Assembly: GCF_030930995.1 (NCBI RefSeq)
Contig: NZ_CP133217.1
Location: 186,001 to 250,000, forward strand
DNA: 64,000 nt
Direction: 5' to 3'
Origin: Thiothrix subterranea
GTDB taxonomy: Bacteria; Pseudomonadota; Gammaproteobacteria; Thiotrichales; Thiotrichaceae
Below are positions 1-64,000 of this stretch, in pieces (within the stretch, counting starts at the first letter, position 1; every line of letters starts with the position of its first letter). Position numbers and translations under genes: made by a program. The notes under the pieces were generated by a model. The model was not told the origin of the DNA. It worked only from the letters and a program-made list of their open reading frames with translations, and searched no databases.

Positions 1-363
1 CTTGGAATCATCGGCAATGCAAACAAACTTGTCGCTTGCACCAGCAACGATCTTTTCGCGAGTCAATGCCCCGCCGCCGCCTTTCACCAAGTGCAAATGT
101 TCGTTGGACTCATCCGCACCATCGACGTACAGCGACAATTGCCCTGCTTCATTCAAATCCAACACGCGGAAACCGTGCGCTTCCAAGCGGTTGGCACTGG
201 CGATGGAGCTGGCAACCGTCGCTTCCACTTTATGCTTAATTCCCGCCAGCAGGTCGATGAAGTGGTTGGCGGTCGAACCCGTGCCAATTCCCACGATCAT
301 GCCCGGTTGGACATATACCAGCGCGGCTTCTGCTGCCGCTTTTTTCATAGCATCTTGGCTCAT
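1..363 (-). CDS. rpiA: Ribose-5-phosphate isomerase A, N-terminal part (cut by window edge)
   Basis: Interconverts ribose 5-phosphate and ribulose 5-phosphate in the non-oxidative pentose phosphate pathway (cytosolic). The minus strand from an ATG at 363 reads [18 protein letters not shown], then the RpiA signatures [12 protein letters not shown] (about residues 27-38), the YVDGADE active-site segment and the [11 protein letters not shown] loop. About 121 residues are present of a usual 215-225; the rest lies outside the window. It is divergent from ilvA with a 93-bp gap, an arrangement common in gammaproteobacteria. The family call is secure. Confidence 0.93.
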
Positions 364-456
364 AAACTTTCCTGTGATGTTGCAAAAATCTTTCTCAAAC
401 CTGAGTTTGCAATATACTAGCCCACACGTAAAGGCAGAGCCGCAAAAGTTGGAATT

Positions 457-1968
457 ATGAACAAATCGCTGATCAAACGCATTCTCACCGCCCGCGTCTA
501 TGACGTGGCTATCGAAACTCCGCTGGAACGGGCACGTAGCTTGAGTACACGGCTGGGCAATGAAATTTACCTGAAGCGCGAAGACTTGCAGCCGGTGTTT
601 TCCTTCAAGCTGCGCGGCGCATTCAACAAAATGTTTTTGCTCTCGCCGGAAGAACGCGCCCACGGAGTTGTCGCTGCCTCCGCAGGCAATCACGCACAAG
701 GCGTGGCACTTTCCGGTTCAAAACTCGGCATTAAAACCACCATCGTCATGCCCGTCACCACGCCCGACATCAAGGTGAACGCAGTGAAGGCGTTTGGTGG
801 CAATGCGGTCTTGCATGGCAATTCCTACGACGAAGCCTATGCTTACGCCCGCGAACTCGAACGCGAACACCAGATGACGTTTGTACACCCGTTCGATGAT
901 CTTGACGTGATCGCGGGGCAAGGCACGATTGGCATGGAAATCTTGCGCCAACATTCCGACCCGATTGAAGCGGTATTCTTGTGCGTTGGCGGCGGCGGCT
1001 TGATTGCAGGCGTGGGCAGTTACCTCAAATACCTCTACCCCAACATCAAAATCATCGGGGTAGAACACGAAGAAGCGCCCACCTTGCACGCCTCCTTAGC
1101 AGCGGGCGAACGGGTGCAACTGGCGCAAGTCGGTACATTTGCCGATGGTGCTGCGGTCAAACTGATCGGTGAAAACACTTTCGAGATTGCCAAACATATC
1201 GTTGATGAAGTGATTTTGGTCAGTACCGACGAAACCTGCGCTGCCATCAAAGATGTGTTTGAAGACACCCGCACCTTGCTCGAACCGGCAGGCGCGTTAG
1301 CCGTTGCGGGCATTAAGAAATACGTGGCACGCGAAAACATTCAGGGCAAACACCTGATTGCCACCGCGAGTGGTGCAAATATCAACTTCGACCGCTTGCG
1401 CCACGTCGCCGAACGCGCTGAGTTGGGCGAAGGGCGCGAAATGTTGCTGGCGGTAACGATTCCTGAAAGACCGGGCAGTTTCCGCGAATTCTGCCACGAC
1501 ATTAGCAACCGCCCGATTACCGAATTCAACTACCGCTATGCCGATGCGCGGGACGCGCAAGTATTCGCGGGGGTGAAGATTGCGGGTAAGCAGGAACGCG
1601 CTACCTTGCTGGGGGATTTGCAGGCGAAAGGCTATTCTGTCACCGACTTGACCGATAACGAGGTGGCAAAAATTCACCTGCGCTACATGGTGGGTGGGCA
1701 TTCTAATGGGGCGGAGCATGAAGTGCTGTACCGTTTTACCTTCCCCGAACGCCCCGGTGCGTTGCTGCATTTCCTCACGAGCATGAGCGCGGGGTGGAAT
1801 ATTAGCTTGTTCCACTACCGCAATCATGGCTCAGATTTCGGGCGCGTGTTGGTGGGAATGCAAGTGCCAGCGCAGGAACGCGGCGAGTTCTGCGAGTTTC
1901 TGGAGAAGCTGGGGTATGAGTATTGGGATGAGACTGAGAATCCGGCATATCAGCGATTTTTAGGCTGA
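457..1968 (+). CDS. ilvA: Threonine ammonia-lyase, biosynthetic
   Basis: PLP enzyme that deaminates threonine to 2-oxobutanoate, the first committed step of isoleucine synthesis. At 503 residues it matches the long, allosteric biosynthetic form. The PLP lysine is K51 in SFKLRGAFN, and the phosphate-binding glycine loop [11 protein letters not shown] lies near residue 180. The region after about residue 325 contains two ACT-like regulatory segments ([13 protein letters not shown] and [13 protein letters not shown]), which in this family bind isoleucine and valine. It is divergent from rpiA and overlaps the 3' end of rsuA tail-to-tail by 19 bp. Confidence 0.95.
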
Positions 1969-2657
1969 ATCCCGTCCTTTTCACCAACCGTCAACTCCCG
2001 CCACTCACCCGGCGGGAGTTCTGCATCCAGCACCAGCCCACCAATCCGCTCGCGGTGCAACGCCTCCACCCGATTCCCCACTGCCGCCAACATCCGCTTC
2101 ACCTGATGGTATTTCCCCTCAGAAATCGTAATCCGCGCCTGATTGTCCGGTAAAATCTCCACCTCCGCCGGTTTGGTCAGCCCCTTTTCGCCATTTAATT
2201 GCACCCCAGCACGCAAGGCTTGCGCCCCCGCCTCCGACAACTCCCACGCCAACGTTGCCAAATACGTTTTCGGCACATGGTGTTTCGGCGCGGAAATCCG
2301 GTGCGACCAATCGCCGTCATTGGTGAGCAACAACAAACCCGTCGTATCCTTATCCAAGCGTCCCACCACATGCAGCGTTTTGCGATGCGGATGATCAATC
2401 AAATCCAACACCGTAGGGTGCTCAGGGTCTTCACGCGCACTCACCACGCCTGCGGGTTTATGCAACATCACATAAATATCACCCGGCAAAGTCAGCGGCG
2501 CATCGTCCAACGTCACTACCGCCGTGGTCGGCTCAATGTGCGTAGACGTTTTCGTCACGCGCATCCCATCCACCTCCACCCATCCACACCGAATGGCTTT
2601 TTGTGCATCCACCCGCGTGAGAGCGGCGGACTGACTGACGAACTGATCTAAACGCAT
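1950..2657 (-). CDS. rsuA: 16S rRNA pseudouridine(516) synthase
   Basis: Converts U516 of 16S rRNA to pseudouridine. The start at 2657 gives 235 residues beginning MRLDQFVSQ, close to the 231-residue E. coli RsuA. An ATG 78 bp upstream would add a hydrophobic stretch that does not belong to the family. An S4 RNA-binding domain occupies about residues 1-50. The catalytic motif GRLDKDTTGLLLLTNDG follows near residue 100, and the C-terminal KYHQVKRMLAAVGNRV segment is typical of the RsuA/RluE group. It is divergent from pilU. RluE or RluF is less likely because of the S4 domain and the length. Confidence 0.88.
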   Translation of the reverse strand: MRLDQFVSQSAALTRVDAQKAIRCGWVEVDGMRVTKTSTHIEPTTAVVTLDDAPLTLPGDIYVMLHKPAGVVSAREDPEHPTVLDLIDHPHRKTLHVVGRLDKDTTGLLLLTNDGDWSHRISAPKHHVPKTYLATLAWELSEAGAQALRAGVQLNGEKGLTKPAEVEILPDNQARITISEGKYHQVKRMLAAVGNRVEALHRERIGGLVLDAELPPGEWRELTVGEKDGIQPKNR

Positions 2658-2709
2658 GATAGGGTTACTGCTATACTGGAAAAAACCAACAACAATAAAG
2701 GCAACTTTC

Positions 2710-3888
2710 ATGAAACTCAAAGAATATCTACGCATCCTCGCCCATTACGACGGCTCCGACCTGTATTTAACCGCCGATCTCGAACCCAAAGCCAAATTCC
2801 AAGGCAAGCTCAAAGCCGTCGATAAAGTCATCATGACGCCGGAAATGCTCAAAGCAATGGCTTACGAATTGATGAACCCCGAACAGCAGCAACAGTTTGA
2901 AAAGAAACCCGAAATGAACCTCGCCATCAGCGAAGAAGGCATCGGACGTTTCCGCGTCAACATCTTCAAGCAACGCCACAAAATCGCGATGGTGATCCGC
3001 AATATCAAAACCGACATCCCCAACGCCGACAAACTCGGCCTACCGCAAGTTTTGAAAGACGTGATCATGGAAAAGCGCGGGCTGATCCTGTTCGTCGGCG
3101 GCACAGGTTCGGGTAAATCCACCTCACTGGCGGCACTGATCGACCACCGCAACGCCAGTGCGGACGGGCACATCATCACCATCGAAGACCCGGTGGAATA
3201 CGTGCATCCGCACAAAAAATGTATCATCAACCAGCGCGAGGTTGGCGTAGACACCGACAGCTACGAAGACGCGCTCAAAAACACCCTGCGCCAAGCCCCC
3301 GACGTGATTTTAATCGGCGAAATCCGCGCCCAAGAAACCATGGAACACGCCCTCGCCTTCGCCGAAACTGGGCATTTGTGCCTTTCCACCCTGCACGCCA
3401 ACAACGCCAACCAAGCACTCGACCGCATTATCAACTTCTTCCCCGAAGAACGCCGCCACCAATTGCTGATGGATTTATCCCTCAACCTCAAAGCCTTCGT
3501 CTCGCAACGCCTGATCCCAACCGTGGACGGCAAGCGCGTTGCCGCCATCGAAATCCTGCTCGGCACGCCAATGGTGCGCGACCTGATCATGAAAGGCGAC
3601 GTGCACGCCATCAAAGAAACGATGGAGAAGTCCGAAGAACAAGGAATGCAAACCTTCGACAGCCACTTATACAAGCTGTATCTGGCGGGGCAAATTTCAC
3701 TGGCGGAAACCTTGCGCAATGCCGATTCGCCTAGCAATTTGAAGCTGAAGATTAACTTGTCGGGGAATTTGAATAAGCCGCGTCCGACGGCTGCCGCACC
3801 TGCGCCAGAGGCAAAGCCCAAGGCGGCGGATGAGAATTTCATGGCGAAATTGTCGTTGCAACCGAAGCCGGAAGCAGAATTGACGTAA
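2710..3888 (+). CDS. pilU: Type IV pilus retraction ATPase, PilT/PilU family
   Basis: Hexameric cytoplasmic ATPase that powers type IV pilus retraction and twitching. It has 392 residues from the ATG at 2710. The Walker A motif GGTGSGKS lies near residues 129-136, the Walker B region DVILIGEIR near 198, and conserved histidine motifs of the PilT family (TGHLCLSTLHANN) follow. The rather long N-terminus beginning MKLKEYLRILAHYDGSDLYL and the alanine/proline-rich tail favour PilU over PilT. It is convergent with argS, with stop codons directly abutting (3888/3889). No other pilus gene is nearby. Confidence 0.88.
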   Translation: MKLKEYLRILAHYDGSDLYLTADLEPKAKFQGKLKAVDKVIMTPEMLKAMAYELMNPEQQQQFEKKPEMNLAISEEGIGRFRVNIFKQRHKIAMVIRNIKTDIPNADKLGLPQVLKDVIMEKRGLILFVGGTGSGKSTSLAALIDHRNASADGHIITIEDPVEYVHPHKKCIINQREVGVDTDSYEDALKNTLRQAPDVILIGEIRAQETMEHALAFAETGHLCLSTLHANNANQALDRIINFFPEERRHQLLMDLSLNLKAFVSQRLIPTVDGKRVAAIEILLGTPMVRDLIMKGDVHAIKETMEKSEEQGMQTFDSHLYKLYLAGQISLAETLRNADSPSNLKLKINLSGNLNKPRPTAAAPAPEAKPKAADENFMAKLSLQPKPEAELT

Positions 3889-5649
3889 TTACATCCGCTC
3901 CAACACCCCAATCCCCAGCAAACCCAAGCCAGTTTGCAGGGTTTGCGCCGTCAAATTCGCCAACTGCAAACGGCTGTTACGCACGTCCTCCGCCACACCG
4001 TCTTTCAAGATCGGGCAGGCTTCGTAGAAGCTCATGAAGTTACCCGCCAACTCATACAAATACGTGCAAAGATGGTTTGGCAAACCCTCTTTCGCCACGC
4101 TATCCGTCGCTTCGGTGAATTGCAGCAATTTCATCGCCAAGGTGCGTTCAGCGATTTCATGCAGCGAAATGGAGGAGCTAATCGCCTCCGCATCCACGCC
4201 TGCGCGACGGAAAATGCTCTTAATCCGCGCATACGCATACTGCAAATACGGCGCAGTATTGCCCTCGAAACTCAGCATGGTTTCCCAGTTAAAAATATAA
4301 TCCGAGTTGCGGTTTTTGGACAGGTCGGCGTATTTCACCGCGCCAATGCCGACCGTGCGAGCGATGTCATGACGTTCCGCCTCACCCAATTCCGGGTTCT
4401 TAGCGGTAACGAGGGTGAACGCACGTTCTTCCGCCTCCACCAACAAATCCACCAGTTTCACCGTGCCGCCGGTACGGGTTTTGAACGGCTTGCCATCTTC
4501 GCCCTGCATATTGCCGAACGGCATGTGTTCGAGCGCCACGCCTTCGCGCACAAAGCCTGCTTTACGCGCCAACAAAAACACCTGCTGAAAATGCAACGCT
4601 TGGCGGGCATCGGTGAAATACAGGGAACGGTCGATATTCAGCACCCCGCTACGGTAGCGCAATGCAGCAAGGTCAGTGGTCGCATACAAATAGCCGCCGC
4701 CGGTTTTCTGCACAATGATCGGCGTAATGCTGCCGTCTTTGTTTTTGAATTCGTCGAGAAACGCGCATTGTGCGCCCTGATTTTCTACTAGTAAGCCTTG
4801 CGCCTGTAACTCGCTGACAATATTAGCTAAATCGGCGTTGTAGGCACTTTCCGGCATCACATCCGCACGGGTCAGGGAAACACCCAAACGTTCGTAAACC
4901 TCTTCGCAATGGTGCAAGGAAATGTCGATGAATTGCTGCCACAGCGCGTGACATTCTGCATCACCGGCTTGCAGTTTCACCACGTAATCACGCGCCGCAT
5001 CGGCAAAAGCGGGTTCAGCATCGAAACGCTGTTTGGCTTCGCGGTAGAAGGTTTCGAGGTCGGCAAGTTGGGGTGCGACACCGCTCACCCCGCCGTTTTG
5101 CTCGGCAATGCTGACCATGTGCGCGATCAGCATCCCGAATTGTGTACCCCAGTCACCGACGTGGTTTTGGCGAATAACCTTGTGTCCCTGGAATTCGAGG
5201 ACGCGGGCAACGGCATCACCGATGATGGTGGAGCGCAAATGTCCAACGTGCATTTCCTTGGCGAGATTCGGCCCCGAATAATCGACCACGATGGTTTGTG
5301 AAGAGGGCGAATGCCATTCGCCCCTACCATCCCCCGTAGGGGCGAATGGCATTCGCCCTCCCAATGCTTCTGATAACCACTTATTTTTCAAATAGATATT
5401 GATAAAACCGGGGCCTGCAACTTCGAGTTTGTCGGCGAGATCAGACAAATCCAGCACTTCCAACAAGCGCGTTGCCAGTTCTCGCGGGTTGGTTTTCAAC
5501 TGCTTGGCGGCTGCCATCACGCCGTTAGCTTGGTAGTTGCCGAATTCGGGGCGGGCGGAGGGTTTCACAATGGCGGTCACGGTATCAGGTGCGCCGAGTG
5601 TGTGCAGCGCGGCGGTAATGCGGTCATCAAGCAGTTGGCGAATATTCAT
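3889..5649 (-). CDS. argS: Arginyl-tRNA synthetase with an in-frame palindromic insertion
   Basis: Class Ia synthetase charging tRNA-Arg. It has 586 residues with the N-terminal Arg-S domain, the HIGH-type motif HVGH just after PNLAKEM, the KFKTR-type loop [14 protein letters not shown] in place of KMSKS, and the conserved C-terminus LGIGVLERM. Residues about 97-116 (around [14 protein letters not shown]) are encoded by a 58-bp perfect hairpin repeat inserted just before the conserved QTIVVDYS strand. In typical ArgRS this stretch is an unrelated variable linker. The frame is intact across it, so the enzyme is probably functional. As a single essential gene it is unlikely to be dead. Confidence 0.95.
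5303..5360. repeat. Palindromic repeat family A, copy 1, inside argS
   Basis: A 58-bp element with two perfectly complementary 25-base arms (left arm begins GAGGGCGAATGCC, right arm ends GGCATTCGCCCTC) around an 8-base loop CATCCCCC. It lies wholly inside the argS reading frame. A second, diverged copy is at 30876-30937 with the same GAGGGCG ends and CCGTAGGGGCG core. This is a MITE- or REP-like mobile palindrome. Confidence 0.85.
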
Positions 5650-5747
5650 CAGACTCTTCGGGTGTGGGCAAAAAGGGGATTTTAGGCGGGTTGCGGGGTA
5701 GAATCCACTTTCTACAAGAGGATTCTCACGATTGAAGGATTAGTAGG

Positions 5748-6482
5748 ATGGGACGGTTGACATTGGTGGATGGGCGCGTGCTGGATTATCAGGTACGGCA
5801 ATCAGCGCGAGCGAAATACATGCGGATGAACCTGTCGGCTGACAAGGGGTTGGTGGTGACACAGCCGGTCGGGGTGGGTGAGCAACAGTTACGTGACTGG
5901 ATTCATGGCAAACTGGACTGGATTACTGACAACCTGCCCAAGGTGGAACGTTATACCGCACCCCTGATGGATGCGCCTGCCCTGCCTGAATACCTTGAGT
6001 TTCCGGTCACGGGCGAACGTTTCCGGCTGGTGTATACACCCACCTCGCGCCACAATATTGCGGCGGATATTGGGGATGATGGCACGCTGACCCTTTCCGG
6101 CGCGGTTGGCAACCCAGAACATTGCCGTTACGTGCTGCGTGAGTGGACGAAAAACTACGCCCGCTACCATCTGGGGCAGATGCTGCAACAACTGGCGACG
6201 CAGACCGGTCTGGGTTACGTCAGTTACAGTGTGAAGGGGCAGGAAACGCGCTGGGGAAGCTGTTCCACCCGTGGCAATATCAACCTCAACTACAAGCTGG
6301 TGCTGCTGCCGGTGGAATGGGTGCGTTACACCCTGATTCATGAACTTTGCCATACCGTGGAAATGAACCATTCCACGCGGTTTTGGGCGCTGGTGGCGAA
6401 GTTTGCGCCGGACTACAAGGCGATCCACGCGCAGATGAAGGGCGCAATGCAATACCTGCCGGACTGGACGAAGGGCGGCTGA
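5748..6482 (+). CDS. YgjP-like metallopeptidase domain protein (DUF45, M48 family)
   Basis: Predicted zinc metalloprotease of the YgjP/WSS1-like group; its substrate is unknown. It has 244 residues. The zinc motif HELCHTVEMNH (HExxH with the third histidine three residues on) lies near residue 199 and is preceded by the family's TRWGSCSTRGNINLNYKLVLLP block. The N-terminus VDYQVRQSARAKYMRM matches the usual β-rich start. It stands alone between divergent argS and convergent yciA. The ATG at 5748 follows a weak purine-rich stretch (GGATTAGTAGG). Confidence 0.85.
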   Translation: MGRLTLVDGRVLDYQVRQSARAKYMRMNLSADKGLVVTQPVGVGEQQLRDWIHGKLDWITDNLPKVERYTAPLMDAPALPEYLEFPVTGERFRLVYTPTSRHNIAADIGDDGTLTLSGAVGNPEHCRYVLREWTKNYARYHLGQMLQQLATQTGLGYVSYSVKGQETRWGSCSTRGNINLNYKLVLLPVEWVRYTLIHELCHTVEMNHSTRFWALVAKFAPDYKAIHAQMKGAMQYLPDWTKGG

Positions 6483-6485
6483 GGC

Positions 6486-6878
6486 TTACAGCGGGCGTTT
6501 GTTGCCGTCTGCGTCGATGGCGACGTAGGTGAAATCGGCCTCGGTCACTTGCCAGCGCAGTTCGGTTTCGCTGCCGTGCCACAGCGGTTTGACCCACACT
6601 TGCAGGTGCAAGGTGATGGAAGTCTTGCCGATTTTCACCACATCGCCGTAACAGCACACTACGTCACCGACATTCACCGGGCGGATGAATTTCATGCTAT
6701 TGACTGCCACCGTCACTATTCTGCCCTTGGCAATTTCCTTGGCGAAGATGCCGCCTGCCATGTCCATCTGCGAGAGAATCCAGCCGCCGAAGATGTCGCC
6801 GTTGGGGTTGGTGTCCTTGGGCATGGCGAGGGTGCGTAGGATCAGGGTTCCGCGTGGGTGGAGGGTGTTAGCGGTCAT
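6486..6878 (-). CDS. yciA: Acyl-CoA thioesterase, YciA-like hotdog protein
   Basis: Hydrolyses acyl-CoA thioesters in the cytosol. At 130 residues it is the usual size for YciA. The hotdog-fold signature NPNGDIFGGWILSQMDMAGGIFA (Asn/Asp active-site region, split across residues 25-47) is clear. It is followed by VTVAVNSMKFIRPVNVGDVVCCYG, which is typical of BFIT/YciA enzymes. It ends 3 bp from the YgjP-like gene in convergent orientation and its own upstream gap carries the promoter region of the next gene. The exact substrate range is not predictable. Confidence 0.88.
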   Translation of the reverse strand: MTANTLHPRGTLILRTLAMPKDTNPNGDIFGGWILSQMDMAGGIFAKEIAKGRIVTVAVNSMKFIRPVNVGDVVCCYGDVVKIGKTSITLHLQVWVKPLWHGSETELRWQVTEADFTYVAIDADGNKRPL

Positions 6879-7092
6879 GGGCGAGTCCTTACAGGGAGAT
6901 GGTATATTTTTCGATAGGATTGATCATACCGTTAAAACCCAGTAGCGCCCACCTTCCTCCAGCACCTGATTCAGCAACGTACCATTTTCTCAGCACATAA
7001 TGCCCTCACGCCACCCATTTAAATAAATCTATTAAGATGACGAGTTTATTTATGGTATTGTCAAGACACGACTAGCAGCCGTCAGGGAAATT

Positions 7093-8867
7093 ATGCCAAC
7101 TGAAATCCGCTTTGGCGCATTTGTGCGCGAAATTACGCTTCAGCAGCAACAAATATCCTACAACAACCTCACGCCTAAAGTGTGGCACGCCGCTGATGGA
7201 AGTGAAATCCCCTACCGCGCCCCCAAAATCCACCTGCGCTGGATTGATGCTTACCGCCTGATTCAACCCTACATCAGCAGCCGCCTGATGGAGCAAGTGC
7301 AAGCCGTTGTTCCACTCGCGCTATACCTCGTGCTGTTCCAAATTTTTGTGCTGCAACAAGGTGTCACCGATGCTGGCCTCATTACTGGCGGCTTAGTCGC
7401 GGTGATTCTCGGCTTGATGTTTTTTATCGAGGGTTTAAAAGTCGGTCTGATGCCGTTTGGCGAAGCACTCGGCAATACGCTCCCCGCCAAAGCCACCTTG
7501 CCGGTGGTACTCAGCATCGTCTTTCTGCTCGGCATTGGTGTCACCTTTGCCGAACCCGCCATTGGCGCATTGAAAGCTGCCGGGCAAATTGTACAAATCG
7601 AATCCGCTCCCTACCTCTACGCCATGCTCAACGAATGGGCAGAAGTGCTGGTGTTAGGGGTCGGGATTGGCGTCGGTGCTGCCGCCATCCTCGGCACACT
7701 GCGCCTGCTCAATGGCTGGAGTCTGAAACCGCTGATTTACTTATCACTCATCCCCATTCTCGCCCTCACCGTCTTCATGCAATTCGACCCCGAACTCAGC
7801 AAAACCTTGGGGCTGGCGTGGGATAGCGGCGCTGTCACTACCGGCCCTGTCACCGTGCCGCTGGTGCTGGCATTGGGTATCGGTATTGCCGCCGCTGCGG
7901 GCAAAGGGCAATCCTCACTGTCCGGCTTTGGCATTGTCACCTTAGCGTCGCTATTCCCGATCCTCAGTGTGCAATTACTCGCACTGTATCTCGCGTTCAC
8001 CACCACGCCCGCCGAGATCATTGCTGCCGCCGCCCACGCCCAGCAAGCACTGGAACCGGCATGGTATAGCCAAACCCCTTGGCTGGAAATCATCGCTGGT
8101 TTACGCGCCATTGTGCCGCTGGTGCTGTTTTTGCTGCTGGTCATGTGGCTAATCCTCAAGGAAAAACTCCCCGAACCCGGTCAAATCGCCTACGGCATCA
8201 CCCTTGCGGTGATCGGCATGATCATGTTCAACCTTGGTTTAAGCTATGGCTTGGCGAAACTGGGCGGGCAATCCGGCAGCCTGATTCCCGCCGCCTTCAC
8301 CGCGATTGAAGCGGTGACACATAGCCCGTTGTACAGCGCCATACTGGGTTTATCGCTGGCGTTATTGTTTGCGTGGTTGCTGGGGTTTGGGGCAACGTTG
8401 GCAGAACCCGCCCTCAATGCCCTCGGTTTGACGGTCGAAACGCTGACCAACGGTGCATTCCGCAAATCCTTACTCATGTATGCGGTATCATTTGGCGTGG
8501 CGTTTGGCATTGCCTTGGGGGTGGCGAAAATCATCTTCGACCTCCCGCTGGCTTGGTTGCTGATTCCGGGTTATTTATTCGCGGTCATCCTCACTTACCT
8601 GTCTAGCGAAGAATTCGTCAATATCGCGTGGGATAGCGCCGAGTCACCACCGGCCCCGTGACCGTGCCACTGGTGTTAGCGATGGGGCTAGGCGTGGGTA
8701 ATGCGGTCGATGCAATTGAAGGTTTCGGCATCCTCTCAATGGCGTCGATTTGCCCGATTATCTCGGTCATGCTCACCGGCTTGTGGATACGCTGGAAAGT
8801 CAACCGCAAGCAACGTTACTATGACCAAGCCCCCAAACACGCTTCAACCCAAGGTAAACCCGCATGA
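7093..8867 (+). pseudogene. DUF1538 multi-spanning membrane protein, frameshifted near 8643
   Basis: A tandemly duplicated integral membrane protein of the DUF1538 family, thought to be a transporter, with a function that is not established. The first frame runs 7093-8661 (522 residues, about 12 hydrophobic segments) and ends in an aberrant SAESPPAP tail. The next frame resumes at once with VTTGPVTVPLVLAMGLGVG and runs to 8867. The N-terminal half contains the same motif, AVTTGPVTVPLVLALGIG, so the second copy should read straight through. The span is one base short of a multiple of three: a single G appears lost at about 8640-8645. The restored gene would be 591 residues and overlap the first P-II gene by 4 bp. 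It is either a true recent mutation or a sequencing error. Confidence 0.8.
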
Positions 8868-9241
8868 GCAAACGTGAAATTGTTGTCTTGACCGATGTCG
8901 CCCTGATCACCGCGATTGTGCAACGCGGTCTAGCGGATGAAATCGTCAAAGCCGCCCAAGAAGCAGGCGCACAAGGGGCAAGCATCCATTACGCACGCGG
9001 ACGCGGGGTACGCGAACGCCTCGGCATTATGGGCTTAGCCATCGAAGCGGAAAAAGAAGTCATCAATATTGTGGTGTCCACCGACCAGCTCGACCGCGTG
9101 TTTGAGAAAATGTATCTGGCTGGCAAAATGGATACCCCCGGCATGGGCTTTATGTGGGTCACGCCGCTGGAAAAAGCCGCCACCTTCATTCCCCCCGAAA
9201 TCGTCGAACGCCTCACCGATTACCCACGTCAAGGCTCATGA
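8864..9241 (+). CDS. P-II-like signal protein, first copy
   Basis: A 125-residue P-II-superfamily protein, probably a trimeric sensor controlling the adjacent DUF1538 membrane protein (inference from linkage). The family pattern is visible: an N-terminal β-strand (EIVVLTDVALITAIV), the GASIHYARGRG turn leading into the T-loop, and EKEVINIVVSTDQLDRVFEKMY matching the second βαβ unit. The canonical uridylylated tyrosine of GlnB is absent, so this is not GlnB or GlnK. The start codon overlaps the DUF1538 stop (ATGA), implying translational coupling. Confidence 0.82.
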   Translation: MSKREIVVLTDVALITAIVQRGLADEIVKAAQEAGAQGASIHYARGRGVRERLGIMGLAIEAEKEVINIVVSTDQLDRVFEKMYLAGKMDTPGMGFMWVTPLEKAATFIPPEIVERLTDYPRQGS

Positions 9242-9609
9242 GTCCGCCCAGCATGTTAAGCGTCATCCCCACCCTCATTTCACAAAAAGTCATTACCTGC
9301 ATCCTGCCCAAAGGCCGCGCCATGAAGGTAGCCAAAGCCTTAACCAAAGAACGCGGGCTGACCGCAGTGGATATTCATTACGCACGCGGCAACGGGCGAT
9401 TAACCCCGCTACGCTATCGCGGCATTGGCGAAACGTTGGAAAAAGAAGTGCTGACCGTCGCCGTCCCCACCGAACAAGCGGACGAGGTGTTTGCATACAT
9501 CTACGAACTAGCTGAGATCAATCGCCCGCACGGTGGCTTGATGTACATGCACGGCTTACTCGCCGCCACGCCTTACACCTTGCCGGAATTGCCCGAAGAA
9601 GAGGCATAA
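9238..9609 (+). CDS. P-II-like signal protein, second copy
   Basis: A second P-II-superfamily protein of 123 residues starting at the ATG at 9238, which overlaps the previous stop by 4 bp (ATGA). The GLTAVDIHYARGNG segment parallels GASIHYARGRG of the first copy. It is followed by LEKEVLTVAVPTEQADEVFAYIYE, the second βαβ unit. The two copies are clearly paralogous but differ greatly, which could allow heterotrimers or response to two ligands. It is the last gene of the DUF1538 operon; a strong hairpin follows at 9629-9664. Confidence 0.82.
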   Translation: MSPPSMLSVIPTLISQKVITCILPKGRAMKVAKALTKERGLTAVDIHYARGNGRLTPLRYRGIGETLEKEVLTVAVPTEQADEVFAYIYELAEINRPHGGLMYMHGLLAATPYTLPELPEEEA

Positions 9610-9628
9610 TGGTCACAAGCTGACACGC

Positions 9629-9664
9629 AAAAGCCCTTGCAGATTGCGGCCTGCAAGGGCTTTT
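9629..9664. terminator. Hairpin terminator shared by the P-II operon and tRNA-Asn
   Basis: AAAAGCCCTTGCAG pairs with CTGCAAGGGCTTTT around the loop ATTGCGGC. A-runs and T-runs on both sides allow function in both directions, for the P-II operon on plus and tRNA-Asn on minus. A near-identical hairpin with compensatory base changes follows tRNA-Ser at 49008-49044. Confidence 0.85.
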
Positions 9665-9696
9665 GAATCATCATGGTACACCATGATACAGAATGT

Positions 9697-9772
9697 TGGC
9701 TCCTCGAACTGGACTCGAACCAGTGACCCACGGATTAACAGTCCGTTGCTCTACCGACTGAGCTATCGAGGA
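9697..9772 (-). tRNA. tRNA-Asn (anticodon GTT)
   Basis: The minus strand starts TCCTCGATAGCTCAGTCGG and ends with an acceptor strand TCGAGGAGCCA, with CCA encoded. The anticodon GTT (9737-9739) sits in the loop CTGTTAA, and the T-loop is GGTTCGAGTCC. Length is 76 nt including CCA. The cloverleaf pairs fully on inspection. Confidence 0.97.
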
Positions 9773-9817
9773 ACTGTCGGTTTGAGGCGCATATGATATA
9801 GAGCAAACAGAGGTCGG

Positions 9818-10786
9818 TCAAGCAATTTTTTCAGCCGCATCACGTAATAACTCAATACCCGCATTTTGCTTATGCGCATTCTCGCTAATCAGCCGCCGAA
9901 ACGACCGCGCTCCCGGCATCCCCTGAAACAAACCGAGAATGTGACGGCTCATGTGGTTCAATGCCACACCCGCTGCTTGTTGCGCCTGCACGTAATCCAA
10001 AAACGCTGCCAACACCGCTTTGCGATCTTGAAACGTGTCATTCACGCCATAGAGCGCCGAATCCACTTGCGCCAACAACCACGGATTATGGTAAGCCTCG
10101 CGCCCAACCATTACCCCATCGACGTGCTGCAAATGCTGCTGGCATTGTTCCAGCGTCGTAATGCCACCGTTGATAATAATCTCCAAATGCGGAAACGCTT
10201 GCTTGAGTTCATACACCAATTCGTAACGCAAGGGCGGAATCTCACGGTTTTCCTTAGGACTCAGCCCCTTCAGCCACGCCTTACGCGCATGAATAATAAA
10301 CGTCTGGCAACCGGCTTGCGACACCGTGCTAACAAAGTGATGCAAGCCCGCGTAATCATCCTGATCATCAATGCCAATCCGGTTTTTGACCGTCACTGGA
10401 ATATTCACGGTGGCTTGCATGGCGCTGACACATTCCGCAATCAAATCCGGTTCTGCCATCAAGCAAGCGCCAAACGCGCCTTTTTGCACCCGCTCGCTGG
10501 GGCAACCAACGTTGATGTTTACTTCATCGTAACCATAACTTGCCGCCAGACGCGCACATTCCGCCATTTCCTGCGGCTCACTGCCACCCAATTGCAAGGC
10601 GACCGGGTGCTCTTCTTGATTGAAGCGTAAATGACGCGCAGGGTCGCCATGCAAGAGTGCGCCCGTTGTGACCATTTCGGTGTACAGCACCGATTTTTTG
10701 GTCAATAAACGGTGAAAATAACGGCAATGGCGGTCAGTCCAATCCAGCATTGGCGCAACGGTAAATTTCCTGTTCAGCTTAGTCAT
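9818..10786 (-). CDS. dusA: tRNA-dihydrouridine(20/20a) synthase
   Basis: FMN enzyme reducing uridines 20/20a in the tRNA D-loop. It has 322 residues with the DusA-type start [22 protein letters not shown], the FMN-barrel motif [15 protein letters not shown], and [21 protein letters not shown] (catalytic cysteine in GCPS). Further on are [17 protein letters not shown] and INGGI with [26 protein letters not shown] is diagnostic for DusA over DusB or DusC. It lies downstream of tRNA-Asn on the same strand but is separately spaced. Confidence 0.94.
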
Positions 10787-10876
10787 ATAATATTCTTATT
10801 TAAGAGCGACTCTGTTTATTTCGCTTAAAAAACAATCGAATCAATCGCACAACGGCACATTAAGCAAGGGGCTTTT

Positions 10877-11071
10877 ATGTTGGATACAGAAGTTATCATG
10901 TATTTTATGATCGGGTTGGTCATTATCGGGATTCCCTCCTTCCTTTTCTACCGCATTGGCATGGATATTGGTGTGAACAAAGGCATCCGCAGGCAGTTAA
11001 TTCGCGAACTGATGGCGAATGGCGTACTGGAAGAAGCCGATATGTCGATCAGGGGTACGCGCCATACTTGA
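10877..11071 (+). CDS. Small single-span membrane protein, function unknown
   Basis: A 64-residue protein with one transmembrane helix near residues 8-27 (YFMIGLVIIGIPSFLFY) and a basic cytoplasmic tail (NKGIRRQLIRELM). The ATG at 10877 follows a GGGGC stretch 8 bases upstream (AAGCAAGGGGCTTTT). It sits between dusA (divergent) and mutM (convergent). I do not recognise a family and cannot assign a function. Confidence 0.55.
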   Translation: MLDTEVIMYFMIGLVIIGIPSFLFYRIGMDIGVNKGIRRQLIRELMANGVLEEADMSIRGTRHT

Positions 11072-11138
11072 CTCAGCGGCAAGCCGCAAGGCGATGCTGC
11101 GGCTACGCTCAGCAACCAAGAGGGTAGCATTGAGTCAA
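11068..11138. terminator. Nested inverted repeat between convergent genes
   Basis: Outer arms TTGACTCA (11068-11075) and TGAGTCAA (11131-11138) enclose a second pairing, AGCCGCA with TGCGGCT. The outer right arm includes the mutM stop codon. The convergent location suggests a bidirectional transcription stop, although no long T-run is present. A small transposon remnant is the alternative. Confidence 0.4.
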
Positions 11139-11947
11139 ATTTGGCAGATGGGGCAGAACCAAGTGGAACGCTGCCCTTGGGTGATTTGAACAATGGGATT
11201 CTGGCACACGACACACGGCAACTTAGCCCGGTCGTAAACCTTCAGCTCCAGCTTAAAATACCCCGGCGACCCATCTTCACGTACAAAATCACGCAGGGTT
11301 GTTCCCCCGCATTCAATGGCATAGGTCAAAATCTGGCGGATAGTTTGCGCAAGTTTACCGTAACGTTCGCGGGATACGCGCCCCGCCGCCAGCCGTGGGT
11401 CTATCCCCGCTAGAAACAGCGCTTCGTTGGCGTAGATATTGCCTACGCCAACGACAATATGCGCATTCATGACAAACGCTTTCACGCTCACACTGCGATT
11501 ACGCGAGCGTTCAAACAAATAATCCCCATCAAAACCGTTTTCCAATGGCTCTGGCCCTAATTCGCGCAATAAAGCGTGTTGCAACGGATCGCCCTCTGCC
11601 CACAAGAATGCCCCGAAACGGCGTGGATCGTGGTAACGCACCGCCTTGCCACTGTCTAACACCAAATCAAAATGGTCATGCTTACGCGGCGCTAAATCCG
11701 CCTCCACAATCCGCAAACTGCCGGACATTCCCAAATGAATCAGCCCAACACCCGCATCCGTATGAAGCAAAATGTATTTGCCCCGCCGAGTCAGCTCATG
11801 CACCACCTGCCCTGCCAATGCGCTAATCGCATCTGGAACAGGCCAGCGTAATTTAGGCTGGCGGATACACACGTTCTTCACCGTATGCCCCTTTAACCAA
11901 GGCTCAATGCCACGACGGGTGGTTTCGACTTCGGGCAATTCAGGCAT
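11135..11947 (-). CDS. mutM: Formamidopyrimidine-DNA glycosylase (Fpg/MutM)
   Basis: Base-excision repair glycosylase/AP lyase that removes 8-oxoguanine. It has 270 residues, the standard length. The N-terminus PELPEVE supplies the catalytic proline and glutamate. Conserved lysine and arginine contacts appear in LTRRGKYILL and HDPRRFG. The helix-two-turn-helix VGVGNIYANEALF follows, and the C-terminal zinc finger is complete (CVVC then CPIC, 16 residues between pairs). It is divergent from metY. Confidence 0.95.
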   Translation of the reverse strand: MPELPEVETTRRGIEPWLKGHTVKNVCIRQPKLRWPVPDAISALAGQVVHELTRRGKYILLHTDAGVGLIHLGMSGSLRIVEADLAPRKHDHFDLVLDSGKAVRYHDPRRFGAFLWAEGDPLQHALLRELGPEPLENGFDGDYLFERSRNRSVSVKAFVMNAHIVVGVGNIYANEALFLAGIDPRLAAGRVSRERYGKLAQTIRQILTYAIECGGTTLRDFVREDGSPGYFKLELKVYDRAKLPCVVCQNPIVQITQGQRSTWFCPICQI

Positions 11948-12017
11948 CGCATATCCTTTCTGTGGTCAATATTATGGACGTATGTTATACCTTATGACTC
12001 CACCAAGGAGGACTCCC

Positions 12018-13289
12018 ATGAAAAAAGAAACACTATCCATCCACGCTGGCTATACCACTGACCCGACCACTAAGTCGGTAGCCGTGCCAATTTACCAGAC
12101 CGTGGCTTACGAATTCGACGATGCCCAACACGGCGCGGATTTATTCAATCTGGCAGTACCCGGCAATATTTACACCCGCCTCATGAACCCCACCAATGAC
12201 GTGCTGGAAAAGCGTGTCGCTGCACTCGAAGGCGGCGTGGGCGGCTTAGTCGTCAGCTCCGGCATGGCAGCCATCAATTACGCCATCCTCAATATCGCCG
12301 AAGCGGGCGATAATATCGTCGCCACTCCGCAATTGTACGGCGGCACATACACGCTATTTGCACACATGCTCCCCAAGCAAGGCATTGAAGTCCGCTTTGC
12401 CGAAAACGACAGCCCCGAAGCCATCGAAAAGCTGATTGATGCCAAAACCAAAGCCGTGTTCTGCGAAACCATCGGCAACCCGGCAGGCAATATCGTCGAC
12501 ATCGAAGCAATTGCCAGCGCCGCGCACAAACACGGCGTCGCCGTCATCGTGGATAACACCGTCGCCACCCCAATTTTGTGTACGCCGATTGATTACGGCG
12601 CGGACATCGTGGTTCACGCCCTCACCAAATACATCGCCGGTCACGGCAATTCACTCGGCGGCATTATTGTCGATTCCGGCAAATTCCCCTGGGCAGAAAA
12701 CAAGGAACGCTACGCCGCCATTAATAGCCCCGAACCGTCTTACCACGGCGTGGTATACACCGAAGCATTGGGGCCTGCTGCCTACATCGGTCGCGCCCGC
12801 ACCGTACCCTTGCGCAATACCGGCTCGGCACTCTCACCTTTCAACGCATTCCTGATTCTGCAAGGCTTGGAAACGCTGGCACTGCGCATGGAACGCCACT
12901 GCGATAACGCCATTGCCGTTGCGCATTACCTGAAAAATCATGCCAAGGTCGAGTGGGTAAATTTTGCAGCCCTGCCCGATGACCCGTATCATGCACTGGC
13001 GTTGAAATATTTCAACGGCAAGCCTGCGTCACTGATGACGTTTGGGATCAAAGGCGGTTTTGATGCGGGGGTGAAATTCTACGACCAGTTACAGATGATC
13101 AAACGGCTGGTGAATATCGGCGATGCAAAATCACTGGCTTGCCACCCCGCTTCCACCACGCACCGCCAATTGACCGAAGCGGAACAATTGCGAGCAGGTG
13201 TCAGACCTGAAACCATCCGTTTGAGCGTTGGCATTGAACACATTGACGACATTATCGCCGACCTCGAACAAGCCTTTGCAAGCGTATAA
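12018..13289 (+). CDS. metY: O-acetylhomoserine sulfhydrylase (aminocarboxypropyltransferase)
   Basis: PLP enzyme making homocysteine from O-acetylhomoserine and sulfide. The start at 12018 is set by a strong ribosome site (AAGGAGGA) and gives 423 residues, typical for MetY. Family blocks include TLSIHAGYTTDPTTKSVAVPIYQT, RLMNPTNDVLEKRVAALEGG and SSGMAAI. The PLP lysine is in HALTKYIAGHG. A run of conserved C-terminal residues (CHPASTTHRQL, RLSVGIEH) completes the fold. Cystathionine γ-synthase and MetZ are shorter (about 390) and lack the HGN(S/A) insertion. tpx follows 36 bp later. Confidence 0.93.
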   Translation: MKKETLSIHAGYTTDPTTKSVAVPIYQTVAYEFDDAQHGADLFNLAVPGNIYTRLMNPTNDVLEKRVAALEGGVGGLVVSSGMAAINYAILNIAEAGDNIVATPQLYGGTYTLFAHMLPKQGIEVRFAENDSPEAIEKLIDAKTKAVFCETIGNPAGNIVDIEAIASAAHKHGVAVIVDNTVATPILCTPIDYGADIVVHALTKYIAGHGNSLGGIIVDSGKFPWAENKERYAAINSPEPSYHGVVYTEALGPAAYIGRARTVPLRNTGSALSPFNAFLILQGLETLALRMERHCDNAIAVAHYLKNHAKVEWVNFAALPDDPYHALALKYFNGKPASLMTFGIKGGFDAGVKFYDQLQMIKRLVNIGDAKSLACHPASTTHRQLTEAEQLRAGVRPETIRLSVGIEHIDDIIADLEQAFASV

Positions 13290-13325
13290 CGACAAACCTT
13301 AATCAATCACTCAAGGAGATTTCAG

Positions 13326-13820
13326 ATGGCAACCATCACCTTACAAGGCAATCCGCTGGAAACCTGCGGCGAACTGCCCGCCGTGGGCAGCGCAGCCCCT
13401 GCGTTTACCCTGACCAAAACTGACCTGTCTGACGTTACCCTGCAAGACTTTGCAGGCAAAACGGTGATCCTCAACATTTACCCCAGTGTTGACACCGGCG
13501 TTTGTGCCGCATCCACCCGCAAGTTCAACGAACTCGCCAGTGGCAAAGCGGATGTGGCGGTATTGTGCGTATCGGCTGACCTGCCGTTTGCCCACAGCCG
13601 TTTCTGTGGCGCGGAAGGCTTGGACAATGTGGTGTCCCTCTCCGACTTCCGCAACAAGGATTTTGGCAACGCTTACGGCGTAACCATTACCACTGGCGTG
13701 TTGGCTGGCTTGCTCTCCCGCGCTATCGTGGTCATTAAAGACGGCAACGTTGCTTACACCGAACAAGTGCCGGAAATCGCGCAAGAGCCGGACTACGACG
13801 CAGCCTTAGCATCAGCATAA
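13326..13820 (+). CDS. tpx: Thiol peroxidase (atypical 2-Cys peroxiredoxin)
   Basis: Reduces hydrogen peroxide and alkyl hydroperoxides, probably with thioredoxin. It has 164 residues. The peroxidatic cysteine is in [14 protein letters not shown] and the resolving cysteine in [19 protein letters not shown], the spacing of Tpx. The start follows AAGGAG. It lies 36 bp behind metY without a visible terminator between, so the two may be co-transcribed, linking sulfur assimilation and peroxide defence. Confidence 0.95.
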
Positions 13821-13893
13821 ATATCAATCAGATAGCAGCAGAATCCAGCAACCTTGACTAGACTCGTATCAGACCCTTATTGCAGGAACTGAT

Positions 13894-14346
13894 ATGAAAA
13901 CCAAACTTGCGCTGCTGCTATCCCTCTTACTGGGCATTAGCATTACACCCGCTATGGCTGCCGAATGCACCTCATCGTTTTATTGCTATGGCAATACCGC
14001 CAATTCAGTCGTGCGAGTCACCCCTCGCCCACCGCCCATTCCACCGCCGAATCGACGGGTAGTACAGCAACGCCAACAAGCACAATTGGCCTTACGTAAT
14101 CGCCCGACCACTACGCCGCCGCGCATTGCCACACCACCTGCGCCTGTGCCGCAAATGCGGATTGCACCACGTCCAACGGCTGTGCCTGCGCCCGCCCCCG
14201 CTGCACCCGTCAATAGCTGCCAAAATGCAGCGAATCGGGCGGCACAAATTGAAAGCCAAGCGGTACTTGCATCAAAACGCAACGACCGGCAAACATCCAT
14301 CAGATTGTTCCGCGAAGCGGCGAACCTACGCCAAGCTTGCCGTTAA
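13894..14346 (+). CDS. Proline-rich exported protein, unknown function
   Basis: A 150-residue protein with a clear signal peptide (MKTKLALLLSLLLGISITPAMA, cut before AEC). After it come two closely spaced cysteines (ECTSSFYC). A long low-complexity Pro/Ala/Arg middle follows (PPPIPPP, TTTPPRIATPPAPVP), then a C-terminal α-helical part with NSCQNAANRA. The mature protein is likely periplasmic or outer-membrane associated. I do not recognise a family. A terminator hairpin follows immediately at 14356. Confidence 0.65.
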   Translation: MKTKLALLLSLLLGISITPAMAAECTSSFYCYGNTANSVVRVTPRPPPIPPPNRRVVQQRQQAQLALRNRPTTTPPRIATPPAPVPQMRIAPRPTAVPAPAPAAPVNSCQNAANRAAQIESQAVLASKRNDRQTSIRLFREAANLRQACR

Positions 14347-14355
14347 CGCTTAATG

Positions 14356-14380
14356 AAAAGCCGGAACACGTCCGGCTTTT
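14356..14380 (+). terminator. Rho-independent terminator
   Basis: AAAAGCCGGA pairs with TCCGGCTTTT around a five-base loop ACACG, just after the stop of the proline-rich exported protein. Confidence 0.85.
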
Positions 14381-14436
14381 TCGTCTCAGGGCAAGCAGTC
14401 ACCTATTGGTACGGTCTGATTTCTGATTATTCGATG

Positions 14437-15324
14437 TTAGTGTTGAACCCGCAATTTCTGGACTTCTTCCAGTGATAAGCCTGCAATACGGGCAATATCA
14501 GCTTCTGGGATTACGCCCAGTTGTAGCAAACTGCGGGCGACTTCTTGAGCTTTTTTGAATTCGCCTTCTTTGCGACCTCGTTCGATACCCTGTTCAATGC
14601 CCTTCTCGATACCCTTTTCGATACCCTTTTCGATACCCTTTTCGATACCATCTCTCATGCCCCAGCTATAGGAGGCAAATTTGGTTACATCCACTTGTGT
14701 TAGCATTTGTTCAGCCTCTTTGATGTTAGGTTGCAGGTCACGGTTTTCAGCGAGGGTTTCGAGCATCTCGAAGTAGTTGCGGAAACCACGTTCGTCTTCG
14801 CCCATGAGTTCACGTAGGCGCAATACGATGTAGTTTACCATATCCTGTGTTGGTTTCCCTTTGAAATCACACAAGATTGCCAGAACCAAAGCATCGGGTG
14901 TGTCTTGCTCCAACAATACGCTGCAATCAACGTTGTGCATATCGAGGATGGGGTAATGGTAGGCAAGCGTTGGGGCATTGAAATGGTCGGGCATGGTTAA
15001 GCGGTCACGCCCGATGTAAATCAGGTGTTGGTGAATGGAATAGCCAGGATGCGCCAGTTGAATGTCGGTGAAGTAGCGCAACATCCGCAGCGGCATACTG
15101 CTGTCGTTTTGGTTTTGGATTTCGATGTGCAGGATGAAATCTTGACCGTCGGCTTGGCGGCGCATCCGCGCCACGAGGTCGGCACGGCGTTGTTCAACGC
15201 GCTGCTGTTCGGTGTCGAGCAGTTCTACGTTATCCATCTCCACGCCTAAGCCTAGCAACAGGTTGGCAATGTCGGCTGCCAGATGACCGAGTACGGATTT
15301 GCTGATGATGTCTTTGTTTCCCAT
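14437..15324 (-). CDS. Rpn-family PD-(D/E)XK nuclease with EKGI tandem repeats
   Basis: A transposase-like/Rpn superfamily protein of 295 residues; relatives cut DNA and promote recombination. The fold shows the acidic core RRADLVARM and the strand FILHIEIQNQND (candidate metal ligands D, E, Q). It then has QLAHPGYSIHQHLIYIG and the typical helical middle. Near the C-terminus a 12-bp tandem repeat (14583-14654) encodes GIEKGIEKGIEKGIEKGIEQ, a segment of variable copy number in this family. I chose the ATG at 15324 (MGNKDIISK), where the family-like sequence begins; an ATG at 15387 is also open. Confidence 0.8.
   Translation of the reverse strand: MGNKDIISKSVLGHLAADIANLLLGLGVEMDNVELLDTEQQRVEQRRADLVARMRRQADGQDFILHIEIQNQNDSSMPLRMLRYFTDIQLAHPGYSIHQHLIYIGRDRLTMPDHFNAPTLAYHYPILDMHNVDCSVLLEQDTPDALVLAILCDFKGKPTQDMVNYIVLRLRELMGEDERGFRNYFEMLETLAENRDLQPNIKEAEQMLTQVDVTKFASYSWGMRDGIEKGIEKGIEKGIEKGIEQGIERGRKEGEFKKAQEVARSLLQLGVIPEADIARIAGLSLEEVQKLRVQH
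14583..14654. repeat. 12-bp tandem repeat inside the Rpn gene
   Basis: Six units of CGATACCCTTTT (three perfect copies at 14607, 14619 and 14631, with degenerate units on both sides). They encode EKGI repeats on the minus strand. The length is a multiple of three, so copy-number change keeps the frame. Confidence 0.85.
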
Positions 15325-15390
15325 GCGGGGAGTGTAGCAGGGGATAGGCTGTTTGTTGGGGCATTCTGATGGAATGCTAGTTAGCATCCG

Positions 15391-18300
15391 TTAATGTTTA
15401 AGTTTCGACCGACTCGACACCCGATACAATACCGGAATCGCAAACAACGTCAGCACAGTTGAAAACCCAACCCCCCACACAATCGCCGTCGCGACTGGCC
15501 CCCAGATCAGCGACTTGCCCCCCAACCCAGTAGCGAGTGAAAACAAACCCGCCATCGTGGTCAACGACGTAATCAACACCGGAATCACCCGCCGCCGCGC
15601 CGCATACACCGTGGCGTGCAACACACTCATCCCCAATTCACGCCGGTCATTCGCCGCAGAAATCAACACAATCGCCGAATTCACCGCAATCCCCGCCAAC
15701 GCCACCACCCCGTACAGCGTGTACAAACTCAACGGATTTTGCGTCACCAGCAAGCCATACACCACCCCGGTAAACGCCATCGGCACAGTCGACAAAATCA
15801 GCAACGGCTGCCAATAACTGCCAAATTGCGTCCCTAAAATCAAATACATCAAGCCGATACCAAACAGGAACAACATCCCGATAGCATCCATGCTCTCCTG
15901 AATATCATCGAGTTGCCCCGCAAAATCCAAATCAATATTCGGGAATTGCGCCTGATAAGGTTTCCACCCCTCCAGCAAGATCTGATTCGCCTGCACCGCA
16001 TCCAGCGCACACTGCGCATAATCCGGTGCTGCCCCGCTGAACATCGGTTGCAAGCGGCATTCATAAAACGGCTCATCCGGGCGTTTCACCAAATCCGCCT
16101 CCAAGGTAATGGCGCGGCGGAAATTGTAATGGCGAATATTGCCCAACGACACGCCTTTCTGTTCTTCCACCAATTCGCGCAACGGTACGCTGCCACCATC
16201 CGCAGTCGGCAAGCGGAAATCCAGCAACTGATCCACCGTGCGCAAATCCCCCTCTTGGCGTTTGACCCGCACTTCCAGCTTTTCGCCCTGATCCTGCATA
16301 TCCGCGACCACTTCGCCATCCACCAGCAAGCGCAAGCTACGGCTGACCTCATCCGGCGACACCCCAGCGCGGCGGATATTGTCGTGGCGCAAGCGCAACG
16401 TCATTTCCATCTGACCGGGGCTGGCATCATCGGTAATGTCTTTGAACCCCGGATTCGCATTCAGAATTTGCTTGAGCGCAGCCGTTGCACCCTGAATTTC
16501 AGCGTAATTATCGCCACGCACTTTCACACTGATCGGCTTAGCCGCAGGTGGCCCACCCGCCAATTCCAGAAACGCAATATTCACCGCCCCCGGCACGTTC
16601 ACCACATCGGCACGCATCCCCTCAATAATGGTTTTCACCTCCCGCGAACCTTCTGACATTGGCTTGAGGCTCACCACCATTTGCCCGTAACGCGCACCGT
16701 ACAGCGGCTCGGTTTCAGTAAACATCATCCCCGCGTAAGCCACCACCGAACGCGCATCCTCCGGCTGCAAATGCTTTTTCACCTGTTGCTCCACTTGCTG
16801 CACCTTTTGCATGGTTTCGTCCAGCGCGGTGGAACTCGGCATTTCCACATTCACATAAAACAGCCGCAAACTGTCCGCCGCAAAGAAATTCAGCGGAATC
16901 AACCCTGCCCCGACAATCCCCACCGCCAGCACAAACATCAACATTACTGCACTCAATGCCGAACGTGGGTAGCGCAACACTTTCACCAGCAAACGCGCAT
17001 ATTTCACTTGCAGCCAATGCGTGCCACGATTACGCATTTGCTGAATACGCGACGGCTTATCAAAGCGCATTTTCATGCTGGCAACGTGCGCGGGCAGCAT
17101 CCAAAACGCCTCAATCAAGCTAATCGCCAGCGCCAGCGTCACCACCATCGGAATCACTTGCATGAATTTGCCGAGTATTCCCGGCAACAACATCAGCGGC
17201 AAAAACGCCGCAATCGTCGTCAATACGGCAGTCGTCACCGGCAACGCCACCTCGCGCATGGATTCCACCGCCGCCGTGACCGCATCCACGCCGTGTTGCA
17301 AGCGGTAATAAATGGATTCGACCACCACCACCGCGTCATCCACCAACATCCCCAACACAATCACAATACCCAATAACACCGTCACATTCAGGGTTTCACC
17401 CATGCCGGACAACACCCAAAACGTCGCAGCCAGCGTAAACGGAATCCCAATCGTGGTCAGCGCAGCAATCCTGAATCCCAGAAATAACCAAGTCACGAAT
17501 AACACCAACACAAAGCCCAGCAAGGCATTGCTTTCCATAATGCCGATGGCTTCACGGGTGGGAATGGTTTGATCATCGACCAACACCAGTTTCACCCCGC
17601 TGGCACCGATTTGCTGGTTACGGGCGTCGATGTAGGTTTTCATGCGCTCCACCAAATCCAGCACATTGGCTTTGTCTTCCTTCATCACCGCAAACAATAC
17701 CGCCGGTTCGCCATCCAGACGCACCTTTTGGGTGGCTTCGGCGCGGGCGCGTTCCACACTCGCCACCCGTGACAATGACACTTCGCCCTGCACACCGGGA
17801 ACGGGCAATTCGCCCAAGGCTTGCGGGTTGCTGGTTTTGCCGCTTAAACGTACCAACCAACTTTGCTTATCCACATCCAAACTACCGGCGGATAAGTCAC
17901 GAAACCAAGCGCGGATGGTTTCCGCCAACTGCCCCGGTGTTAAACCTAGGGATTCGAGCGCGGTAGTATCGAAACGCACCTGCAATTCCGGCTCATCCAG
18001 TGCGACCGGATCAACCCGATCCACGCCCTTAATTTGCTCAAGGGCTTTTTCGATATTTTTGGCTTGTACCCGCAAATTTTCATCGTCAGCAATGCTTTGC
18101 ACCGCAATCATCGCCGACGGGAACGCATTCGCCGTGGTGATTTCCAGCACAATCGAATCCATCGCCTCCGCAGGCAACAAGTTTTCAGCGTTCTGAATTT
18201 CACGGCGCAAATCGGCAAGGCGCTTGTCAAAAGTACGTTCATCAATGTCTTCAAAGCGCACCAACAGGCTGGAAATATTCGCACGGCTATTGCTCGACAC

Positions 18301-18531
18301 AAATTTCATGTCGGGTATGCCACGAATCGCCTCTTCTAGCGGGTCGGTAACGCGCTTTTCCACGTCTTCCGCACTCGCCCCCGGCAACGCGGTGATAATC
18401 GAAATCCAGTTGAAATTAATCGTGGGGTCTTGCTGGCGCGGCATCGCGTTATAAGCGGTGAAGCCGATGAATAACACCAACACGAAAGTGAGGTTCGCGA
18501 GAACATGGTTTTGTATGAGGCGACGGTACAT
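15391..18531 (-). CDS. RND efflux transporter, inner-membrane permease
   Basis: Proton-driven exporter of the HAE/AcrB-like superfamily, 1046 residues. It opens with one transmembrane helix (LANLTFVLVLFIGFTAYNAMPRQQDP) and the family motif ALPGASAEDVEKRVTDPLEEAI. TM4 carries the paired acidic residues in LGMLVDDAVVVVES used for proton relay. The second half repeats the plan and ends with the TM11-12 block. It overlaps the upstream membrane fusion gene by one base (18531). The substrate cannot be read from sequence. No outer-membrane TolC-like gene is adjacent. Confidence 0.92.
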   Translation of the reverse strand: MYRRLIQNHVLANLTFVLVLFIGFTAYNAMPRQQDPTINFNWISIITALPGASAEDVEKRVTDPLEEAIRGIPDMKFVSSNSRANISSLLVRFEDIDERTFDKRLADLRREIQNAENLLPAEAMDSIVLEITTANAFPSAMIAVQSIADDENLRVQAKNIEKALEQIKGVDRVDPVALDEPELQVRFDTTALESLGLTPGQLAETIRAWFRDLSAGSLDVDKQSWLVRLSGKTSNPQALGELPVPGVQGEVSLSRVASVERARAEATQKVRLDGEPAVLFAVMKEDKANVLDLVERMKTYIDARNQQIGASGVKLVLVDDQTIPTREAIGIMESNALLGFVLVLFVTWLFLGFRIAALTTIGIPFTLAATFWVLSGMGETLNVTVLLGIVIVLGMLVDDAVVVVESIYYRLQHGVDAVTAAVESMREVALPVTTAVLTTIAAFLPLMLLPGILGKFMQVIPMVVTLALAISLIEAFWMLPAHVASMKMRFDKPSRIQQMRNRGTHWLQVKYARLLVKVLRYPRSALSAVMLMFVLAVGIVGAGLIPLNFFAADSLRLFYVNVEMPSSTALDETMQKVQQVEQQVKKHLQPEDARSVVAYAGMMFTETEPLYGARYGQMVVSLKPMSEGSREVKTIIEGMRADVVNVPGAVNIAFLELAGGPPAAKPISVKVRGDNYAEIQGATAALKQILNANPGFKDITDDASPGQMEMTLRLRHDNIRRAGVSPDEVSRSLRLLVDGEVVADMQDQGEKLEVRVKRQEGDLRTVDQLLDFRLPTADGGSVPLRELVEEQKGVSLGNIRHYNFRRAITLEADLVKRPDEPFYECRLQPMFSGAAPDYAQCALDAVQANQILLEGWKPYQAQFPNIDLDFAGQLDDIQESMDAIGMLFLFGIGLMYLILGTQFGSYWQPLLILSTVPMAFTGVVYGLLVTQNPLSLYTLYGVVALAGIAVNSAIVLISAANDRRELGMSVLHATVYAARRRVIPVLITSLTTMAGLFSLATGLGGKSLIWGPVATAIVWGVGFSTVLTLFAIPVLYRVSSRSKLKH

Positions 18532-19580
18532 CAGGGTTTCTCCACCGTCACGGCTTGCCCATCCCTTGCTCGCAAGCGGTTTTGATCAATCAAGCGCACC
18601 GAAGTGGGCAAGTCGATCAACACCGGCTGCCCTTCTTTCGCATCGGGAAGTGGGTGAAACTTTGCCATGCCATCCACTTCCAGCATCACCCCCAAACCAC
18701 CTTCGCGGCGCACCACCCAACTGGCGGGCAATGCCTGTAATTTACCTTGCCACACCACCCGCCCGTTGCGTCCAACGGCTAAGGAATGTTCACCTTTGAG
18801 CGTAAAGCGTACTTCTTGCGTGCGGGTATTTCCGGCGATTTGCCCGACCACCGCACGGCGTTCCAGCGGAATGCTCACACCATCGGCAACAAAGCGTAAC
18901 GCTGCCCCTTGCGTTTGATCCTGCACTTCATCCACCGACAAACTGGCGCTCACTTCCAACGACTTATTTTGCAGCAATTGGAACGCGGGTGTGCCGGGCG
19001 TGGCTTGTTGCCCGACTTGCACGTCACGGCGAGTAATTTGTCCGGCAAACGGCGCTTTAATGGTGCAACGTGAAACTGCAAGCTGTGCGGTGTCGGTTTG
19101 GGATTTGGCGACGGCTACCTCGGCTTTGGCTGCTTCAGCATCGGCAGCGGCTTTATCCAACACTTCAGCGGGAACGACACCCGTGTTACGCAAACGCTGA
19201 TTGCGCTGAAGTTGCGTGTTCGCCAATTGGTAACGCGCATTTGCCGCATCCACGCCTGCTTTGGCTTGGCTCAAGGCGAACAGATGGTCGCGGCAGTCCA
19301 ATTCCGCCAACACCTGACCGGCTTGCACGGTATCGCCGGTATCCGCCCGCAATTGGAGAACTTTTGCAGAAATTTCAGCACTGAGCGTGCTATCGTTCAA
19401 ACTGATCAGCGTTGCTGTTACACTACGCTCAGATGCTTGCAAAACCTCCCCCAAAGGTCGCACTGTCACCGTTAGAGAGTCCGCTGGGGTATCAGCCACG
19501 CTGAAACCGGTCAGAGAGAACGTGACTAGCGTCGTGAGGAGCGGGAGGAGCAAAGATTGGCGCAGCATCGGTATTATCAC
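18531..19580 (-). CDS. RND efflux membrane fusion (periplasmic adaptor) protein
   Basis: Periplasmic adaptor linking the RND pump to an outer-membrane channel. It has 349 residues with an N-terminal export signal (LLLPLLTTLVTFSLTGFSVA). The biotinyl-lipoyl half-motifs are VLQLRADTGDTVQAGQVLAELDCRD and FAGQITRRDVQVGQQATPGTPAFQLL. Between them is a coiled-coil hairpin of about 90 residues (VAVAKSQTDTAQLAVSR). It is the first gene of a two-gene operon with the permease. An ATG four codons in (19568) is an equally good start. Confidence 0.9.
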   Translation of the reverse strand: MIIPMLRQSLLLPLLTTLVTFSLTGFSVADTPADSLTVTVRPLGEVLQASERSVTATLISLNDSTLSAEISAKVLQLRADTGDTVQAGQVLAELDCRDHLFALSQAKAGVDAANARYQLANTQLQRNQRLRNTGVVPAEVLDKAAADAEAAKAEVAVAKSQTDTAQLAVSRCTIKAPFAGQITRRDVQVGQQATPGTPAFQLLQNKSLEVSASLSVDEVQDQTQGAALRFVADGVSIPLERRAVVGQIAGNTRTQEVRFTLKGEHSLAVGRNGRVVWQGKLQALPASWVVRREGGLGVMLEVDGMAKFHPLPDAKEGQPVLIDLPTSVRLIDQNRLRARDGQAVTVEKP

Positions 19581-19701
19581 TTTTAACAGGTTGCGAAACG
19601 TAAGGATGCAAGATATATAAAGCTTTGTAAATTTCAGTTTTATAACGTCGCATTACACACCAACGTTACCGTTATTATCAACACAAACTAGGAGAGGAAC
19701 C

Positions 19702-20106
19702 ATGCCACAACTTTTTTCTGCCGACTGGATGAACGAACTGAAGGATCTCTGGAACGGCGATCCTGATGTTAAAGACAAGCTTGCCGCCATTGGGTTCAAT
19801 TCCACCATCGCGTGTGGCTTGAAAGGCGAAGCCAAGCCCATCGGGGTTTTCGTGGTCGAAAACGGCGAGTGTGTTCGCGCGGGCGATTACAACGGCGAAA
19901 CCTTGGATTGGGACATGCGTGCAGATCGCAAAGATTGGATGAAATGGACCAAAGAACCCATGGGCATGGTCGGTTTGGGAACGGCTTACACGTTTGGTAA
20001 GCTGAAATTCCTGTCAGGTGATTACGGCTCAATGCTCAAAAATCCTGCGATGGCAGGGCCATTCGTGAAATCTTTCGCACTGATGGCGAAGATTGACACG
20101 CAATAA
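19702..20106 (+). CDS. SCP2-like sterol/lipid-binding domain protein
   Basis: A 134-residue soluble protein beginning MPQLFSADWMNELKDLWNGDP. The alternation of helices and strands (GFVFVVENGECV-like strands, then the terminal helix) resembles the SCP-2 sterol transfer fold found in many proteobacteria, often as an accessory to unknown lipid metabolism. The ATG is preceded by AGGAGAGG. It is followed by a DUF302 gene on the same strand after 85 bp. The family call is by general resemblance only. Confidence 0.6.
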   Translation: MPQLFSADWMNELKDLWNGDPDVKDKLAAIGFNSTIACGLKGEAKPIGVFVVENGECVRAGDYNGETLDWDMRADRKDWMKWTKEPMGMVGLGTAYTFGKLKFLSGDYGSMLKNPAMAGPFVKSFALMAKIDTQ

Positions 20107-20191
20107 TTAAAACATTCGCCGTTTAGGGAATAAAACCCCCAGGGAAGTCATCATGCAATGGCTTCCCTCGATATTTACGCTAGGAGATTTC

Positions 20192-20815
20192 ATGAACTTT
20201 ATTCGCAATATTCTCGCCATTATTGGCTTGGTCGCCATTGTTGGCGGCGCATTCGCTTACACCAAATTTGCCCCGATGATGGCGCAAATGGGTGATATGG
20301 ACATTGGCGCTGAAAAAGCCGCGCTCGACAGTTTCGACCCGAAGGCCAAAGATGTTTACATGGAAATGTGGACTAAGCTGAAAGCCAGCGGCAATTCGGC
20401 GGATGCTACCGTGGTTAAATATTCATTGGCTGACGGCGTTACTTGGCAAGATGCTGAAGAATCCATGAAATCCATTGCTAACAAGCTCAATATTAAAGCC
20501 GTTGGTGAATTGCCATTATCCGAGCAAGTGCAGCTTGAAACCGGCAAGGAACAACGCTTCCTGAAAATCTACCAGTTCTGTAACCCACAAACGGCAATGA
20601 AAATGGTGGATTTCAGCGATGCATTCTCGGCTTACCTGCCGTGCCGCATTGCGATGATCGAAGACAAAGAAGGCAAATATCACCTGTATTCCCTGAATAT
20701 GGACATGATGATTTACGGCGGCAAAACCCTGCCCCCAGAGCTTCACGCCGAAGCGCTTGGGGTACAAGAAATCATGACCGCGATTATGAAAGGCGGCGCG
20801 GAAGGCGATTTCTAA
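20192..20815 (+). CDS. Membrane-anchored DUF302 domain protein
   Basis: A 207-residue protein starting at 20192 behind TAGGAGATTTC. Residues 5-24 form one transmembrane or uncleaved signal helix (RNILAIIGLVAIVGGAFAY). The C-terminal part carries the DUF302 pattern, with LKIYQFCNPQTAMKMVDF and AYLPCRIAMIEDKEGKYHLY. Here the CN and PCR segments are the conserved core. The function of DUF302 is not established; the domain is common in sulfur-oxidising bacteria. It is convergent with the next gene, overlapping by 4 bp. Confidence 0.7.
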   Translation: MNFIRNILAIIGLVAIVGGAFAYTKFAPMMAQMGDMDIGAEKAALDSFDPKAKDVYMEMWTKLKASGNSADATVVKYSLADGVTWQDAEESMKSIANKLNIKAVGELPLSEQVQLETGKEQRFLKIYQFCNPQTAMKMVDFSDAFSAYLPCRIAMIEDKEGKYHLYSLNMDMMIYGGKTLPPELHAEALGVQEIMTAIMKGGAEGDF

Positions 20816-21279
20816 GCATCGTTACTTGTTTTGTATCCGACTGGGGGAGAACAACATTCTTCCTCCGTCGGCCCAAAGATCACACCCAGCGTCACTAACA
20901 CGATACTGGCGTACCACATCCAAAAGCCCATGCCCAAATCAACGATTTGCATATTGGCTTTTTGCCCCGGAATTTCGGTAAACCAGAACGCTTGACCCGC
21001 TAATAACACCCCTAACACCACCACGACCATCGCCCGATTCGGGTAGCGCGACATCAGTAACACCCCCAACAATTCCAGCAAATTGGCATACCATGCAAAC
21101 TGGAATAGCCCAAACCCCAACCACCCTGTCGCGGCAACCCAATAGCCCATTACCACGCCATGATTGGTGTAAAACGTCACTTGGGTAAATGACATTACCC
21201 ACAATAAGCCGCCTAAAAACAAGCTCAAGCCGGGTAATGACAATAAATCGAATCTGATGATGCGCGACACTGTGTTCAT
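20812..21279 (-). CDS. Four-helix integral membrane protein, unknown
   Basis: From the ATG at 21279 it has 155 residues with four hydrophobic segments (LPGLSLFLGGLLWVMSF, TGWLGFGLFQFAWYANLLELL, AMVVVVLGVLLAGQAFWF and MWYASIVLVTLGVIF). It ends in a cysteine-containing polar tail (EEECCSPP). A longer reading from 21351 would add a non-hydrophobic leader and is less likely. I do not recognise a family. It stands alone and is divergent from amt. Confidence 0.6.
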   Translation of the reverse strand: MNTVSRIIRFDLLSLPGLSLFLGGLLWVMSFTQVTFYTNHGVVMGYWVAATGWLGFGLFQFAWYANLLELLGVLLMSRYPNRAMVVVVLGVLLAGQAFWFTEIPGQKANMQIVDLGMGFWMWYASIVLVTLGVIFGPTEEECCSPPVGYKTSNDA

Positions 21280-21585
21280 CCTGAGTTTCCAAACGTATCC
21301 ATACACCGTAATCATATACGCAAACCGGTCAGTGACAAGCCTATTGAGCAAAGGCTATACGTCACATCTCTTGCGTGCATTCATGCTATTTTGGTGCAGC
21401 TAATGCACTAAAGAAATGCAATAAAATCACAATGCACAATAAATGTGATTATTTAGCACTCCAAAGCAATCTCCAGCAAAAAAACTGCACCAACTTCACT
21501 CATTTTGTGCAGCACACCCTAGTCATTGATTATCAAGCGGTTATGATGGCAACTCTTTTGGCTCTTCAGGTGTGAGAGGTTAGGT
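21280..21585. promoter_or_regulatory. Intergenic region upstream of amt with repeated TGCAC motifs
   Basis: AT-rich region without a convincing gene. It has TGCAC/GTGCA motifs at 21394 (GGTGCAGCTAATGCAC), 21433, 21486 and 21507. A σ54-like pair (TGGCA at 21547 and TTGG about ten bases on) lies 25 bp before the amt start but lacks the conserved GC of the -12 box. Nitrogen control of amt is the family norm. These sites are only weak candidates. Confidence 0.3.
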
Positions 21586-22779
21586 ATGGAGCAACTGGTT
21601 TCCGCATTAAATACCCTATTCGTGTTAATGGGTGCTGTCATGGTACTGGCAATGCACGCGGGCTTCGCCTTTTTAGAAGTCGGCACAGTACGTCACAAAA
21701 ACCAAGTGAATGCATTGGTAAAAATCATTGTGGATTTTGCTGTGTCCACAATAGCGTATTTTTTCATTGGCTATTACGTCGCCTATCAAGTCGGTTTCTT
21801 TGACAGCGCCAGCATTTTGGCGGAAAAGAACGGCTATGATTTGGTGAAATTCTTCTTCCTCCTCACCTTTGCGGCAGCCATTCCCGCGATTATTTCCGGC
21901 GGCATTGCAGAACGCGCCCGCTTTTACCCGCAACTCATTGCCACCTTTATTATCGTGGCGCTGATTTATCCCTTCTTTGAAGGCATGATTTGGAACAATT
22001 TGTACGGGGTGCAAGCGTGGATCACCGGCTTATTCGGCGTTGCTTTTCATGACTTTGCGGGTTCCGTCGTCGTTCATGCGATGGGCGGCTGGATTGCATT
22101 GGGCGCCGTGATCTTATTAGGGCATCGGCACGGGCGTTACACCAAAGACGGCAAACCCATGTCGGCACATCCACCTTCCAGCATTCCATTTTTAGCGATT
22201 GGTGCATGGATTCTGACCGTCGGCTGGTTTGGCTTTAACGTTATGTCTGCTCAAAAAGTGGAAGGTCTCAGCGGTTTGGTGGCGATTAACTCCTTAATGG
22301 CGATGGTCGGCGGCATTATTGCGGCGTTAATTGCAGGCAAAAATGACCCTGGTTTCGTCCACAACGGTCCCTTAGCCGGTTTGGTTGCGGTGTGTGCAGG
22401 CTCGGACTTAATGCATCCTTTAGGCGCATTAATGGTCGGAGCGGTGGCAGGGGCATTATTCGTGTGGACATTCACCTTGGCGCAAAACAAACTGAAAATC
22501 GACGACGTATTGGGTGTATGGCCATTGCACGGGTTGTGTGGCGCATGGGGTGGCATTGCGGCAGGCATTTTTGGGTTAGAAGCACTCGGCGGCGTGGGTG
22601 GTGTCAGCTTCGGGGCGCAAGTTGTCGGTACGTTGATCGGCATTGCGATTGCCACCGCTGGCGGCTTTGTGGTGTATGGCATCCTCAAAGCCACAATGGG
22701 CATTCGCTTGTCACAAGAAGAAGAGTACAACGGCGCTGACTTGAGTATTCACAAAATCAAGGCTAACCCGGATAACTAA
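21586..22779 (+). CDS. amt: Ammonium transporter (Amt family)
   Basis: Trimeric inner-membrane channel for ammonium/ammonia. It has 397 residues with about 11 transmembrane helices and no cleaved signal. Conserved features include MHAGFAFLEVGTVRHKN and the pore histidines in FAGSVVVHAMGG and VWPLHGLCGAWGG. GYYVAYQVGFF and AERARFYPQL also fit the family. Unlike many species, no glnK follows directly; the P-II-like genes in this window lie 12 kb away. The ATG at 21586 follows GAGAGGTTAGGT. Confidence 0.93.
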   Translation: MEQLVSALNTLFVLMGAVMVLAMHAGFAFLEVGTVRHKNQVNALVKIIVDFAVSTIAYFFIGYYVAYQVGFFDSASILAEKNGYDLVKFFFLLTFAAAIPAIISGGIAERARFYPQLIATFIIVALIYPFFEGMIWNNLYGVQAWITGLFGVAFHDFAGSVVVHAMGGWIALGAVILLGHRHGRYTKDGKPMSAHPPSSIPFLAIGAWILTVGWFGFNVMSAQKVEGLSGLVAINSLMAMVGGIIAALIAGKNDPGFVHNGPLAGLVAVCAGSDLMHPLGALMVGAVAGALFVWTFTLAQNKLKIDDVLGVWPLHGLCGAWGGIAAGIFGLEALGGVGGVSFGAQVVGTLIGIAIATAGGFVVYGILKATMGIRLSQEEEYNGADLSIHKIKANPDN

Positions 22780-22801
22780 CGTATAATCAACCCCATCGTC
22801 C

Positions 22802-23194
22802 ATGACCTTGGGGTTTTTATTGGAAACGTTGTTTATCTGGCTCGGTGCAATTTCTGCCATTACGTTTGTATTGTCGCTGCTGCTCTTGCCGTGGTTTGTC
22901 GCACGAATTCCCAGCGACTATTTCACCCGCCCGCGTGACCCGCATCGCTGGCAAGTGTTGTTGCGACCCCGCGCTATCGTCCGCAATTTGCTCGGTTTAC
23001 CCGTGCTATTAGCCGGGATTGCCATGCTGGTGCTACCGGGGCAAGGCTTGCTCACCATTATGATTGGCTTGGGGATTATGAATTTTCCCGGCAAATTTGA
23101 GCTGGAAAAATGGATCGTCACCCGCAAAGGGGTGTTGCAGGCATTGAATTGGATACGGCGGAAGGCAAAGCATCCGCCGATCTCCGCGCCTTAA
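22802..23194 (+). CDS. PGPGW-type small membrane protein
   Basis: A 130-residue inner-membrane protein resembling the PGPGW transmembrane family. The core [34 protein letters not shown] spans residues 68-101, with the LPGQG/GPGW-like turn between two helices. An N-terminal hydrophobic segment ([23 protein letters not shown]) precedes it. Its role is unknown. It lies 22 bp after amt and may be co-transcribed. Its 3' end overlaps the next, opposite gene by 4 bp. Confidence 0.7.
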
Positions 23195-26100
23195 AGCAGC
23201 ACTTTCTCTATCCCACCGTGCGTTGCCTTGCCGACAAACCCTTGCTGCCAATCACTGCCCAGCAAGTAATTCGCCATTTCCACCACGATATAATCGGTTT
23301 CCATCCCGGTATCATCCGCATAACGCGACAGCCCTTGTTGGCAAGCCGGGCAGGACGTGAGAATTTTCACCTTACCCTCCTGCGCCATGTCACTGCCGGT
23401 CAGCTCTTTGATACCTGCTTTGAGGCTTTCAGCTTTGCGGAAACGTAACTGGCTGGCAATATCCGGGCGGCTAATCGCAAACGTCCCCGCTTCCCCGCAG
23501 CAACGCTCGCTCAAGACCACGTTGGATCCCGTTAATTCCTGCGTGACTTTCAGCGGGTTAACCTGCTTCATCGGCGTATGACAAGGGTCGTGGTATACGT
23601 ATTGGATACCGCTAACCCCATTCATTTTCACACCCTTTTCCAACAAATATTCGTGAATATCGAGCAAGCGGCAACCGGGGAAAATCTTGTCAAACTCGTA
23701 TTTGAGCAACTGATCCATGCACGTCCCGCACGATACCAACACGGTTTTAATGTCGAGGTAACTCAACGCATTCGCCACGCGGTGGAACAACACGCGATTT
23801 TCGGTGGAAATTTGTGTCCCCTTTTTCAAATCACCGCCCGCGTTTTGCGGGTAGCCGCAGCACAAATACCCCGGTGGCAATACCGTGGTCGCGCCGGTTT
23901 CGTACAGCATCGCCAATGTTGCCAAACCCACCTGACTAAACAAGCGTTCCGAGCCGCAACCGGGGAAATAGAACACCGCATCGCCACGTTTATCCGCTGT
24001 TTTCACCGGGTCACGCAAGATCGGAATCACGCTATCATCTTCCAAACCCAGCATCGCACGGGTGGTTTTCGCGGGCAGTCCTTTCGGTAACGGCTTTTTG
24101 ATGAACTGAATCACCTGCTCTTTAATCGCCGGTTTGCCCAAAGTTGAGGCCGGACGTTTATCAGCGCCTAACAAATTCGCCGCTTTCGCCAAGGAATAGG
24201 CGAAACGCTGCGCCTTGTAACCGAATTTGATCATCCCGGTACGCATGATATTGATTTGCGTCGGGTCTTTCAGGTTCAGGAATTGCATGGATGCCCAGGT
24301 CACTGGGCTGGTCTTTTTCTTGCCACGTTCGCGCAAAATACTGCGCATCCGCACACTGACTTCACCGAAGTCGATATTCACCGGGCAAGGGTTGAAACAC
24401 TTGTGGCACACCGTGCAATGATCGGCAACATCGTTCATTTCATCGAAATGGCGGATGGAAACCCCACGCCGCGTTTGCTCTTCGTACAAAAACGCCTCAA
24501 TCATCAAGCCGGTTGCCAGAATCTTATTGCGCGGCGAATACAGCAAATTCGCACGCGGAATGTGCGTATTGCACACCGGCTTGCATTTACCGCAGCGCAA
24601 ACAATCCTTAATGTCGTTGTTCAGCGCACCCAATTCATTGTGTTCCAACAACAAGGCTTCGCGCTCGACCAAGCGTAACGACGGCGTGTAAGCATTTTGC
24701 AAACCTGACCCCGGCAGCAGTTTACCTTTGTTGAAATGCCCTTGCGGGTCAACGTCTTGCTTATACGCGGCAAATTCGTTGATTTCACGCGCATCCAGAT
24801 ACTGAAATTTGGTAATGCCAATGCCGTGTTCGCCGGAAATCACTCCATCCAATTCCCGCGCCAACACCATAATCGCATCCACCATGTGCTCCGCTTCGTG
24901 CAACATGCCGTAATCGTTGGAATTCACCGGAATATTGGTGTGCACATTGCCATCACCCGCGTGCATGTGCAGCGCCACAAACAAGCGGCTGGTGCGAATC
25001 TTGCGGTGGATTTTTTCCATCGCCTGCATCAACGGCTCTAATTCACGCCCGGCGAACATTTCCTGCAACGGTCGAATGATTTCCTTGCGGTAAGAAATGC
25101 GCAAATCACGCCGTAATAGTAAATCAATCATGCGATCTTGCGGACGTTGTGCAGCTTTCGCGGTGTCATCCAGCAAGTCTTGGTGCGCTGCGGCAGGTGC
25201 ATCGAAATGCGCGAGAATTTGTTCCCAACGCACTTTGCGTTGCTGAAGATAATCCACCGCATGAGCCAGTTTGTTTGCCCAAATGGAACTGCGTTCGGCA
25301 CTCGCTTCATAGTCCGCCACGGCGCGTAATTCCGGCAAATCGCCCGCCAAATGTTCCAGCAAACCGTCGATCATACGCAGCTTGTTTTGCATCGACTGGC
25401 GGATATTGAGGGTTTCGATGCCTTCGGTGTAACGCGCCAAATTGTGCAGCGGAATCACCACGTCTTCGTTGATTTTAAAGGCATTGGTGTGCGCCGCAAT
25501 CGCCGCCGTGCGCGAACGATCTGCCCAAAACTGGCGACGCGCTTCCGGGCTAATCGCGATGAAACCTTCCGCATTCCGCGCATTCGCCAAACGCACCACT
25601 TCGGCAGCGGATTCTGCCACCGCCTTTTCGTCATCGCTCACAATGTCGGCAATCAGCACCATTTTCGGCAACATGCCGCGAGCGCCTTTCGGGGTGTATT
25701 TCACCGCTTTAACGTAACGTTCGTCGAGATGCTCCAAGCCGGACAGCAGCACGTCATTGCGCCCGTCGAGGTAGTTTTTCACCTCCACAATCGCGGGGAC
25801 AGCTTCGTGCAAATCCGTGCCGTAGAATTCCAGGCAGACGGTACGAATTTGGTCGGGCATCCGATGCAAAATGAATTCGCCGGAAGTGATTAAACCGTCA
25901 CAGCCTTCTTTCTGAATACCGGGCAGACCGCCAAGGAATTTATTGGTGACATCCTTGCCCAGCCCTTCTTTGCGGAAATAGCGCCCTTCAAAGGTGAGGA
26001 TTTCCGCTTCACCCTTGCGGGTTTTGCCATCAGCGAGGAAGCGTTGCACCGAAAATTGCACAGTCTGTTGGTCATGGATTTTGCCGAGATTGTGGTTCAG

Positions 26101-27054
26101 GCGCGTGACTTCCAACCAATCCGCATCCGGTGTCACCATGCGCCAAGAGAGAAGATTGTCGAGACTGGTTCCCCACAAGACCGCTTTTTTACCACCGGCA
26201 TTCATGGCGATATTGCCGCCAATGGTCGACGCATCTTGTGAGGTCGGGTCAACCGCAAACACCAAACCGTGCTTGCCTGCCAAATCCGACACGCGGCGGG
26301 TAATGACTCCTGCCCCCGTGCGTACTATCGCGACGGTTTTATCCACACCCGGCAAATCGTTGCGGTATTGCACTTCACTGAGAGATTCGAGCTTTTCGGT
26401 GTTGATCACCGCGCTACGGGCATCCAACGGCACTGCGCCGCCGGTATAACCCGTGCCACCCCCGCGCGGAATCACAGTCAGACCCAACTCAATGCATTCG
26501 CCAACCAACGCTGCCATTTCCTCTTCGGTGTCCGGGGTCAGCACCACGAAGGGCAATTCCACCCGCCAGTCGGTCGCATCGGTGACGTGAGACACGCGAG
26601 CCAAGCCGTCAAACTGAATATTGTCTTTGCGGGTAATTTTTTGCAGACGCTTGCGGGTTTTCTCGCGCAAATCGTATTCCGCCCGAAACATCTCCGCAAA
26701 TTGCGCCAACGCGCTACGGGCAATCTGCATCAACTCGATGGTGAGGGCATTGCCATTGGCACGTTCTTCAATCTTTTCCACCCGCCCATTGAGAGTATCG
26801 AACAGCGATTGCCGCCGCTTCTGGTTTTCCAGCAAATCATCGTGGATGTAAGGATTGCGCTGCACCACCCACATATCACCGAGGATTTCCAGCAACATGT
26901 GCGACGAAATGCCGGTTTCGCGCTTTTCACGCAAAGCCTGCAAAATCTCCCACGCGCGTGCACCCAACAAGCGTTGCACGATTTCCTTGTCGGAGAATGA
27001 AGTGTAGTTGTACGGAATTTCCCGAATCGGGTGGGTAGCTGTCATGGCGTTCAC
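23191..27054 (-). CDS. Giant FAD-linked oxidase / Fe-S oxidoreductase fusion (DUF3683)
   Basis: A 1287-residue flavin and iron-sulfur enzyme, probably oxidising a 2-hydroxy acid such as D-lactate (substrate inferred from family only). The order is a DUF3683-like N-terminus, FAD-binding type 4 domain ([18 protein letters not shown], near residue 194) and FAD-oxidase C-terminal domain ([23 protein letters not shown]). Two [4Fe-4S] motifs follow ([23 protein letters not shown]). Last come two CCG domains (FPGCGSER with CCGYP; HDPCHTP with CCGEAG). Glycolate oxidase keeps these parts on separate subunits. It has a tail overlap of 4 bp with the PGPGW gene. Confidence 0.88.
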
Positions 27055-27142
27055 GAATGCTCTGCTGCAAAGAGGCGTAGTGTACCGCGCTGCACCATTG
27101 AAAAAAACCTGTTATAACGGAAGGTCATTCAGCAACAGCCTA

Positions 27143-27721
27143 TTAACGCTCAGGGACATCCATATCAGCGTAGACATCACGCAATTGCAAACCACACTGT
27201 AAGGATGAGCAATCAATCAACAGGATTTCATTTTCCTCAAGAATACCGCTTTCCCACTCGCCATTCGCATTGCGTTGAAAATATTCCACTTTACGCACAT
27301 CCGGTGCAGCAATCAGGTAATAGCGCAAGGATGGAATTGCCAGATAATGACGCAGCTTTTCGCGGTAATCGACCGTCTTGGTACTGGGTGAAGTCACCTC
27401 AACCAGCAAACAGGGATTGCGCTTATGGTAAGGGTCATCACCCTTGCCCTCACAGGTCAACATCACATCGGGATAATAGTAAAACTGCCCTGCATTCACC
27501 TCCAGACGCATATCGCTCATAAACACACGGCAGGACTGTTGACCGCGCAAAATATTACGCAAATAACTACCAATATTCAGCGTCACTAAATTATGGTTTT
27601 CACTCGCACCAGACATGGCGTAAATATAACCATCCACAAATTCGCTTTTAAAATCTGCTGTTTGTTCCAGTGCCAAATATTCAGCGGCGGTATAGGTAAC
27701 TGGCTGTTTTAATGCACCCAT
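27143..27721 (-). CDS. Uma2-family putative endonuclease (DUF820)
   Basis: A 192-residue protein of the Uma2/DUF820 family, which has a PD-(D/E)XK nuclease fold. The pattern is clear: YTAAEYLALEQTADFKSEFVDGYIYAMSGAS, then YYPDVMLTCEG (catalytic D), then PCLLVEVTSPST (E with the following T) and YREKLRHYLAIP. The family is abundant in cyanobacteria and filamentous sulfur bacteria, and its biological role is not settled. The gene is single and shares orientation with its neighbours. Confidence 0.85.
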   Translation of the reverse strand: MGALKQPVTYTAAEYLALEQTADFKSEFVDGYIYAMSGASENHNLVTLNIGSYLRNILRGQQSCRVFMSDMRLEVNAGQFYYYPDVMLTCEGKGDDPYHKRNPCLLVEVTSPSTKTVDYREKLRHYLAIPSLRYYLIAAPDVRKVEYFQRNANGEWESGILEENEILLIDCSSLQCGLQLRDVYADMDVPER

Positions 27722-27751
27722 GAGTACTCTCCTCTGCGATCTATTGCTTCA

Positions 27752-28258
27752 TCATACCCACAAGCGCTTGCCTTGGGCAATCTGTGCCATGACCTCGCGC
27801 TGGAAGTCTGGCGGGCCATAAGCAATCGCTTGCTGATCTTTTTGAAACTTGCCATCCACAACTTCTTGTTCCAAATAGACCAAGGGACGACCGTGTTGCT
27901 CGGCAAACTGTTTCAGCCAATTCAAGGCTCGTGGGGGAATGCGTTTACCGACAGGAATCGCTACATCGACCGGCACGCCGCGCCATTGGAATTTGTTGAA
28001 CAGCACCATGACTTTAGCTTCATTGGGTTTCATCCAATCCGGTAGCGGACTGTTGGGGATAATCCAGCCGCAGTTGAAATTGTCACAAGGGTCAATCGGG
28101 CGATTGGCGTAATCATTGCAACCTTTGCCGGTACTGTGCGGGCAAGGGCAACCGGGGTAGACATCTGCCCCCTTGATATTCATTTGCACCCAGCCGTCGC
28201 AACAGGCGGTGCAAGGCTGGCATTGACGTTTTAACAATTGTTTCATGTAGTGAATCAT
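27752..28258 (-). CDS. Cysteine-cluster protein of the YkgJ type
   Basis: A 168-residue cytosolic protein rich in N-terminal cysteines (CQPCTACCDGW, GCPCPHSTGKGCNDY, DPCDNFNCGW). This is the zinc- or iron-binding cluster of the YkgJ/YcgN group, whose function is unknown. The C-terminal half has no cysteine and ends QIAQGKRLWV. The start could be either the first Met (28258) or the Met four residues on (MKQLLK). A terminator lies between it and the porin gene upstream. Confidence 0.65.
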   Translation of the reverse strand: MIHYMKQLLKRQCQPCTACCDGWVQMNIKGADVYPGCPCPHSTGKGCNDYANRPIDPCDNFNCGWIIPNSPLPDWMKPNEAKVMVLFNKFQWRGVPVDVAIPVGKRIPPRALNWLKQFAEQHGRPLVYLEQEVVDGKFQKDQQAIAYGPPDFQREVMAQIAQGKRLWV

Positions 28259-28264
28259 AACGAG

Positions 28265-28288
28265 AAAAGGCTCCTTCAGGAGCCTTTT
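28265..28288. terminator. Hairpin terminator between porin and cysteine-cluster gene
   Basis: AAAAGGCTCC pairs with GGAGCCTTTT around the loop TTCA, just after the porin stop on the minus strand. A T-run follows on either side. Confidence 0.85.
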
Positions 28289-28319
28289 CTTTAACTGTCA
28301 GCTAAAATCCAGCAGGATA

Positions 28320-29336
28320 TTAGAATTCAGTCACTAAACCAACCGCAGTAGCTGTTGTTGAGCTTTCAGCAGCACCAGCAGCAACACGACCAGTATTGGT
28401 GTTATCGTTCCACATCAGGTAAGCAGCAGTTTTCTTGCCTAAGCTGTAGTCAACGCCGACAGTAGTTTGCTCTTCTTCACCAGCACCGTCAGTTTCGCCT
28501 TTACCATAGCCAGCTTTGAACGTCATAGCACCACTCTTGATACCACCAGCAACATACAAATTGGTATCTTCTTTAGTACCGCCTGGGAAACCAGCTACAG
28601 CAGGTGAAGCAGCATTGTCACCTTCAGACGTTTCATAAACCGCATTCACAAAATGACCAGCTTCAGTTTTGTAGCTACCACCGATATTAATCATAGTACC
28701 AACATCATCAACAGCAGTATAACCTAAGCCAGCATAGATTGGACCATTGCTGTAATTAGCCATAACGGTGTTAGCCGTTGTACCACCATTACGATCACCG
28801 TCAGCAGATGATACCACATCAATTTCAGTAGAATGAGCCGCTGCCAAACCGACAGGACCAACTTTAGTGATATAAGCAACAGCGTTGTCTACACGATGAC
28901 CATCAGCACCGATAATGTTAGACATATCAGCATAGGTATCAGCAAAAGCATCTAGACCTGCAGTAGCCAATTTAGCTGGAGTATCGTGACGACCAACGCG
29001 AACTTCACCGAAACCGCCTTTCAAACCAACGAAGGTGTTACGTGCGTTCAGGCTGCGAGATTGGCCATTTGTACCTTTCTCATTGTCACCATCCAGATCA
29101 ATACCGTATTCCAAGCCGTAAGTAGCGCTCAAACCGTTGTCCAGTTCGGTAGAACCTTTAACGCCCAAACGTGAAGAATGGCTTTCTACAACTGTTTCAG
29201 AAGCTTCTGTTGCACCTGTAGTTGTTTCAACATTACCAACAGTAGCGTGCAGTTTACCGTACAGAGTAGTGTCAGCCATTGCAGCGGCTGGGGCGATCAG
29301 TGCAGTAGCAACTGCGATTGCGAGAATGTTTTTCAT
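28320..29336 (-). CDS. Gram-negative general porin
   Basis: Outer-membrane 16-stranded trimeric porin of 338 residues. The signal peptide is MKNILAIAVATALIAPAAAMA, followed by DTTLYGKLHATVG, the classic first strand. The eyelet-loop motif is GFGEVRVGRHDTPAK. The C-terminus ends in aromatic/hydrophobic alternation with terminal phenylalanine (VGLVTEF), the BAM recognition signal. It is flanked by terminators and a 309-bp upstream gap holding its promoter, so it is transcribed alone. Confidence 0.93.
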   Translation of the reverse strand: MKNILAIAVATALIAPAAAMADTTLYGKLHATVGNVETTTGATEASETVVESHSSRLGVKGSTELDNGLSATYGLEYGIDLDGDNEKGTNGQSRSLNARNTFVGLKGGFGEVRVGRHDTPAKLATAGLDAFADTYADMSNIIGADGHRVDNAVAYITKVGPVGLAAAHSTEIDVVSSADGDRNGGTTANTVMANYSNGPIYAGLGYTAVDDVGTMINIGGSYKTEAGHFVNAVYETSEGDNAASPAVAGFPGGTKEDTNLYVAGGIKSGAMTFKAGYGKGETDGAGEEEQTTVGVDYSLGKKTAAYLMWNDNTNTGRVAAGAAESSTTATAVGLVTEF

Positions 29337-29563
29337 GAGTCGACTCCTATTAAGAAGGTTTGTCCTGTCTTTAAAATTTAATCTTCGATTTGTTCAATCT
29401 GACGGAAGTATTTATACATCCCTTGCCAGCGTCTTGCAACAGCTTTTTTGCAAATACGCTACAAAGTTTACTGTAGATGTTGCAAAAATGCCACATGATT
29501 TGCTAATCAAAGCATCACTTCACCGACAAACGGTAGCTATTAAAATTTCAACACGTTAGACGC
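29337..29563. promoter_or_regulatory. Upstream region of the porin gene
   Basis: No gene is visible. The strand upstream of the porin contains several TTGCAA/TTGCAAA repeats and a long AT-rich segment. I can propose no specific operator. Confidence 0.3.
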
Positions 29564-29600
29564 AACAAAGCCACAGGCAGTGATGCGCTGTGGCTTTGTT
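29564..29600 (-). terminator. Terminator of the rplM-rpsI operon
   Basis: AACAAAGCCACAG pairs with CTGTGGCTTTGTT (13-bp stem) about 45 bp downstream of rpsI. Confidence 0.85.
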
Positions 29601-29645
29601 GATACACGTATTAACGCTTTCAGAAAAACTGAAAACCCAACCGCA

Positions 29646-30038
29646 TTAACGCTTAGAGAACTGTGTCGCGCGACGTGCTTTGTGCAAGCCGACTTTCTTA
29701 CGTTCAACTTTACGTGCGTCACGAGTCAAGAAGCCTTCAGACTTCAGTTCGCCGCGCAGGGTTTCGTCGTATTGCAGCAACGCACGCGCAATGCCAAGGC
29801 GGATAGCGCCGGATTGACCGGTGATACCACCGCCCGCAACCGTGACATTGATGTCGAATTTCTCAGCCATGTTAACGGTGTACAGCGGTTGACGCACGAC
29901 CATGCTGGCCGTTTGGCGACCGAAAAAGTCACCCAATGCTTTACCATTAACCGTGATCGTACCGCTACCTGCACGCATAAACACGCGAGCCGATGAAGAT
30001 TTGCGACGACCCGTGCCGTAATATTGTGTTTCAGCCAT
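29646..30038 (-). CDS. rpsI: 30S ribosomal protein S9
   Basis: Small-subunit protein whose C-terminal tail reaches the P-site tRNA. It has 130 residues: [15 protein letters not shown] at the N-terminus, [20 protein letters not shown] in the middle, and the basic end [17 protein letters not shown] with the universal terminal SKR. It is the second gene of the rplM-rpsI operon, 17 bp behind rplM. Confidence 0.98.
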
Positions 30039-30055
30039 TTCTCATTCCTGCCCGA

Positions 30056-30484
30056 TCAAAAGTCCAGCGCTTGTGGCTGCTGTGCTTGGTGGTTATGTTC
30101 TGTGCCAGCGTAAATTTTCATCTTACGGTACATGGCGCGACCCAATGGATTTTTTGGCAACATGCCTTTGACCGCGAGTTCAATGACTCGACCCGGCGCA
30201 CGCTGCTGCATTTTTTCAAAGGTGAAAGCACGCATATTACCGATATAGCCGGTATGGTGATAGTAAGTTTTGTCTTTGGCTTTGTTACCAGTGATCCCAA
30301 CTTTGTCAGCATTGATAATAACGATATAATCGCCAGTATCAACGTGCGGGGTGTATTCTGGCTTGTGCTTGCCACGCAAACGCCGGGCAACTTCGGAGGC
30401 CAAACGGCCTAGCGCCTTGCCTTCGGCATCAACGACGAACCAATCGCGTTTTACCTCAGCTGGCTTTGCACTGAATGTTTTCAT
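30056..30484 (-). CDS. rplM: 50S ribosomal protein L13
   Basis: Early-assembling large-subunit protein of 142 residues starting [20 protein letters not shown] (ATG at 30484). Diagnostic blocks include [39 protein letters not shown] and the [13 protein letters not shown] motif. The 98-residue extension open upstream is not homologous to L13 and is ignored. It is the first gene of the rplM-rpsI operon. Confidence 0.98.
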
Positions 30485-30699
30485 CTTGCTCAATCCACTT
30501 CTTAAATCTGTTTTGCCGATCCGCCCCAAACCTTGAGAAGGTGGGGGAACGAAGAAACGCGGCATTCTAGGGGAAATGCTGGAAATTCTCAAGTGTTTAG
30601 CACTTAACTCTCGACAAAAAAATGCCTCACACCAAGGGAGAGGCAACAATAAAGAGACAAGCACATGAAAAAACCAGCGACCAAAACTACCGTATTCAA
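30485..30699. other. Non-coding gap upstream of rplM
   Basis: It holds the L13 leader and promoter. An imperfect hairpin (CCTTGAGAAGG) lies near 30530 and a possible GCCTC/GAGGC hairpin near 30625. No gene is supported. Confidence 0.4.
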
Positions 30700-30729
30700 A
30701 ATAAAAAAACGCGGCTCGTGTGAGCCGCG
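30700..30729 (-). terminator. Terminator of the polysaccharide operon
   Basis: On the minus strand CGCGGCTC pairs with GAGCCGCG around the loop ACAC and is followed by seven T (the A-run 30703-30709 on plus). It lies about 60 bp beyond the last glycosyltransferase gene. Confidence 0.85.
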
Positions 30730-30790
30730 CAATTACCACCAAAGGAGGATGGAGGAGTGTTAAATCGGTAATGAACAATATATGAATATA

Positions 30791-31873
30791 CTAATATTCA
30801 AGCTGTTCTCTGTCAAGATTCTGTAACAAACTTTTTGCTGTTTTATCACACTTTTTGTGCTTAAGCGCACCCAAAGAGGGCGTATGCAAGACGTTCCTAC
30901 CCATTCCTACCCGTAGGGGCGTATTGCATACGCCCTCTCCTCTCCCCCAATACGCACGTTGCACGCTAATCATCCGGCAAATACTGGCGGGTAATTGCTG
31001 GTAACGTTTCCCCAAGCGGAAACCCATCAATTTCACGAAGGTCTGCAACGCCGCCAGCGGCAATAACCCTTTCTGGCGCACATATAAATAATGAATCAGC
31101 GAACGCACATACGTACCCGCCTCACGATCGGGCGCACCCACCGCTTGCATCAAGGGCTGTTCCGACGCATGGAATACCCCCACGTCAAAATAACGCCGAA
31201 AAATCTGCACCAACGAATAACGGTGCGAATGTTCCACGGTACTTTCCGCCGAATACACCGTTTTCCACCCCGCCAGCAACAACCGCGCCGCCACATAACT
31301 GTCTTCACTCACAATAATGTGTTCGGGAAAGCCACCGATACTGCGCAACGCACTCGCCCGATACACCGCGTACACATCCGACGCAAACGCCGCCCGATAC
31401 CCCAAGGTTTTGAAACTGTCACGATCACGCACCGAAGACGTTGCCGGATACGTAAACCCCCGCGCATGGCGTTCCAAATGATCCGCATCCGCACGCGGTA
31501 AATGCCGCCCGTACACCATTCCCACCTGGCTATCGTCAGCGGCGTGCTTGAGCAATTGTTCCAGCGAATCCGCTTGTTTGAGGATGGCATCTTGCGTCAA
31601 ATACACCAGAAATTCTGCATCAGGGCATAATTCGGTCGCCAATTGGCGCGTGCCGCCATGACTAAAATCGCGCGGATGAATCCGCTGCACTTCCAAACCT
31701 GCCGCCGCCGCCAGTTCCGCCGTGTGATCTTCTGAGAGCGAATCAATCACCAAATAACGCCCAGCCTGCACGGTTTGGTGCTGAAGCGCCTTAATCCATT
31801 CCGGCCACAAACGCCCCGCATTGCGAGTTAACACGATCACTGCCACATCAGGGCGCTGAATTATTGTTGTCAT
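30791..31873 (-). CDS. Family 2 glycosyltransferase with a repeat-derived C-terminus
   Basis: GT-A fold sugar transferase, 360 residues from the ATG at 31873. VAVIVLTRNAGRLWPEWIKAL begins the Rossmann-like start. The nucleotide-sugar region EFLVYLTQDA and SEDSYVAARLLLAGWK support GT2, rhamnosyltransferase-like. Residues about 313-333 (GVCNTPLRVGMGRNVLHTPS) come from the palindromic repeat at 30876-30937. The next 27 residues run to a stop with no family likeness, so the original C-terminus was probably replaced. It is the last gene of the polysaccharide operon. Confidence 0.82.
   Translation of the reverse strand: MTTIIQRPDVAVIVLTRNAGRLWPEWIKALQHQTVQAGRYLVIDSLSEDHTAELAAAAGLEVQRIHPRDFSHGGTRQLATELCPDAEFLVYLTQDAILKQADSLEQLLKHAADDSQVGMVYGRHLPRADADHLERHARGFTYPATSSVRDRDSFKTLGYRAAFASDVYAVYRASALRSIGGFPEHIIVSEDSYVAARLLLAGWKTVYSAESTVEHSHRYSLVQIFRRYFDVGVFHASEQPLMQAVGAPDREAGTYVRSLIHYLYVRQKGLLPLAALQTFVKLMGFRLGKRYQQLPASICRMISVQRAYWGRGEGVCNTPLRVGMGRNVLHTPSLGALKHKKCDKTAKSLLQNLDREQLEY
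30876..30937. repeat. Palindromic repeat family A, copy 2
   Basis: A 62-bp element with perfect 14-base terminal arms GAGGGCGTATGCAA and TTGCATACGCCCTC, and a core containing CCGTAGGGGCG as in the argS copy. The centre holds a short direct repeat (TTCCTACCCA, TTCCTACCCG). It overlaps the 3' end of the glycosyltransferase gene, in a different frame from the copy in argS. Confidence 0.8.
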
Positions 31874-31889
31874 GGTATCTCCCCTGTTG

Positions 31890-32795
31890 TTATGCAAATA
31901 GCAGCAGCGCCACATTATTCAATACACCCGGTTTGAACAGCCGATGGTGTAAAATATGTTGCCGCCGTTTCCAACCGTGCAAATAGCGTAGCCCCGCCAC
32001 TGCCGTCACCAATTTGAAATCCTCGGCATTCAGCCGCTCGCCAAAACGGTGCAAGAACACTTCCGCTTGTTGGCTCCAACCATCCACCCGTGTACTTAAC
32101 CCGTTGACAGTGGCAGGTTCTGCCCCGATCGCATTCTCATCATGCTGGCGATACAGCAATAAAGGGTGCGGCAATGCCTGTATTTGCCCAAACCACGCAC
32201 ACACCAACGCCAACCAGCGGTCATGCTCCAGCGCATACAATGGCACTGGAAACGCCAACTCTGCTGCGGCGCGATTAAATGCCGTGGCGCACCCTGTCAC
32301 CACATTGTTCAGCAAATACGCCTGCTTGCGCTGCGCCACCTCAAAATCGCGGTAATCCCAAAACGATACCGCTTGTATGGCGCGTGCCTCATCCACCACC
32401 ACCAAATCCGAATGCACCAACAGCGGCGTTGCCTCACCGTACTGCCCTTCCAAACGCCGCAGCGCGGTGTATTGCAGTTCCACCTTTTCGGGAAACCACA
32501 CATCATCCTGATCACAAAACATCAGACACGGCGCGGTGCTGGCTTCCACCAAACGGCTAAAACTCAGCTTGCTCCCCAAATGACTGCCATCCAGCAACAA
32601 ACCCGCCAACTTATCCGGGTGTGCTGCTTGCCACTTCAATAAAATGCGCAACGTTTGGTCGGTCGAGCCATCATCCCGAACCAGCAATTGCCAATCTTGA
32701 AACGTCTGTTTTTCCAGCGAAGCCAATAACTCCGGCAGCCAACGCTCACCGTTCCAGGTGGACAGTAAAATCTGTACCCGTGCGTTATCCATCAT
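31890..32795 (-). CDS. Family 2 glycosyltransferase, rhamnosyltransferase-like
   Basis: A 301-residue GT2 enzyme. VQILLSTWNGERWLPELLASL is the N-terminal strand-helix. The motifs DDGSTDQTL and FCDQDDVWFPEKV (DXD-type metal site) are the characteristic GT2 pair. The LLYRQHDENAIG motif is typical of rhamnosyltransferases in O-antigen loci. It likely adds a sugar to the exported glycan. It overlaps the small upstream gene in a TAATG junction and its neighbour in the operon starts 17 bp later. Confidence 0.85.
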   Translation of the reverse strand: MMDNARVQILLSTWNGERWLPELLASLEKQTFQDWQLLVRDDGSTDQTLRILLKWQAAHPDKLAGLLLDGSHLGSKLSFSRLVEASTAPCLMFCDQDDVWFPEKVELQYTALRRLEGQYGEATPLLVHSDLVVVDEARAIQAVSFWDYRDFEVAQRKQAYLLNNVVTGCATAFNRAAAELAFPVPLYALEHDRWLALVCAWFGQIQALPHPLLLYRQHDENAIGAEPATVNGLSTRVDGWSQQAEVFLHRFGERLNAEDFKLVTAVAGLRYLHGWKRRQHILHHRLFKPGVLNNVALLLFA

Positions 32796-32977
32796 TAGAC
32801 TGACTCAAGCCACCCGCGCCACCATTTGGCAGCCGCCCGATCCAGCACTGCCAAACGCAAGCGCGTGCCATACCAAATCAGCATGGCTTTAATCCCCGGA
32901 CTAAAACAGCGCCCCCGCCCGGATGAAAACCGAAACGCCAACGCATACGCGAACAATTTCAATGGACTCACGACCAT
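32795..32977 (-). CDS. Possible 60-residue small protein in the polysaccharide operon
   Basis: Unrecognised 60-residue frame with a hydrophobic start (VVSPLKLFAYALAFRFSSG) and tryptophans near the end (KWWRGWLES). Its stop overlaps the next start as TAATG, and it lies 13 bp after the HAD-type gene. That tight spacing suggests a real gene. The hydrophobic N-terminus might anchor it to the membrane. There is no homologue I recognise. Confidence 0.35.
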   Translation of the reverse strand: MVVSPLKLFAYALAFRFSSGRGRCFSPGIKAMLIWYGTRLRLAVLDRAAAKWWRGWLESV

Positions 32978-32990
32978 AACAGCCCCTTTG

Positions 32991-35054
32991 TTATTTTTTT
33001 ACGGCGTGCAAATACGCGACACGAAACGCGAAATTCGCCATGCCGGTAGGAATTTTTTCAAACAGCGCATAACGCCAAGCACTGATTTCCAAGCGCTGCC
33101 ACAAACGACGCGGGCGTAATAAATCGCCCCAACCCACCGCCTGATTCGCCAGCGCCAACACATGGTCATGCCCAAAATCTTCGGTATGCACCAACTGCGT
33201 CAGCGCATGGATTTCCTCCGTCGTGGGGTACACCACCGCACGCTCCAGCAAACCATGCACATAAGGCAACAATTGTTGACTAGCGTACCCCGTCAGTTGC
33301 TGAACAGCACAAAAATGCTCCCAATGGTGCAAGATGCCTTGCTGCATTTGCGCCACCAAGGGGTTACACAATATTTCCGCGTGCCGATCCGGTGCCGTAT
33401 CCGCTTTCAACACCGGCACAACCCGCCCATCCTGTTCGGCATACGCAATAGTGGTGGCCTCGTGCGAACGCGCCCCTTGCTCAAAAATTTCCTCAAACTC
33501 TGCCGGAATCCGCTCGCACGCATTGCCGCGCCGGGAGTCATGCACAATGCCTTCACAGGTATTGTTCTCACCAAAATCCGCGTACAACTTCGGCACAAAC
33601 GCAAAGTAATAGCCATGCAGTTGCGGAAAATCCGCACGCGCCCCAAACGCTTGCTTGAGGAATTTCTGCACCGTGCCATTCCAACCAATATCCACCAAGG
33701 CGATGTGCTGATGCGCAAAGAAACCGACCTGCTCCAAATAGCGCTGCAATAACGCCCGATGCTGCTGCCCTGTGGCACGAATAATTGCCTGCACATCCTG
33801 ATCTTGCAGAAAATGATGCAAGCGCACGTCGTCCCAATCGTGAATCGGTGCGCTGAAATCCACAAAACCGTGCCGTGTTGCCAAAGGTTGCAACGCCGCT
33901 TCCGGCAAACCGTATACCTTGCAAACCGATGCCAAGCCCTGTTGTTTCGGGTTGTAAAATGCCACCAACGCCTGTTCCCGACTCAAACCATCAGCCGTTG
34001 CTGCGGCAGTAATCACGCGGCGCGACAAATACACGTATTCGGCAGGAATCGTCATCCCCGTCGTGCGATACAAACGCTCAAATAAAAACCCATCACGCGC
34101 CACAAACAGCAGCTTTTCCAACGGCTTGCCTGCATTCGTTTGCTGTTGCAAACGTTCCTGCAAGCCCTGCATAAACACACTGAACGCTGGCCCTAACACA
34201 TCACGCCCGTAGCGAAAAAAGAAATCACGCGGTTTCAAGCTATCCTGTTGGTGGCTGCGGGTTTCCACGCATTCAAAGAAGTGCCGCCCCTGCCAGATGC
34301 CGCCACGTTGCGCCATTTGTGCCGACAACGTTTGGCGTTCGCGGCGGCGCAATTCGGCTTTTTCATACAGCCAAATGCCTTGAATGCCGGTGCGACACGC
34401 CATGCGCCGATCGGAAATCGGGTTATCGCCAATGTGTACCACTTGCTGCGCTGCCAAACCGTTGACTTGCAGCATTTTCTCGAACAAGCGCCCGCTGTAT
34501 TTCCCCAGCTTAAAATCCGCCGAGACGTACACAGCCGTAAAATAATTGACAATGCCGAGGCGTCGGAGCAATTCATGCAACATCTCGCCATCCAAATACA
34601 TATCGGAGATGGCGATAATTTCAATGCCTTGTTCGCGCACCCAATCCATGAATACCTGCGCATCGCGTTTGACGTGCAAGGTAGCGGCTTCCAAATCCAA
34701 TTCGGTTTGACGCATAAACGGCGCTAAACTGGCATCCGCCTCCAACCCCAGCGCCTCCACCCAACGGGTAAGCATATCGCGGTAACAACATTCATGGTCA
34801 AAACCCGCTTGCACCGCTTCCGCCCGCAATGCCTGTTCCGCTTGTTGCCGCGCTTGCCACACCGTTGCCGCCGCAAGTCCAGTACGCGCACTCACTGCGC
34901 GACAGACCGCGTGTTGCACTTCAACGGGATCGCCTACGTAACGCCCCAGCACGGTGTCAAAAATATCCAAGGAAATCATCCGAATACCGTGGAGACGCGG
35001 TTCCAACCAAGCACGAACGTGCCGCCAATCGCGTACAATCAGTTTTTCAGGCAT
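32991..35054 (-). CDS. Two-module HAD-like protein of polysaccharide loci
   Basis: A 687-residue cytosolic protein. The N-terminal HAD hydrolase module (residues about 23-240) shows ISLDIFDTVLGR (the SFD(I/V)FDT form of motif I), IAISDMYLDGEML and IGDNPISDRRMA. After about residue 300 a second, degenerate HAD-like region begins LLFVARDGFLFERLYR and includes VDIGWNGTVQ. Proteins of this plan occur beside glycosyltransferases in capsule and O-antigen clusters. Their reaction is unproven. It overlaps the upstream glycosyltransferase gene by 16 bp. Confidence 0.75.
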   Translation of the reverse strand: MPEKLIVRDWRHVRAWLEPRLHGIRMISLDIFDTVLGRYVGDPVEVQHAVCRAVSARTGLAAATVWQARQQAEQALRAEAVQAGFDHECCYRDMLTRWVEALGLEADASLAPFMRQTELDLEAATLHVKRDAQVFMDWVREQGIEIIAISDMYLDGEMLHELLRRLGIVNYFTAVYVSADFKLGKYSGRLFEKMLQVNGLAAQQVVHIGDNPISDRRMACRTGIQGIWLYEKAELRRRERQTLSAQMAQRGGIWQGRHFFECVETRSHQQDSLKPRDFFFRYGRDVLGPAFSVFMQGLQERLQQQTNAGKPLEKLLFVARDGFLFERLYRTTGMTIPAEYVYLSRRVITAAATADGLSREQALVAFYNPKQQGLASVCKVYGLPEAALQPLATRHGFVDFSAPIHDWDDVRLHHFLQDQDVQAIIRATGQQHRALLQRYLEQVGFFAHQHIALVDIGWNGTVQKFLKQAFGARADFPQLHGYYFAFVPKLYADFGENNTCEGIVHDSRRGNACERIPAEFEEIFEQGARSHEATTIAYAEQDGRVVPVLKADTAPDRHAEILCNPLVAQMQQGILHHWEHFCAVQQLTGYASQQLLPYVHGLLERAVVYPTTEEIHALTQLVHTEDFGHDHVLALANQAVGWGDLLRPRRLWQRLEISAWRYALFEKIPTGMANFAFRVAYLHAVKK

Positions 35055-36433
35055 AAATCACCTCCGCGCCACCATTGCTTACAACGCCGTAATGGATTCA
35101 ACAATGCCTCGCCCAAACGGAATGCCCGACTGTTGCGCAATGCTTGTTGTTGGTGTTGCAAGTGTTGAATCAAAGTGTCGCGTTCGCGTATCCAGCCATC
35201 ACGATCAGCGATCCATTGCTCTCTGTCCGTCATCCACCGCGCTTGATTCCCCAATATCGCCGCCTGTTGCTGAATCAAGGTATCGCGCTCAGCAATCCAA
35301 GCATCGCGCTCCGTCACCCAGCCATCGCGTTCCTTCACCCAAGCATCCCGCTCTGCCAACAAACGTTCACGCAATGCTAATTCAGCCGCTTGTTGCTGAA
35401 TCAAGGTATCACGCTCAGTAATCCAACCGTCTCGCTGCGCCACCCAAATATCACGTTCCGTCAGCCATTGCTGATGTTGTGCCAACTGCTGCTGTAACGC
35501 GCTAATAATGTGGTCGCGTTCCGCAATCCAGCCATCACGGTCGTGAATCAATGGCAACAATTCCTGCTCACGCGCCTGCAACCGCTGATGCACCAGCGTC
35601 AACCATTCTTCGCGGGTATAACGGTACAAATCCTGAAGTTGGGAAGAAACCCCTTCTAGCCTCCCCTTATCAAGGGAGGAACAATGCGGCAACCAACGCA
35701 ACAGCAATTGCATGTTTTCTTCAATCGCCGCCAACGGCTTTTCCCGAATGGTATTGCTCTCATGCAAACGGTAGCCCAATAACTTCTCACCGTGCAGAAA
35801 ACGCACCGTAAAACCCGCTTCCAGCACCCGCAAGGCATACTCGTAATCGTGCACATAACGCAACTCGGAAAAGCCCCCCAATTGCGCATACACCCGCTGA
35901 TGGAAAAAGAAATTGGAAGTCGTAATCAGAAAATTACCGCGTAATAAAGTTGCTTGCGTGTCGGCGTGCGTCACGTAGTGTTGTTTCAAACCCTCAAACC
36001 ACGCCACCCAATGCGGCTCGGCGGCTTCTTTCGGTTGGGAATCGGCATCCAGCACCGCGACATCGGTGCTAATAAAATCCAGCGACTGGCTTTGCGCCAG
36101 CGTCACCAAGCGTTGCAGCCGGGTGACATCCCACACGTCATCGGAATTCAGAATCGCGAGGTAGTAGCCTTGTGCCAGCCGCAATCCTTCATTTAACGTT
36201 GCCGGTGCGCCCTGATTATGCTCATGCCGAAAGCAACGCACCGGCGCATCCGGCTGGGTAGCACACACGGCCTGAATCACTGCCCAAGAGTCGTCGGTTG
36301 AAGCATCATCAATCACAATCAGCTCGAACGCGCTAAACGTTTGCGCCAAAACCGAATCCAGCGCTTGCTGTACCCACCGAGCATGGTTGTAAACTGGCAG
36401 GATCACACTGACCTTAACCACAACATACCCCAA
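35039..36433 (-). CDS. Glycosyltransferase 2 fused to a W-ERD repeat coiled coil
   Basis: A 464-residue protein. The N-terminal 230 residues form a GT2 domain (SVILPVYNHARWVQQAL, IDDASTDDS and ILNSDDVWDVTRL as the DXD-type site). Residues about 251-264 are encoded by a palindromic repeat. From about 280 to 430 the sequence is a near-continuous helical heptad-like repeat of W(I/V)xERDxLIQQQ units (DGWIAERD, DIWVAQRD, DGWITERD, DAWVKERD). It probably forms a coiled coil acting as a molecular ruler or scaffold at the membrane (inference). It overlaps the HAD gene by 16 bp. Confidence 0.75.
   Translation of the reverse strand: MGYVVVKVSVILPVYNHARWVQQALDSVLAQTFSAFELIVIDDASTDDSWAVIQAVCATQPDAPVRCFRHEHNQGAPATLNEGLRLAQGYYLAILNSDDVWDVTRLQRLVTLAQSQSLDFISTDVAVLDADSQPKEAAEPHWVAWFEGLKQHYVTHADTQATLLRGNFLITTSNFFFHQRVYAQLGGFSELRYVHDYEYALRVLEAGFTVRFLHGEKLLGYRLHESNTIREKPLAAIEENMQLLLRWLPHCSSLDKGRLEGVSSQLQDLYRYTREEWLTLVHQRLQAREQELLPLIHDRDGWIAERDHIISALQQQLAQHQQWLTERDIWVAQRDGWITERDTLIQQQAAELALRERLLAERDAWVKERDGWVTERDAWIAERDTLIQQQAAILGNQARWMTDREQWIADRDGWIRERDTLIQHLQHQQQALRNSRAFRLGEALLNPLRRCKQWWRGGDLCLKN
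35644..35683. repeat. Palindromic repeat family B, shorter copy
   Basis: It begins AAGAAACCCCTTCTAGC and contains the hairpin CTCCCCTTATCAAGGGAG. It matches about two thirds of the 59-bp copy at 38652-38710. It is read in the glycosyltransferase frame as SSLDKGRLEGVS, the same phase in which the wzt copy gives SPDKGRLGGVS. Confidence 0.75.
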
Positions 36434-36472
36434 CTTGTTATAATTATTACGGTTTAATCAACCGTCACTGTA

Positions 36473-37360
36473 TCATTCCAGCGTGAATCGTGACTGAATA
36501 CTGCGCCACGCCGTTGCCCCACGGCGTAGCATCTGCCAACTGCGGGTCGAATACACCCGCTCCAATTCAGCGTGAGCCAATGCCAATTCCGAATGCATCC
36601 GCCCCCAGGTTTGCCAAGACGCATCAATCGGTTTTAAGTGCTGCGCCTGACTGCTTCTTTCCGCCATACGCGCCGTTTCCGAAGCCAAAGGGCTGCTGGA
36701 AATAATGAACTGGTACGCAATGGCATCCGGCTCATGAAACTTTGCCAACGCCGCCGGAGTCGGTTCCAAGCCTGCGGCTTTCAGGTAGCGCGTAATCACT
36801 TCATCCGGCAAATCATGCCAAGTATAGTCAATGTCATTCACCACGAAATCGGCATCTTCCAACAACGCTTGCACGCTTTCGGCGGTGAAAAACTTCAGGT
36901 GTGTGGCATCCAAAATACCGGCCGTTTCGTAATCAAAGCGCCCGTTCAATAATTCCAAGCGTACCGAGGAATGCGCAATATTGGGGATTGAAATCAATAT
37001 TTGCCCCTCATCCAACAACAAGGGTTTGAGCCGTTGCAACAAGGCTTCGGGGTGTTGCAGATGCTCTAACACATCCACCAAGGTAATCACGTCAAATTTT
37101 TCGCCTTCGAGCGCATCGAGGCTGTGCGGGTCATCCAAATCTTCGGTGAATACATAATCGCAATAGCGCTGGGCTTGCCAGACAATATCGGGGTTATGAT
37201 CAATGCCGATAATGTGCGCTTCGCAGCGTTCACGCAGCAAACGTGACATACTGCCATCGCCACACCCCAGCTCCAGCACTTGGGCATAGCGCGGCACACG
37301 CCGCACAATTTGGCTATGGGAATGGTTGTCATCCAGCGAGTGAGCTATCACCTGAGTCAT
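36473..37360 (-). CDS. SAM-dependent methyltransferase
   Basis: Class I methyltransferase, 295 residues from the ATG at 37360; a longer frame to 37447 would overlap the acyltransferase more. The SAM pocket motif VLELGCGDGSMSRLL begins near residue 29. It is followed by HIIGIDHNPDIV, LVDVLEHLQHPEALL (post-motif I and IV) and ILISIPNIAHSSVR. The C-terminal 60 residues are helical. It probably methylates a sugar or end-caps the glycan, given the adjoining Wzt with an extended C-terminal domain. The start overlaps the upstream gene by 32 bp. Confidence 0.8.
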   Translation of the reverse strand: MTQVIAHSLDDNHSHSQIVRRVPRYAQVLELGCGDGSMSRLLRERCEAHIIGIDHNPDIVWQAQRYCDYVFTEDLDDPHSLDALEGEKFDVITLVDVLEHLQHPEALLQRLKPLLLDEGQILISIPNIAHSSVRLELLNGRFDYETAGILDATHLKFFTAESVQALLEDADFVVNDIDYTWHDLPDEVITRYLKAAGLEPTPAALAKFHEPDAIAYQFIISSSPLASETARMAERSSQAQHLKPIDASWQTWGRMHSELALAHAELERVYSTRSWQMLRRGATAWRSIQSRFTLE

Positions 37361-38258
37361 TGTTATTGCTCCGTAGCAGAGGCAGTGCAGGCCATAACCA
37401 CCAGTGACCGGGGCTTTCCCGAATCCGCTGTTCCAGTTGACTGGCAAGCTGTTGCATCAATACTGTTTCGTCATAATCATACGGATCCAGTAACGCAGAA
37501 AACTCTGCTCTCACCCGACCCCCGCCCAAATCACGCATAAAGAACGGCGCGATCACTGCCTTGGTTTTTTTTGCAATTCGATAAATACCGGCAGGCAGGT
37601 CAATAGTACCGCTTATAAAATTAACTGTCACCCTTCCTTTATGCGCTTCTATATATGGAACATCAAAAATCAATGCAATTAAGTGATCATTTAATGCCCG
37701 ATAGAGCGGACGCAACTCATCCCCCTCCACCAGAAAGTTGCCGCCCAAGGCTTGCTGCAAGCGCTGCAACTTAAATAAACGGTAACGGTATTCCGCCGGA
37801 TGCAAGCCATGGCTATTGGTAGCACCACCATCGCGGGTAATCGTCCCTGTGGTAAAACCTTGCGCTCGCATCGCAGGTCCTGCCATCCAGAACCGTCCGA
37901 AATGCCCACCCGTCAACATCACCCGCTTCCCCTGTCGCCGCGCCGCTTCAATGGCGGCAAACCCTTCCAGCTCCACAATTTGCTGAATCGGTTGGTGTTG
38001 CAAATACCAGGTATCCAGCGCTTCTTGCTCCACCATGCGGTAATAATCATCAAGCCAGCCCGCGAGCTGGGTGTCACTGGCCTCAGGCAATGCGCTGCAC
38101 ATTTGGGCGCGAATCGACGCCGCCTCATCTGCCTTGTTACGCCGAAAAATCGTCGCCTGTTGCGCCGCCAATCCATAACCTAACACGGGCGGCAAGTGCG
38201 CATACAGCGGAAATAACACCTGATAACGCAGGGAAAAATCAGCCGGTCGCCAACGCAT
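37329..38258 (-). CDS. LpxL/HtrB-like acyltransferase, active-site acid missing
   Basis: A 309-residue member of the lysophospholipid (lipid A) acyltransferase superfamily, membrane associated. The usual HX4(D/E) dyad lies in the block GGHFGRFWMAG; the position of the acidic residue is W here. Later family blocks are retained (DGGATNSHGLHPAEYR, GTIDLPAGIYRIAKKTKAVIAPFFMRD). It is therefore either catalytically altered or uses another acid. In this operon it may modify the polysaccharide carrier or lipid A. It overlaps both neighbours (20 bp with wzt, 32 bp with the methyltransferase). Confidence 0.7.
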   Translation of the reverse strand: MRWRPADFSLRYQVLFPLYAHLPPVLGYGLAAQQATIFRRNKADEAASIRAQMCSALPEASDTQLAGWLDDYYRMVEQEALDTWYLQHQPIQQIVELEGFAAIEAARRQGKRVMLTGGHFGRFWMAGPAMRAQGFTTGTITRDGGATNSHGLHPAEYRYRLFKLQRLQQALGGNFLVEGDELRPLYRALNDHLIALIFDVPYIEAHKGRVTVNFISGTIDLPAGIYRIAKKTKAVIAPFFMRDLGGGRVRAEFSALLDPYDYDETVLMQQLASQLEQRIRESPGHWWLWPALPLLRSNNNDSGDSSLAG

Positions 38259-39438
38259 AGCTCACCTTTTCCCAACGGTGCGGCAACATCACCATGCCAA
38301 CACCTTGCTGTTGCCCCGCTTGTTGTACCCGAAAATGGCAGCACCGTTCCCGCGAATCGTAGACATGTACCCCACTGCCATCAATCAGCCACACTTCCAA
38401 ACAATAATCACCCGACAACAAGGGCAAGCGCTCAATCACAAATTCTGCCGCGACGATACCATCCGCCAGCGGCTGCATTTGCACCCCATCGTGTAAGGTA
38501 CTGATGCCGTAACATTGCACCTCATCATTGCGCCGAATCACAATCCCCACATGCACATCAGCAAGCGGACGGTCGCCTTGGCTGGCTTGAATACTGAGGC
38601 GGAACGGATCGTGGGTTTGAAAAGTGTCTTGGTTCAGTGTGACAGCGAGTAAAGAAACCCCTCCTAACCTCCCCTTGTCAGGGGAGGGACAAGATTGGGA
38701 GGGGTTTCTTCCTCTCACACTATCCTGATACGCATCCACCACCGTTTGCGCATCCCCCAACATCCGCACCCTGCCCTGCTCCAGCCACACCGCCTGACGG
38801 CACATTTCCCGCACCTGATACAAATTGTGCGAACAGAACACCAAGGTCGCACCCTTCCCCAAAATCGCCCGCATCCGATCCAAGGATTTTTTCTGAAAAT
38901 ATTGATCGCCCACCGACAAGGCTTCATCCACGATCAGCACTGCTGGTTCAATCACCGCCGCTACCGCAAACACCAAGCGCACCACCATGCCGCTCGAATA
39001 CGTTTTCACCGGCTGTTGCGCAAACTCACCCAATTCCGCAAACGCCAATACTTCTGGCAATTTCGCCGCAATCTCCGCCTGACTCAGCCCACGCAATGCC
39101 AAACCCAACCGCGCATTGTCCACCCCGCTAAACTCTGGCTGCAAACCTGTACCCAACTCCAGCAACGCCGAACGCCTGCCGCGAATTTCACACTGACCTT
39201 CCGTCGGCGGCAAATTACCCGCCAGCATTTTCAGAAACGTGCTTTTGCCCGCGCCATTATCGCCCACAACCCCCAGTGAATCGCCCGCTTGCACCTGCAA
39301 ACTCACCCCTTGCAAGGCATAAAACGGCACATGACGTGGACGCCGCAACACCCATTCCAACAAGGCATCACGCGGATGCGCATAACGCCGATACGCCACC
39401 CCCGCCACCGTCAACCGAATCGCCCAATCGGTACTCAC
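38239..39438 (-). CDS. wzt: Polysaccharide export ABC transporter ATPase, Wzt type
   Basis: Nucleotide-binding subunit of an ABC-2 exporter for O-antigen or capsule, with a C-terminal glycan-binding domain. I set the start at a GTG at 39438, where the wzm stop overlaps as GTGA; an ATG at 39483 would overlap wzm by 49 bp. From the GTG the protein has 399 residues: Walker A GDNGAGKST near residue 56, signature YSSGM, Walker B VLIVDEALSVGD. A 59-bp palindrome (38652-38710) then encodes residues about 243-263 (SCPSPDKGRLGGVS) exactly in the linker, followed by a Wzt C-terminal β-sandwich domain of about 130 residues. Confidence 0.87.
   Translation of the reverse strand: MSTDWAIRLTVAGVAYRRYAHPRDALLEWVLRRPRHVPFYALQGVSLQVQAGDSLGVVGDNGAGKSTFLKMLAGNLPPTEGQCEIRGRRSALLELGTGLQPEFSGVDNARLGLALRGLSQAEIAAKLPEVLAFAELGEFAQQPVKTYSSGMVVRLVFAVAAVIEPAVLIVDEALSVGDQYFQKKSLDRMRAILGKGATLVFCSHNLYQVREMCRQAVWLEQGRVRMLGDAQTVVDAYQDSVRGRNPSQSCPSPDKGRLGGVSLLAVTLNQDTFQTHDPFRLSIQASQGDRPLADVHVGIVIRRNDEVQCYGISTLHDGVQMQPLADGIVAAEFVIERLPLLSGDYCLEVWLIDGSGVHVYDSRERCCHFRVQQAGQQQGVGMVMLPHRWEKVSYALATG
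38652..38710. repeat. Palindromic repeat family B, full copy, inside wzt
   Basis: Outer arms AAGAAACCCCTCC and GGAGGGGTTTCTT (13 bp each) enclose an inner hairpin CTCCCCT-TGTC-AGGGGAG. It is in frame between the ATPase and the C-terminal glycan-binding domain of Wzt. A shorter relative lies at 35644-35683. Confidence 0.85.
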
Positions 39439-40211
39439 AGCACATACCTCGCCCGCAACAGCAAGTGCTGAAACAGCCACCACCCCAACGCCAGACTAGC
39501 GCTTGCCAGCAGCAATAATCCGACAAAGGCTTCCCACAAAAAGCGCCCTTCCAGCAATGCCGCACGATAACCTTCCACCAATTGCGCCAACGGATTCCAC
39601 GCAAACCATGCCTGAAAAGCTTCCGGCACCACGCTCAACGGGTACACAATCGGCGATACCAGCAGCAACACGGTCAATAACGGTGGCATCATCTGCCGTA
39701 AATCGCGCAAAAACACCCCCAACACCGCCAAACCATACGCAAATGCCAGCGAAAACAGCAGCCGCACCCCCAAAAATGGCAGGTAAAACACCACACTCAA
39801 CGGCTCCAAACGCCCCTGCACCAGCAACCACAACAGCAACAAACCCACCGACAACCCTTCCAATACCAACGAAACGCCCACCGGCAACAGTGGCAATACC
39901 GCTGGCGGCAACGGCGAATTCAACAATAAATCCCGCCGTTCAATTAAAAGCGCAGGCGCACGGGTTAACACCTCTGCCAAGGCATTAAACGCGGTTAAAC
40001 CCGCTAATAACCATGCCGCAAACTGTGCTGAATCGGTGTCTGTTCCCAAGCGTATTTGCAAAATCTCACCGAATACCCATGCGTAAATCACCAACATAAA
40101 CAACGGCGGTATTAATAACCAAAACACCCCCAATGCTGTGCCAACATAACGCTCACGCAATTCCTGACAAAACAACTGCCAAAGCAATGCTGGGGCAATG
40201 GCTTTATTCAT
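39435..40211 (-). CDS. wzm: Polysaccharide export ABC transporter permease, Wzm type
   Basis: ABC-2 family integral membrane subunit, 258 residues with six predicted helices. The N-terminal amphipathic helix and family blocks PALLWQLFCQELRERYVGTALGVFWLLIPPLFMLV and LLNSPLPPAVLPLLPVGVSLV match Wzm. The C-terminus carries the polar turn YGLAVLGVFLRDLRQMMPPLLTVLLLVSPIVYP. It pairs with Wzt (stop/start overlap) to move a lipid-linked glycan across the inner membrane. It overlaps the peptidyl-prolyl isomerase gene by 8 bp. Confidence 0.88.
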   Translation of the reverse strand: MNKAIAPALLWQLFCQELRERYVGTALGVFWLLIPPLFMLVIYAWVFGEILQIRLGTDTDSAQFAAWLLAGLTAFNALAEVLTRAPALLIERRDLLLNSPLPPAVLPLLPVGVSLVLEGLSVGLLLLWLLVQGRLEPLSVVFYLPFLGVRLLFSLAFAYGLAVLGVFLRDLRQMMPPLLTVLLLVSPIVYPLSVVPEAFQAWFAWNPLAQLVEGYRAALLEGRFLWEAFVGLLLLASASLALGWWLFQHLLLRARYVL

Positions 40212-41085
40212 CAGCTTGCGGCTTTAAAAAAACTGGATTAACGGTGACATCACGCTTAAATTGTTCACGCAATTGCTGGGTTAACTGTTTCACTTTGTCC
40301 GTGCGGTATTCACGTTGTAACTCTGCGATAATATTGGGTTTGACTTGCTCAAACGTGAGTGTTTCAGGCTCTTTGCGATCCAAATATTGCAATAAATAAG
40401 CGGTATTGCCTAACACCAATACACTGCTTAACGGATTTTCGGCACTCAGTTTAGCTGCTTCCGAATAGAAGGTATCCGGCACTTTTCCCTGCCGAAACCA
40501 GAATGAATCACCTTCACGCATTTTATGCGCAGAATTTGGTGAGTTGACAATCGCTGCCGCTTTGAAATCCAGTTTACCTGATAGAATTTGAGTACGAATA
40601 TCGCTCAACTTCTGACGCACCTGCTCTTGTTGGCCTTCATCTATCAGCATTTCTACAGTACGTACCCGTAAACGTAAAGGCAACGCATATTTATCTTCTC
40701 GATTAGCTTCATATAATTCCTTAGCACGAGCTGTGAAGTCTGGCATCCCCTCTTCACTCGCTTTTTCCAATGCTAAGCGTGATAACTCTGACTTACGAAA
40801 CTCATTAACACGCTCTTCTAGTTCCGTACTCCTTGAAGTATCTTGCCCAATACCTTTCTTAACTAAAACTTCGCGAATATACAAATCTTCGAGTGTTTTA
40901 TGGCGATTTTCTTCATTCATATCTTGCAAACTAAGAGCTTGAAATGCAAGAGCTGGTTTCAACAATGTTTCTGAGAAAGTCATCTGTTGGTCTTTGAAAA
41001 CCCACTGTGACGCGATTGCTGCATCAGTCGCCCCAACTAATGGCGTACATGCATACAATAACAATGCTAAGTATTGGTATTTCAT
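40204..41085 (-). CDS. Exported PpiC-type peptidyl-prolyl isomerase-like protein
   Basis: A 293-residue protein with a signal peptide (MKYQYLALLLYACTPLVGA). It has the SurA/PpiD-like helical chaperone region and a parvulin-like C-terminal half (LPLRLRVRTVEMLIDEGQQEQ, GDSFWFRQGKVPDTFYSEAAKLS, LEQVKPNII-type end). EpsD-type proteins of exopolysaccharide loci share this plan. It probably helps fold the outer-membrane export parts. It is the first gene of the polysaccharide operon. Confidence 0.7.
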   Translation of the reverse strand: MKYQYLALLLYACTPLVGATDAAIASQWVFKDQQMTFSETLLKPALAFQALSLQDMNEENRHKTLEDLYIREVLVKKGIGQDTSRSTELEERVNEFRKSELSRLALEKASEEGMPDFTARAKELYEANREDKYALPLRLRVRTVEMLIDEGQQEQVRQKLSDIRTQILSGKLDFKAAAIVNSPNSAHKMREGDSFWFRQGKVPDTFYSEAAKLSAENPLSSVLVLGNTAYLLQYLDRKEPETLTFEQVKPNIIAELQREYRTDKVKQLTQQLREQFKRDVTVNPVFLKPQADE

Positions 41086-41109
41086 AATATTTATTCAGCA
41101 AGCAAAACC

Positions 41110-41140
41110 AAAAAAAGCCCCCTCTGAATAATCAGAGGGA
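41110..41140 (-). terminator. Terminator behind the 716-aa secreted protein
   Basis: CCCTCTGA pairs with TCAGAGGG around AATA, followed on the minus strand by GGGGGCTTTTTTT. It lies about 40 bp past the stop at 41180 and about 25 bp before the start of the polysaccharide operon. Confidence 0.85.
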
Positions 41141-41179
41141 AGCTGTTAAGTCAAAAAACCATGCTAATTAATTAGCAAC

Positions 41180-43330
41180 TTATTTCTTAGGGTCACTTTC
41201 ACTACGTATGCGAACATAATCATCAACTCCCTGCATTTTCTTGTGTGGCAACACATCACCAAACAAGCTAGTCGCACCGCTTTTCACATTACCTTGAATC
41301 AATGCAAAGCCCGTGCTAGGCACACCATTATAGATACCGTCGGTAATTTTAAATCCGTGATCAGCGGAAATCCAAGGACATTCTCCAGCAGTAATTTTTC
41401 GGTATTGAGGATCTAGCAATGGAATGTTTTTAGGATTAATCAACTCATTACCGTTTTTGTCATAGAATTTATTCCCATCTTGTGAGTAAACATCTTTATT
41501 TGCGATATTACCATCTCTATCCAAAGCGTTGCCATCTTTATCCAACAACATTCTGAAAATCATGTTATCAGCACCCAACTTCTTAAATTCAGTTGGTACG
41601 AATTTAAGTCCTGTTTCAGGGTCAATCGGATTACCAGTACTATCTGGATTAACTTTATCGCCATCATTACCCCAAAGCGGTCTAACAGCCGTATCAGTCA
41701 GAACAACCTTATCTTGAGATAAGTACTCGACACCATTTAAAGTTACTAGTTTAGAATAGGTGTCTATTGCTAAAGCACTCAATGGCATTTGAGTATTACC
41801 ATTGATCTTACAAACACGTGTTTCAGTCTGTGGCCACCATAAACTCAACCAGTAATCATTGGCGTAAGTCATGCGTGACCAACCACTGACGAATTTGCTG
41901 ACATTAACGAAATCATCTAAATCGTACTTACCCGCTTTATCCAAAATGCCTTTTTCATTTGCAGCACGTTTGCCTTCTGGAAGCTTATGGTTGCTCAACA
42001 AAGCAGTTTTGCTGGAATTGTAGTTACTATCGGTACTGGTAAAGGTCAACACATTGACCTCACGCTCTAGTACACGTGGAATTACCTGATTAGGAGAGAA
42101 ATTGGCATCTTTAATTCGGGTTTCTTCACGGTCATAAATATCACGGTCGAATGAAGCACGAGTACCAGGGTAACGTTTGCAATCATTATTTCCTAAATCT
42201 TCTGGTGTGATTTGTGCGCCACGTTCGTCTTCACAAACGTATGTACCTTTATAGTTAAAATCTAATGATTTGACCTTTTTCAATTGCTCAACAGTGTGAC
42301 GATTAAAAATACCCAATTTTTTCATGGGGAATGTCACTACCCAGTCCGTGTGACCATCGTAACCTGTCGACGGGTCAACGAAGTATTCATTCATGATGTT
42401 GCGCGACAACAAGGCATGAGCAATTGGGTATGGGTTCAAACCACAAGCGGGTGTTGCTGGATCACCATCATTCAAGCAAGGGTCGTTTTCCAACGTATCC
42501 CATGTTGTGGTCACCCAAGTAGGATTACTGCTGTTCGCACCGGGAACTAACACCTCACTAGTAGACACACTGCCAGACGCTAATGAAGGAAGATCGAAGT
42601 GTATTGGGTCATCTGGTAACGTATGCTGTGGCACTCTGCTATAATTATCGATGGCAACGGGATCAATCGCGTTAGCTGTGCCGTTAGCAACGTCGATAAT
42701 AGCGGATGAGCCAAACAAGCCACCACCCGGTGGGCTTAAAACTTCCACATTATTAATTACCGCTTTCGCTACGCCATTAGCCACCGCACTACAACTACTA
42801 GGCTTACCTGCATTGTGCAATGCACCCGCAGCTATCGTACCATCCTCAACTTCACCCATTTCAATAACTTCAACGTAACCCTCCAAGGTATCTTCAGCGG
42901 ACACATCGACGAACATTTTATGACCGATGAAAGACCGTCGGGACTCACACCCAGGATCCGCGCAAGTGGCTGCCATTTCCTCTGGATACGTACAACTACG
43001 GTCAGTCGTGGAAATCGAACCAACACCGTCTTCGTCTTGTTGAATGCTGCCAGTCCAAACGTCTTGAGGCGACATATAAATGTTGAAGTCCAATACGTCT
43101 TTACTGGTCTTGCCTTCGTTGAAACGAATACGGACGGCTTTGGTTTGATCAGTGGAGTTCACCAGATTAATATTGGTGACATACCCTTCCTGCGCATTAA
43201 AATAAGGGAATAGCAGAACCTGTCCCGTGCCTTCTGGATTAACATGCACTGCCTGAACGCTCGTGATGCCCCCCACAATGCCAAGAATGCCAGTTGCGAC
43301 ACTGATGGCGACTTTATTTTTCTTGAACAC
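41180..43330 (-). CDS. Large exported protein, candidate surface or sheath protein
   Basis: A 716-residue protein with a signal peptide (VAISVATGILGIVGGITSVQA, cut before VHVNPEGTGQVLLFPYF). The start resembles a family of cell-envelope proteins of unknown function found in gammaproteobacteria (the VNPEGTGQVLLFPYFN...YVTNINLVNST pattern). It contains several cysteines, likely in disulfides, and near residues 580-650 a run of short asparagine/aspartate-rich repeats (DKDGNALDRDGN, SQDGNKFYDKNGNEL) that could bind calcium. It is possibly a type II secretion substrate, given the adjoining gsp genes (inference only). Confidence 0.6.
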   Translation of the reverse strand: MFKKNKVAISVATGILGIVGGITSVQAVHVNPEGTGQVLLFPYFNAQEGYVTNINLVNSTDQTKAVRIRFNEGKTSKDVLDFNIYMSPQDVWTGSIQQDEDGVGSISTTDRSCTYPEEMAATCADPGCESRRSFIGHKMFVDVSAEDTLEGYVEVIEMGEVEDGTIAAGALHNAGKPSSCSAVANGVAKAVINNVEVLSPPGGGLFGSSAIIDVANGTANAIDPVAIDNYSRVPQHTLPDDPIHFDLPSLASGSVSTSEVLVPGANSSNPTWVTTTWDTLENDPCLNDGDPATPACGLNPYPIAHALLSRNIMNEYFVDPSTGYDGHTDWVVTFPMKKLGIFNRHTVEQLKKVKSLDFNYKGTYVCEDERGAQITPEDLGNNDCKRYPGTRASFDRDIYDREETRIKDANFSPNQVIPRVLEREVNVLTFTSTDSNYNSSKTALLSNHKLPEGKRAANEKGILDKAGKYDLDDFVNVSKFVSGWSRMTYANDYWLSLWWPQTETRVCKINGNTQMPLSALAIDTYSKLVTLNGVEYLSQDKVVLTDTAVRPLWGNDGDKVNPDSTGNPIDPETGLKFVPTEFKKLGADNMIFRMLLDKDGNALDRDGNIANKDVYSQDGNKFYDKNGNELINPKNIPLLDPQYRKITAGECPWISADHGFKITDGIYNGVPSTGFALIQGNVKSGATSLFGDVLPHKKMQGVDDYVRIRSESDPKK

Positions 43331-43476
43331 TTACGTGCCTCCTTGTTCTATCTTTATATATTGTTGACGGAGTATTGAAAGATTTGTTGTTTAAATTTAC
43401 GGATTTTCAGACTCACACATTCCTGAAAACGACTCAATCATTATACGTTATTAATCAATATTTTTAATGAATACCT

Positions 43477-43875
43477 TTACTTTTTCACGTACCGCCAGTC
43501 TGAAAACCAACTGTCCTTGATCCATGTTTCTTTCACAATATCGCTGGTATCCACGGGCTGACTTAACCCACGCATTTTCAACGACACCGTGACCTTAACA
43601 TCAACCGAACAGCGCTTGCCGGATGCTTCACACTCGACTTTTTGCACCTGCGCTTTGCTCCACAACCCGGTGCTCGGCGTATTCCGCTGGAACACATCAA
43701 ACGGCGTCGTGGCTTGAAACGCCTCGGTGTAGTACCCGTATGCCTGCTCAAGATTACCCTTGATCAATGCATCCCAACGTTGTTCTGCGTACCCAGTCAG
43801 CACCGACTCTGCTGGGCTGCACGCTGCCAGCAATGCACTTGCCAGCAACACAGAGACTGTATTTTTAATCAACAT
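43477..43875 (-). CDS. Predicted lipoprotein at the end of the gsp operon
   Basis: A 132-residue protein with a lipobox (SALLAACSP, cysteine about residue 19), so it is exported and lipidated. The body resembles a small NTF2-like or cystatin-like fold (YAEQRWDALIKGNLEQAYGYY, with VECEASGKRCSVDVKVTVSLKMRGLSQPV). It starts 11 bp inside the gspD 3' end, implying co-translation. It may act as a secretin pilotin or assembly partner. That is inferred from place, not homology. Confidence 0.6.
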   Translation of the reverse strand: MLIKNTVSVLLASALLAACSPAESVLTGYAEQRWDALIKGNLEQAYGYYTEAFQATTPFDVFQRNTPSTGLWSKAQVQKVECEASGKRCSVDVKVTVSLKMRGLSQPVDTSDIVKETWIKDSWFSDWRYVKK

Positions 43876-46135
43876 ATTGCCCCTTCAATTGCGGTAAAAA
43901 CTTATCGCCATCCATCAAACCCTGCATACGTTCGCGCATTTCCTCGCCGGTTTTGACCAAATCGCGCTGGCTCTTGATCGCCGTGGGGGTAATCAACACC
44001 AGTAATTCGGTGCGTTTGCCGCCGCTGCTATTCGCGCTGAACAAATTACCCACCACCGGCACTTTGCTCAAACCCGGCACACCATTGCGCCCTTGGGTAT
44101 TGTTATCGCGAATCAAACCGCCCAACACAATCGTTTCACCGCTTTTAACCGCGACCGTACTTTTAATATTACGCTGCAAGAAACTGCGGTTGCCGGTGGC
44201 GGAATCAATTTCGCCCACGTCCGTAATGTCTTGCTGAATGTCCATTTTCACCAAACCGTTGCTGTTCACCTGCGGCGTCACTTGCAAAGACACCCCGGTG
44301 TCTTTGTATTGCACCGTGGTCGCCGTGGTCAGGCTCGTGCCATTGCCATTCGGCGAAGAAAGGCTGCCCGTAAACACCGGCTGCTGATCCCCCACTTTAA
44401 TCGAAGCGGTCTGATTATCCAGCACCAAAATCGACGGCGATGACAAGACCCGTACTTTCGATTCCCGTGCCAAGGCATTCAGCGCCCCCATCACCCGTTC
44501 CGCCCCCAAGGTTGCCGAGAACGAGAAACCACCCGGCGTCATATAACCATTGCTACCCGAAGCCAGCCCGCCAACACCATTAGAACCAAAGGCGTTGCCG
44601 TCATTCTTAAAATACCACTGCAAACCGTATTCCAAGCCATCGGTCAGGGTCACTTCCATAATGGAGGCTTCCACTTGCACCTGCATCGGCATCACATCCA
44701 GCCGCTTCAGTGATTCCTGAATCTGGCGATAAGCATCTTCGGTCGACATAATCATCAACGAGTTGTTGGTCTTGTCTGCCACGATGCGTACTTCCGCATC
44801 CGGGTTAATGCTCACCCCGCCACTGCCGGAATCACCCAACATGGTTTTCAAAGGTTCAGCCGCCACCGGCTGACCATCGGCCCCCACGGTAGCTGGCTCT
44901 AAGCCCGGCGCAAGGCTGGATGCATTGTTCCCCGGTAAAGCGCTTTTGCCACTGCTGCTTTTCTTGCCGCCAAAGATTTGATTCAGCATATCCGCCAAGT
45001 GCTCAGCGTTACCGTTTTGCACGTGGTAAACGAACAATTGTTGACCCGCCGTTTGGCTGGCCTGATCAAAACGGTCTACCCAGTCTTTCATATCCTTCAA
45101 GTAATCGGCGTTGGCAGAAATAATCATAATGCTGTTCATGTGCTCAATCGGCATGATTTTAATCATGCCTGCCATCGGGCTATTGCCGCTTTCCCCAAAC
45201 AGCGCATCCAGATTTTTCGCCACCACGCCCGCTTCGACGTTTTTGACACGGTACAAACCGACGGACATGCCTTTCAGCACATCCACGTCAAACGTCTTAA
45301 TCGTCGCCATCAAATTCGCCAGTTCGGAACTGGTTCCCGCCAATACCAACATATTGCGGTTTGGGTCAACCCGCACAAAGGCGTCTGGGCTGGCCAGTGG
45401 TTCCAGTATTTTTTGCATTTCCGCCACCGGGATATAGCGCAACGTTACCACCTGCATACTGTAACCAGGCTTAATCTGACCGGTGGATGGCATAAAACCA
45501 CGCCCCTTCAGATTGGCACGCGCCGCGACCCGATAATTGCCGGTATCGTCTTTATAAAGCACCGCCCCTTGGCTTTGCAGCAAGGATTCTAAGGTAGGAA
45601 TTAAGGCACTGCGATCAATCGGATCAGTGGAATTGATGGTCACTTCGCCCTCGACCCCCGGCTCCACGGTGTAGGTTTCTTTGAGAATATCGCCCAACAC
45701 CACTTTGACCACTTCACGGATACTGGCACGCTCGAAATTGAGGGCAATGCCCGCCTCATCGCCACGTTTACTGGCAGCGGCGGCGGGACGTTTCACATCA
45801 GTACGGTAATAATCTTGGCTACCGAGGATCAATTCCACATCTGCGTCTTTTCCAGAGCGCGAGGTGGCGTTACCCGCTGACATCGAATCCCAAGCAGGTG
45901 TTACATGATTGTCTTCTTGATAGCCGACTGTTTTGATGCCGCCCGTGTCGGCTGGGCGCAACACCGGGCGTGATAGACCGACGGCAGCGGGTTCCAATTC
46001 TTTCACTGCGTTACTGCGCTGGAAACCGGCACTTTTGATATTGTTGCGATAACCCGGACTGCCTTTGATGGATGTGCAAGCGGACATGAGTACCGCTACG
46101 CTGACCAGCCCTACAATGCTGCTCTTGTGTTTCAC
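43865..46135 (-). CDS. gspD: Type II secretion system secretin
   Basis: Outer-membrane multimeric gate, 756 residues. The N-terminus is a lipoprotein-type signal (SVAVLMSACTS). The N0 to N3 ring domains run to about residue 460, with several low-complexity inserts (SGKSALPGNNASSLAPG). The secretin core holds VRVLSSPSILVLDNQTASI and VPGLSKVPVVGNLFSANS near the end, the signature of secretins. It follows gspC by 126 bp and precedes a lipoprotein gene. Confidence 0.92.
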   Translation of the reverse strand: MKHKSSIVGLVSVAVLMSACTSIKGSPGYRNNIKSAGFQRSNAVKELEPAAVGLSRPVLRPADTGGIKTVGYQEDNHVTPAWDSMSAGNATSRSGKDADVELILGSQDYYRTDVKRPAAAASKRGDEAGIALNFERASIREVVKVVLGDILKETYTVEPGVEGEVTINSTDPIDRSALIPTLESLLQSQGAVLYKDDTGNYRVAARANLKGRGFMPSTGQIKPGYSMQVVTLRYIPVAEMQKILEPLASPDAFVRVDPNRNMLVLAGTSSELANLMATIKTFDVDVLKGMSVGLYRVKNVEAGVVAKNLDALFGESGNSPMAGMIKIMPIEHMNSIMIISANADYLKDMKDWVDRFDQASQTAGQQLFVYHVQNGNAEHLADMLNQIFGGKKSSSGKSALPGNNASSLAPGLEPATVGADGQPVAAEPLKTMLGDSGSGGVSINPDAEVRIVADKTNNSLMIMSTEDAYRQIQESLKRLDVMPMQVQVEASIMEVTLTDGLEYGLQWYFKNDGNAFGSNGVGGLASGSNGYMTPGGFSFSATLGAERVMGALNALARESKVRVLSSPSILVLDNQTASIKVGDQQPVFTGSLSSPNGNGTSLTTATTVQYKDTGVSLQVTPQVNSNGLVKMDIQQDITDVGEIDSATGNRSFLQRNIKSTVAVKSGETIVLGGLIRDNNTQGRNGVPGLSKVPVVGNLFSANSSGGKRTELLVLITPTAIKSQRDLVKTGEEMRERMQGLMDGDKFLPQLKGQYVD

Positions 46136-46261
46136 AAAGCTAACCCCATTTTTTTATTTTTATTCTAAGACCCGATCTAACTAACGCCGTCAGGTTTGAT
46201 TTTACTTATACTAATGGTTTGTAAATTTAATAAAAAGTACTGTTTGTCGGATAATTTATGC

Positions 46262-47059
46262 CTATTGTGAGGGTGGCGGTGCTGACGCCGGGTTCTCACC
46301 GGTTAAACCGCCCCAACGTGAAGCCATCAAACGTTGCCGTGCCTCCAACGCATCTTGTACCGATAACGCAGGCGGCTGCTTTTGCGCATCCGCCGGAAAT
46401 GGCATCCCCACCGCTGCCGCCATATTCGCTATATTCGCCGCATTCGCGGTTGGCAAGGTGGATGGTAACGGTGCGGCGGCGGCTGGTTGCGCCACTGCCT
46501 GCTGTTGCGCGACCACTTGCTGCCGCACTATCCGGGCCTGTGCCATCTGCGGGTTTTCTTGCGGCGCGGAAAAATCCGCCACTAACGGAATTTCTTGCTG
46601 CTGATCGCCAAGTGCTAAGAACACACGGTCAGGATCAATGCCCTTCACCGCCCAAGCGCCCCAGGTATCCCCGGTGCGTAGCTGCACCGTGCCGCCCGCT
46701 GCATTTTCCATCATGGCAAACAAGCTATTGCCCAAATCCACGATGCCGATCAAACGCCCTTCCGGTAGCGTGGTATCGACAGGTGTGGACACAATCACCG
46801 GCGCTTCCAGCTTTTCGGGTTCTATTTTTTTGCGGCTTTCCCAAAACAAGGGAGCACTCACCATTTGCGCATAACGGTTTAAATCGGGCGCATCCAGCGC
46901 ACTGGCATCAGGGATTTTCACACTGACAGCACTGGATTGCTGCGACTGTTCGGCTTCCAACAGTTTCAGGCTCACCAAACTCCAGCCAGTGCTACCTAAC
47001 AATACTGCCCCACCCAACCACAATAAAGATTGTATCGGTGGTTTAATCAAGCGCTTCAT
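46262..47059 (-). CDS. gspC: Type II secretion protein GspC (PulC-like)
   Basis: A 265-residue bitopic inner-membrane protein: one N-terminal helix (SLLWLGGAVLLGSTGWSLVSL) followed by a periplasmic homology region (YAQMVSAPLFWESRKK, LPEGRLIGIVDLGNSLFAMME, GAWAVKGIDPDRVFLALGDQQQEIPL). That matches the HR domain that binds GspD. The last third is alanine/glutamine-rich. The C-terminal PDZ domain of long GspC forms is absent, so a GspN-like label is also possible. It overlaps gspM by 17 bp. Confidence 0.75.
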   Translation of the reverse strand: MKRLIKPPIQSLLWLGGAVLLGSTGWSLVSLKLLEAEQSQQSSAVSVKIPDASALDAPDLNRYAQMVSAPLFWESRKKIEPEKLEAPVIVSTPVDTTLPEGRLIGIVDLGNSLFAMMENAAGGTVQLRTGDTWGAWAVKGIDPDRVFLALGDQQQEIPLVADFSAPQENPQMAQARIVRQQVVAQQQAVAQPAAAAPLPSTLPTANAANIANMAAAVGMPFPADAQKQPPALSVQDALEARQRLMASRWGGLTGENPASAPPPSQ

Positions 47060-47648
47060 GTTGCACCTCCCCGCCGCGCCAATAGGTTGAAATTTGCACT
47101 TCGGCTTTCACCACTTGCGTTTTTTCGTCCTCAGAACCCATGGGTTTAACATCAAGGCTTTCCACAAACATGAGCGGACGCGCTTGATACGCCTGATGCA
47201 AGACTTCGCGCAATAACGCCGGTTCGCTCTGAAAAACCGCTTTCACCATCACCCGCTGATACGCGGTATTCGCTTGCTCTGCCTCGGTTTGCTGCGCATC
47301 CAATACTTCCGAACTCAGCAATACGCCGTTGTCACGGGTAATCACGGTTGCCAGATTCTTCTGCAACTCTTTCGCCACTTGCGCCGAGGTCATGCCTGCG
47401 GGGTAAAACAATTTATCCAAACCGTTTTGCTGCACGCGCTCGTATTCCGCCATGAATTCCGGCGTAGCGGCTGCCATTTGCCGAAAGCGGGTAAGCTGTT
47501 CATAGCCGGTTTCAATGCGTTCGCTCAACTCCCACGACTTTTGCACGCTGGGAATCACCACCAGAAACAGCCCGATGACCAGCAGCAACGCCAATAGACT
47601 CCAGGCCAGCAACACTTGATGCTGCTGCCAAAATGCCTTATTCAGCAT
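47043..47648 (-). CDS. gspM: Type II secretion protein GspM
   Basis: A 201-residue bitopic inner-membrane protein starting at 47648 (MLNKAFWQQH). The longer upstream frame overlaps gspL for no family reason. One helix (VLLAWSLLALLLVIGLFLVVI) is followed by a periplasmic ferredoxin-like domain. It pairs with GspL in the assembly platform. It overlaps gspL by 11 bp. Confidence 0.72.
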   Translation of the reverse strand: MLNKAFWQQHQVLLAWSLLALLLVIGLFLVVIPSVQKSWELSERIETGYEQLTRFRQMAAATPEFMAEYERVQQNGLDKLFYPAGMTSAQVAKELQKNLATVITRDNGVLLSSEVLDAQQTEAEQANTAYQRVMVKAVFQSEPALLREVLHQAYQARPLMFVESLDVKPMGSEDEKTQVVKAEVQISTYWRGGEVQHEALD

Positions 47649-48693
47649 GAGAAACCTCCAAAGTCGCTTCGATATGGAAACGGTCACGCCCATTGTCTTT
47701 ATTGCGGGTCACAGGCGATTTAAAACGCACGGCGGTAAACTCAGCCGCATCTTCCAGCGTATCAATGAGGCTCAATGCCATCCCCGATTCGCCACGAATT
47801 TCCAGCTTATCGCCTTGCATTTCCAAACGTTCCAACCAGGTATGTTCGGGAATCATTGCCGACAGGGTTTCCACCACATCCAGCGCCATGGGTGAGGTTT
47901 TGCGTTTTGACTCAATGAAGGTCAGTGCCTCTTCAGCAGCCACCAACTTTTCACGAATCGCCAATTGTTCCGCTGAATTGCTGCGCACTTCGGCTAAGGC
48001 GGTTTCAATCTGATCCACCCGGCGGTATTTATAACCCAATGGCACCGCCAACGAGAGCACCAATGCCCCCAGAAAAGCGTACAGCGGAATCCGCGACCAA
48101 CCTTGTGTATTCTTAGAATCTTGGCGAGCGGCGAGATTAATGCCTTTATCGGCCCCTGCGACCGACACCACCCGCACCGGCTCTACCCCAATATCGGCTA
48201 ATAAGCGGTTAAAGCGTTCCACCACATGCTTGGGAACTACAAAAATGTCCGCAAGGATTTCTTTGCGGCCTTTATCGTGCTGCGCCACACGCGCATCAAA
48301 CAGCGCACTGTCAGCCGTGAACGGTGTCAGGCGATCCAATTGATAGCTCAATACTTGTTGCAGATTTTCTTTAACGGCTTCCGGGAAATGGTGTTGCAGC
48401 GCCAATACTTGGCTCTTTCCCAAACACAATTCCACCTCGTAAGGCTTGCCGTTAGCAGCGGCTGGCAGCAAATCGCTGTGTTGGGTATTGCCACCTTGTA
48501 ATGCGAATTGACCGCGCATTTGTGATTTGCCGTCTTGCGACCACTGCACATCGACACTGTGTCCGTCGTGCGTGTGCAAGACCAAGCGCGGCAAGGCGGT
48601 GCGAAACAGTTTGCGAGCCGCGTTAGGGAGACCGTTGTATAAGCCTTCACCCCACCAGCGTATGAATGTTTGAAATGTTGGAATCAATGCCAT
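47638..48693 (-). CDS. gspL: Type II secretion protein GspL (PilN-domain)
   Basis: A 351-residue assembly-platform protein. The first 200 residues form the cytoplasmic actin-like part (VELCLGKSQVLALQHHFPEA, LSYQLDRLTPFTADSALFDARV). Next is one membrane helix (IPLYAFLGALVLSLAVPLGY), then a periplasmic coiled and ferredoxin-like PilN region (MALDVVETLSAMIPEHTWLERLEMQGDKLEIRGES). It is the first gene of the gsp operon (L, M, C, D, lipoprotein). GspE, F and the pseudopilins are not in the window. Confidence 0.8.
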   Translation of the reverse strand: MALIPTFQTFIRWWGEGLYNGLPNAARKLFRTALPRLVLHTHDGHSVDVQWSQDGKSQMRGQFALQGGNTQHSDLLPAAANGKPYEVELCLGKSQVLALQHHFPEAVKENLQQVLSYQLDRLTPFTADSALFDARVAQHDKGRKEILADIFVVPKHVVERFNRLLADIGVEPVRVVSVAGADKGINLAARQDSKNTQGWSRIPLYAFLGALVLSLAVPLGYKYRRVDQIETALAEVRSNSAEQLAIREKLVAAEEALTFIESKRKTSPMALDVVETLSAMIPEHTWLERLEMQGDKLEIRGESGMALSLIDTLEDAAEFTAVRFKSPVTRNKDNGRDRFHIEATLEVSHAE

Positions 48694-48887
48694 GGCTGTT
48701 TATTTAGCTTTTATTTATTGTTATGAACCCCGTATTTCACTCTAGCGCATCCCCGCCACGCTGTCGAATCTTAGCCGACCAACTGCATATTTCGCCCTGC
48801 CGCGTGAAAATCCGGTTCCACGGTTTACAAGCCACGGCTGCTGCGTTACGATTGCGCCCTTGATTTTACCCTTGTGTAAAATCTCGC

Positions 48888-48975
48888 GGAGAGGTGTCCG
48901 AGTGGTCGAAGGAGCACGCCTGGAAAGTGTGTATACGGCAACGTATCAAGGGTTCGAATCCCTTTCTCTCCGCCA
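48888..48975 (+). tRNA. tRNA-Ser (anticodon GGA), site of element insertion
   Basis: An 88-nt tRNA starting GGAGAGGTGTCCGAGTGG and ending with the matching acceptor strand CTCTCC plus GCCA. Anticodon GGA is at 48922-48924, and a long variable arm (TATACGGCAACGTATC) marks a class II serine tRNA. The gene is complete; its last 19 bases plus four more are repeated at 63736-63758. Confidence 0.97.
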
Positions 48976-48979
48976 ATAT
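48957..48979 (+). other. attL core
   Basis: A 23-bp identity with 63736-63758, starting AATCCCTTTCTC and ending GCCAATAT. It spans the T-arm and acceptor end of tRNA-Ser and four bases past CCA. Integration here rebuilds a whole tRNA at the left end. Confidence 0.9.
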
Positions 48980-48980
48980 G

Positions 48981-49064
48981 TTGTATCAGGCTGTATCAGC
49001 TTGTACCAAAAAGCCCTTACAGGCCGCAATCTGTAAGGGTTTTCTTGTATCAGCTTGTATCAAG
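48981..49064 (+). promoter_or_regulatory. Arm-type integrase sites, ten-bp spaced TTGTATCAG repeats
   Basis: Five copies of TTGTATCAG or close variants at 48981, 48991, 49001 (TTGTACCA), 49045 and 49055. Spacing within each group is exactly 10 bp, so all face the same side of the helix. This suits the arm-binding domain of a tyrosine integrase. A hairpin (49008-49044) separates the groups. Confidence 0.7.
49008..49044 (+). terminator. Hairpin terminator behind tRNA-Ser, carried by the element
   Basis: AAGCCCTTACAG pairs with CTGTAAGGGTTT around the loop GCCGCAAT. It nearly matches the terminator of tRNA-Asn (9629-9664, other strand), differing by paired changes (G-C to A-T). Since it lies inside the element, the element supplies a new transcription stop for the tRNA it enters. 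Confidence 0.75.
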
Positions 49065-49087
49065 TTGGCTCACTGAAGCGCATCAAA

Positions 49088-49138
49088 ATGTTTGTATTAT
49101 TGTTGGTATCCTTCAGCCATACCCAAGAGGATACAAAC
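49088..49138 (+). promoter_or_regulatory. Inverted repeat upstream of the integrase start
   Basis: GTTTGTAT (49090-49097) faces ATACAAAC (49131-49138), with a further pair TTGGTATCC/AGGATAC inside. The right arm ends 2 bp before the int ATG, so protein binding would block translation or transcription of int. The 16-bp stretch at 49082-49097 recurs at 63650-63665. Confidence 0.5.
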
Positions 49139-49140
49139 AA

Positions 49141-50463
49141 ATGACCGCAAACCTAGACGCCAAGCCATGCAAGCGCAAACTGACCGACTCACTGGTGAAA
49201 GTCACCAAACCCCACAAAGACGGCAAACCACGCAACTATTCAGACGGCGGCGGCCTGTACTTGCATGTGACCACCAACGGCAAAACCACGGGCAGAGTCT
49301 GGCGCTATAACTACCGCCTTCCCAAGCAGAAAACCCTCACCATTGGCAGTTACCCCGATGTGTCGTTGAAGCTGGCACGGGAACGGCACGAAGAGGCGCG
49401 GGCATTACTGGCGCGTGGTATTGACCCCTCGGTTTACAAGCGCGAACTACAGGCCAACCAAGCGGATGCAGACAGCAACAGTTTTGAAGCGGTGGCGCGT
49501 GAATGGTTTGTGAATCACCTTGCCCACAAGTCCCAAACCCACCAAACCCGCACCGTTAGTTACATGGAGCGGGATGTATTCCCCTACATTGGCAAACGCC
49601 CCATAGCAGAACTGAAACCCCGCGAACTGATAACCGTCATTGAGCGCATTCAAAAGCGCATCACGCACGACACCCACTTGAAGGTATTGGGCAGCATTGG
49701 GCAGATATGCCGCTATGCCGTGGCGACGGGCAGGGCAGAGACCGACCCAACGCCAAGCCTGAGAGGGCTATTCAAGCCGGGCGAAGAAGAACGGCAAATG
49801 CCAGCGATTACCGACCCGATCGAAGTGGGGCGACTGTTGCGGGCTATCGACAATTACCACGGCAATTTTTATACGGTATGCGCTTTGAAACTTTCCGCCC
49901 TGGTGATGCTTAGACCTGGTGAACTGATCGAAGCCGAATGGTCAGAAATACACTTGGATAACCAAACGTGGGAAATCGAAGTACGGCGCATGAAAGCCCC
50001 CACCCGCATTAAGCAAGCCAACAACCCGAAGAATAAACACATTATCCCGTTATCCGCGCAAGCGCTGGCGATCTTTGAGGAACTTAGGCCGCTATCGGGT
50101 CACAAGAAATACGTGTTTCAGGGTATGCCCAACAACCGCGACAACCCGATGAACCGTAGTACTGTGAACGTGGCACTGAAGCGCATGGGGTTTCATGGTC
50201 AAATGACCGCGCACGGCTTTAGGGGCATGGCATCCAGCCTGCTAAATTCCATGTACGTGGAGGGGCGCAAACGTTGGGATGAATCGCTTGTGGAGCAACA
50301 GCTAGGCCATAAGGAAAAGAACGCGATTAAAGCGGCTTACGATAGGGCAGATTGCCCCGTGTACGTGGATGTGAGGCGGGACATGATGCAGGTGTGGGCA
50401 GACTACCTAGACCAACTGAGGGCGGGCGGGCAGGTGATACCGTTTCAAACCAAAGGGAAGTAA
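49141..50463 (+). CDS. int: P4-type tyrosine integrase
   Basis: Site-specific recombinase of 440 residues that inserts and excises the element. An N-terminal arm-binding DUF4102 domain (TDSLVKVTKPHKDGKPRNYSDGGGLYLHV, LTIGSYPDVSLKLARERHEEAR) is followed by a core-binding region. The catalytic domain has R in MLRPGEL (about 257), HGFRG (about 358), QLGH (about 390) and the nucleophile tyrosine in KAAYDRAD (about 400). I start at the ATG at 49141, behind AGAGGATACAAACAA; a more upstream frame would run through the arm sites. It is next to attL, as in P4-like islands. Confidence 0.92.
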   Translation: MTANLDAKPCKRKLTDSLVKVTKPHKDGKPRNYSDGGGLYLHVTTNGKTTGRVWRYNYRLPKQKTLTIGSYPDVSLKLARERHEEARALLARGIDPSVYKRELQANQADADSNSFEAVAREWFVNHLAHKSQTHQTRTVSYMERDVFPYIGKRPIAELKPRELITVIERIQKRITHDTHLKVLGSIGQICRYAVATGRAETDPTPSLRGLFKPGEEERQMPAITDPIEVGRLLRAIDNYHGNFYTVCALKLSALVMLRPGELIEAEWSEIHLDNQTWEIEVRRMKAPTRIKQANNPKNKHIIPLSAQALAIFEELRPLSGHKKYVFQGMPNNRDNPMNRSTVNVALKRMGFHGQMTAHGFRGMASSLLNSMYVEGRKRWDESLVEQQLGHKEKNAIKAAYDRADCPVYVDVRRDMMQVWADYLDQLRAGGQVIPFQTKGK

Positions 50464-50490
50464 GCCGATACCGTAACAGTAACGTAACCA

Positions 50491-50515
50491 AGCCGGGCAA
50501 GTTCCCGGCTTTTTT
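50491..50515 (+). terminator. Terminator behind the integrase gene
   Basis: AGCCGGG pairs with CCCGGCT around CAAGTT, followed by a T-run. The hairpin and following bases (32 bp) are repeated exactly at 52333-52364. Confidence 0.85.
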
Positions 50516-50542
50516 GTGCCTGTTCTTAGAAAAAGAAAAATA

Positions 50543-50645
50543 TCCCAACTTTCCCAACTTTTAAAAAATGCATATGTAAGTCTATGTATTATATAGATAT
50601 TCAGAGTTGGGATTTATCCCAACTTTTCCCAACTTATCCCAACTC
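50543..50645. repeat. TTGGGA iteron cluster 1
   Basis: Six copies of TCCCAACTT or its complement AGTTGGGAT: 50543, 50552, 50617, 50627 and 50637 read as TCCCAACT(T/C), and 50605 as AGTTGGGAT. Spacing is 9-10 bp. The same motif is clustered again at 63213-63385. Confidence 0.8.
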
Positions 50646-50754
50646 GTTGAAAATAAAGCGCTTTATTTCATGGTTTTCCTATCTTTTGTGGTTGCGCCTA
50701 TCTATCCGCACCGAAAGGCGTTAATATTTAACGGTCAACAAGGCAGGAAAGCAC

Positions 50755-51042
50755 ATGACCCCACACCAAGCAAAAGCCATCTTGAACGACCTAGCCAGCG
50801 ACGGGAGACGGATATTCTTCACCCGTCATGCAGAGGAACGTATGGTGGAGCGGGAAATAACCCGTATGCAGGTTTTACGCTGTTTGCAAGTGGGTAGCTT
50901 TGAGGAAGAACCCGCCAAGGATGCGCGGGGTAGTTGGGCAATGCGGCTAAGGCTATTCACCGCAGGCGAATATATCCGCGTGGCGCTTGCCATTGATGAA
51001 GATCAGCACGGGAATCTTGCTGTGATTATTACCGTTATCTAG
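50755..51042 (+). CDS. DUF4258 protein, likely toxin of a toxin-antitoxin pair
   Basis: A 95-residue protein with the DUF4258 pattern (RRIFFTRHAEERMVEREITRMQVLRCLQVGSF, where the paired RH and R/E residues are typical). DUF4258 is structurally related to RelE/MqsR-type RNA-cutting toxins. Directly downstream (12 bp) is an HTH protein, the MqsRA-like order. The target is not predictable. Confidence 0.7.
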   Translation: MTPHQAKAILNDLASDGRRIFFTRHAEERMVEREITRMQVLRCLQVGSFEEEPAKDARGSWAMRLRLFTAGEYIRVALAIDEDQHGNLAVIITVI

Positions 51043-51054
51043 TGAGGTGTTGTT

Positions 51055-51504
51055 ATGTCTGAGTTATTCCATTATCAAAGTTGCGGGCTTGCTAACGTGT
51101 GGTTACGCAATGGTTTTGAAAGCAAGCCAACGCCTTATGGTGAAGCGGTGGCGATTGCCGATGTAGCAGGGCTGCACAAGACCATAGGGCTATTCATCAC
51201 CAATAACCAACCCTTGTTGGATGGGGCGGAAATCCGTTTCTTGCGTAAGGAATTAGACCTTTCCCAAACCATGTTGGGTGAGGTGTTGGGCGTGAGTGAG
51301 TCCACCGTGAGGAACTGGGAGGCAGGGCGGCAACCGATCACGGCGGCGGCGGATAGGTTCACCCGTTTGCTGTACCAAGAACACATTCAGGGCAACGCCT
51401 ATATCAAGGCAATGGTGGAGCGTTTGAGTAAGCTAGACCATACACGGCATATTCAGCGGCTGGAACTGGAAAGCACCGGGCAGGGCTGGAAAGCGGCGGC
51501 TTGA
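51055..51504 (+). CDS. HTH-domain antitoxin-like regulator
   Basis: A 149-residue protein with a C-terminal XRE-type helix-turn-helix (LDLSQTMLGEVLGVSESTVRNWEAGRQPI) and an N-terminal half that lacks the usual zinc cysteines of MqsA but has CGLANVWLRNGFES. Antitoxins of the MqsA/HigA kind fit this size. It is probably the antitoxin of the upstream DUF4258 protein and its repressor. Confidence 0.7.
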   Translation: MSELFHYQSCGLANVWLRNGFESKPTPYGEAVAIADVAGLHKTIGLFITNNQPLLDGAEIRFLRKELDLSQTMLGEVLGVSESTVRNWEAGRQPITAAADRFTRLLYQEHIQGNAYIKAMVERLSKLDHTRHIQRLELESTGQGWKAAA

Positions 51505-51547
51505 AATCTGTTACAACAATCAAACTTCAGTATTGGGAGGTTGTGCA

Positions 51548-51781
51548 ATGAGCGCACCGACAAACAACAGAATCACCATTGAAGCGGGCAAGCGCGGCGG
51601 TAAGCCGTGCATTCGTGGCTTGCGGATTACGGTTTATGATGTGTTGGGCTGGCTTGCGGCTGGCATGGATACACAAGAAATTATTGAAGACTTCCCGGAG
51701 CTGGAAGCGGCGGACATTATCGCCTCTCTACAATTCGCGGCGAATCGTGAACACACTTTGCAGGTGTTGATAGCGGCATGA
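51548..51781 (+). CDS. DUF433 antitoxin
   Basis: A 77-residue DUF433 protein: RITIEAGKRGGKPCIRGLRITVYDVLGWLAAGM with the family's GxPCIRGxR(I/V)TV block, then IIEDFPELEAADIIASLQFAANRE. DUF433 proteins pair with a PIN-like DUF5615 toxin, and that gene follows with an ATGA overlap. The start at 51548 follows GGGAGGTTGTGCA. Confidence 0.85.
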   Translation: MSAPTNNRITIEAGKRGGKPCIRGLRITVYDVLGWLAAGMDTQEIIEDFPELEAADIIASLQFAANREHTLQVLIAA

Positions 51782-52113
51782 AGTTATTGCTTGATGAAAA
51801 CTTGTCACGGCGGGTTATTCCCGCGATTCTGGACGCTTACCCGGAATCCTCACAAATCGCCTTATTGGGCATGGATGCGGCAAATGATAGGCAGGTGTGG
51901 GCGTATGCGCAGCAGAACGGTTACATACTGGTAACGCAAGACAGCGACTTTCACGAAATGTCGGTACTGTACGGACACCCGCCCAAAGTCATTTGGTTGA
52001 AATGTGGCAACCAACCACGGCGGCGGATTGTGGATATATTGCTATCCATCACCGAAGAGGTACAAGCCTTTGCCTGTAACCCTGAATTATCGTGTTTGGA
52101 AATATACGCATGA
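51778..52113 (+). CDS. DUF5615 PIN-like toxin
   Basis: A 111-residue PIN-like protein: LLLDENLSRRVIPAIL (the first acidic DENL), ILVTQDSDFHEMSVLYG (second acidic pair), PPKVIWLKCGN and the end LEIYA. The DUF5615 domain is a Mut7-C/PIN relative, a candidate RNase. It starts within the DUF433 stop codon (4-bp overlap). The order antitoxin then toxin is the norm for this pair. Confidence 0.85.
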   Translation: MKLLLDENLSRRVIPAILDAYPESSQIALLGMDAANDRQVWAYAQQNGYILVTQDSDFHEMSVLYGHPPKVIWLKCGNQPRRRIVDILLSITEEVQAFACNPELSCLEIYA

Positions 52114-52304
52114 ACAGCACCACCACAGAACCGGGCAACCCCGGCGCTAAGCCTTGCGGTGATGTTCCACCAGCACCGGCTAAACCTACCCGCAAACGTT
52201 ACACATTGGCGGAATTGTTGGATGGATGTAATCCAGAATACGCTATGTCAGAAGAAGCCCGCGAATGGGAGAACATGCCACCCGTAGGTAATGAAGTTAT
52301 CTAA
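52110..52304 (+). CDS. MazE/PemI-like antitoxin tail, possibly a fragment
   Basis: A 64-residue protein starting in a 4-bp ATGA overlap with the toxin gene. The segment KRYTLAELLDGCNPEYAMSEEAREWENMPPVGNEVI resembles the toxin-wrapping C-terminal tail of MazE/PemI antitoxins (LEELL..., EDREWLDAPPVGRE). The DNA-binding SpoVT/AbrB half is missing and replaced by a proline-rich lead (NPGAKPCGDVPPAPAKP). It has no MazF beside it, so it may interfere with MazF-like toxins elsewhere, or is a remnant. Confidence 0.5.
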   Translation: MNSTTTEPGNPGAKPCGDVPPAPAKPTRKRYTLAELLDGCNPEYAMSEEAREWENMPPVGNEVI

Positions 52305-52332
52305 GTGGGTAGCGATACCGCCACCACCAAAG

Positions 52333-52357
52333 AGCCGGGCAAGTTCCCGGCTTTTTT
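52333..52357 (+). terminator. Terminator behind the toxin-antitoxin run
   Basis: Same hairpin as at 50491 (AGCCGGG-CAAGTT-CCCGGCT plus six T); 32 bp are identical between the two. Confidence 0.85.
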
Positions 52358-52404
52358 GTGCCTGCCATTCCTGAATGCTAACAAAACAGGGATTTTCCCC
52401 TATT

Positions 52405-52442
52405 TGCATCAGAGTAGTGCAAATCTGGTGCAGTCTGATGCA
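52405..52442. promoter_or_regulatory. Inverted repeat TGCATCAGA / TCTGATGCA in a gap
   Basis: Nine-bp arms at 52405-52413 and 52434-52442, with GTGCA repeats between (GTGCAAA, GGTGCAG). It is a candidate operator for an unknown regulator. It lies in a 323-bp gap (52305-52627) that otherwise contains only the two terminators. Confidence 0.4.
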
Positions 52443-52576
52443 GTTGATTTACCCCTGAAACATAAGCGGCGCGGGGTTTGCGTGGGGTTTGCCGTGCATT
52501 TATTTGTAGTGCATTAATTTTCCGGCAGGCGTGGAGTTGAGCGCGTTTTTAGGGGTTGGGCAATTCTGGACGCAAA

Positions 52577-52598
52577 AAAGCCGGGAAATCCCGGCTTT
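52577..52598 (-). terminator. Terminator behind the 240-aa gene
   Basis: AAAGCCGGG pairs with CCCGGCTTT around AAAT, 30 bp past the stop of the minus-strand gene at 52628. Confidence 0.8.
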
Positions 52599-52627
52599 CA
52601 TGGTTGCTTATATGATGGGCAGCGATT

Positions 52628-53350
52628 TTAGAAGTATGGGCGGCGTTGTAGCTCAAAGTGCATGACTTGTTCAAGTCCCGGCGCAAGCTGCAAGCGATAC
52701 TGTGGCAGGTTGAAGGCTGATTTCAACTGGTGCAAGTGGTCAGCCTTCAAATCTGCTTCAACACACAGGCGGTTCATTTCTGCCCACAATGGAAGCATAC
52801 GTTCGAGCAGCTCACTGAATACAATCTGGTTTGCTTGTAACTCTTGCAACAGCAGGGACTTACGCACTGCGAAGTAAATCCGGCTGTGATGGTTTGCTGT
52901 TTGCTTTGCCTCTGTCAAAGCTGGCATTAATGCTTTGATCTGTTGGGCGGCGGTATGGCGGTCAATGCGTAATTGACGGGCGGCGGCTTCGAGTTTGGTA
53001 GCTTTCTTGTTGTCTCCTTCAAGCAATGCTTGTTCATATTCATAAGTTTGCAGCGGGTCAATAATGTCTTTGCCGTTGGTCATGTTGTCGAGCTGGCTTA
53101 CCCGATCTTGCAATTCATTGGTTTTTGCAAGAGCTTCATTTCTGTTTTGGTCAGCATACACTTTGTCGGCGGGTGTCAGTGGTAGCTTTGCAAACTCTTC
53201 AAGCATGGCGTTCAAGGAAGTTTGCAAGCGTACATCTTTAAGGCTATCTAACGAGTTTTCATAATGGCGGGTTTCTGCCCCCATTGCTTTGAATAGCGCG
53301 TCAATTTGTGCAGCGTGGGAAGGTTGCTGCATTTCGAGTGATTCTGTCAT
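52628..53350 (-). CDS. Helical protein of unknown function (240 aa)
   Basis: Unrecognised 240-residue protein, strongly helical with several coiled-coil-like runs (NRNEALAKTNELQDRVSQLDN, TAAQQIKALMPALTEAKQTANHHSR). No membrane segment or enzyme motif is visible. It is the only minus-strand gene in the left half of the element, apart from the Arc-like repressor, and has its own terminator. It might be an accessory or structural factor, but there is no basis for a specific call. Confidence 0.55.
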   Translation of the reverse strand: MTESLEMQQPSHAAQIDALFKAMGAETRHYENSLDSLKDVRLQTSLNAMLEEFAKLPLTPADKVYADQNRNEALAKTNELQDRVSQLDNMTNGKDIIDPLQTYEYEQALLEGDNKKATKLEAAARQLRIDRHTAAQQIKALMPALTEAKQTANHHSRIYFAVRKSLLLQELQANQIVFSELLERMLPLWAEMNRLCVEADLKADHLHQLKSAFNLPQYRLQLAPGLEQVMHFELQRRPYF

Positions 53351-53512
53351 GTGTCGTTACCGTTTGGTTTGTAAAGAACTGAGCATAAATAATAAAACGG
53401 CAAAACCTGAAAGGCGGGGCGTTAGTTCAGTGTTTCAACTAACACCACAAAGGCGACACTTTGCAAAACATGCACAAAAATAACGGTTTGATGTATTGAC
53501 AAGGATTAGCGT

Positions 53513-53713
53513 ATGCAGCAGCAAGTAACAGATAAAAGGTTGAACGTTTCACAAGTTATTAGGCTTACCGGCTTAACCCGTAAGGTTTTGCAAAGTATTC
53601 CGCATGAACTGCCATTTCTTGAATTCAAGGCAGGTATCAAAACCATACGGCGCTATCGTGAAAGTGATGTAAATAACTTTCTTGAACGTAACACAAGGAA
53701 TTCAACGGTATGA
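53513..53713 (+). CDS. Small helix-turn-helix, MerR/AlpA-like
   Basis: A 66-residue protein with a winged-helix-type start (LNVSQVIRLTGLTRKVLQSI) and a basic end (IKTIRRYRESDVNNFLERN) like the DNA-binding part of excisionases and MerR-type regulators. It overlaps the next gene by 4 bp (ATGA). It may regulate the element's left genes or serve as the directionality factor. Confidence 0.55.
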   Translation: MQQQVTDKRLNVSQVIRLTGLTRKVLQSIPHELPFLEFKAGIKTIRRYRESDVNNFLERNTRNSTV

Positions 53714-54096
53714 GCAATGACTATTTTAATGGAATGAATCGCGCATTTTGCGAACAAGTATTAAACCGCCCTGACGTTGAAAACCGCCCCGGCTTGAAGT
53801 CATTGCTGCAATCACGTTTATGCAATGCCAACGCGGGCAATATTAGCGAACTTAAACACACCACCATTAATGAACCAGACGGAGTTATTTATATGAACCA
53901 AAAGCCCAAAAATACCGGAAACAGCAAACAGACTATCGAAAAGCTGAACCGTAGACCTATTGAAAACATGGGTGAAACCGAGTTGTTGCGCGAACTGCTA
54001 TCAGAAATTCGTGCTTTGCGTGAGGTTGCTCAATTTGGGATTACCAAAGATGAACATGAGGGCAAGGCAGGCAGAACGGCTATGTTTGATTGTTGA
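53710..54096 (+). CDS. Hypothetical protein, coupled to the HTH gene
   Basis: A 128-residue protein with no motif I recognise. The middle is basic (KPKNTGNSKQTIEKLNRRPIE) and the end is helical (GETELLRELLSEIRALREVAQ). It starts in the stop codon of the HTH gene. Its 3' end is followed after 7 bp by a further small gene. Confidence 0.5.
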   Translation: MSNDYFNGMNRAFCEQVLNRPDVENRPGLKSLLQSRLCNANAGNISELKHTTINEPDGVIYMNQKPKNTGNSKQTIEKLNRRPIENMGETELLRELLSEIRALREVAQFGITKDEHEGKAGRTAMFDC

Positions 54097-54103
54097 GCTA
54101 ACC

Positions 54104-54262
54104 ATGAAAAGTGACTTCCAGCACCGATACACCACGGCGCGGCATTGGGCAAACCAGCAAAGACCGCGCATCGAACGGCGGGCGCGATCAATCCCCGGAC
54201 GTTATCGGGGCAATCTAGCGGGTGAATGGCGTGTGTTTCTGGTGCGTGAAGTCCTCAGTTAA
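54104..54262 (+). CDS. Short basic protein, 52 aa
   Basis: A 52-residue, very basic protein (RYTTARHWANQQRPRIERRARSIPGRYRGNLAG) starting at the ATG at 54104, 7 bp after the previous stop. The density of arginine suits a nucleic-acid binder. It is followed by the promoter and structured RNA region. Confidence 0.4.
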   Translation: MKSDFQHRYTTARHWANQQRPRIERRARSIPGRYRGNLAGEWRVFLVREVLS

Positions 54263-54322
54263 CCCCACACCACCCGCAACGGGCGGGCGCGATCTTTAAC
54301 AATCGAATTCCCTTTTCCCGCC

Positions 54323-54350
54323 TTGCCTGTTCCCCAACACGGGCTATACT
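54323..54350 (+). promoter_or_regulatory. σ70-like promoter before the structured RNA
   Basis: TTGCCT (54323-54328) and TATACT (54345-54350) are separated by 16 bp. Transcription would start near 54357, at the beginning of the structured RNA. Confidence 0.5.
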
Positions 54351-54357
54351 ACCCGTT

Positions 54358-54413
54358 CGTCTGTCTGGCTAGGGTAGCTCCCGAAAGCCTGAATCCTTTG
54401 CAGGTTGCCAGAC
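54358..54413 (+). ncRNA. Structured RNA, resembles phage C4 antisense RNA
   Basis: A closing stem GTCTGGC/GCCAGAC encloses a GGGTAGCTCCC region and a hairpin CCTG-AATCCTTTG-CAGG. A GGGTAG in the loop can pair with CTACCC just upstream (54349-54354). This shape and the GAATCCTTTGCAGG hairpin resemble, from memory, the C4 RNA of P1/P7 and P4-like phages, an antisense repressor processed from the leader of its own operon. I cannot run a covariance search, so the family call is tentative. Confidence 0.45.
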
Positions 54414-54450
54414 GATTTTCACCAAGGGAACACGGCACAAAGGGGCGTGT

Positions 54451-55620
54451 ATGTCTGAATCTGATGAAGTTAGGGAATATTACGCCCAGAGAAACAAGCT
54501 AATACTACTAGAGGCAAAGTTGCATGATGCATTTTGTAAGATAACAGAGAATGCCTATTGGGATTCTTCTGGCTCTTGTGATATTAACCCCGCCATCGTT
54601 CACCCAGAATGGCTAAAGATTAAAGATCGTATTTACCCCAGTCTGATGATTTGGCAAATAGCTTATATGGTGTGTCCGTTTCGTGATGTTTGGTATTCTA
54701 ATAATCCAATAGTAGGCGGTTATTTTAGTGAACGCTGGAGAGTTATGTATGAAATGATTGATTGTATAGAGTGCGGATATATAAAGAACTATCAACTTCC
54801 ACCGGAAATTAGCAATCCTAGCCAATTAGAAACGGCAAGTCTTGATTATAAGGTTAGAATTAAAGTCCATTTTGATGATTTAGCAAACGCAATAAGAAGT
54901 GGTGGTTTTGCCTATTGGAATAGCAAGTGGATTAGATTATGGGTTGCACATTCTACTAGGTCAGAAAAACCTAAACTACCATTCTCACCACCTCCCGAAC
55001 TAATCCATGTTCAAGGAATATTCAATGAGAAGGGCTTTTTTCGGGAAATTGAGGGTAAACCCTTTGAACTTGAAGAGGTTACAGCACCAGAATGGGCGGG
55101 TATCAAGCAAACCTATGCCGATAGCTTTCTCATCTGGCAAGAAAAATACCGCCACCGTAACATTCACCCAGTCTTTGAAGATAATTTGGAATGGCTAGAG
55201 CGCAACCTGAATACAGAGCGTGTGATTGAAATACAGCCTATGTACATGGCTGGTGATCCCAGACCACCGACATACAAGTTAGGCGAAAAGCCCCAACCTA
55301 GCACCATTCCAACCACCACCGAACCACCTACCAACACCCCTGACGGCTTGCCCATTCCGTGGCTGATGAAAAAAATCCAACGTGAAGGCGGAATAGCTTC
55401 AATGCTCAAAGCGGCTTACATGGCGTTTAGGCAGTTACCAGAAAAACGCAACCCAGACCAAGAAGAGTTATGGCTATATCTCACCCCTGAAAACCTCCCT
55501 GAATTCATCAGTAAGCGCGACAAAGACAGGCTAATTCTTGCAGATAGTAACCGCACTTGGACAAGGAAAGACTTCCTGACGGCTTACCCCTATTGGTTTA
55601 ATGCCAGAAATTCAGAATAG
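54451..55620 (+). CDS. Unknown 389-aa protein behind the structured RNA
   Basis: A 389-residue protein without a recognised domain. It has a tryptophan- and tyrosine-rich N-terminal two thirds (WRVMYEMIDCIECGYIKNYQLPPE, WNSKWIRLWVAHSTRS) and a proline/threonine linker near 275-300 (TIPTTTEPPTNTP). A C-terminal polar helix domain follows (REGGIASMLKAAYMAFRQLPEKRNP). The first 600 bp are noticeably AT-rich compared with neighbours, suggesting a different origin. Its place behind a C4-like RNA suggests it is a repressed element function, analogous to ant in P1, but nothing in the protein proves this. Confidence 0.5.
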   Translation: MSESDEVREYYAQRNKLILLEAKLHDAFCKITENAYWDSSGSCDINPAIVHPEWLKIKDRIYPSLMIWQIAYMVCPFRDVWYSNNPIVGGYFSERWRVMYEMIDCIECGYIKNYQLPPEISNPSQLETASLDYKVRIKVHFDDLANAIRSGGFAYWNSKWIRLWVAHSTRSEKPKLPFSPPPELIHVQGIFNEKGFFREIEGKPFELEEVTAPEWAGIKQTYADSFLIWQEKYRHRNIHPVFEDNLEWLERNLNTERVIEIQPMYMAGDPRPPTYKLGEKPQPSTIPTTTEPPTNTPDGLPIPWLMKKIQREGGIASMLKAAYMAFRQLPEKRNPDQEELWLYLTPENLPEFISKRDKDRLILADSNRTWTRKDFLTAYPYWFNARNSE

Positions 55621-55681
55621 TTCAGAATAAGGCAGAACACCCCACAAGCCAGCGTTTACCTGTTACAAATCCCTCAGACAC

Positions 55682-55710
55682 AAAAAACCCGGAAGGGGCA
55701 ACCATCCGGG
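55682..55710 (-). terminator. Terminator behind the minus-strand Arc-like gene
   Basis: CCCGG and CCGGG pair around AAGGGGCAACCAT, with six A on the plus side that read as a T-run on minus. Confidence 0.65.
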
Positions 55711-55791
55711 CATCATTGCTTAATTTTTATCATCAATAGGAGTCCATTGTATGGGCTACAGCAACGCTTTGCCTACTAAAAACAGAACTCC

Positions 55792-56016
55792 CTACTTACC
55801 CGCTTTGGTGAGTTCTTCCCGTATCAGTTCCCGCACTTGCGCGGCGGTCATCGGCTGGTCATCTGTGGACAGTTCTGAGAACGAAGCCTCAAGCCTTAGC
55901 AGCATTTCAGCATTCAGTGACCTACCGGCGGCTTTCGCGGCGGTATCAAGTTTTTCCCTAAGTTCTTTGGTAAGCCTTACGGGGTATGGGTGGATTCGCT
56001 GGTCTTCTTTACTCAT
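55792..56016 (-). CDS. Arc-family ribbon-helix-helix repressor (first of divergent pair)
   Basis: A 74-residue DNA-binding protein with an Arc/Mnt-like domain: IHPYPVRLTKELREKLDTAAKAAGRSLNAEMLLRLEASF. The strand VRL and the helix pair around NAE are typical (compare Arc, FNLRWPREVLDLVRKVAEENGRSVNSEI). It is followed by a polar tail (AQVRELIREELTKAGK). It is divergent from a shorter paralog at 56134, with GGATA operators between. Likely an autoregulator of the module. Confidence 0.8.
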   Translation of the reverse strand: MSKEDQRIHPYPVRLTKELREKLDTAAKAAGRSLNAEMLLRLEASFSELSTDDQPMTAAQVRELIREELTKAGK

Positions 56017-56051
56017 TCGGTGATTCTGTATCGTGACTCCATTTCTATCAA

Positions 56052-56123
56052 GGATAATGATGGATAGAGGTTGTATCCATTTTTCTGTTGTTGTAACCTA
56101 TAGACTTGGATAGAAAAGGATAG
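56052..56123. promoter_or_regulatory. GGATA operator array between the two Arc-like genes
   Basis: GGATA occurs at 56052, 56062, 56108 and 56118, in two pairs each spaced 10 bp. The second also forms an inverted repeat ATGGATA (56060-56066) and TATCCAT (56074-56080) with a 7-bp spacer. Arc-family proteins bind such short half-sites on one helix face. Confidence 0.65.
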
Positions 56124-56133
56124 GATTTAAATT

Positions 56134-56295
56134 ATGAACAATGAACGAGTAAAGCCGTATCCGGTACGCCTCGAACCAGAACTAAGCCAATGGGTGAAGG
56201 AACGCGCCAAGGACAACGATAGAAGTATTAATGCGGAAATTAACCGTTTGATTAAGCAAGCAAGGGAGGCAGAGAAACAGGCTTACATGCCCTAA
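56134..56295 (+). CDS. Arc-family ribbon-helix-helix repressor (second of divergent pair)
   Basis: A 53-residue protein with the ribbon-helix-helix VKPYPVRLEPELSQWVKERAKDNDRSINAEINRLIKQAREAE. It is closely related to the protein at 55792 (shared PYPVRL and S(I/L)NAE). It starts next to the GGATA sites. It is followed by a weak GC-rich hairpin (CCCCGC/GCGGGG at about 56306) and then the small-gene chain, so it may control that operon. Confidence 0.75.
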   Translation: MNNERVKPYPVRLEPELSQWVKERAKDNDRSINAEINRLIKQAREAEKQAYMP

Positions 56296-56392
56296 AACGA
56301 ACAAACCCCGCATGGTGCGGGGCTTATCCGGGCTGCAAGGTGCGCTAACACCAAAACAGCCCACTTACTGAAACTTTAAGGAAAACCAGTAA

Positions 56393-56833
56393 ATGAAACT
56401 GAATTCTAACACAACGCCCAACGGCACAAACAAGACCTATCCCCCTGCTCACCATCGTGACGTGGAACATTTGCGCGAAGAACTGGAAGCCATCGACAAC
56501 TTGTTGAACGTGTGCCTTGATTCCATGCGACTGGTGGACGCGATCGAACTGCTTTCCACCGTGGCAGTACTGCAAATGGCGGCTGATCGTGCATTTGAAG
56601 CCGTTACACCGGCAAAAGCACTGGAAACCACCCTGTATGAACAATGGCTCGTTAAATGTGACGCACAACGCCAACAGCAACAAGCCGAAGCACACGCAGC
56701 ATGGCAAGCCAACCTCCCAACCGGCGCTGCTGAAGCCTTCCAAGCCGTAAACGCAGCGTATGGCAACCCATCAGCGGAAGCTTCTGAACCCTGCCCAACG
56801 TGCGACGGCAAAACCGGCGAGGTGCAGTCATGA
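56393..56833 (+). CDS. Module protein 1, helical, with CxxC end
   Basis: A 146-residue protein opening the chain. Residues 20-115 are helical (REELEAIDNLLNVCLDSMRLVDAIELL; RQQQQAEAHAAWQANLPTG). The end carries CPTCDGKTG, a zinc-knuckle-like or rubredoxin-like half. No known family is recognised. The ATG at 56393 follows AAGGAAAACCAGTAA. The stop overlaps the next ATG. Confidence 0.55.
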   Translation: MKLNSNTTPNGTNKTYPPAHHRDVEHLREELEAIDNLLNVCLDSMRLVDAIELLSTVAVLQMAADRAFEAVTPAKALETTLYEQWLVKCDAQRQQQQAEAHAAWQANLPTGAAEAFQAVNAAYGNPSAEASEPCPTCDGKTGEVQS

Positions 56834-57270
56834 GAGACCTAAACACCATCCTACGTGACATTCAGGCACGCGCTGACAGTCTGGCGATCTTCGCCCAACA
56901 CGCGGCGGCGCTGGATAGCACTGTATCCACCCGCAAAAGCGGATACGTCGAAAACGTGATTGATACCCTACGCATTCTTGACTGCTTAAAAGTGGATTTA
57001 CTCGATTTGGTACGTGCGGAACAGGCACGCACCAACACGCAAGCCTATACCAACCTTCACGGTAAATGCATCGTTCCCCCCCGCATGGATTGGCTGGAGG
57101 ATGGGCATTACTGGCAGTGCGACGAAAACGGCGGCTCGTACTATCACGATTACGGCATGGACTCAGGCGATTATCGCGCCTGTTCCTGCTATTGCATCGG
57201 CATTGACCCCACCAGCGGCGCAAGCATCAAAGTGTGGCTCAATTGCGATATGCAGGAGGTAGAGGTATGA
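56830..57270 (+). CDS. Module protein 2, with an aromatic/cysteine C-terminus
   Basis: A 146-residue protein starting in the previous stop (ATGA). The N-terminal half is helical (DLNTILRDIQARADSLAIFAQHAAAL). The C-terminal half is rich in aromatic and cysteine residues (DWLEDGHYWQCDENGGSYYHDYG, ACSCYCIGIDPTSG). A palindrome TGGATAGCACTGTATCCA lies at 56912-56929 inside the gene. The stop overlaps the next ATG. Function is unknown. Confidence 0.55.
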   Translation: MRDLNTILRDIQARADSLAIFAQHAAALDSTVSTRKSGYVENVIDTLRILDCLKVDLLDLVRAEQARTNTQAYTNLHGKCIVPPRMDWLEDGHYWQCDENGGSYYHDYGMDSGDYRACSCYCIGIDPTSGASIKVWLNCDMQEVEV

Positions 57271-57458
57271 GTAAGCGAATCAAGTACGTCTACCTGCAAC
57301 CCGGACAAGTGCCACCGCAGGCAAACCCCCAACCAAAACACAAGCAACCCGCACCAGCGCCACAACCCAAGCCACAAAAGCCGCCTGTCATGGATGGCTT
57401 AGCGTGGGCAATGTTGCTGGCAGTGGCGGCGCTATGGGCATGGGGGGCAATGGCATGA
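57267..57458 (+). CDS. Module protein 3, proline-rich with a C-terminal membrane helix
   Basis: A 63-residue protein starting in the previous stop (ATGA). A proline/lysine/glutamine linker (PPQANPQPKHKQPAPAPQPK) leads to a C-terminal helix (GLAWAMLLAVAALWAWGAMA). This tail-anchored or bitopic plan is TonB- or pilus-chaperone-like in outline only. It overlaps the next gene by 4 bp. Confidence 0.5.
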   Translation: MSKRIKYVYLQPGQVPPQANPQPKHKQPAPAPQPKPQKPPVMDGLAWAMLLAVAALWAWGAMA

Positions 57459-57703
57459 GCAATCCACTACCCGCAAAAGCAGCGGCGGCTGCTGGCATGA
57501 TTGCAGGCCACAAGCTGTATAAAACCCGTGCCAACGGCGCGATCAGTTCCGCAAGCATCCCCAACCCTTACCACAAGCCGAAAAACGCAATTGAGGCGGT
57601 ATGCAAAATGGCATGGAGTCAAGGAGTAACGGAAGGCGCGAAACATGCAGCAAACGGCGTGACCTTTGCCCAACTCTGCAAAATGCTGGAGGCGTGCCAA
57701 TGA
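57455..57703 (+). CDS. Module protein 4, small basic protein
   Basis: An 82-residue protein starting in the previous stop (ATGA). It has a small alanine-rich hydrophobic N-terminus (AKAAAAAGMIAGHKLY) and a polar helix (KNAIEAVCKMAWSQGVTEGAKHAANGVTF). No family is recognised. Two of its three cysteines lie near the C-terminus. The stop overlaps the next ATG. Confidence 0.5.
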   Translation: MSNPLPAKAAAAAGMIAGHKLYKTRANGAISSASIPNPYHKPKNAIEAVCKMAWSQGVTEGAKHAANGVTFAQLCKMLEACQ

Positions 57704-58056
57704 ACCCACTACTGACACCCCAAGAGCAAGCGCATGTTGCCTCTGTGAGAGCGTTACAGCACTCACCTGATGCGCACGGCATGGATAGCACTGTATCCAG
57801 CTTGACCGCCATCCTAGACCGTATCGACTGGGAGCGCGTTTTCATCATCACCGCCCGCGTGCTGGTATCCATCGGGATGCTGTTCACCGCCTACCAATAT
57901 TTTCATTACGCCCTGTTCTTCGGAGCGGGCGCATTGGCGTTTATTGGTCAATTCCTGATAGGCGCGTTCTTTGTCGCAGTGGTGTTTTACACCCGTGACA
58001 GCGTGCAAATCATGACAGCGGCGTTAGGCATGTTTTTGCTGGCAAACAGTTTCTAA
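57700..58056 (+). CDS. Module protein 5, three-helix membrane protein
   Basis: A 118-residue protein with three hydrophobic stretches (FIITARVLVSIGMLFTAYQYF, ALFFGAGALAFIGQFLIGAFF, VQIMTAALGMFLLANSF). The polar N-terminus repeats the STVSS segment seen in module protein 2, since the same DNA palindrome TGGATAGCACTGTATCCA occurs at 57782-57799. It lies 10 bp before the 729-aa gene. It may be a subunit of the same membrane complex. Confidence 0.6.
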   Translation: MNPLLTPQEQAHVASVRALQHSPDAHGMDSTVSSLTAILDRIDWERVFIITARVLVSIGMLFTAYQYFHYALFFGAGALAFIGQFLIGAFFVAVVFYTRDSVQIMTAALGMFLLANSF

Positions 58057-58066
58057 GGGGCAAACG

Positions 58067-60256
58067 ATGAAAATTCACGACTTATTGAAAACCAAAGCGG
58101 GCGATGGCGATTTGATCTTTAACGACAAACACCGCGCCATTAAAAACCACCAATTAATGCAGTGGGCGAAATGGGCAACCTTCGGCCTGTATATCGTCGC
58201 TGTATTCATGCTCTACGTGGCGGATGTGTGGGGCATCGGCACGTTCATTGAACAGAAAAGCAATGATTGGGTTGCGCTGATTGTGTTCAGCGTGATTGCT
58301 TTCACTCTCGCTTTCTTTTTGGCCTCCAGCAAAGAAGCGGTTTACGAAGACATTGCTATTCACCGTTCCGAAGGCTACAAGCTCAAAACCTCGCAGATTA
58401 TCGCCATGGGCTTGTTTCTCACGTCGGGGCTACTGTTTGAGGCGTTCAGTACGTCCAACAACCAGCAACATATCGCCAATTCAGCGGCGGAAAATTCCGG
58501 CATGATGAAGGAAGTAACGGGTAGCAACGTCACCTTATCCACGGGTAGCGCTGCACTCACCCAAGACCTGCAAGCCGCACAAATGCGGTTAGCGGATTGC
58601 AAAGTGAGAATGGAAAAAGCACTAGCCAAGGGTAAAACGTTCGATTGTGCGCAATCCGAAGCGAATGTGGCGGCGGTACGGGAATCAATGCAGATGGCAA
58701 ACGCCATGGCGAACGACACCAATGCAGCGGCGTTAAATGCCAAAACCGACGCAATGCTAAAGGTGCGTGAGCATTTTGATAAGCCCATGTTCCAAGCCAT
58801 TGGGAAAGCAACGCAAACCGACAACAATACCGGAATGCTACTGGTGATCGGCGTGTTGATCTTCGTGTTTGAATGCCAGCACATCATGGCGCTATTTGCC
58901 TATGCCAATGCGTTACGGCGGATTAAAGGCAAAGTCGGCAATGTTGCCCAAGATCAGCCGCGATCTACCCAAGACGCCTATAACCTCTCCCCTACTCTAT
59001 CCGCACCAATGGCGGCATTTCGCAACGGCGCGAACTCTGCCAAGCAAACCGTGGGCGAATACGCGGCAAAAATAGAGGAAGGTCTAAAAGCCTCACCTGA
59101 AATCATCGCAACCGAATATGCACGGGCGCAACATGGGCGTAATCAGCAAATGGAAGCAATGGGCAATGCAGCTAAAGCCTTGGGCGATAAGATCGAATCC
59201 GCGATTAAAAAACCTGAAGTAGCTGAACGTCATCACCTGTATTGCACACTTGCAAACGGTCGGCAAATGGATAAGGTTTTTAAAGCACATGAAGCAGATG
59301 CAGCGCTTAAAGAATGGCAGCGTTTGAATGAAACTGGCATTGGTGAAGATGGCAACCCCATTGCAAGATTAGGTTTGCATCAAACCTATTTTGAAACCGA
59401 AAAGGACGCTGAAGCTTTTGAAAAAAAGATCGAAGCGGAAAACCTAAAATGGCAATCTGACGCGCCAGTGATTAAATCGGTAACAGGCTTTAAACAATCA
59501 CCCGATCAAGCGGCGAATGTTAATAAACTGTATCAAACCGAAATGGCAAAGCATGAGGCGGGCGAAGTGTTTAACGAATCCCCTACCCCGCCAATTCAGC
59601 GTATGTCTGTATCTGACACCATCAAGGCGTTAGTGGATACGGTTAAAAAGTCTGGTGCTACCACTGAGGCCGATATTCAAGCGGCGGTATTTGATGGCTA
59701 TGCAAAACTGTTTAACCCTGCTGATTTTGACGATAAAGACCTGTTAAAAGTAGCGGGCAAAATCGCCAAGAGTACCGCACCGGCTACCCTATCCCCTGTC
59801 ATGCCATTTCAGCAACGTACTGGCGCAACTGGCCTACACAACCCCGCGTTAGGCACTGCTGAAGCGATCTACCCGCTACCGCTTCAGGCTGTACACGTAC
59901 AGTCGTTACAGCCACGTACAGACGCACACTCAGAACACGACAACGTACAGGTAAGCACTGTACACGTACAGTCAGAACAGCCTGAACTGACAGCGGCGGC
60001 AAAGGAAATTGAAGCCGATTTGTATCCGCAATGGCTGGAACTTGTGCAGCGCAACGAACTGACGGCAGGGGCGCGTGACTGCAAGCGATTCATCAGCCAA
60101 TCCACGTTTACGACTGGTGATAAAACGGTATTGTCTATTCAGGAAATGCAGCGCATTTGGTCAAGCTGGCAAGATCGGGCGGCAAATGACGGCGTATTAG
60201 TCGCAAACCCGAAATATCAACCCGGCAACCGTCAAGCTAAATACTTGCTTGCCTAA
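58067..60256 (+). CDS. Large membrane protein of the module (729 aa)
   Basis: A 729-residue protein with four predicted helices: about 36-56 (WATFGLYIVAVFMLYVADV), 69-88 (VALIVFSVIAFTLAFFLAS), 110-128 (IIAMGLFLTSGLLFEAF) and 258-280 (MLLVIGVLIFVFECQHIMALF). Between TM3 and TM4 is a periplasmic coiled segment (AALTQDLQAAQMRLADCKVRMEKALAK) with two cysteines. The remaining 450 residues are cytoplasmic and polar, with no nucleotide-binding motif. The DNA at 59889-59971 carries repeats that make the peptide VHVQS twice. The start follows AAGGGGCAAACG. No known family is recognised. Confidence 0.65.
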   Translation: MKIHDLLKTKAGDGDLIFNDKHRAIKNHQLMQWAKWATFGLYIVAVFMLYVADVWGIGTFIEQKSNDWVALIVFSVIAFTLAFFLASSKEAVYEDIAIHRSEGYKLKTSQIIAMGLFLTSGLLFEAFSTSNNQQHIANSAAENSGMMKEVTGSNVTLSTGSAALTQDLQAAQMRLADCKVRMEKALAKGKTFDCAQSEANVAAVRESMQMANAMANDTNAAALNAKTDAMLKVREHFDKPMFQAIGKATQTDNNTGMLLVIGVLIFVFECQHIMALFAYANALRRIKGKVGNVAQDQPRSTQDAYNLSPTLSAPMAAFRNGANSAKQTVGEYAAKIEEGLKASPEIIATEYARAQHGRNQQMEAMGNAAKALGDKIESAIKKPEVAERHHLYCTLANGRQMDKVFKAHEADAALKEWQRLNETGIGEDGNPIARLGLHQTYFETEKDAEAFEKKIEAENLKWQSDAPVIKSVTGFKQSPDQAANVNKLYQTEMAKHEAGEVFNESPTPPIQRMSVSDTIKALVDTVKKSGATTEADIQAAVFDGYAKLFNPADFDDKDLLKVAGKIAKSTAPATLSPVMPFQQRTGATGLHNPALGTAEAIYPLPLQAVHVQSLQPRTDAHSEHDNVQVSTVHVQSEQPELTAAAKEIEADLYPQWLELVQRNELTAGARDCKRFISQSTFTTGDKTVLSIQEMQRIWSSWQDRAANDGVLVANPKYQPGNRQAKYLLA
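59889..59971. repeat. ACGTACAG repeats inside the 729-aa gene
   Basis: ACGTACAG occurs at 59895, 59914, 59943 and 59964. Two copies lie in the near-palindrome CTGTACACGTACAG (59889-59902 and 59958-59971). The repeats are read as VHVQS in the protein. They may be a binding site for a replication or partition factor. Confidence 0.6.
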
Positions 60257-60316
60257 CCCCAACAGGGCAGGGAGTTAAAACCCTGCCCACCTTTAACACT
60301 CATTGGAGTATTTACC

Positions 60317-60574
60317 ATGCAAACCCTAACATCATTAAACACGTTTGATTTCCAAGAATGGAAACAAAAACTACAGCACCAAAAGCCCGAAATGCCTATC
60401 GGTATCCGCCTCATTGATATGCATGAAATCGTGATGAAAACCGGATACAGCAGGAGCACCATAAACCGCTGGCGCAAAGCCGGAACATTTCCCTATGGCA
60501 CGTTATACGGCACAAGTACCCGCAGATGGTTAGAATCAGAAGTTGACGAATGGATTTATCAAGCAAGAGGGTAA
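60317..60574 (+). CDS. AlpA-family helix-turn-helix regulator
   Basis: An 85-residue AlpA/MerR-like protein: IRLIDMHEIVMKTGYSRSTINRWRKAGTFPYGTLYGTSTRRWLESEVDEWI is the complete AlpA pattern (HTH plus W-ESEVDEW end). In P4-like islands AlpA regulates integrase or primase genes. Here it is directly upstream of the primase gene and downstream of the membrane module, so it is a natural regulator of either. The start follows GGAGTATTTACC. Confidence 0.85.
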   Translation: MQTLTSLNTFDFQEWKQKLQHQKPEMPIGIRLIDMHEIVMKTGYSRSTINRWRKAGTFPYGTLYGTSTRRWLESEVDEWIYQARG

Positions 60575-60578
60575 TTTT

Positions 60579-61625
60579 ATGGAAAGCGCACAAAGAAAAG
60601 CCCCTAGCGCTACCAACACTAGAGGCCATACAAATTTCAACGATTCGAGAACTGATTATAAAACATCAGGCGCAAAACTGCCATTAAGCACTACTGATAT
60701 TCTGGATAATTTCAGACAAGCGCTGATAGAGAATATTGGTCATGCCCCTAATACAATTGAATGCAGCGGCAAATTAGAACGCTTCTCTAGCAATGGCAAA
60801 AGCGACGATAAAGCGGGCTGGTATGTCTGCCATGAACACACCCTGATGATTGATCAAGCCTATCAGTGGGGCATTGTCTGCATTTTCGGCAACTGGCGCG
60901 AAGGTTCCACTTACCAATGGAACAGCTTTAGCACGTTTTTCCAGTTGAGCCGTGAAGCCAAGCAAGAACTAGAGCGCAAGCAACAAGCGCAAGTTGCCCA
61001 ACAACAAGCGGAACGTGCCGCCAAAGCGGAACAAGCCCACCGTCAAGGCGTGGCAATGTGGAAATCTGCCCAACCTGCCAACCCTTCACACCCTTACCTG
61101 ATGCGCAAGCGGGTAGGGGCATACAACATCCGGCAAACGGGCAATCTGTTGCTGATACCCCTATGTGACCTTGACATGCTCTTGCACGGCTTGCAAACCA
61201 TTGCCCCCACAGGTGAGAAACGCTTTTTGACCGGCACACCCAAGCGCGGCAAATTCCACTTAATAGGAGATAGCCTCACGCACTCCCAAGGTGTGTACGT
61301 CTGCGAAGGCTACGCTACCGGCGCAAGCCTGTATGAAACCTATGGCTTACCGGTATTGGTAGCCTTTGACGCGGGAAACCTGCTACCTGTTACCCAAAAC
61401 TACCACAACCGCTTTCCGCACATTCCCCTGACGGTATGCGCGGATAACGACCGCAAAACCCCCGACAACCCCGGCTTAAGCAAAGCGCGTGCCGTGGTTG
61501 CCTGCTTACCCAAGGTCGGTTTGATCGTGCCGGAATTCCCCGACACTGCCCCCTTGCACCTTTCCGATTTCAACGATTTAACGGCATTGCTGAACAGCAA
61601 CGCCAATAAGGACACTACCCCATGA
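60579..61625 (+). CDS. Toprim-domain primase
   Basis: A 348-residue protein that probably primes replication of the element. The N-terminal half has a variable domain (YVCHEHTLMIDQAYQWGIVCIFGNWREGSTYQW). The C-terminal Toprim fold has VCEGYATGASLYETYGLPVLVAFD (catalytic E near 241) and VCADNDRKTPDN (D-x-D, near 287). It lies 4 bp after AlpA and overlaps the ATPase gene by 4 bp. It is a partner of the DUF3987 protein, an arrangement seen in small phage-like replicons. Confidence 0.82.
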   Translation: MESAQRKAPSATNTRGHTNFNDSRTDYKTSGAKLPLSTTDILDNFRQALIENIGHAPNTIECSGKLERFSSNGKSDDKAGWYVCHEHTLMIDQAYQWGIVCIFGNWREGSTYQWNSFSTFFQLSREAKQELERKQQAQVAQQQAERAAKAEQAHRQGVAMWKSAQPANPSHPYLMRKRVGAYNIRQTGNLLLIPLCDLDMLLHGLQTIAPTGEKRFLTGTPKRGKFHLIGDSLTHSQGVYVCEGYATGASLYETYGLPVLVAFDAGNLLPVTQNYHNRFPHIPLTVCADNDRKTPDNPGLSKARAVVACLPKVGLIVPEFPDTAPLHLSDFNDLTALLNSNANKDTTP

Positions 61626-63070
61626 CTACCCCAACACCCCACAACGCTACCAGCGGCAAACCTAACCTGTCCGTGGTGAATAATTTTGTACGCACCGAAA
61701 AGCCCACCCACAAACCAGCAGAACCGGAACAGGCGAAACCGCACACGCTTGACCTGTTGCAGCACCTCCCTGACAGCACCTTCAAGCGCTATGCCGCTGA
61801 TGTGGCGAAAATGTGCGACATTCCCGCCAACACTAGCTTATTGATCGGTTTGGGCATCGTGTCCAGTGTTGCCAGTCGTTGCTACCATGTGATGTACAGC
61901 AACGCTGAGCCGTTACCCTTGGGCGAATACGTCACTTGTTGCCAACCCCCGGCGGTAGGTAAGTCAAGGATGCTCAAAACCTATCAATACCCGATCAATA
62001 AAGCCCTGAAAGAATTGAGCAAGGACTACGCCAAGCGCAGGAAAGCAGCCGAAGATGACGGCAAAGACTTTGACGAACTGCCACCGTTACCCGTATTCAG
62101 CACCGATGCAACCCCCGAAGGCGTGGATTCTACTTTAGCCACTACCAGCGGATTTTTTGCGTTAGCATCAGCAGAGCAACAGATTCTTAACACCCTGATG
62201 GGCGCAAGCTATGGCGGCGACGGCAAGAAAAACAACAACGACTTAGCCTTGAAGGGCTTCAATGGTGAGTATCACGCATCCATGCGCACCACCCGCAAAG
62301 GCTACCGGGGCGACGTGGTGGGCGCTATCACCTGTTTTGCACAAGATGGCGCGATCAATACCATTGTGACCCGTAACGAAGGGGTAGGGCTGGCAGAACG
62401 TTTCCTGATGCTGGCAGAACCCAACCTCTTGGGGCAACGTACCTTTGATGAATACTTTCCCAACGAATACGACCAAAACGTTTATAACCGCGTGGTGGGC
62501 GAATTGGCGGCGCTATCACTCACCAACCCGTGCGAATTGGGAGATATGCCCGCTTACCGTCTTTCTAAAACCGCGTGGGGCATGATTCGCAGCTTCAGGC
62601 GTGAAATTGAACCGCACATGGCAGACGATGGCAAATACAGCACCGCAACCATGCGCGGTACGGCGGGCAAGGTGGATATGCACATCATGAAGATTGCCAC
62701 CCTGTTAGCGATCTTGGATGAAAAACCAGTAGGGGAAGTCGGGCTTGAATACGTGGAAGCAGGCATTAACATCATGCGCGATATGCTGGAATACCTGCTT
62801 AGCCTATTGGTCGACATGGAAGTTATCGGTATGAATGCCTTCGAGAACTCTATCATTGCCTACCTTGGCAAACAGCAGAAGGCTACCCGCAAGCTGATAC
62901 GTACCAACAAATGCGACGGTAAGCCGTGGTCAGAGATCCCGCGTAGCAGCCTAACCAACAAGATCAACGAAACCGTTGATGAACTTATCAGAAAAGGCGT
63001 GGTTGCGGAGGAGGAAACGTTCTACCCCAACGGTTCCAGCCAAGGCAAATACCTACGCTTGATTGCTTGA
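61622..63070 (+). CDS. DUF3987 replication ATPase
   Basis: A 482-residue protein of the DUF3987 family with a P-loop (CCQPPAVGKSRMLKTY, about residues 107-122) and a later conserved acidic/aromatic region (GFFALASAEQQILNTLMG, TCFAQDGAINTIV, GLAERFLML). It is thought to be a replicative helicase-like partner of Toprim primases. The N-terminus is a 40-residue polar lead (KPTHKPAEPEQAKP). The start is in the primase stop (ATGA). A terminator follows at 63095. Confidence 0.82.
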   Translation: MTTPTPHNATSGKPNLSVVNNFVRTEKPTHKPAEPEQAKPHTLDLLQHLPDSTFKRYAADVAKMCDIPANTSLLIGLGIVSSVASRCYHVMYSNAEPLPLGEYVTCCQPPAVGKSRMLKTYQYPINKALKELSKDYAKRRKAAEDDGKDFDELPPLPVFSTDATPEGVDSTLATTSGFFALASAEQQILNTLMGASYGGDGKKNNNDLALKGFNGEYHASMRTTRKGYRGDVVGAITCFAQDGAINTIVTRNEGVGLAERFLMLAEPNLLGQRTFDEYFPNEYDQNVYNRVVGELAALSLTNPCELGDMPAYRLSKTAWGMIRSFRREIEPHMADDGKYSTATMRGTAGKVDMHIMKIATLLAILDEKPVGEVGLEYVEAGINIMRDMLEYLLSLLVDMEVIGMNAFENSIIAYLGKQQKATRKLIRTNKCDGKPWSEIPRSSLTNKINETVDELIRKGVVAEEETFYPNGSSQGKYLRLIA

Positions 63071-63094
63071 TTATCTTGTAAAATCGCCACCATC

Positions 63095-63119
63095 AAGCCG
63101 CGTTCATCGCGGCTTTTTA
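63095..63119 (+). terminator. Terminator behind the replication genes
   Basis: AAGCCGCG pairs with CGCGGCTT around TTCAT, followed by four further T. Confidence 0.85.
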
Positions 63120-63212
63120 CTATCAAAAATAAATACAAATCGAAAAATCATAATAAATATTACTTTATCCCTTGTGAGTTATTTTTAAGCAAACCTCAAA
63201 TTCACCCTCAAA

Positions 63213-63385
63213 ACCCCAACTTTCACCCCAAAAAGTTGGGATAAGTTGGGATAAAGTTGGGATTTTTCCCAACTACGAAAGTTATTTATATACAATAACT
63301 TAGACGGCCTTTGAAAAAGCCATCCCAACTGCCTTTTTCTTTTAAATACAATAACTTACGCGAAAAGTTGGGAAAAAGTTGGGAT
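63213..63385. repeat. TTGGGA iteron cluster 2 (candidate origin)
   Basis: AAGTTGGGATA or close forms at 63233, 63243, 63254, 63365 and 63376; reversed TCCCAACT at 63267 and 63323; a degenerate copy at 63213. TACAATAACTTA occurs twice (near 63291 and 63348). A long AT-rich tract follows at 63440-63500. The motif is the same as in the cluster at 50543-50645. Confidence 0.75.
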
Positions 63386-63439
63386 TTTCGGAAAAACCAC
63401 CCCCACACCTCACCCAAGCCACCCCAAAACCCACCAGCG

Positions 63440-63500
63440 AAAAAAACAAATATTTTCTATTTTATTTTGCAATATTTATTATTTATTTAATTTAATATCG
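63440..63500. other. AT-rich tract near the right iterons
   Basis: Almost pure A and T (ATATTTATTATTTATTTAAT), a plausible DNA-unwinding element beside the iterons. No gene is visible from 63120 to 63735. Confidence 0.5.
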
Positions 63501-63649
63501 GCGTGCTTACCACGCCACAACCACACAAGGAAACACCGTTAAAGCCTGTACAGACGGGCTAGGCAAACCGCAACCACGGGAAGGGCAGACGATAGCGGGC
63601 GGGCTGGTATTGTTGGCAGTGGGTTTACACGCAAAAACAGGGGGTGAAA

Positions 63650-63677
63650 ATCAAAATGTTTGTATCTCTGTTTGTAT
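63650..63677 (+). promoter_or_regulatory. Right-end integrase sites
   Basis: ATCAAAATGTTTGTAT (63650-63665) is an exact copy of 49082-49097, followed by a further TTTGTATGAC. These could be arm-type sites near attR. Confidence 0.5.
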
Positions 63678-63735
63678 GACTAGCAAGGCACAAGTGACAA
63701 TCTATGCAGTTTCATAGGCTTACGCTTACAGTATC

Positions 63736-63758
63736 AATCCCTTTCTCTCCGCCAATAT
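63736..63758 (+). other. attR core
   Basis: A 23-bp copy of the tRNA-Ser 3' end (see 48957-48979); no rest of a tRNA is attached. Confidence 0.9.
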
Positions 63759-63760
63759 TT

Positions 63761-63799
63761 AAAAGCCCCGTACAGTCAATGACTTACGGGGCTTTTTTT
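63761..63799 (+). terminator. Original chromosomal terminator of tRNA-Ser
   Basis: AAAAGCCCCGTA pairs with TACGGGGCTTTT, followed by more T. It lies directly right of attR, where the tRNA ended before insertion. Confidence 0.8.
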
Positions 63800-63914
63800 T
63801 GACCAAAAATAACTTATTTCAATTAAATAGTTTTATTGATACCATTCTGATAAATACTAAACACAATGTTCACGCAGCTACTAATACATTCAAAAATAAG
63901 CGGGGATACAGCGC

Positions 63915-64000
63915 ATGAAACACCCATTACTGATGGCATCAGCTTACATCTTATGCAGCACACTGAGCTTGGCTCATGCTGAAACACCAACGATCAAGAT
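63915..64000 (+). CDS. Exported protein, N-terminal part only
   Basis: ATG at 63915 begins a signal peptide (MKHPLLMASAYILCSTLSLAHA, then ETPTIK). The frame is open to the window end. Only 28 residues are seen, so no function can be given. Confidence 0.55.
   Translation, partial: MKHPLLMASAYILCSTLSLAHAETPTIK

Follow-up and report, generated by a model that had tools for sequence, protein, structure and literature searches.

A REPIN in the interdomain linker of Thiothrix argS, a site where palindromic elements have turned over across the genus

REPs that carry a GTAG tag are known from inside genes as well as between them. Di Nocera (2013, PMC3733652) described intragenic GTAG REPs, their dimers and REPtrons, inserts in tRNA synthetase genes included, and two Xanthomonas recB genes with different REPs at about the same site; RPE-4 and RPE-6 are classed there as CGTC REPs. 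The REP of S. maltophilia is 23 nt long with an 8-bp perfect stem and a 3-nt loop, and its transposase cuts the REP in vitro (Corneloup 2021, PMC8266576). REPINs have been treated together with the RAYT (TnpA-REP) transposases by Bertels and Rainey (2011, PMC3116915). The palindromic elements of Rickettsia lose the identity of their repeats over time, and a repeat-conversion mechanism has been proposed for the palindromes in Nematomorpha mitochondria (both PMC6649704). We compare with these elements a locus in Thiothrix subterranea (genome G000, 4,407,357 bases), starting from a window of 64,000 nt, the whole stretch of DNA that was analysed; its features are collected in Table 1.

A tail-to-tail REP doublet in the argS linker

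The original prediction was of a perfect 58-bp palindrome lying in frame in argS, and a comparison of the arms bears it out: 5303-5327 and 5336-5360, 25 nt each, are 100% complementary and stand 8 nt apart. The frame of this essential gene stays open through the palindrome, also as predicted, and its 586-residue product matches TIGR00456 with 564.1 bits (cut-off 261.65); the nearest named argS is that of Thiothrix fructosivorans (89%). Read outward from the loop, each arm is GTAG GGGCGAAT GGC ATTCGCCC, so that GTAG stands at one foot of a short stem-loop with an 8-bp perfect stem and a 3-nt loop. Since there is a smaller palindrome within each arm and the GTAG tails point inward, the object is a REPIN, two inverted 23-nt GTAG-tagged REPs set tail-to-tail and in frame within coding sequence. 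The RNA structure to which the prediction had also pointed is a very stable hairpin (-57.4 kcal/mol, z -8.91; none of 200 shuffles folded as well). The 23-nt half unit occurs at 3 places in the window with up to three mismatches, where 0.00 are expected from 100 shuffles, and these two sets of shuffles rule out a chance origin.

Table 1. Features of the window (positions are those of the 64,000-nt stretch)
Feature	Position	Strand	Basis or remark
argS, arginine--tRNA ligase, host gene	3889..5649	-	ORF, TIGR00456, single match in genome
REPIN, perfect 58-bp palindrome, ArgS residues 97-116	5303..5360	-	coil in model
REP unit 1, GTAGGGGCGAATGGCATTCGCCC	5305..5327	-	unit search of window
8-nt spacer between GTAG tails, GGGGGATG on coding strand	5328..5335	.	
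REP unit 2, sequence as unit 1, opposite orientation	5336..5358	+	unit search of window
GTAGGGGC REP, TAT core	30913..30935	+	near C-terminal end of glycosyltransferase frame 30791-31915, minus
Other-family palindrome CCTCCCC...GGGGAGG (CCTCCCCTTGTCAGGGGAGG)	38668..38687	+	in frame in ABC-transporter-like ATPase (named by eye) 38239-39483, minus

The REPIN sits between the N-terminal domain of ArgS (PF03485, 7-87) and the catalytic domain (PF00750, from 112). In an AlphaFold2 model with a mean pLDDT of 90.1, residues 98-118 form a coil between helix 89-97 and strand 119-123, and residues 101-110 are the lowest block (mean pLDDT 55). The stretch from PGFIN to DYS counts 46 residues here versus 36 in G003, a congener free of the element; most parsed linkers outside the genus have 41, versus 45 in the same counting for the type seen here (L143, with an identical linker). 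The element had been said to add about 20 residues, and the palindrome does code for about that many. It was not, however, simply added to an empty site in argS: the palindrome has displaced most of the native linker, which is only about 4 residues longer here than in most outgroups.

The unit is one of many in the genome. Thirty places lie within three mismatches of the argS unit and 55 have the form GTAGGGGCG-N9-CGCC, with 0 in the reversed control and 0 in the control for the form; with one mismatch allowed, the latter search gives 67 places against 22 in its control. The predominant core classes are TAT-TGC-ATA, ACC-GGC-GGT and, though rare, the AAT-GGC-ATT of argS, and intermediate cores such as TATGGCATA and AATGGCATA occur. 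Among the G000 loci examined, 21 of 23 doublets are tail-to-tail with a short spacer, and both units belong to one core class in 20 of the 23 (9.2 when shuffled). Eleven of 36 unit clusters are inside open frames that have a family match (argS, tmcA twice, nasC, mfd, and genes for VWA, glycosyltransferase, nitroreductase, GH2, XdhC and DEAD/ASCH proteins), the others being intergenic or in frames of uncertain standing. The unit adjoining the TAT-core REP of the window looks degenerate, whereas the doublet is intact in a similar G002 frame (L198). A second coding palindrome of the window, of the CCTCCCC...GGGGAGG family, follows the ATPase part of a 414-aa frame. In a further frame, 737-2914 of locus L016 (726 aa, no Pfam match), a CCTCCCC-type stretch (TPPDLPLSGEE) accompanies a GTAG REP doublet, both of them in frame.

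Turnover at argS and other coding sites

An argS gene is present in all 16 genomes of the genus, with no stop within the match, and in 15 of them the linker holds a palindromic element of one of four sequence types. REPs of the GTAGGGGC type are found in 7 genomes, as an AAT doublet (G000, G013), a TAT doublet (G002), an ACC doublet (G011) or a single TAT unit (G005, G006, G014). The GTAGGTCGGGCTTCAGCCCGAC type occupies the site in 2 genomes (G004, G009), and its core occurs up to 12 times per genome. In 4 genomes (G007, G008, G010, G012) the site holds the CCTCCCC...GGGGAGG type, which is found at 2 to 64 places per genome; the copy in G010 is broken and contains N bases. The remaining type, CTTCGGCTC/GAGCGAAG, is seen in 2 genomes (G001, G015), and the CTTCGGCTC core has one further place among the G000 loci examined. 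Only the linker of G003, a long outlying branch, shows no palindromic element among the 16. Two genomes have two argS matches each, G001 (L154, L158) with the same linker element in both and G010 (L156, L159) with undetermined bases in both linkers.

The relatives do not all carry the same insert and the unit recurs elsewhere in the genome, and so the original prediction survives both the comparison of congeners and the genome search. A tree was built from those codons of argS, mfd and tmcA that lie clear of gaps; support is good for 8 of its 13 inner branches and weak for 4, and G003 is a long row. The minimum number of type changes at the argS site on this tree is 6, rising to 8 when cores and copy number are treated separately, the types having been assigned by eye and then used as labels in the counting. 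Palindromes in the linkers were scored at 72 loci, namely 54 of the 80 argS relatives (4 of them Thiothrix) and 18 argS loci of the genus; 16 linkers were not parsed by motifs, 7 from the relatives and 9 from the genus, the latter being read otherwise. The score separates doublets clearly (25). Single units score 8, as does the linker of the outgroup L077, in whose gene 3 of 37 control stretches did as well. No palindromic elements were seen in the 43 of 76 non-Thiothrix loci read, which is not a strong test of their absence outside the genus.

Judged by alignment, the linkers in mfd, tmcA and nasC (names that rest on NCBIfam matches of partial proteins, under the curated cut-offs) behave like that of argS, with clean empty sites in mfd and nasC. 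In Mfd, 14 of the 16 genomes were read (G003 and G010 left out): 7 have GTAGGGGC REPs, 5 other palindromic elements and 2 (G005, G009) an empty site. At the first TmcA site, read in all 16, there are GTAGGGGC REPs in 7, GTAGGTCGG doublets in 3 and other palindromes in 4, with no element evident in G003 and G010; the reading of the second site leaves out G003. Seven aligned tmcA rows have one TGA within the alignment, and the linker stretches compared contain no stop. Of 13 NasC loci 8 were read, 4 with a REP doublet (G000, G002, G013, G015) and 4 with a clean empty site, 24 residues shorter (G004, G005, G006, G014).

The original prediction offered recent insertion as one cause of the perfect arms, and the sister genome G013 rules this out: the argS element there is identical, while the two genes differ at 136 of 1775 bases (7.7%) outside the REP units. 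Between the same genomes mfd and nasC each differ by 6.5% outside the units, with 0 differences within the units at argS (46 bases), mfd (46) and the nasC frame (92, which we read as also covering a doublet that lies before the start but within the open frame, L196); at tmcA the units differ at 4 of 46. There is also no difference in 46 bases in four mfd pairs, in nasC of G015 and G002 and in tmcA of G005 and G006, and the argS unit of G005 and G006 differs at 2 of 23. This comparison of 13 pairs leans towards conservation in that units were located in the first sequence only and required to be intact there, and two of the pairs set different cores side by side (argS of G000 with G002, 6/46, and with G011, 8/46). 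Stems unchanged while the genes have diverged by 6.5-7.7% indicate elements that are old and have been kept, be it by conversion, correction or selection.

Core change, RAYT genes and the origin of the turnover

Our results are probably best explained by selfish elements that are spread by RAYT transposases and tolerated in flexible linkers, with turnover continuing. Doublets of this sort are attributed to RAYT (TnpA-REP) transposases; RAYT activity would have placed the REPIN in argS, and lineages in which the insertion broke the gene would have been lost. The element may survive because the linker tolerates almost any sequence and the unit is open in five of six frames, and it would be selfish rather than useful to ArgS; the coil linker of lowest pLDDT counts in favour of such a tolerated insert. 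A linker already occupied by an element could then act as a dock: conversion between copies, or cutting and transfer by the RAYT, would later exchange the stem cores or the complete element without a change of site. Counting against this explanation is the rarity of the AAT core. The exact unit is present in 3 of 63 genomes of the family, with 3 copies in G000, 3 in G013 and 4 in G011; in G000 and G013 the copies stand in argS and tmcA alone, so no large pool is visible that could correct the argS copy.

A simpler account dispenses with any switching of cores: permissive linkers would lose an element and receive a fresh one at nearly the same spot, and spacers that look kept would reflect the consensus of REPIN interiors. 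At argS the spacers are indeed close to the common family spacers, and 2 or 13 of 378 background pairs are as close as the argS pairs, so that argS by itself is no proof of core switching; at tmcA the doublet spacers of G005, G006 and G008 are unrelated, from which it follows that re-insertion also occurs or cannot be told apart; and unrelated families reach the same sites. We nevertheless regard this account as unlikely because of what is seen at nasC and tmcA. In G000 and G013 the cores of the nasC doublet are ACC and ACT, and in G002 and G015 they are TAT, yet the spacers of the two groups, GGAGATTCACG and GAATATTCACG, are closer than 372 of the 378 background pairs (6 being as close) and than all 31 of similar length. 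Between the tmcA doublets of G013 (AAT) and G014 (TAT) a single one of the 14 spacer bases differs, a closeness reached by 1 of 378 background pairs, and the doublet of G000 is a hybrid of one AAT and one TAT unit whose spacer is, with one difference, the reverse complement of the G013 spacer. We infer that, at nasC and in the tmcA group of G000, G013 and G014 at the least, an inherited doublet had its units replaced singly. Cores thus seem to have been swapped in place with the spacer kept, the mechanism of switching being a proposal.

The genus does contain candidate enzymes. NF047646 matches are present in 13 of 16 genomes, over the cut-off in 3, some of the weaker ones being IS200-like. 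Sixteen of the 30 loci were read, and REP-type units surround the gene in 10 of these (L161, L166-L171, L176, L177, L182). Eight of the ten are longer frames with GTAGGGGC-type repeats (L166-L171, L177, L182), and 5 of the 8 have an in-frame REP just after an MPNHxHxIV stretch, which we take to be the HUH motif. In L166, L170 and L177 the in-frame unit matches the flanking core exactly, and in L167 and L169 it is one base off; the frames of L171 and L182 look decayed after the stretch, and L168 gives no clear reading. L168 belongs to G003, the genome without an argS element, and has on both sides a long array of 26-nt GTAGGGGC repeats with other cores. The only Y1_Tnp match in G000 that passes the cut-off (L031) is bordered by other hairpins, and its locus contains no GTAGGGGC unit, which excludes reading the argS unit as an IS200/IS605 end.

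In G004, G005 and G011 the argS element shares its type with the REPs around a local RAYT, which counts in favour of the preferred explanation; the cognate repeats are TAT in G005 and ACCGGCGGT in G011. The argS state has no such match in G000, G013, G015 and G003, which counts against it. The RAYTs of G000 have GGTTCGCGAACC and ACCGGCTGGT cores, and among the loci read no RAYT was seen with the AAT core of argS. One bolder proposal, which we consider rather unlikely, is that a resident RAYT rewrites REPs in place, unit by unit, to the core that it recognises, leaving site, spacer and frame unchanged; the REP within the RAYT frame would then be an address by which enzyme and repeats stay matched.

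Correction of the palindromes alone, by template switching between the arms during replication, strikes us as improbable. It would keep the stems of old insertions perfect and have core mutations arise stepwise and be copied from arm to arm with neither donor nor transposase, in keeping with the identical cores of many doublets (16 of 23 in G000, 12 of 12 in G002) and with the intermediate cores noted above. It should not, however, slow change between species, yet several sites show 0/46, and for TAT and ACC the new cores belong to classes that the genome also has at other places. That the hairpin is a regulatory RNA structure selected for argS expression is very improbable in spite of its stability as RNA and of stems more conserved than the gene, because the argS REP unit also lies in unrelated genes and between genes, the argS sites of congeners have short, unrelated or no palindromes, and the sole Rfam match (RmaA, 25.9 bits against a gathering score of 57) is below threshold and rules out a known Rfam RNA.

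Comparison with described systems

As intragenic GTAG REPs are already in print (PMC3733652), the kind of element is known. Our literature search, which left most subscription papers outside its coverage, found no account of Thiothrix REPs, of genus-wide turnover at coding sites, of core change with the spacer kept or of a REP in a RAYT frame. The comparison of turnover at shared coding sites in 16 genomes appears to go further than what has been described. Coding sites are clean recorders of REP spread in which the host genes are not broken: since frame and flanks fix the position of each element, an alignment reveals its insertion or loss, a change of core or an inverted spacer. Five sites (argS, mfd, two in tmcA, nasC) in up to 16 genomes, with filled, switched, hybrid and empty states, make REP turnover testable. 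They also suggest that interdomain linkers of essential enzymes may be rewritten repeatedly by selfish DNA.

The likeness to the Rickettsia elements that had been proposed holds for the mode, an in-frame palindrome within a gene for a working protein, here in a gammaproteobacterium, but not for the family. The argS element is a GTAG REP doublet with no CGTC or GACG within 5303-5360, which excludes it from the RPEs; RAYT genes are present in the genus, and the stems are kept perfect (compare PMC3733652 and PMC6649704). With the Nematomorpha mitochondrial palindromes it shares perfect inverted repeats kept in coding sequence, whereas those, as described in PMC6649704, are not dispersed copies of one family with a transposase and belong to another compartment. 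The closest described systems are the GTAG REPs and REPINs, with which the Thiothrix elements have in common the GTAG tag, inverted doublets and copies inside genes, those for tRNA synthetases included, and for some cores (TAT in G005, ACCGGCGGT in G011) a RAYT flanked by the repeat; the argS unit has the same architecture as the S. maltophilia REP (PMC8266576), down to its length, stem and loop. Compared with the GTAG REPs described so far in the sources cited, the Thiothrix elements add several families at shared coding sites throughout a genus, cores that change with the spacers kept and REPs within the RAYT frame; the Xanthomonas recB pair (PMC3733652) is a partial precedent.
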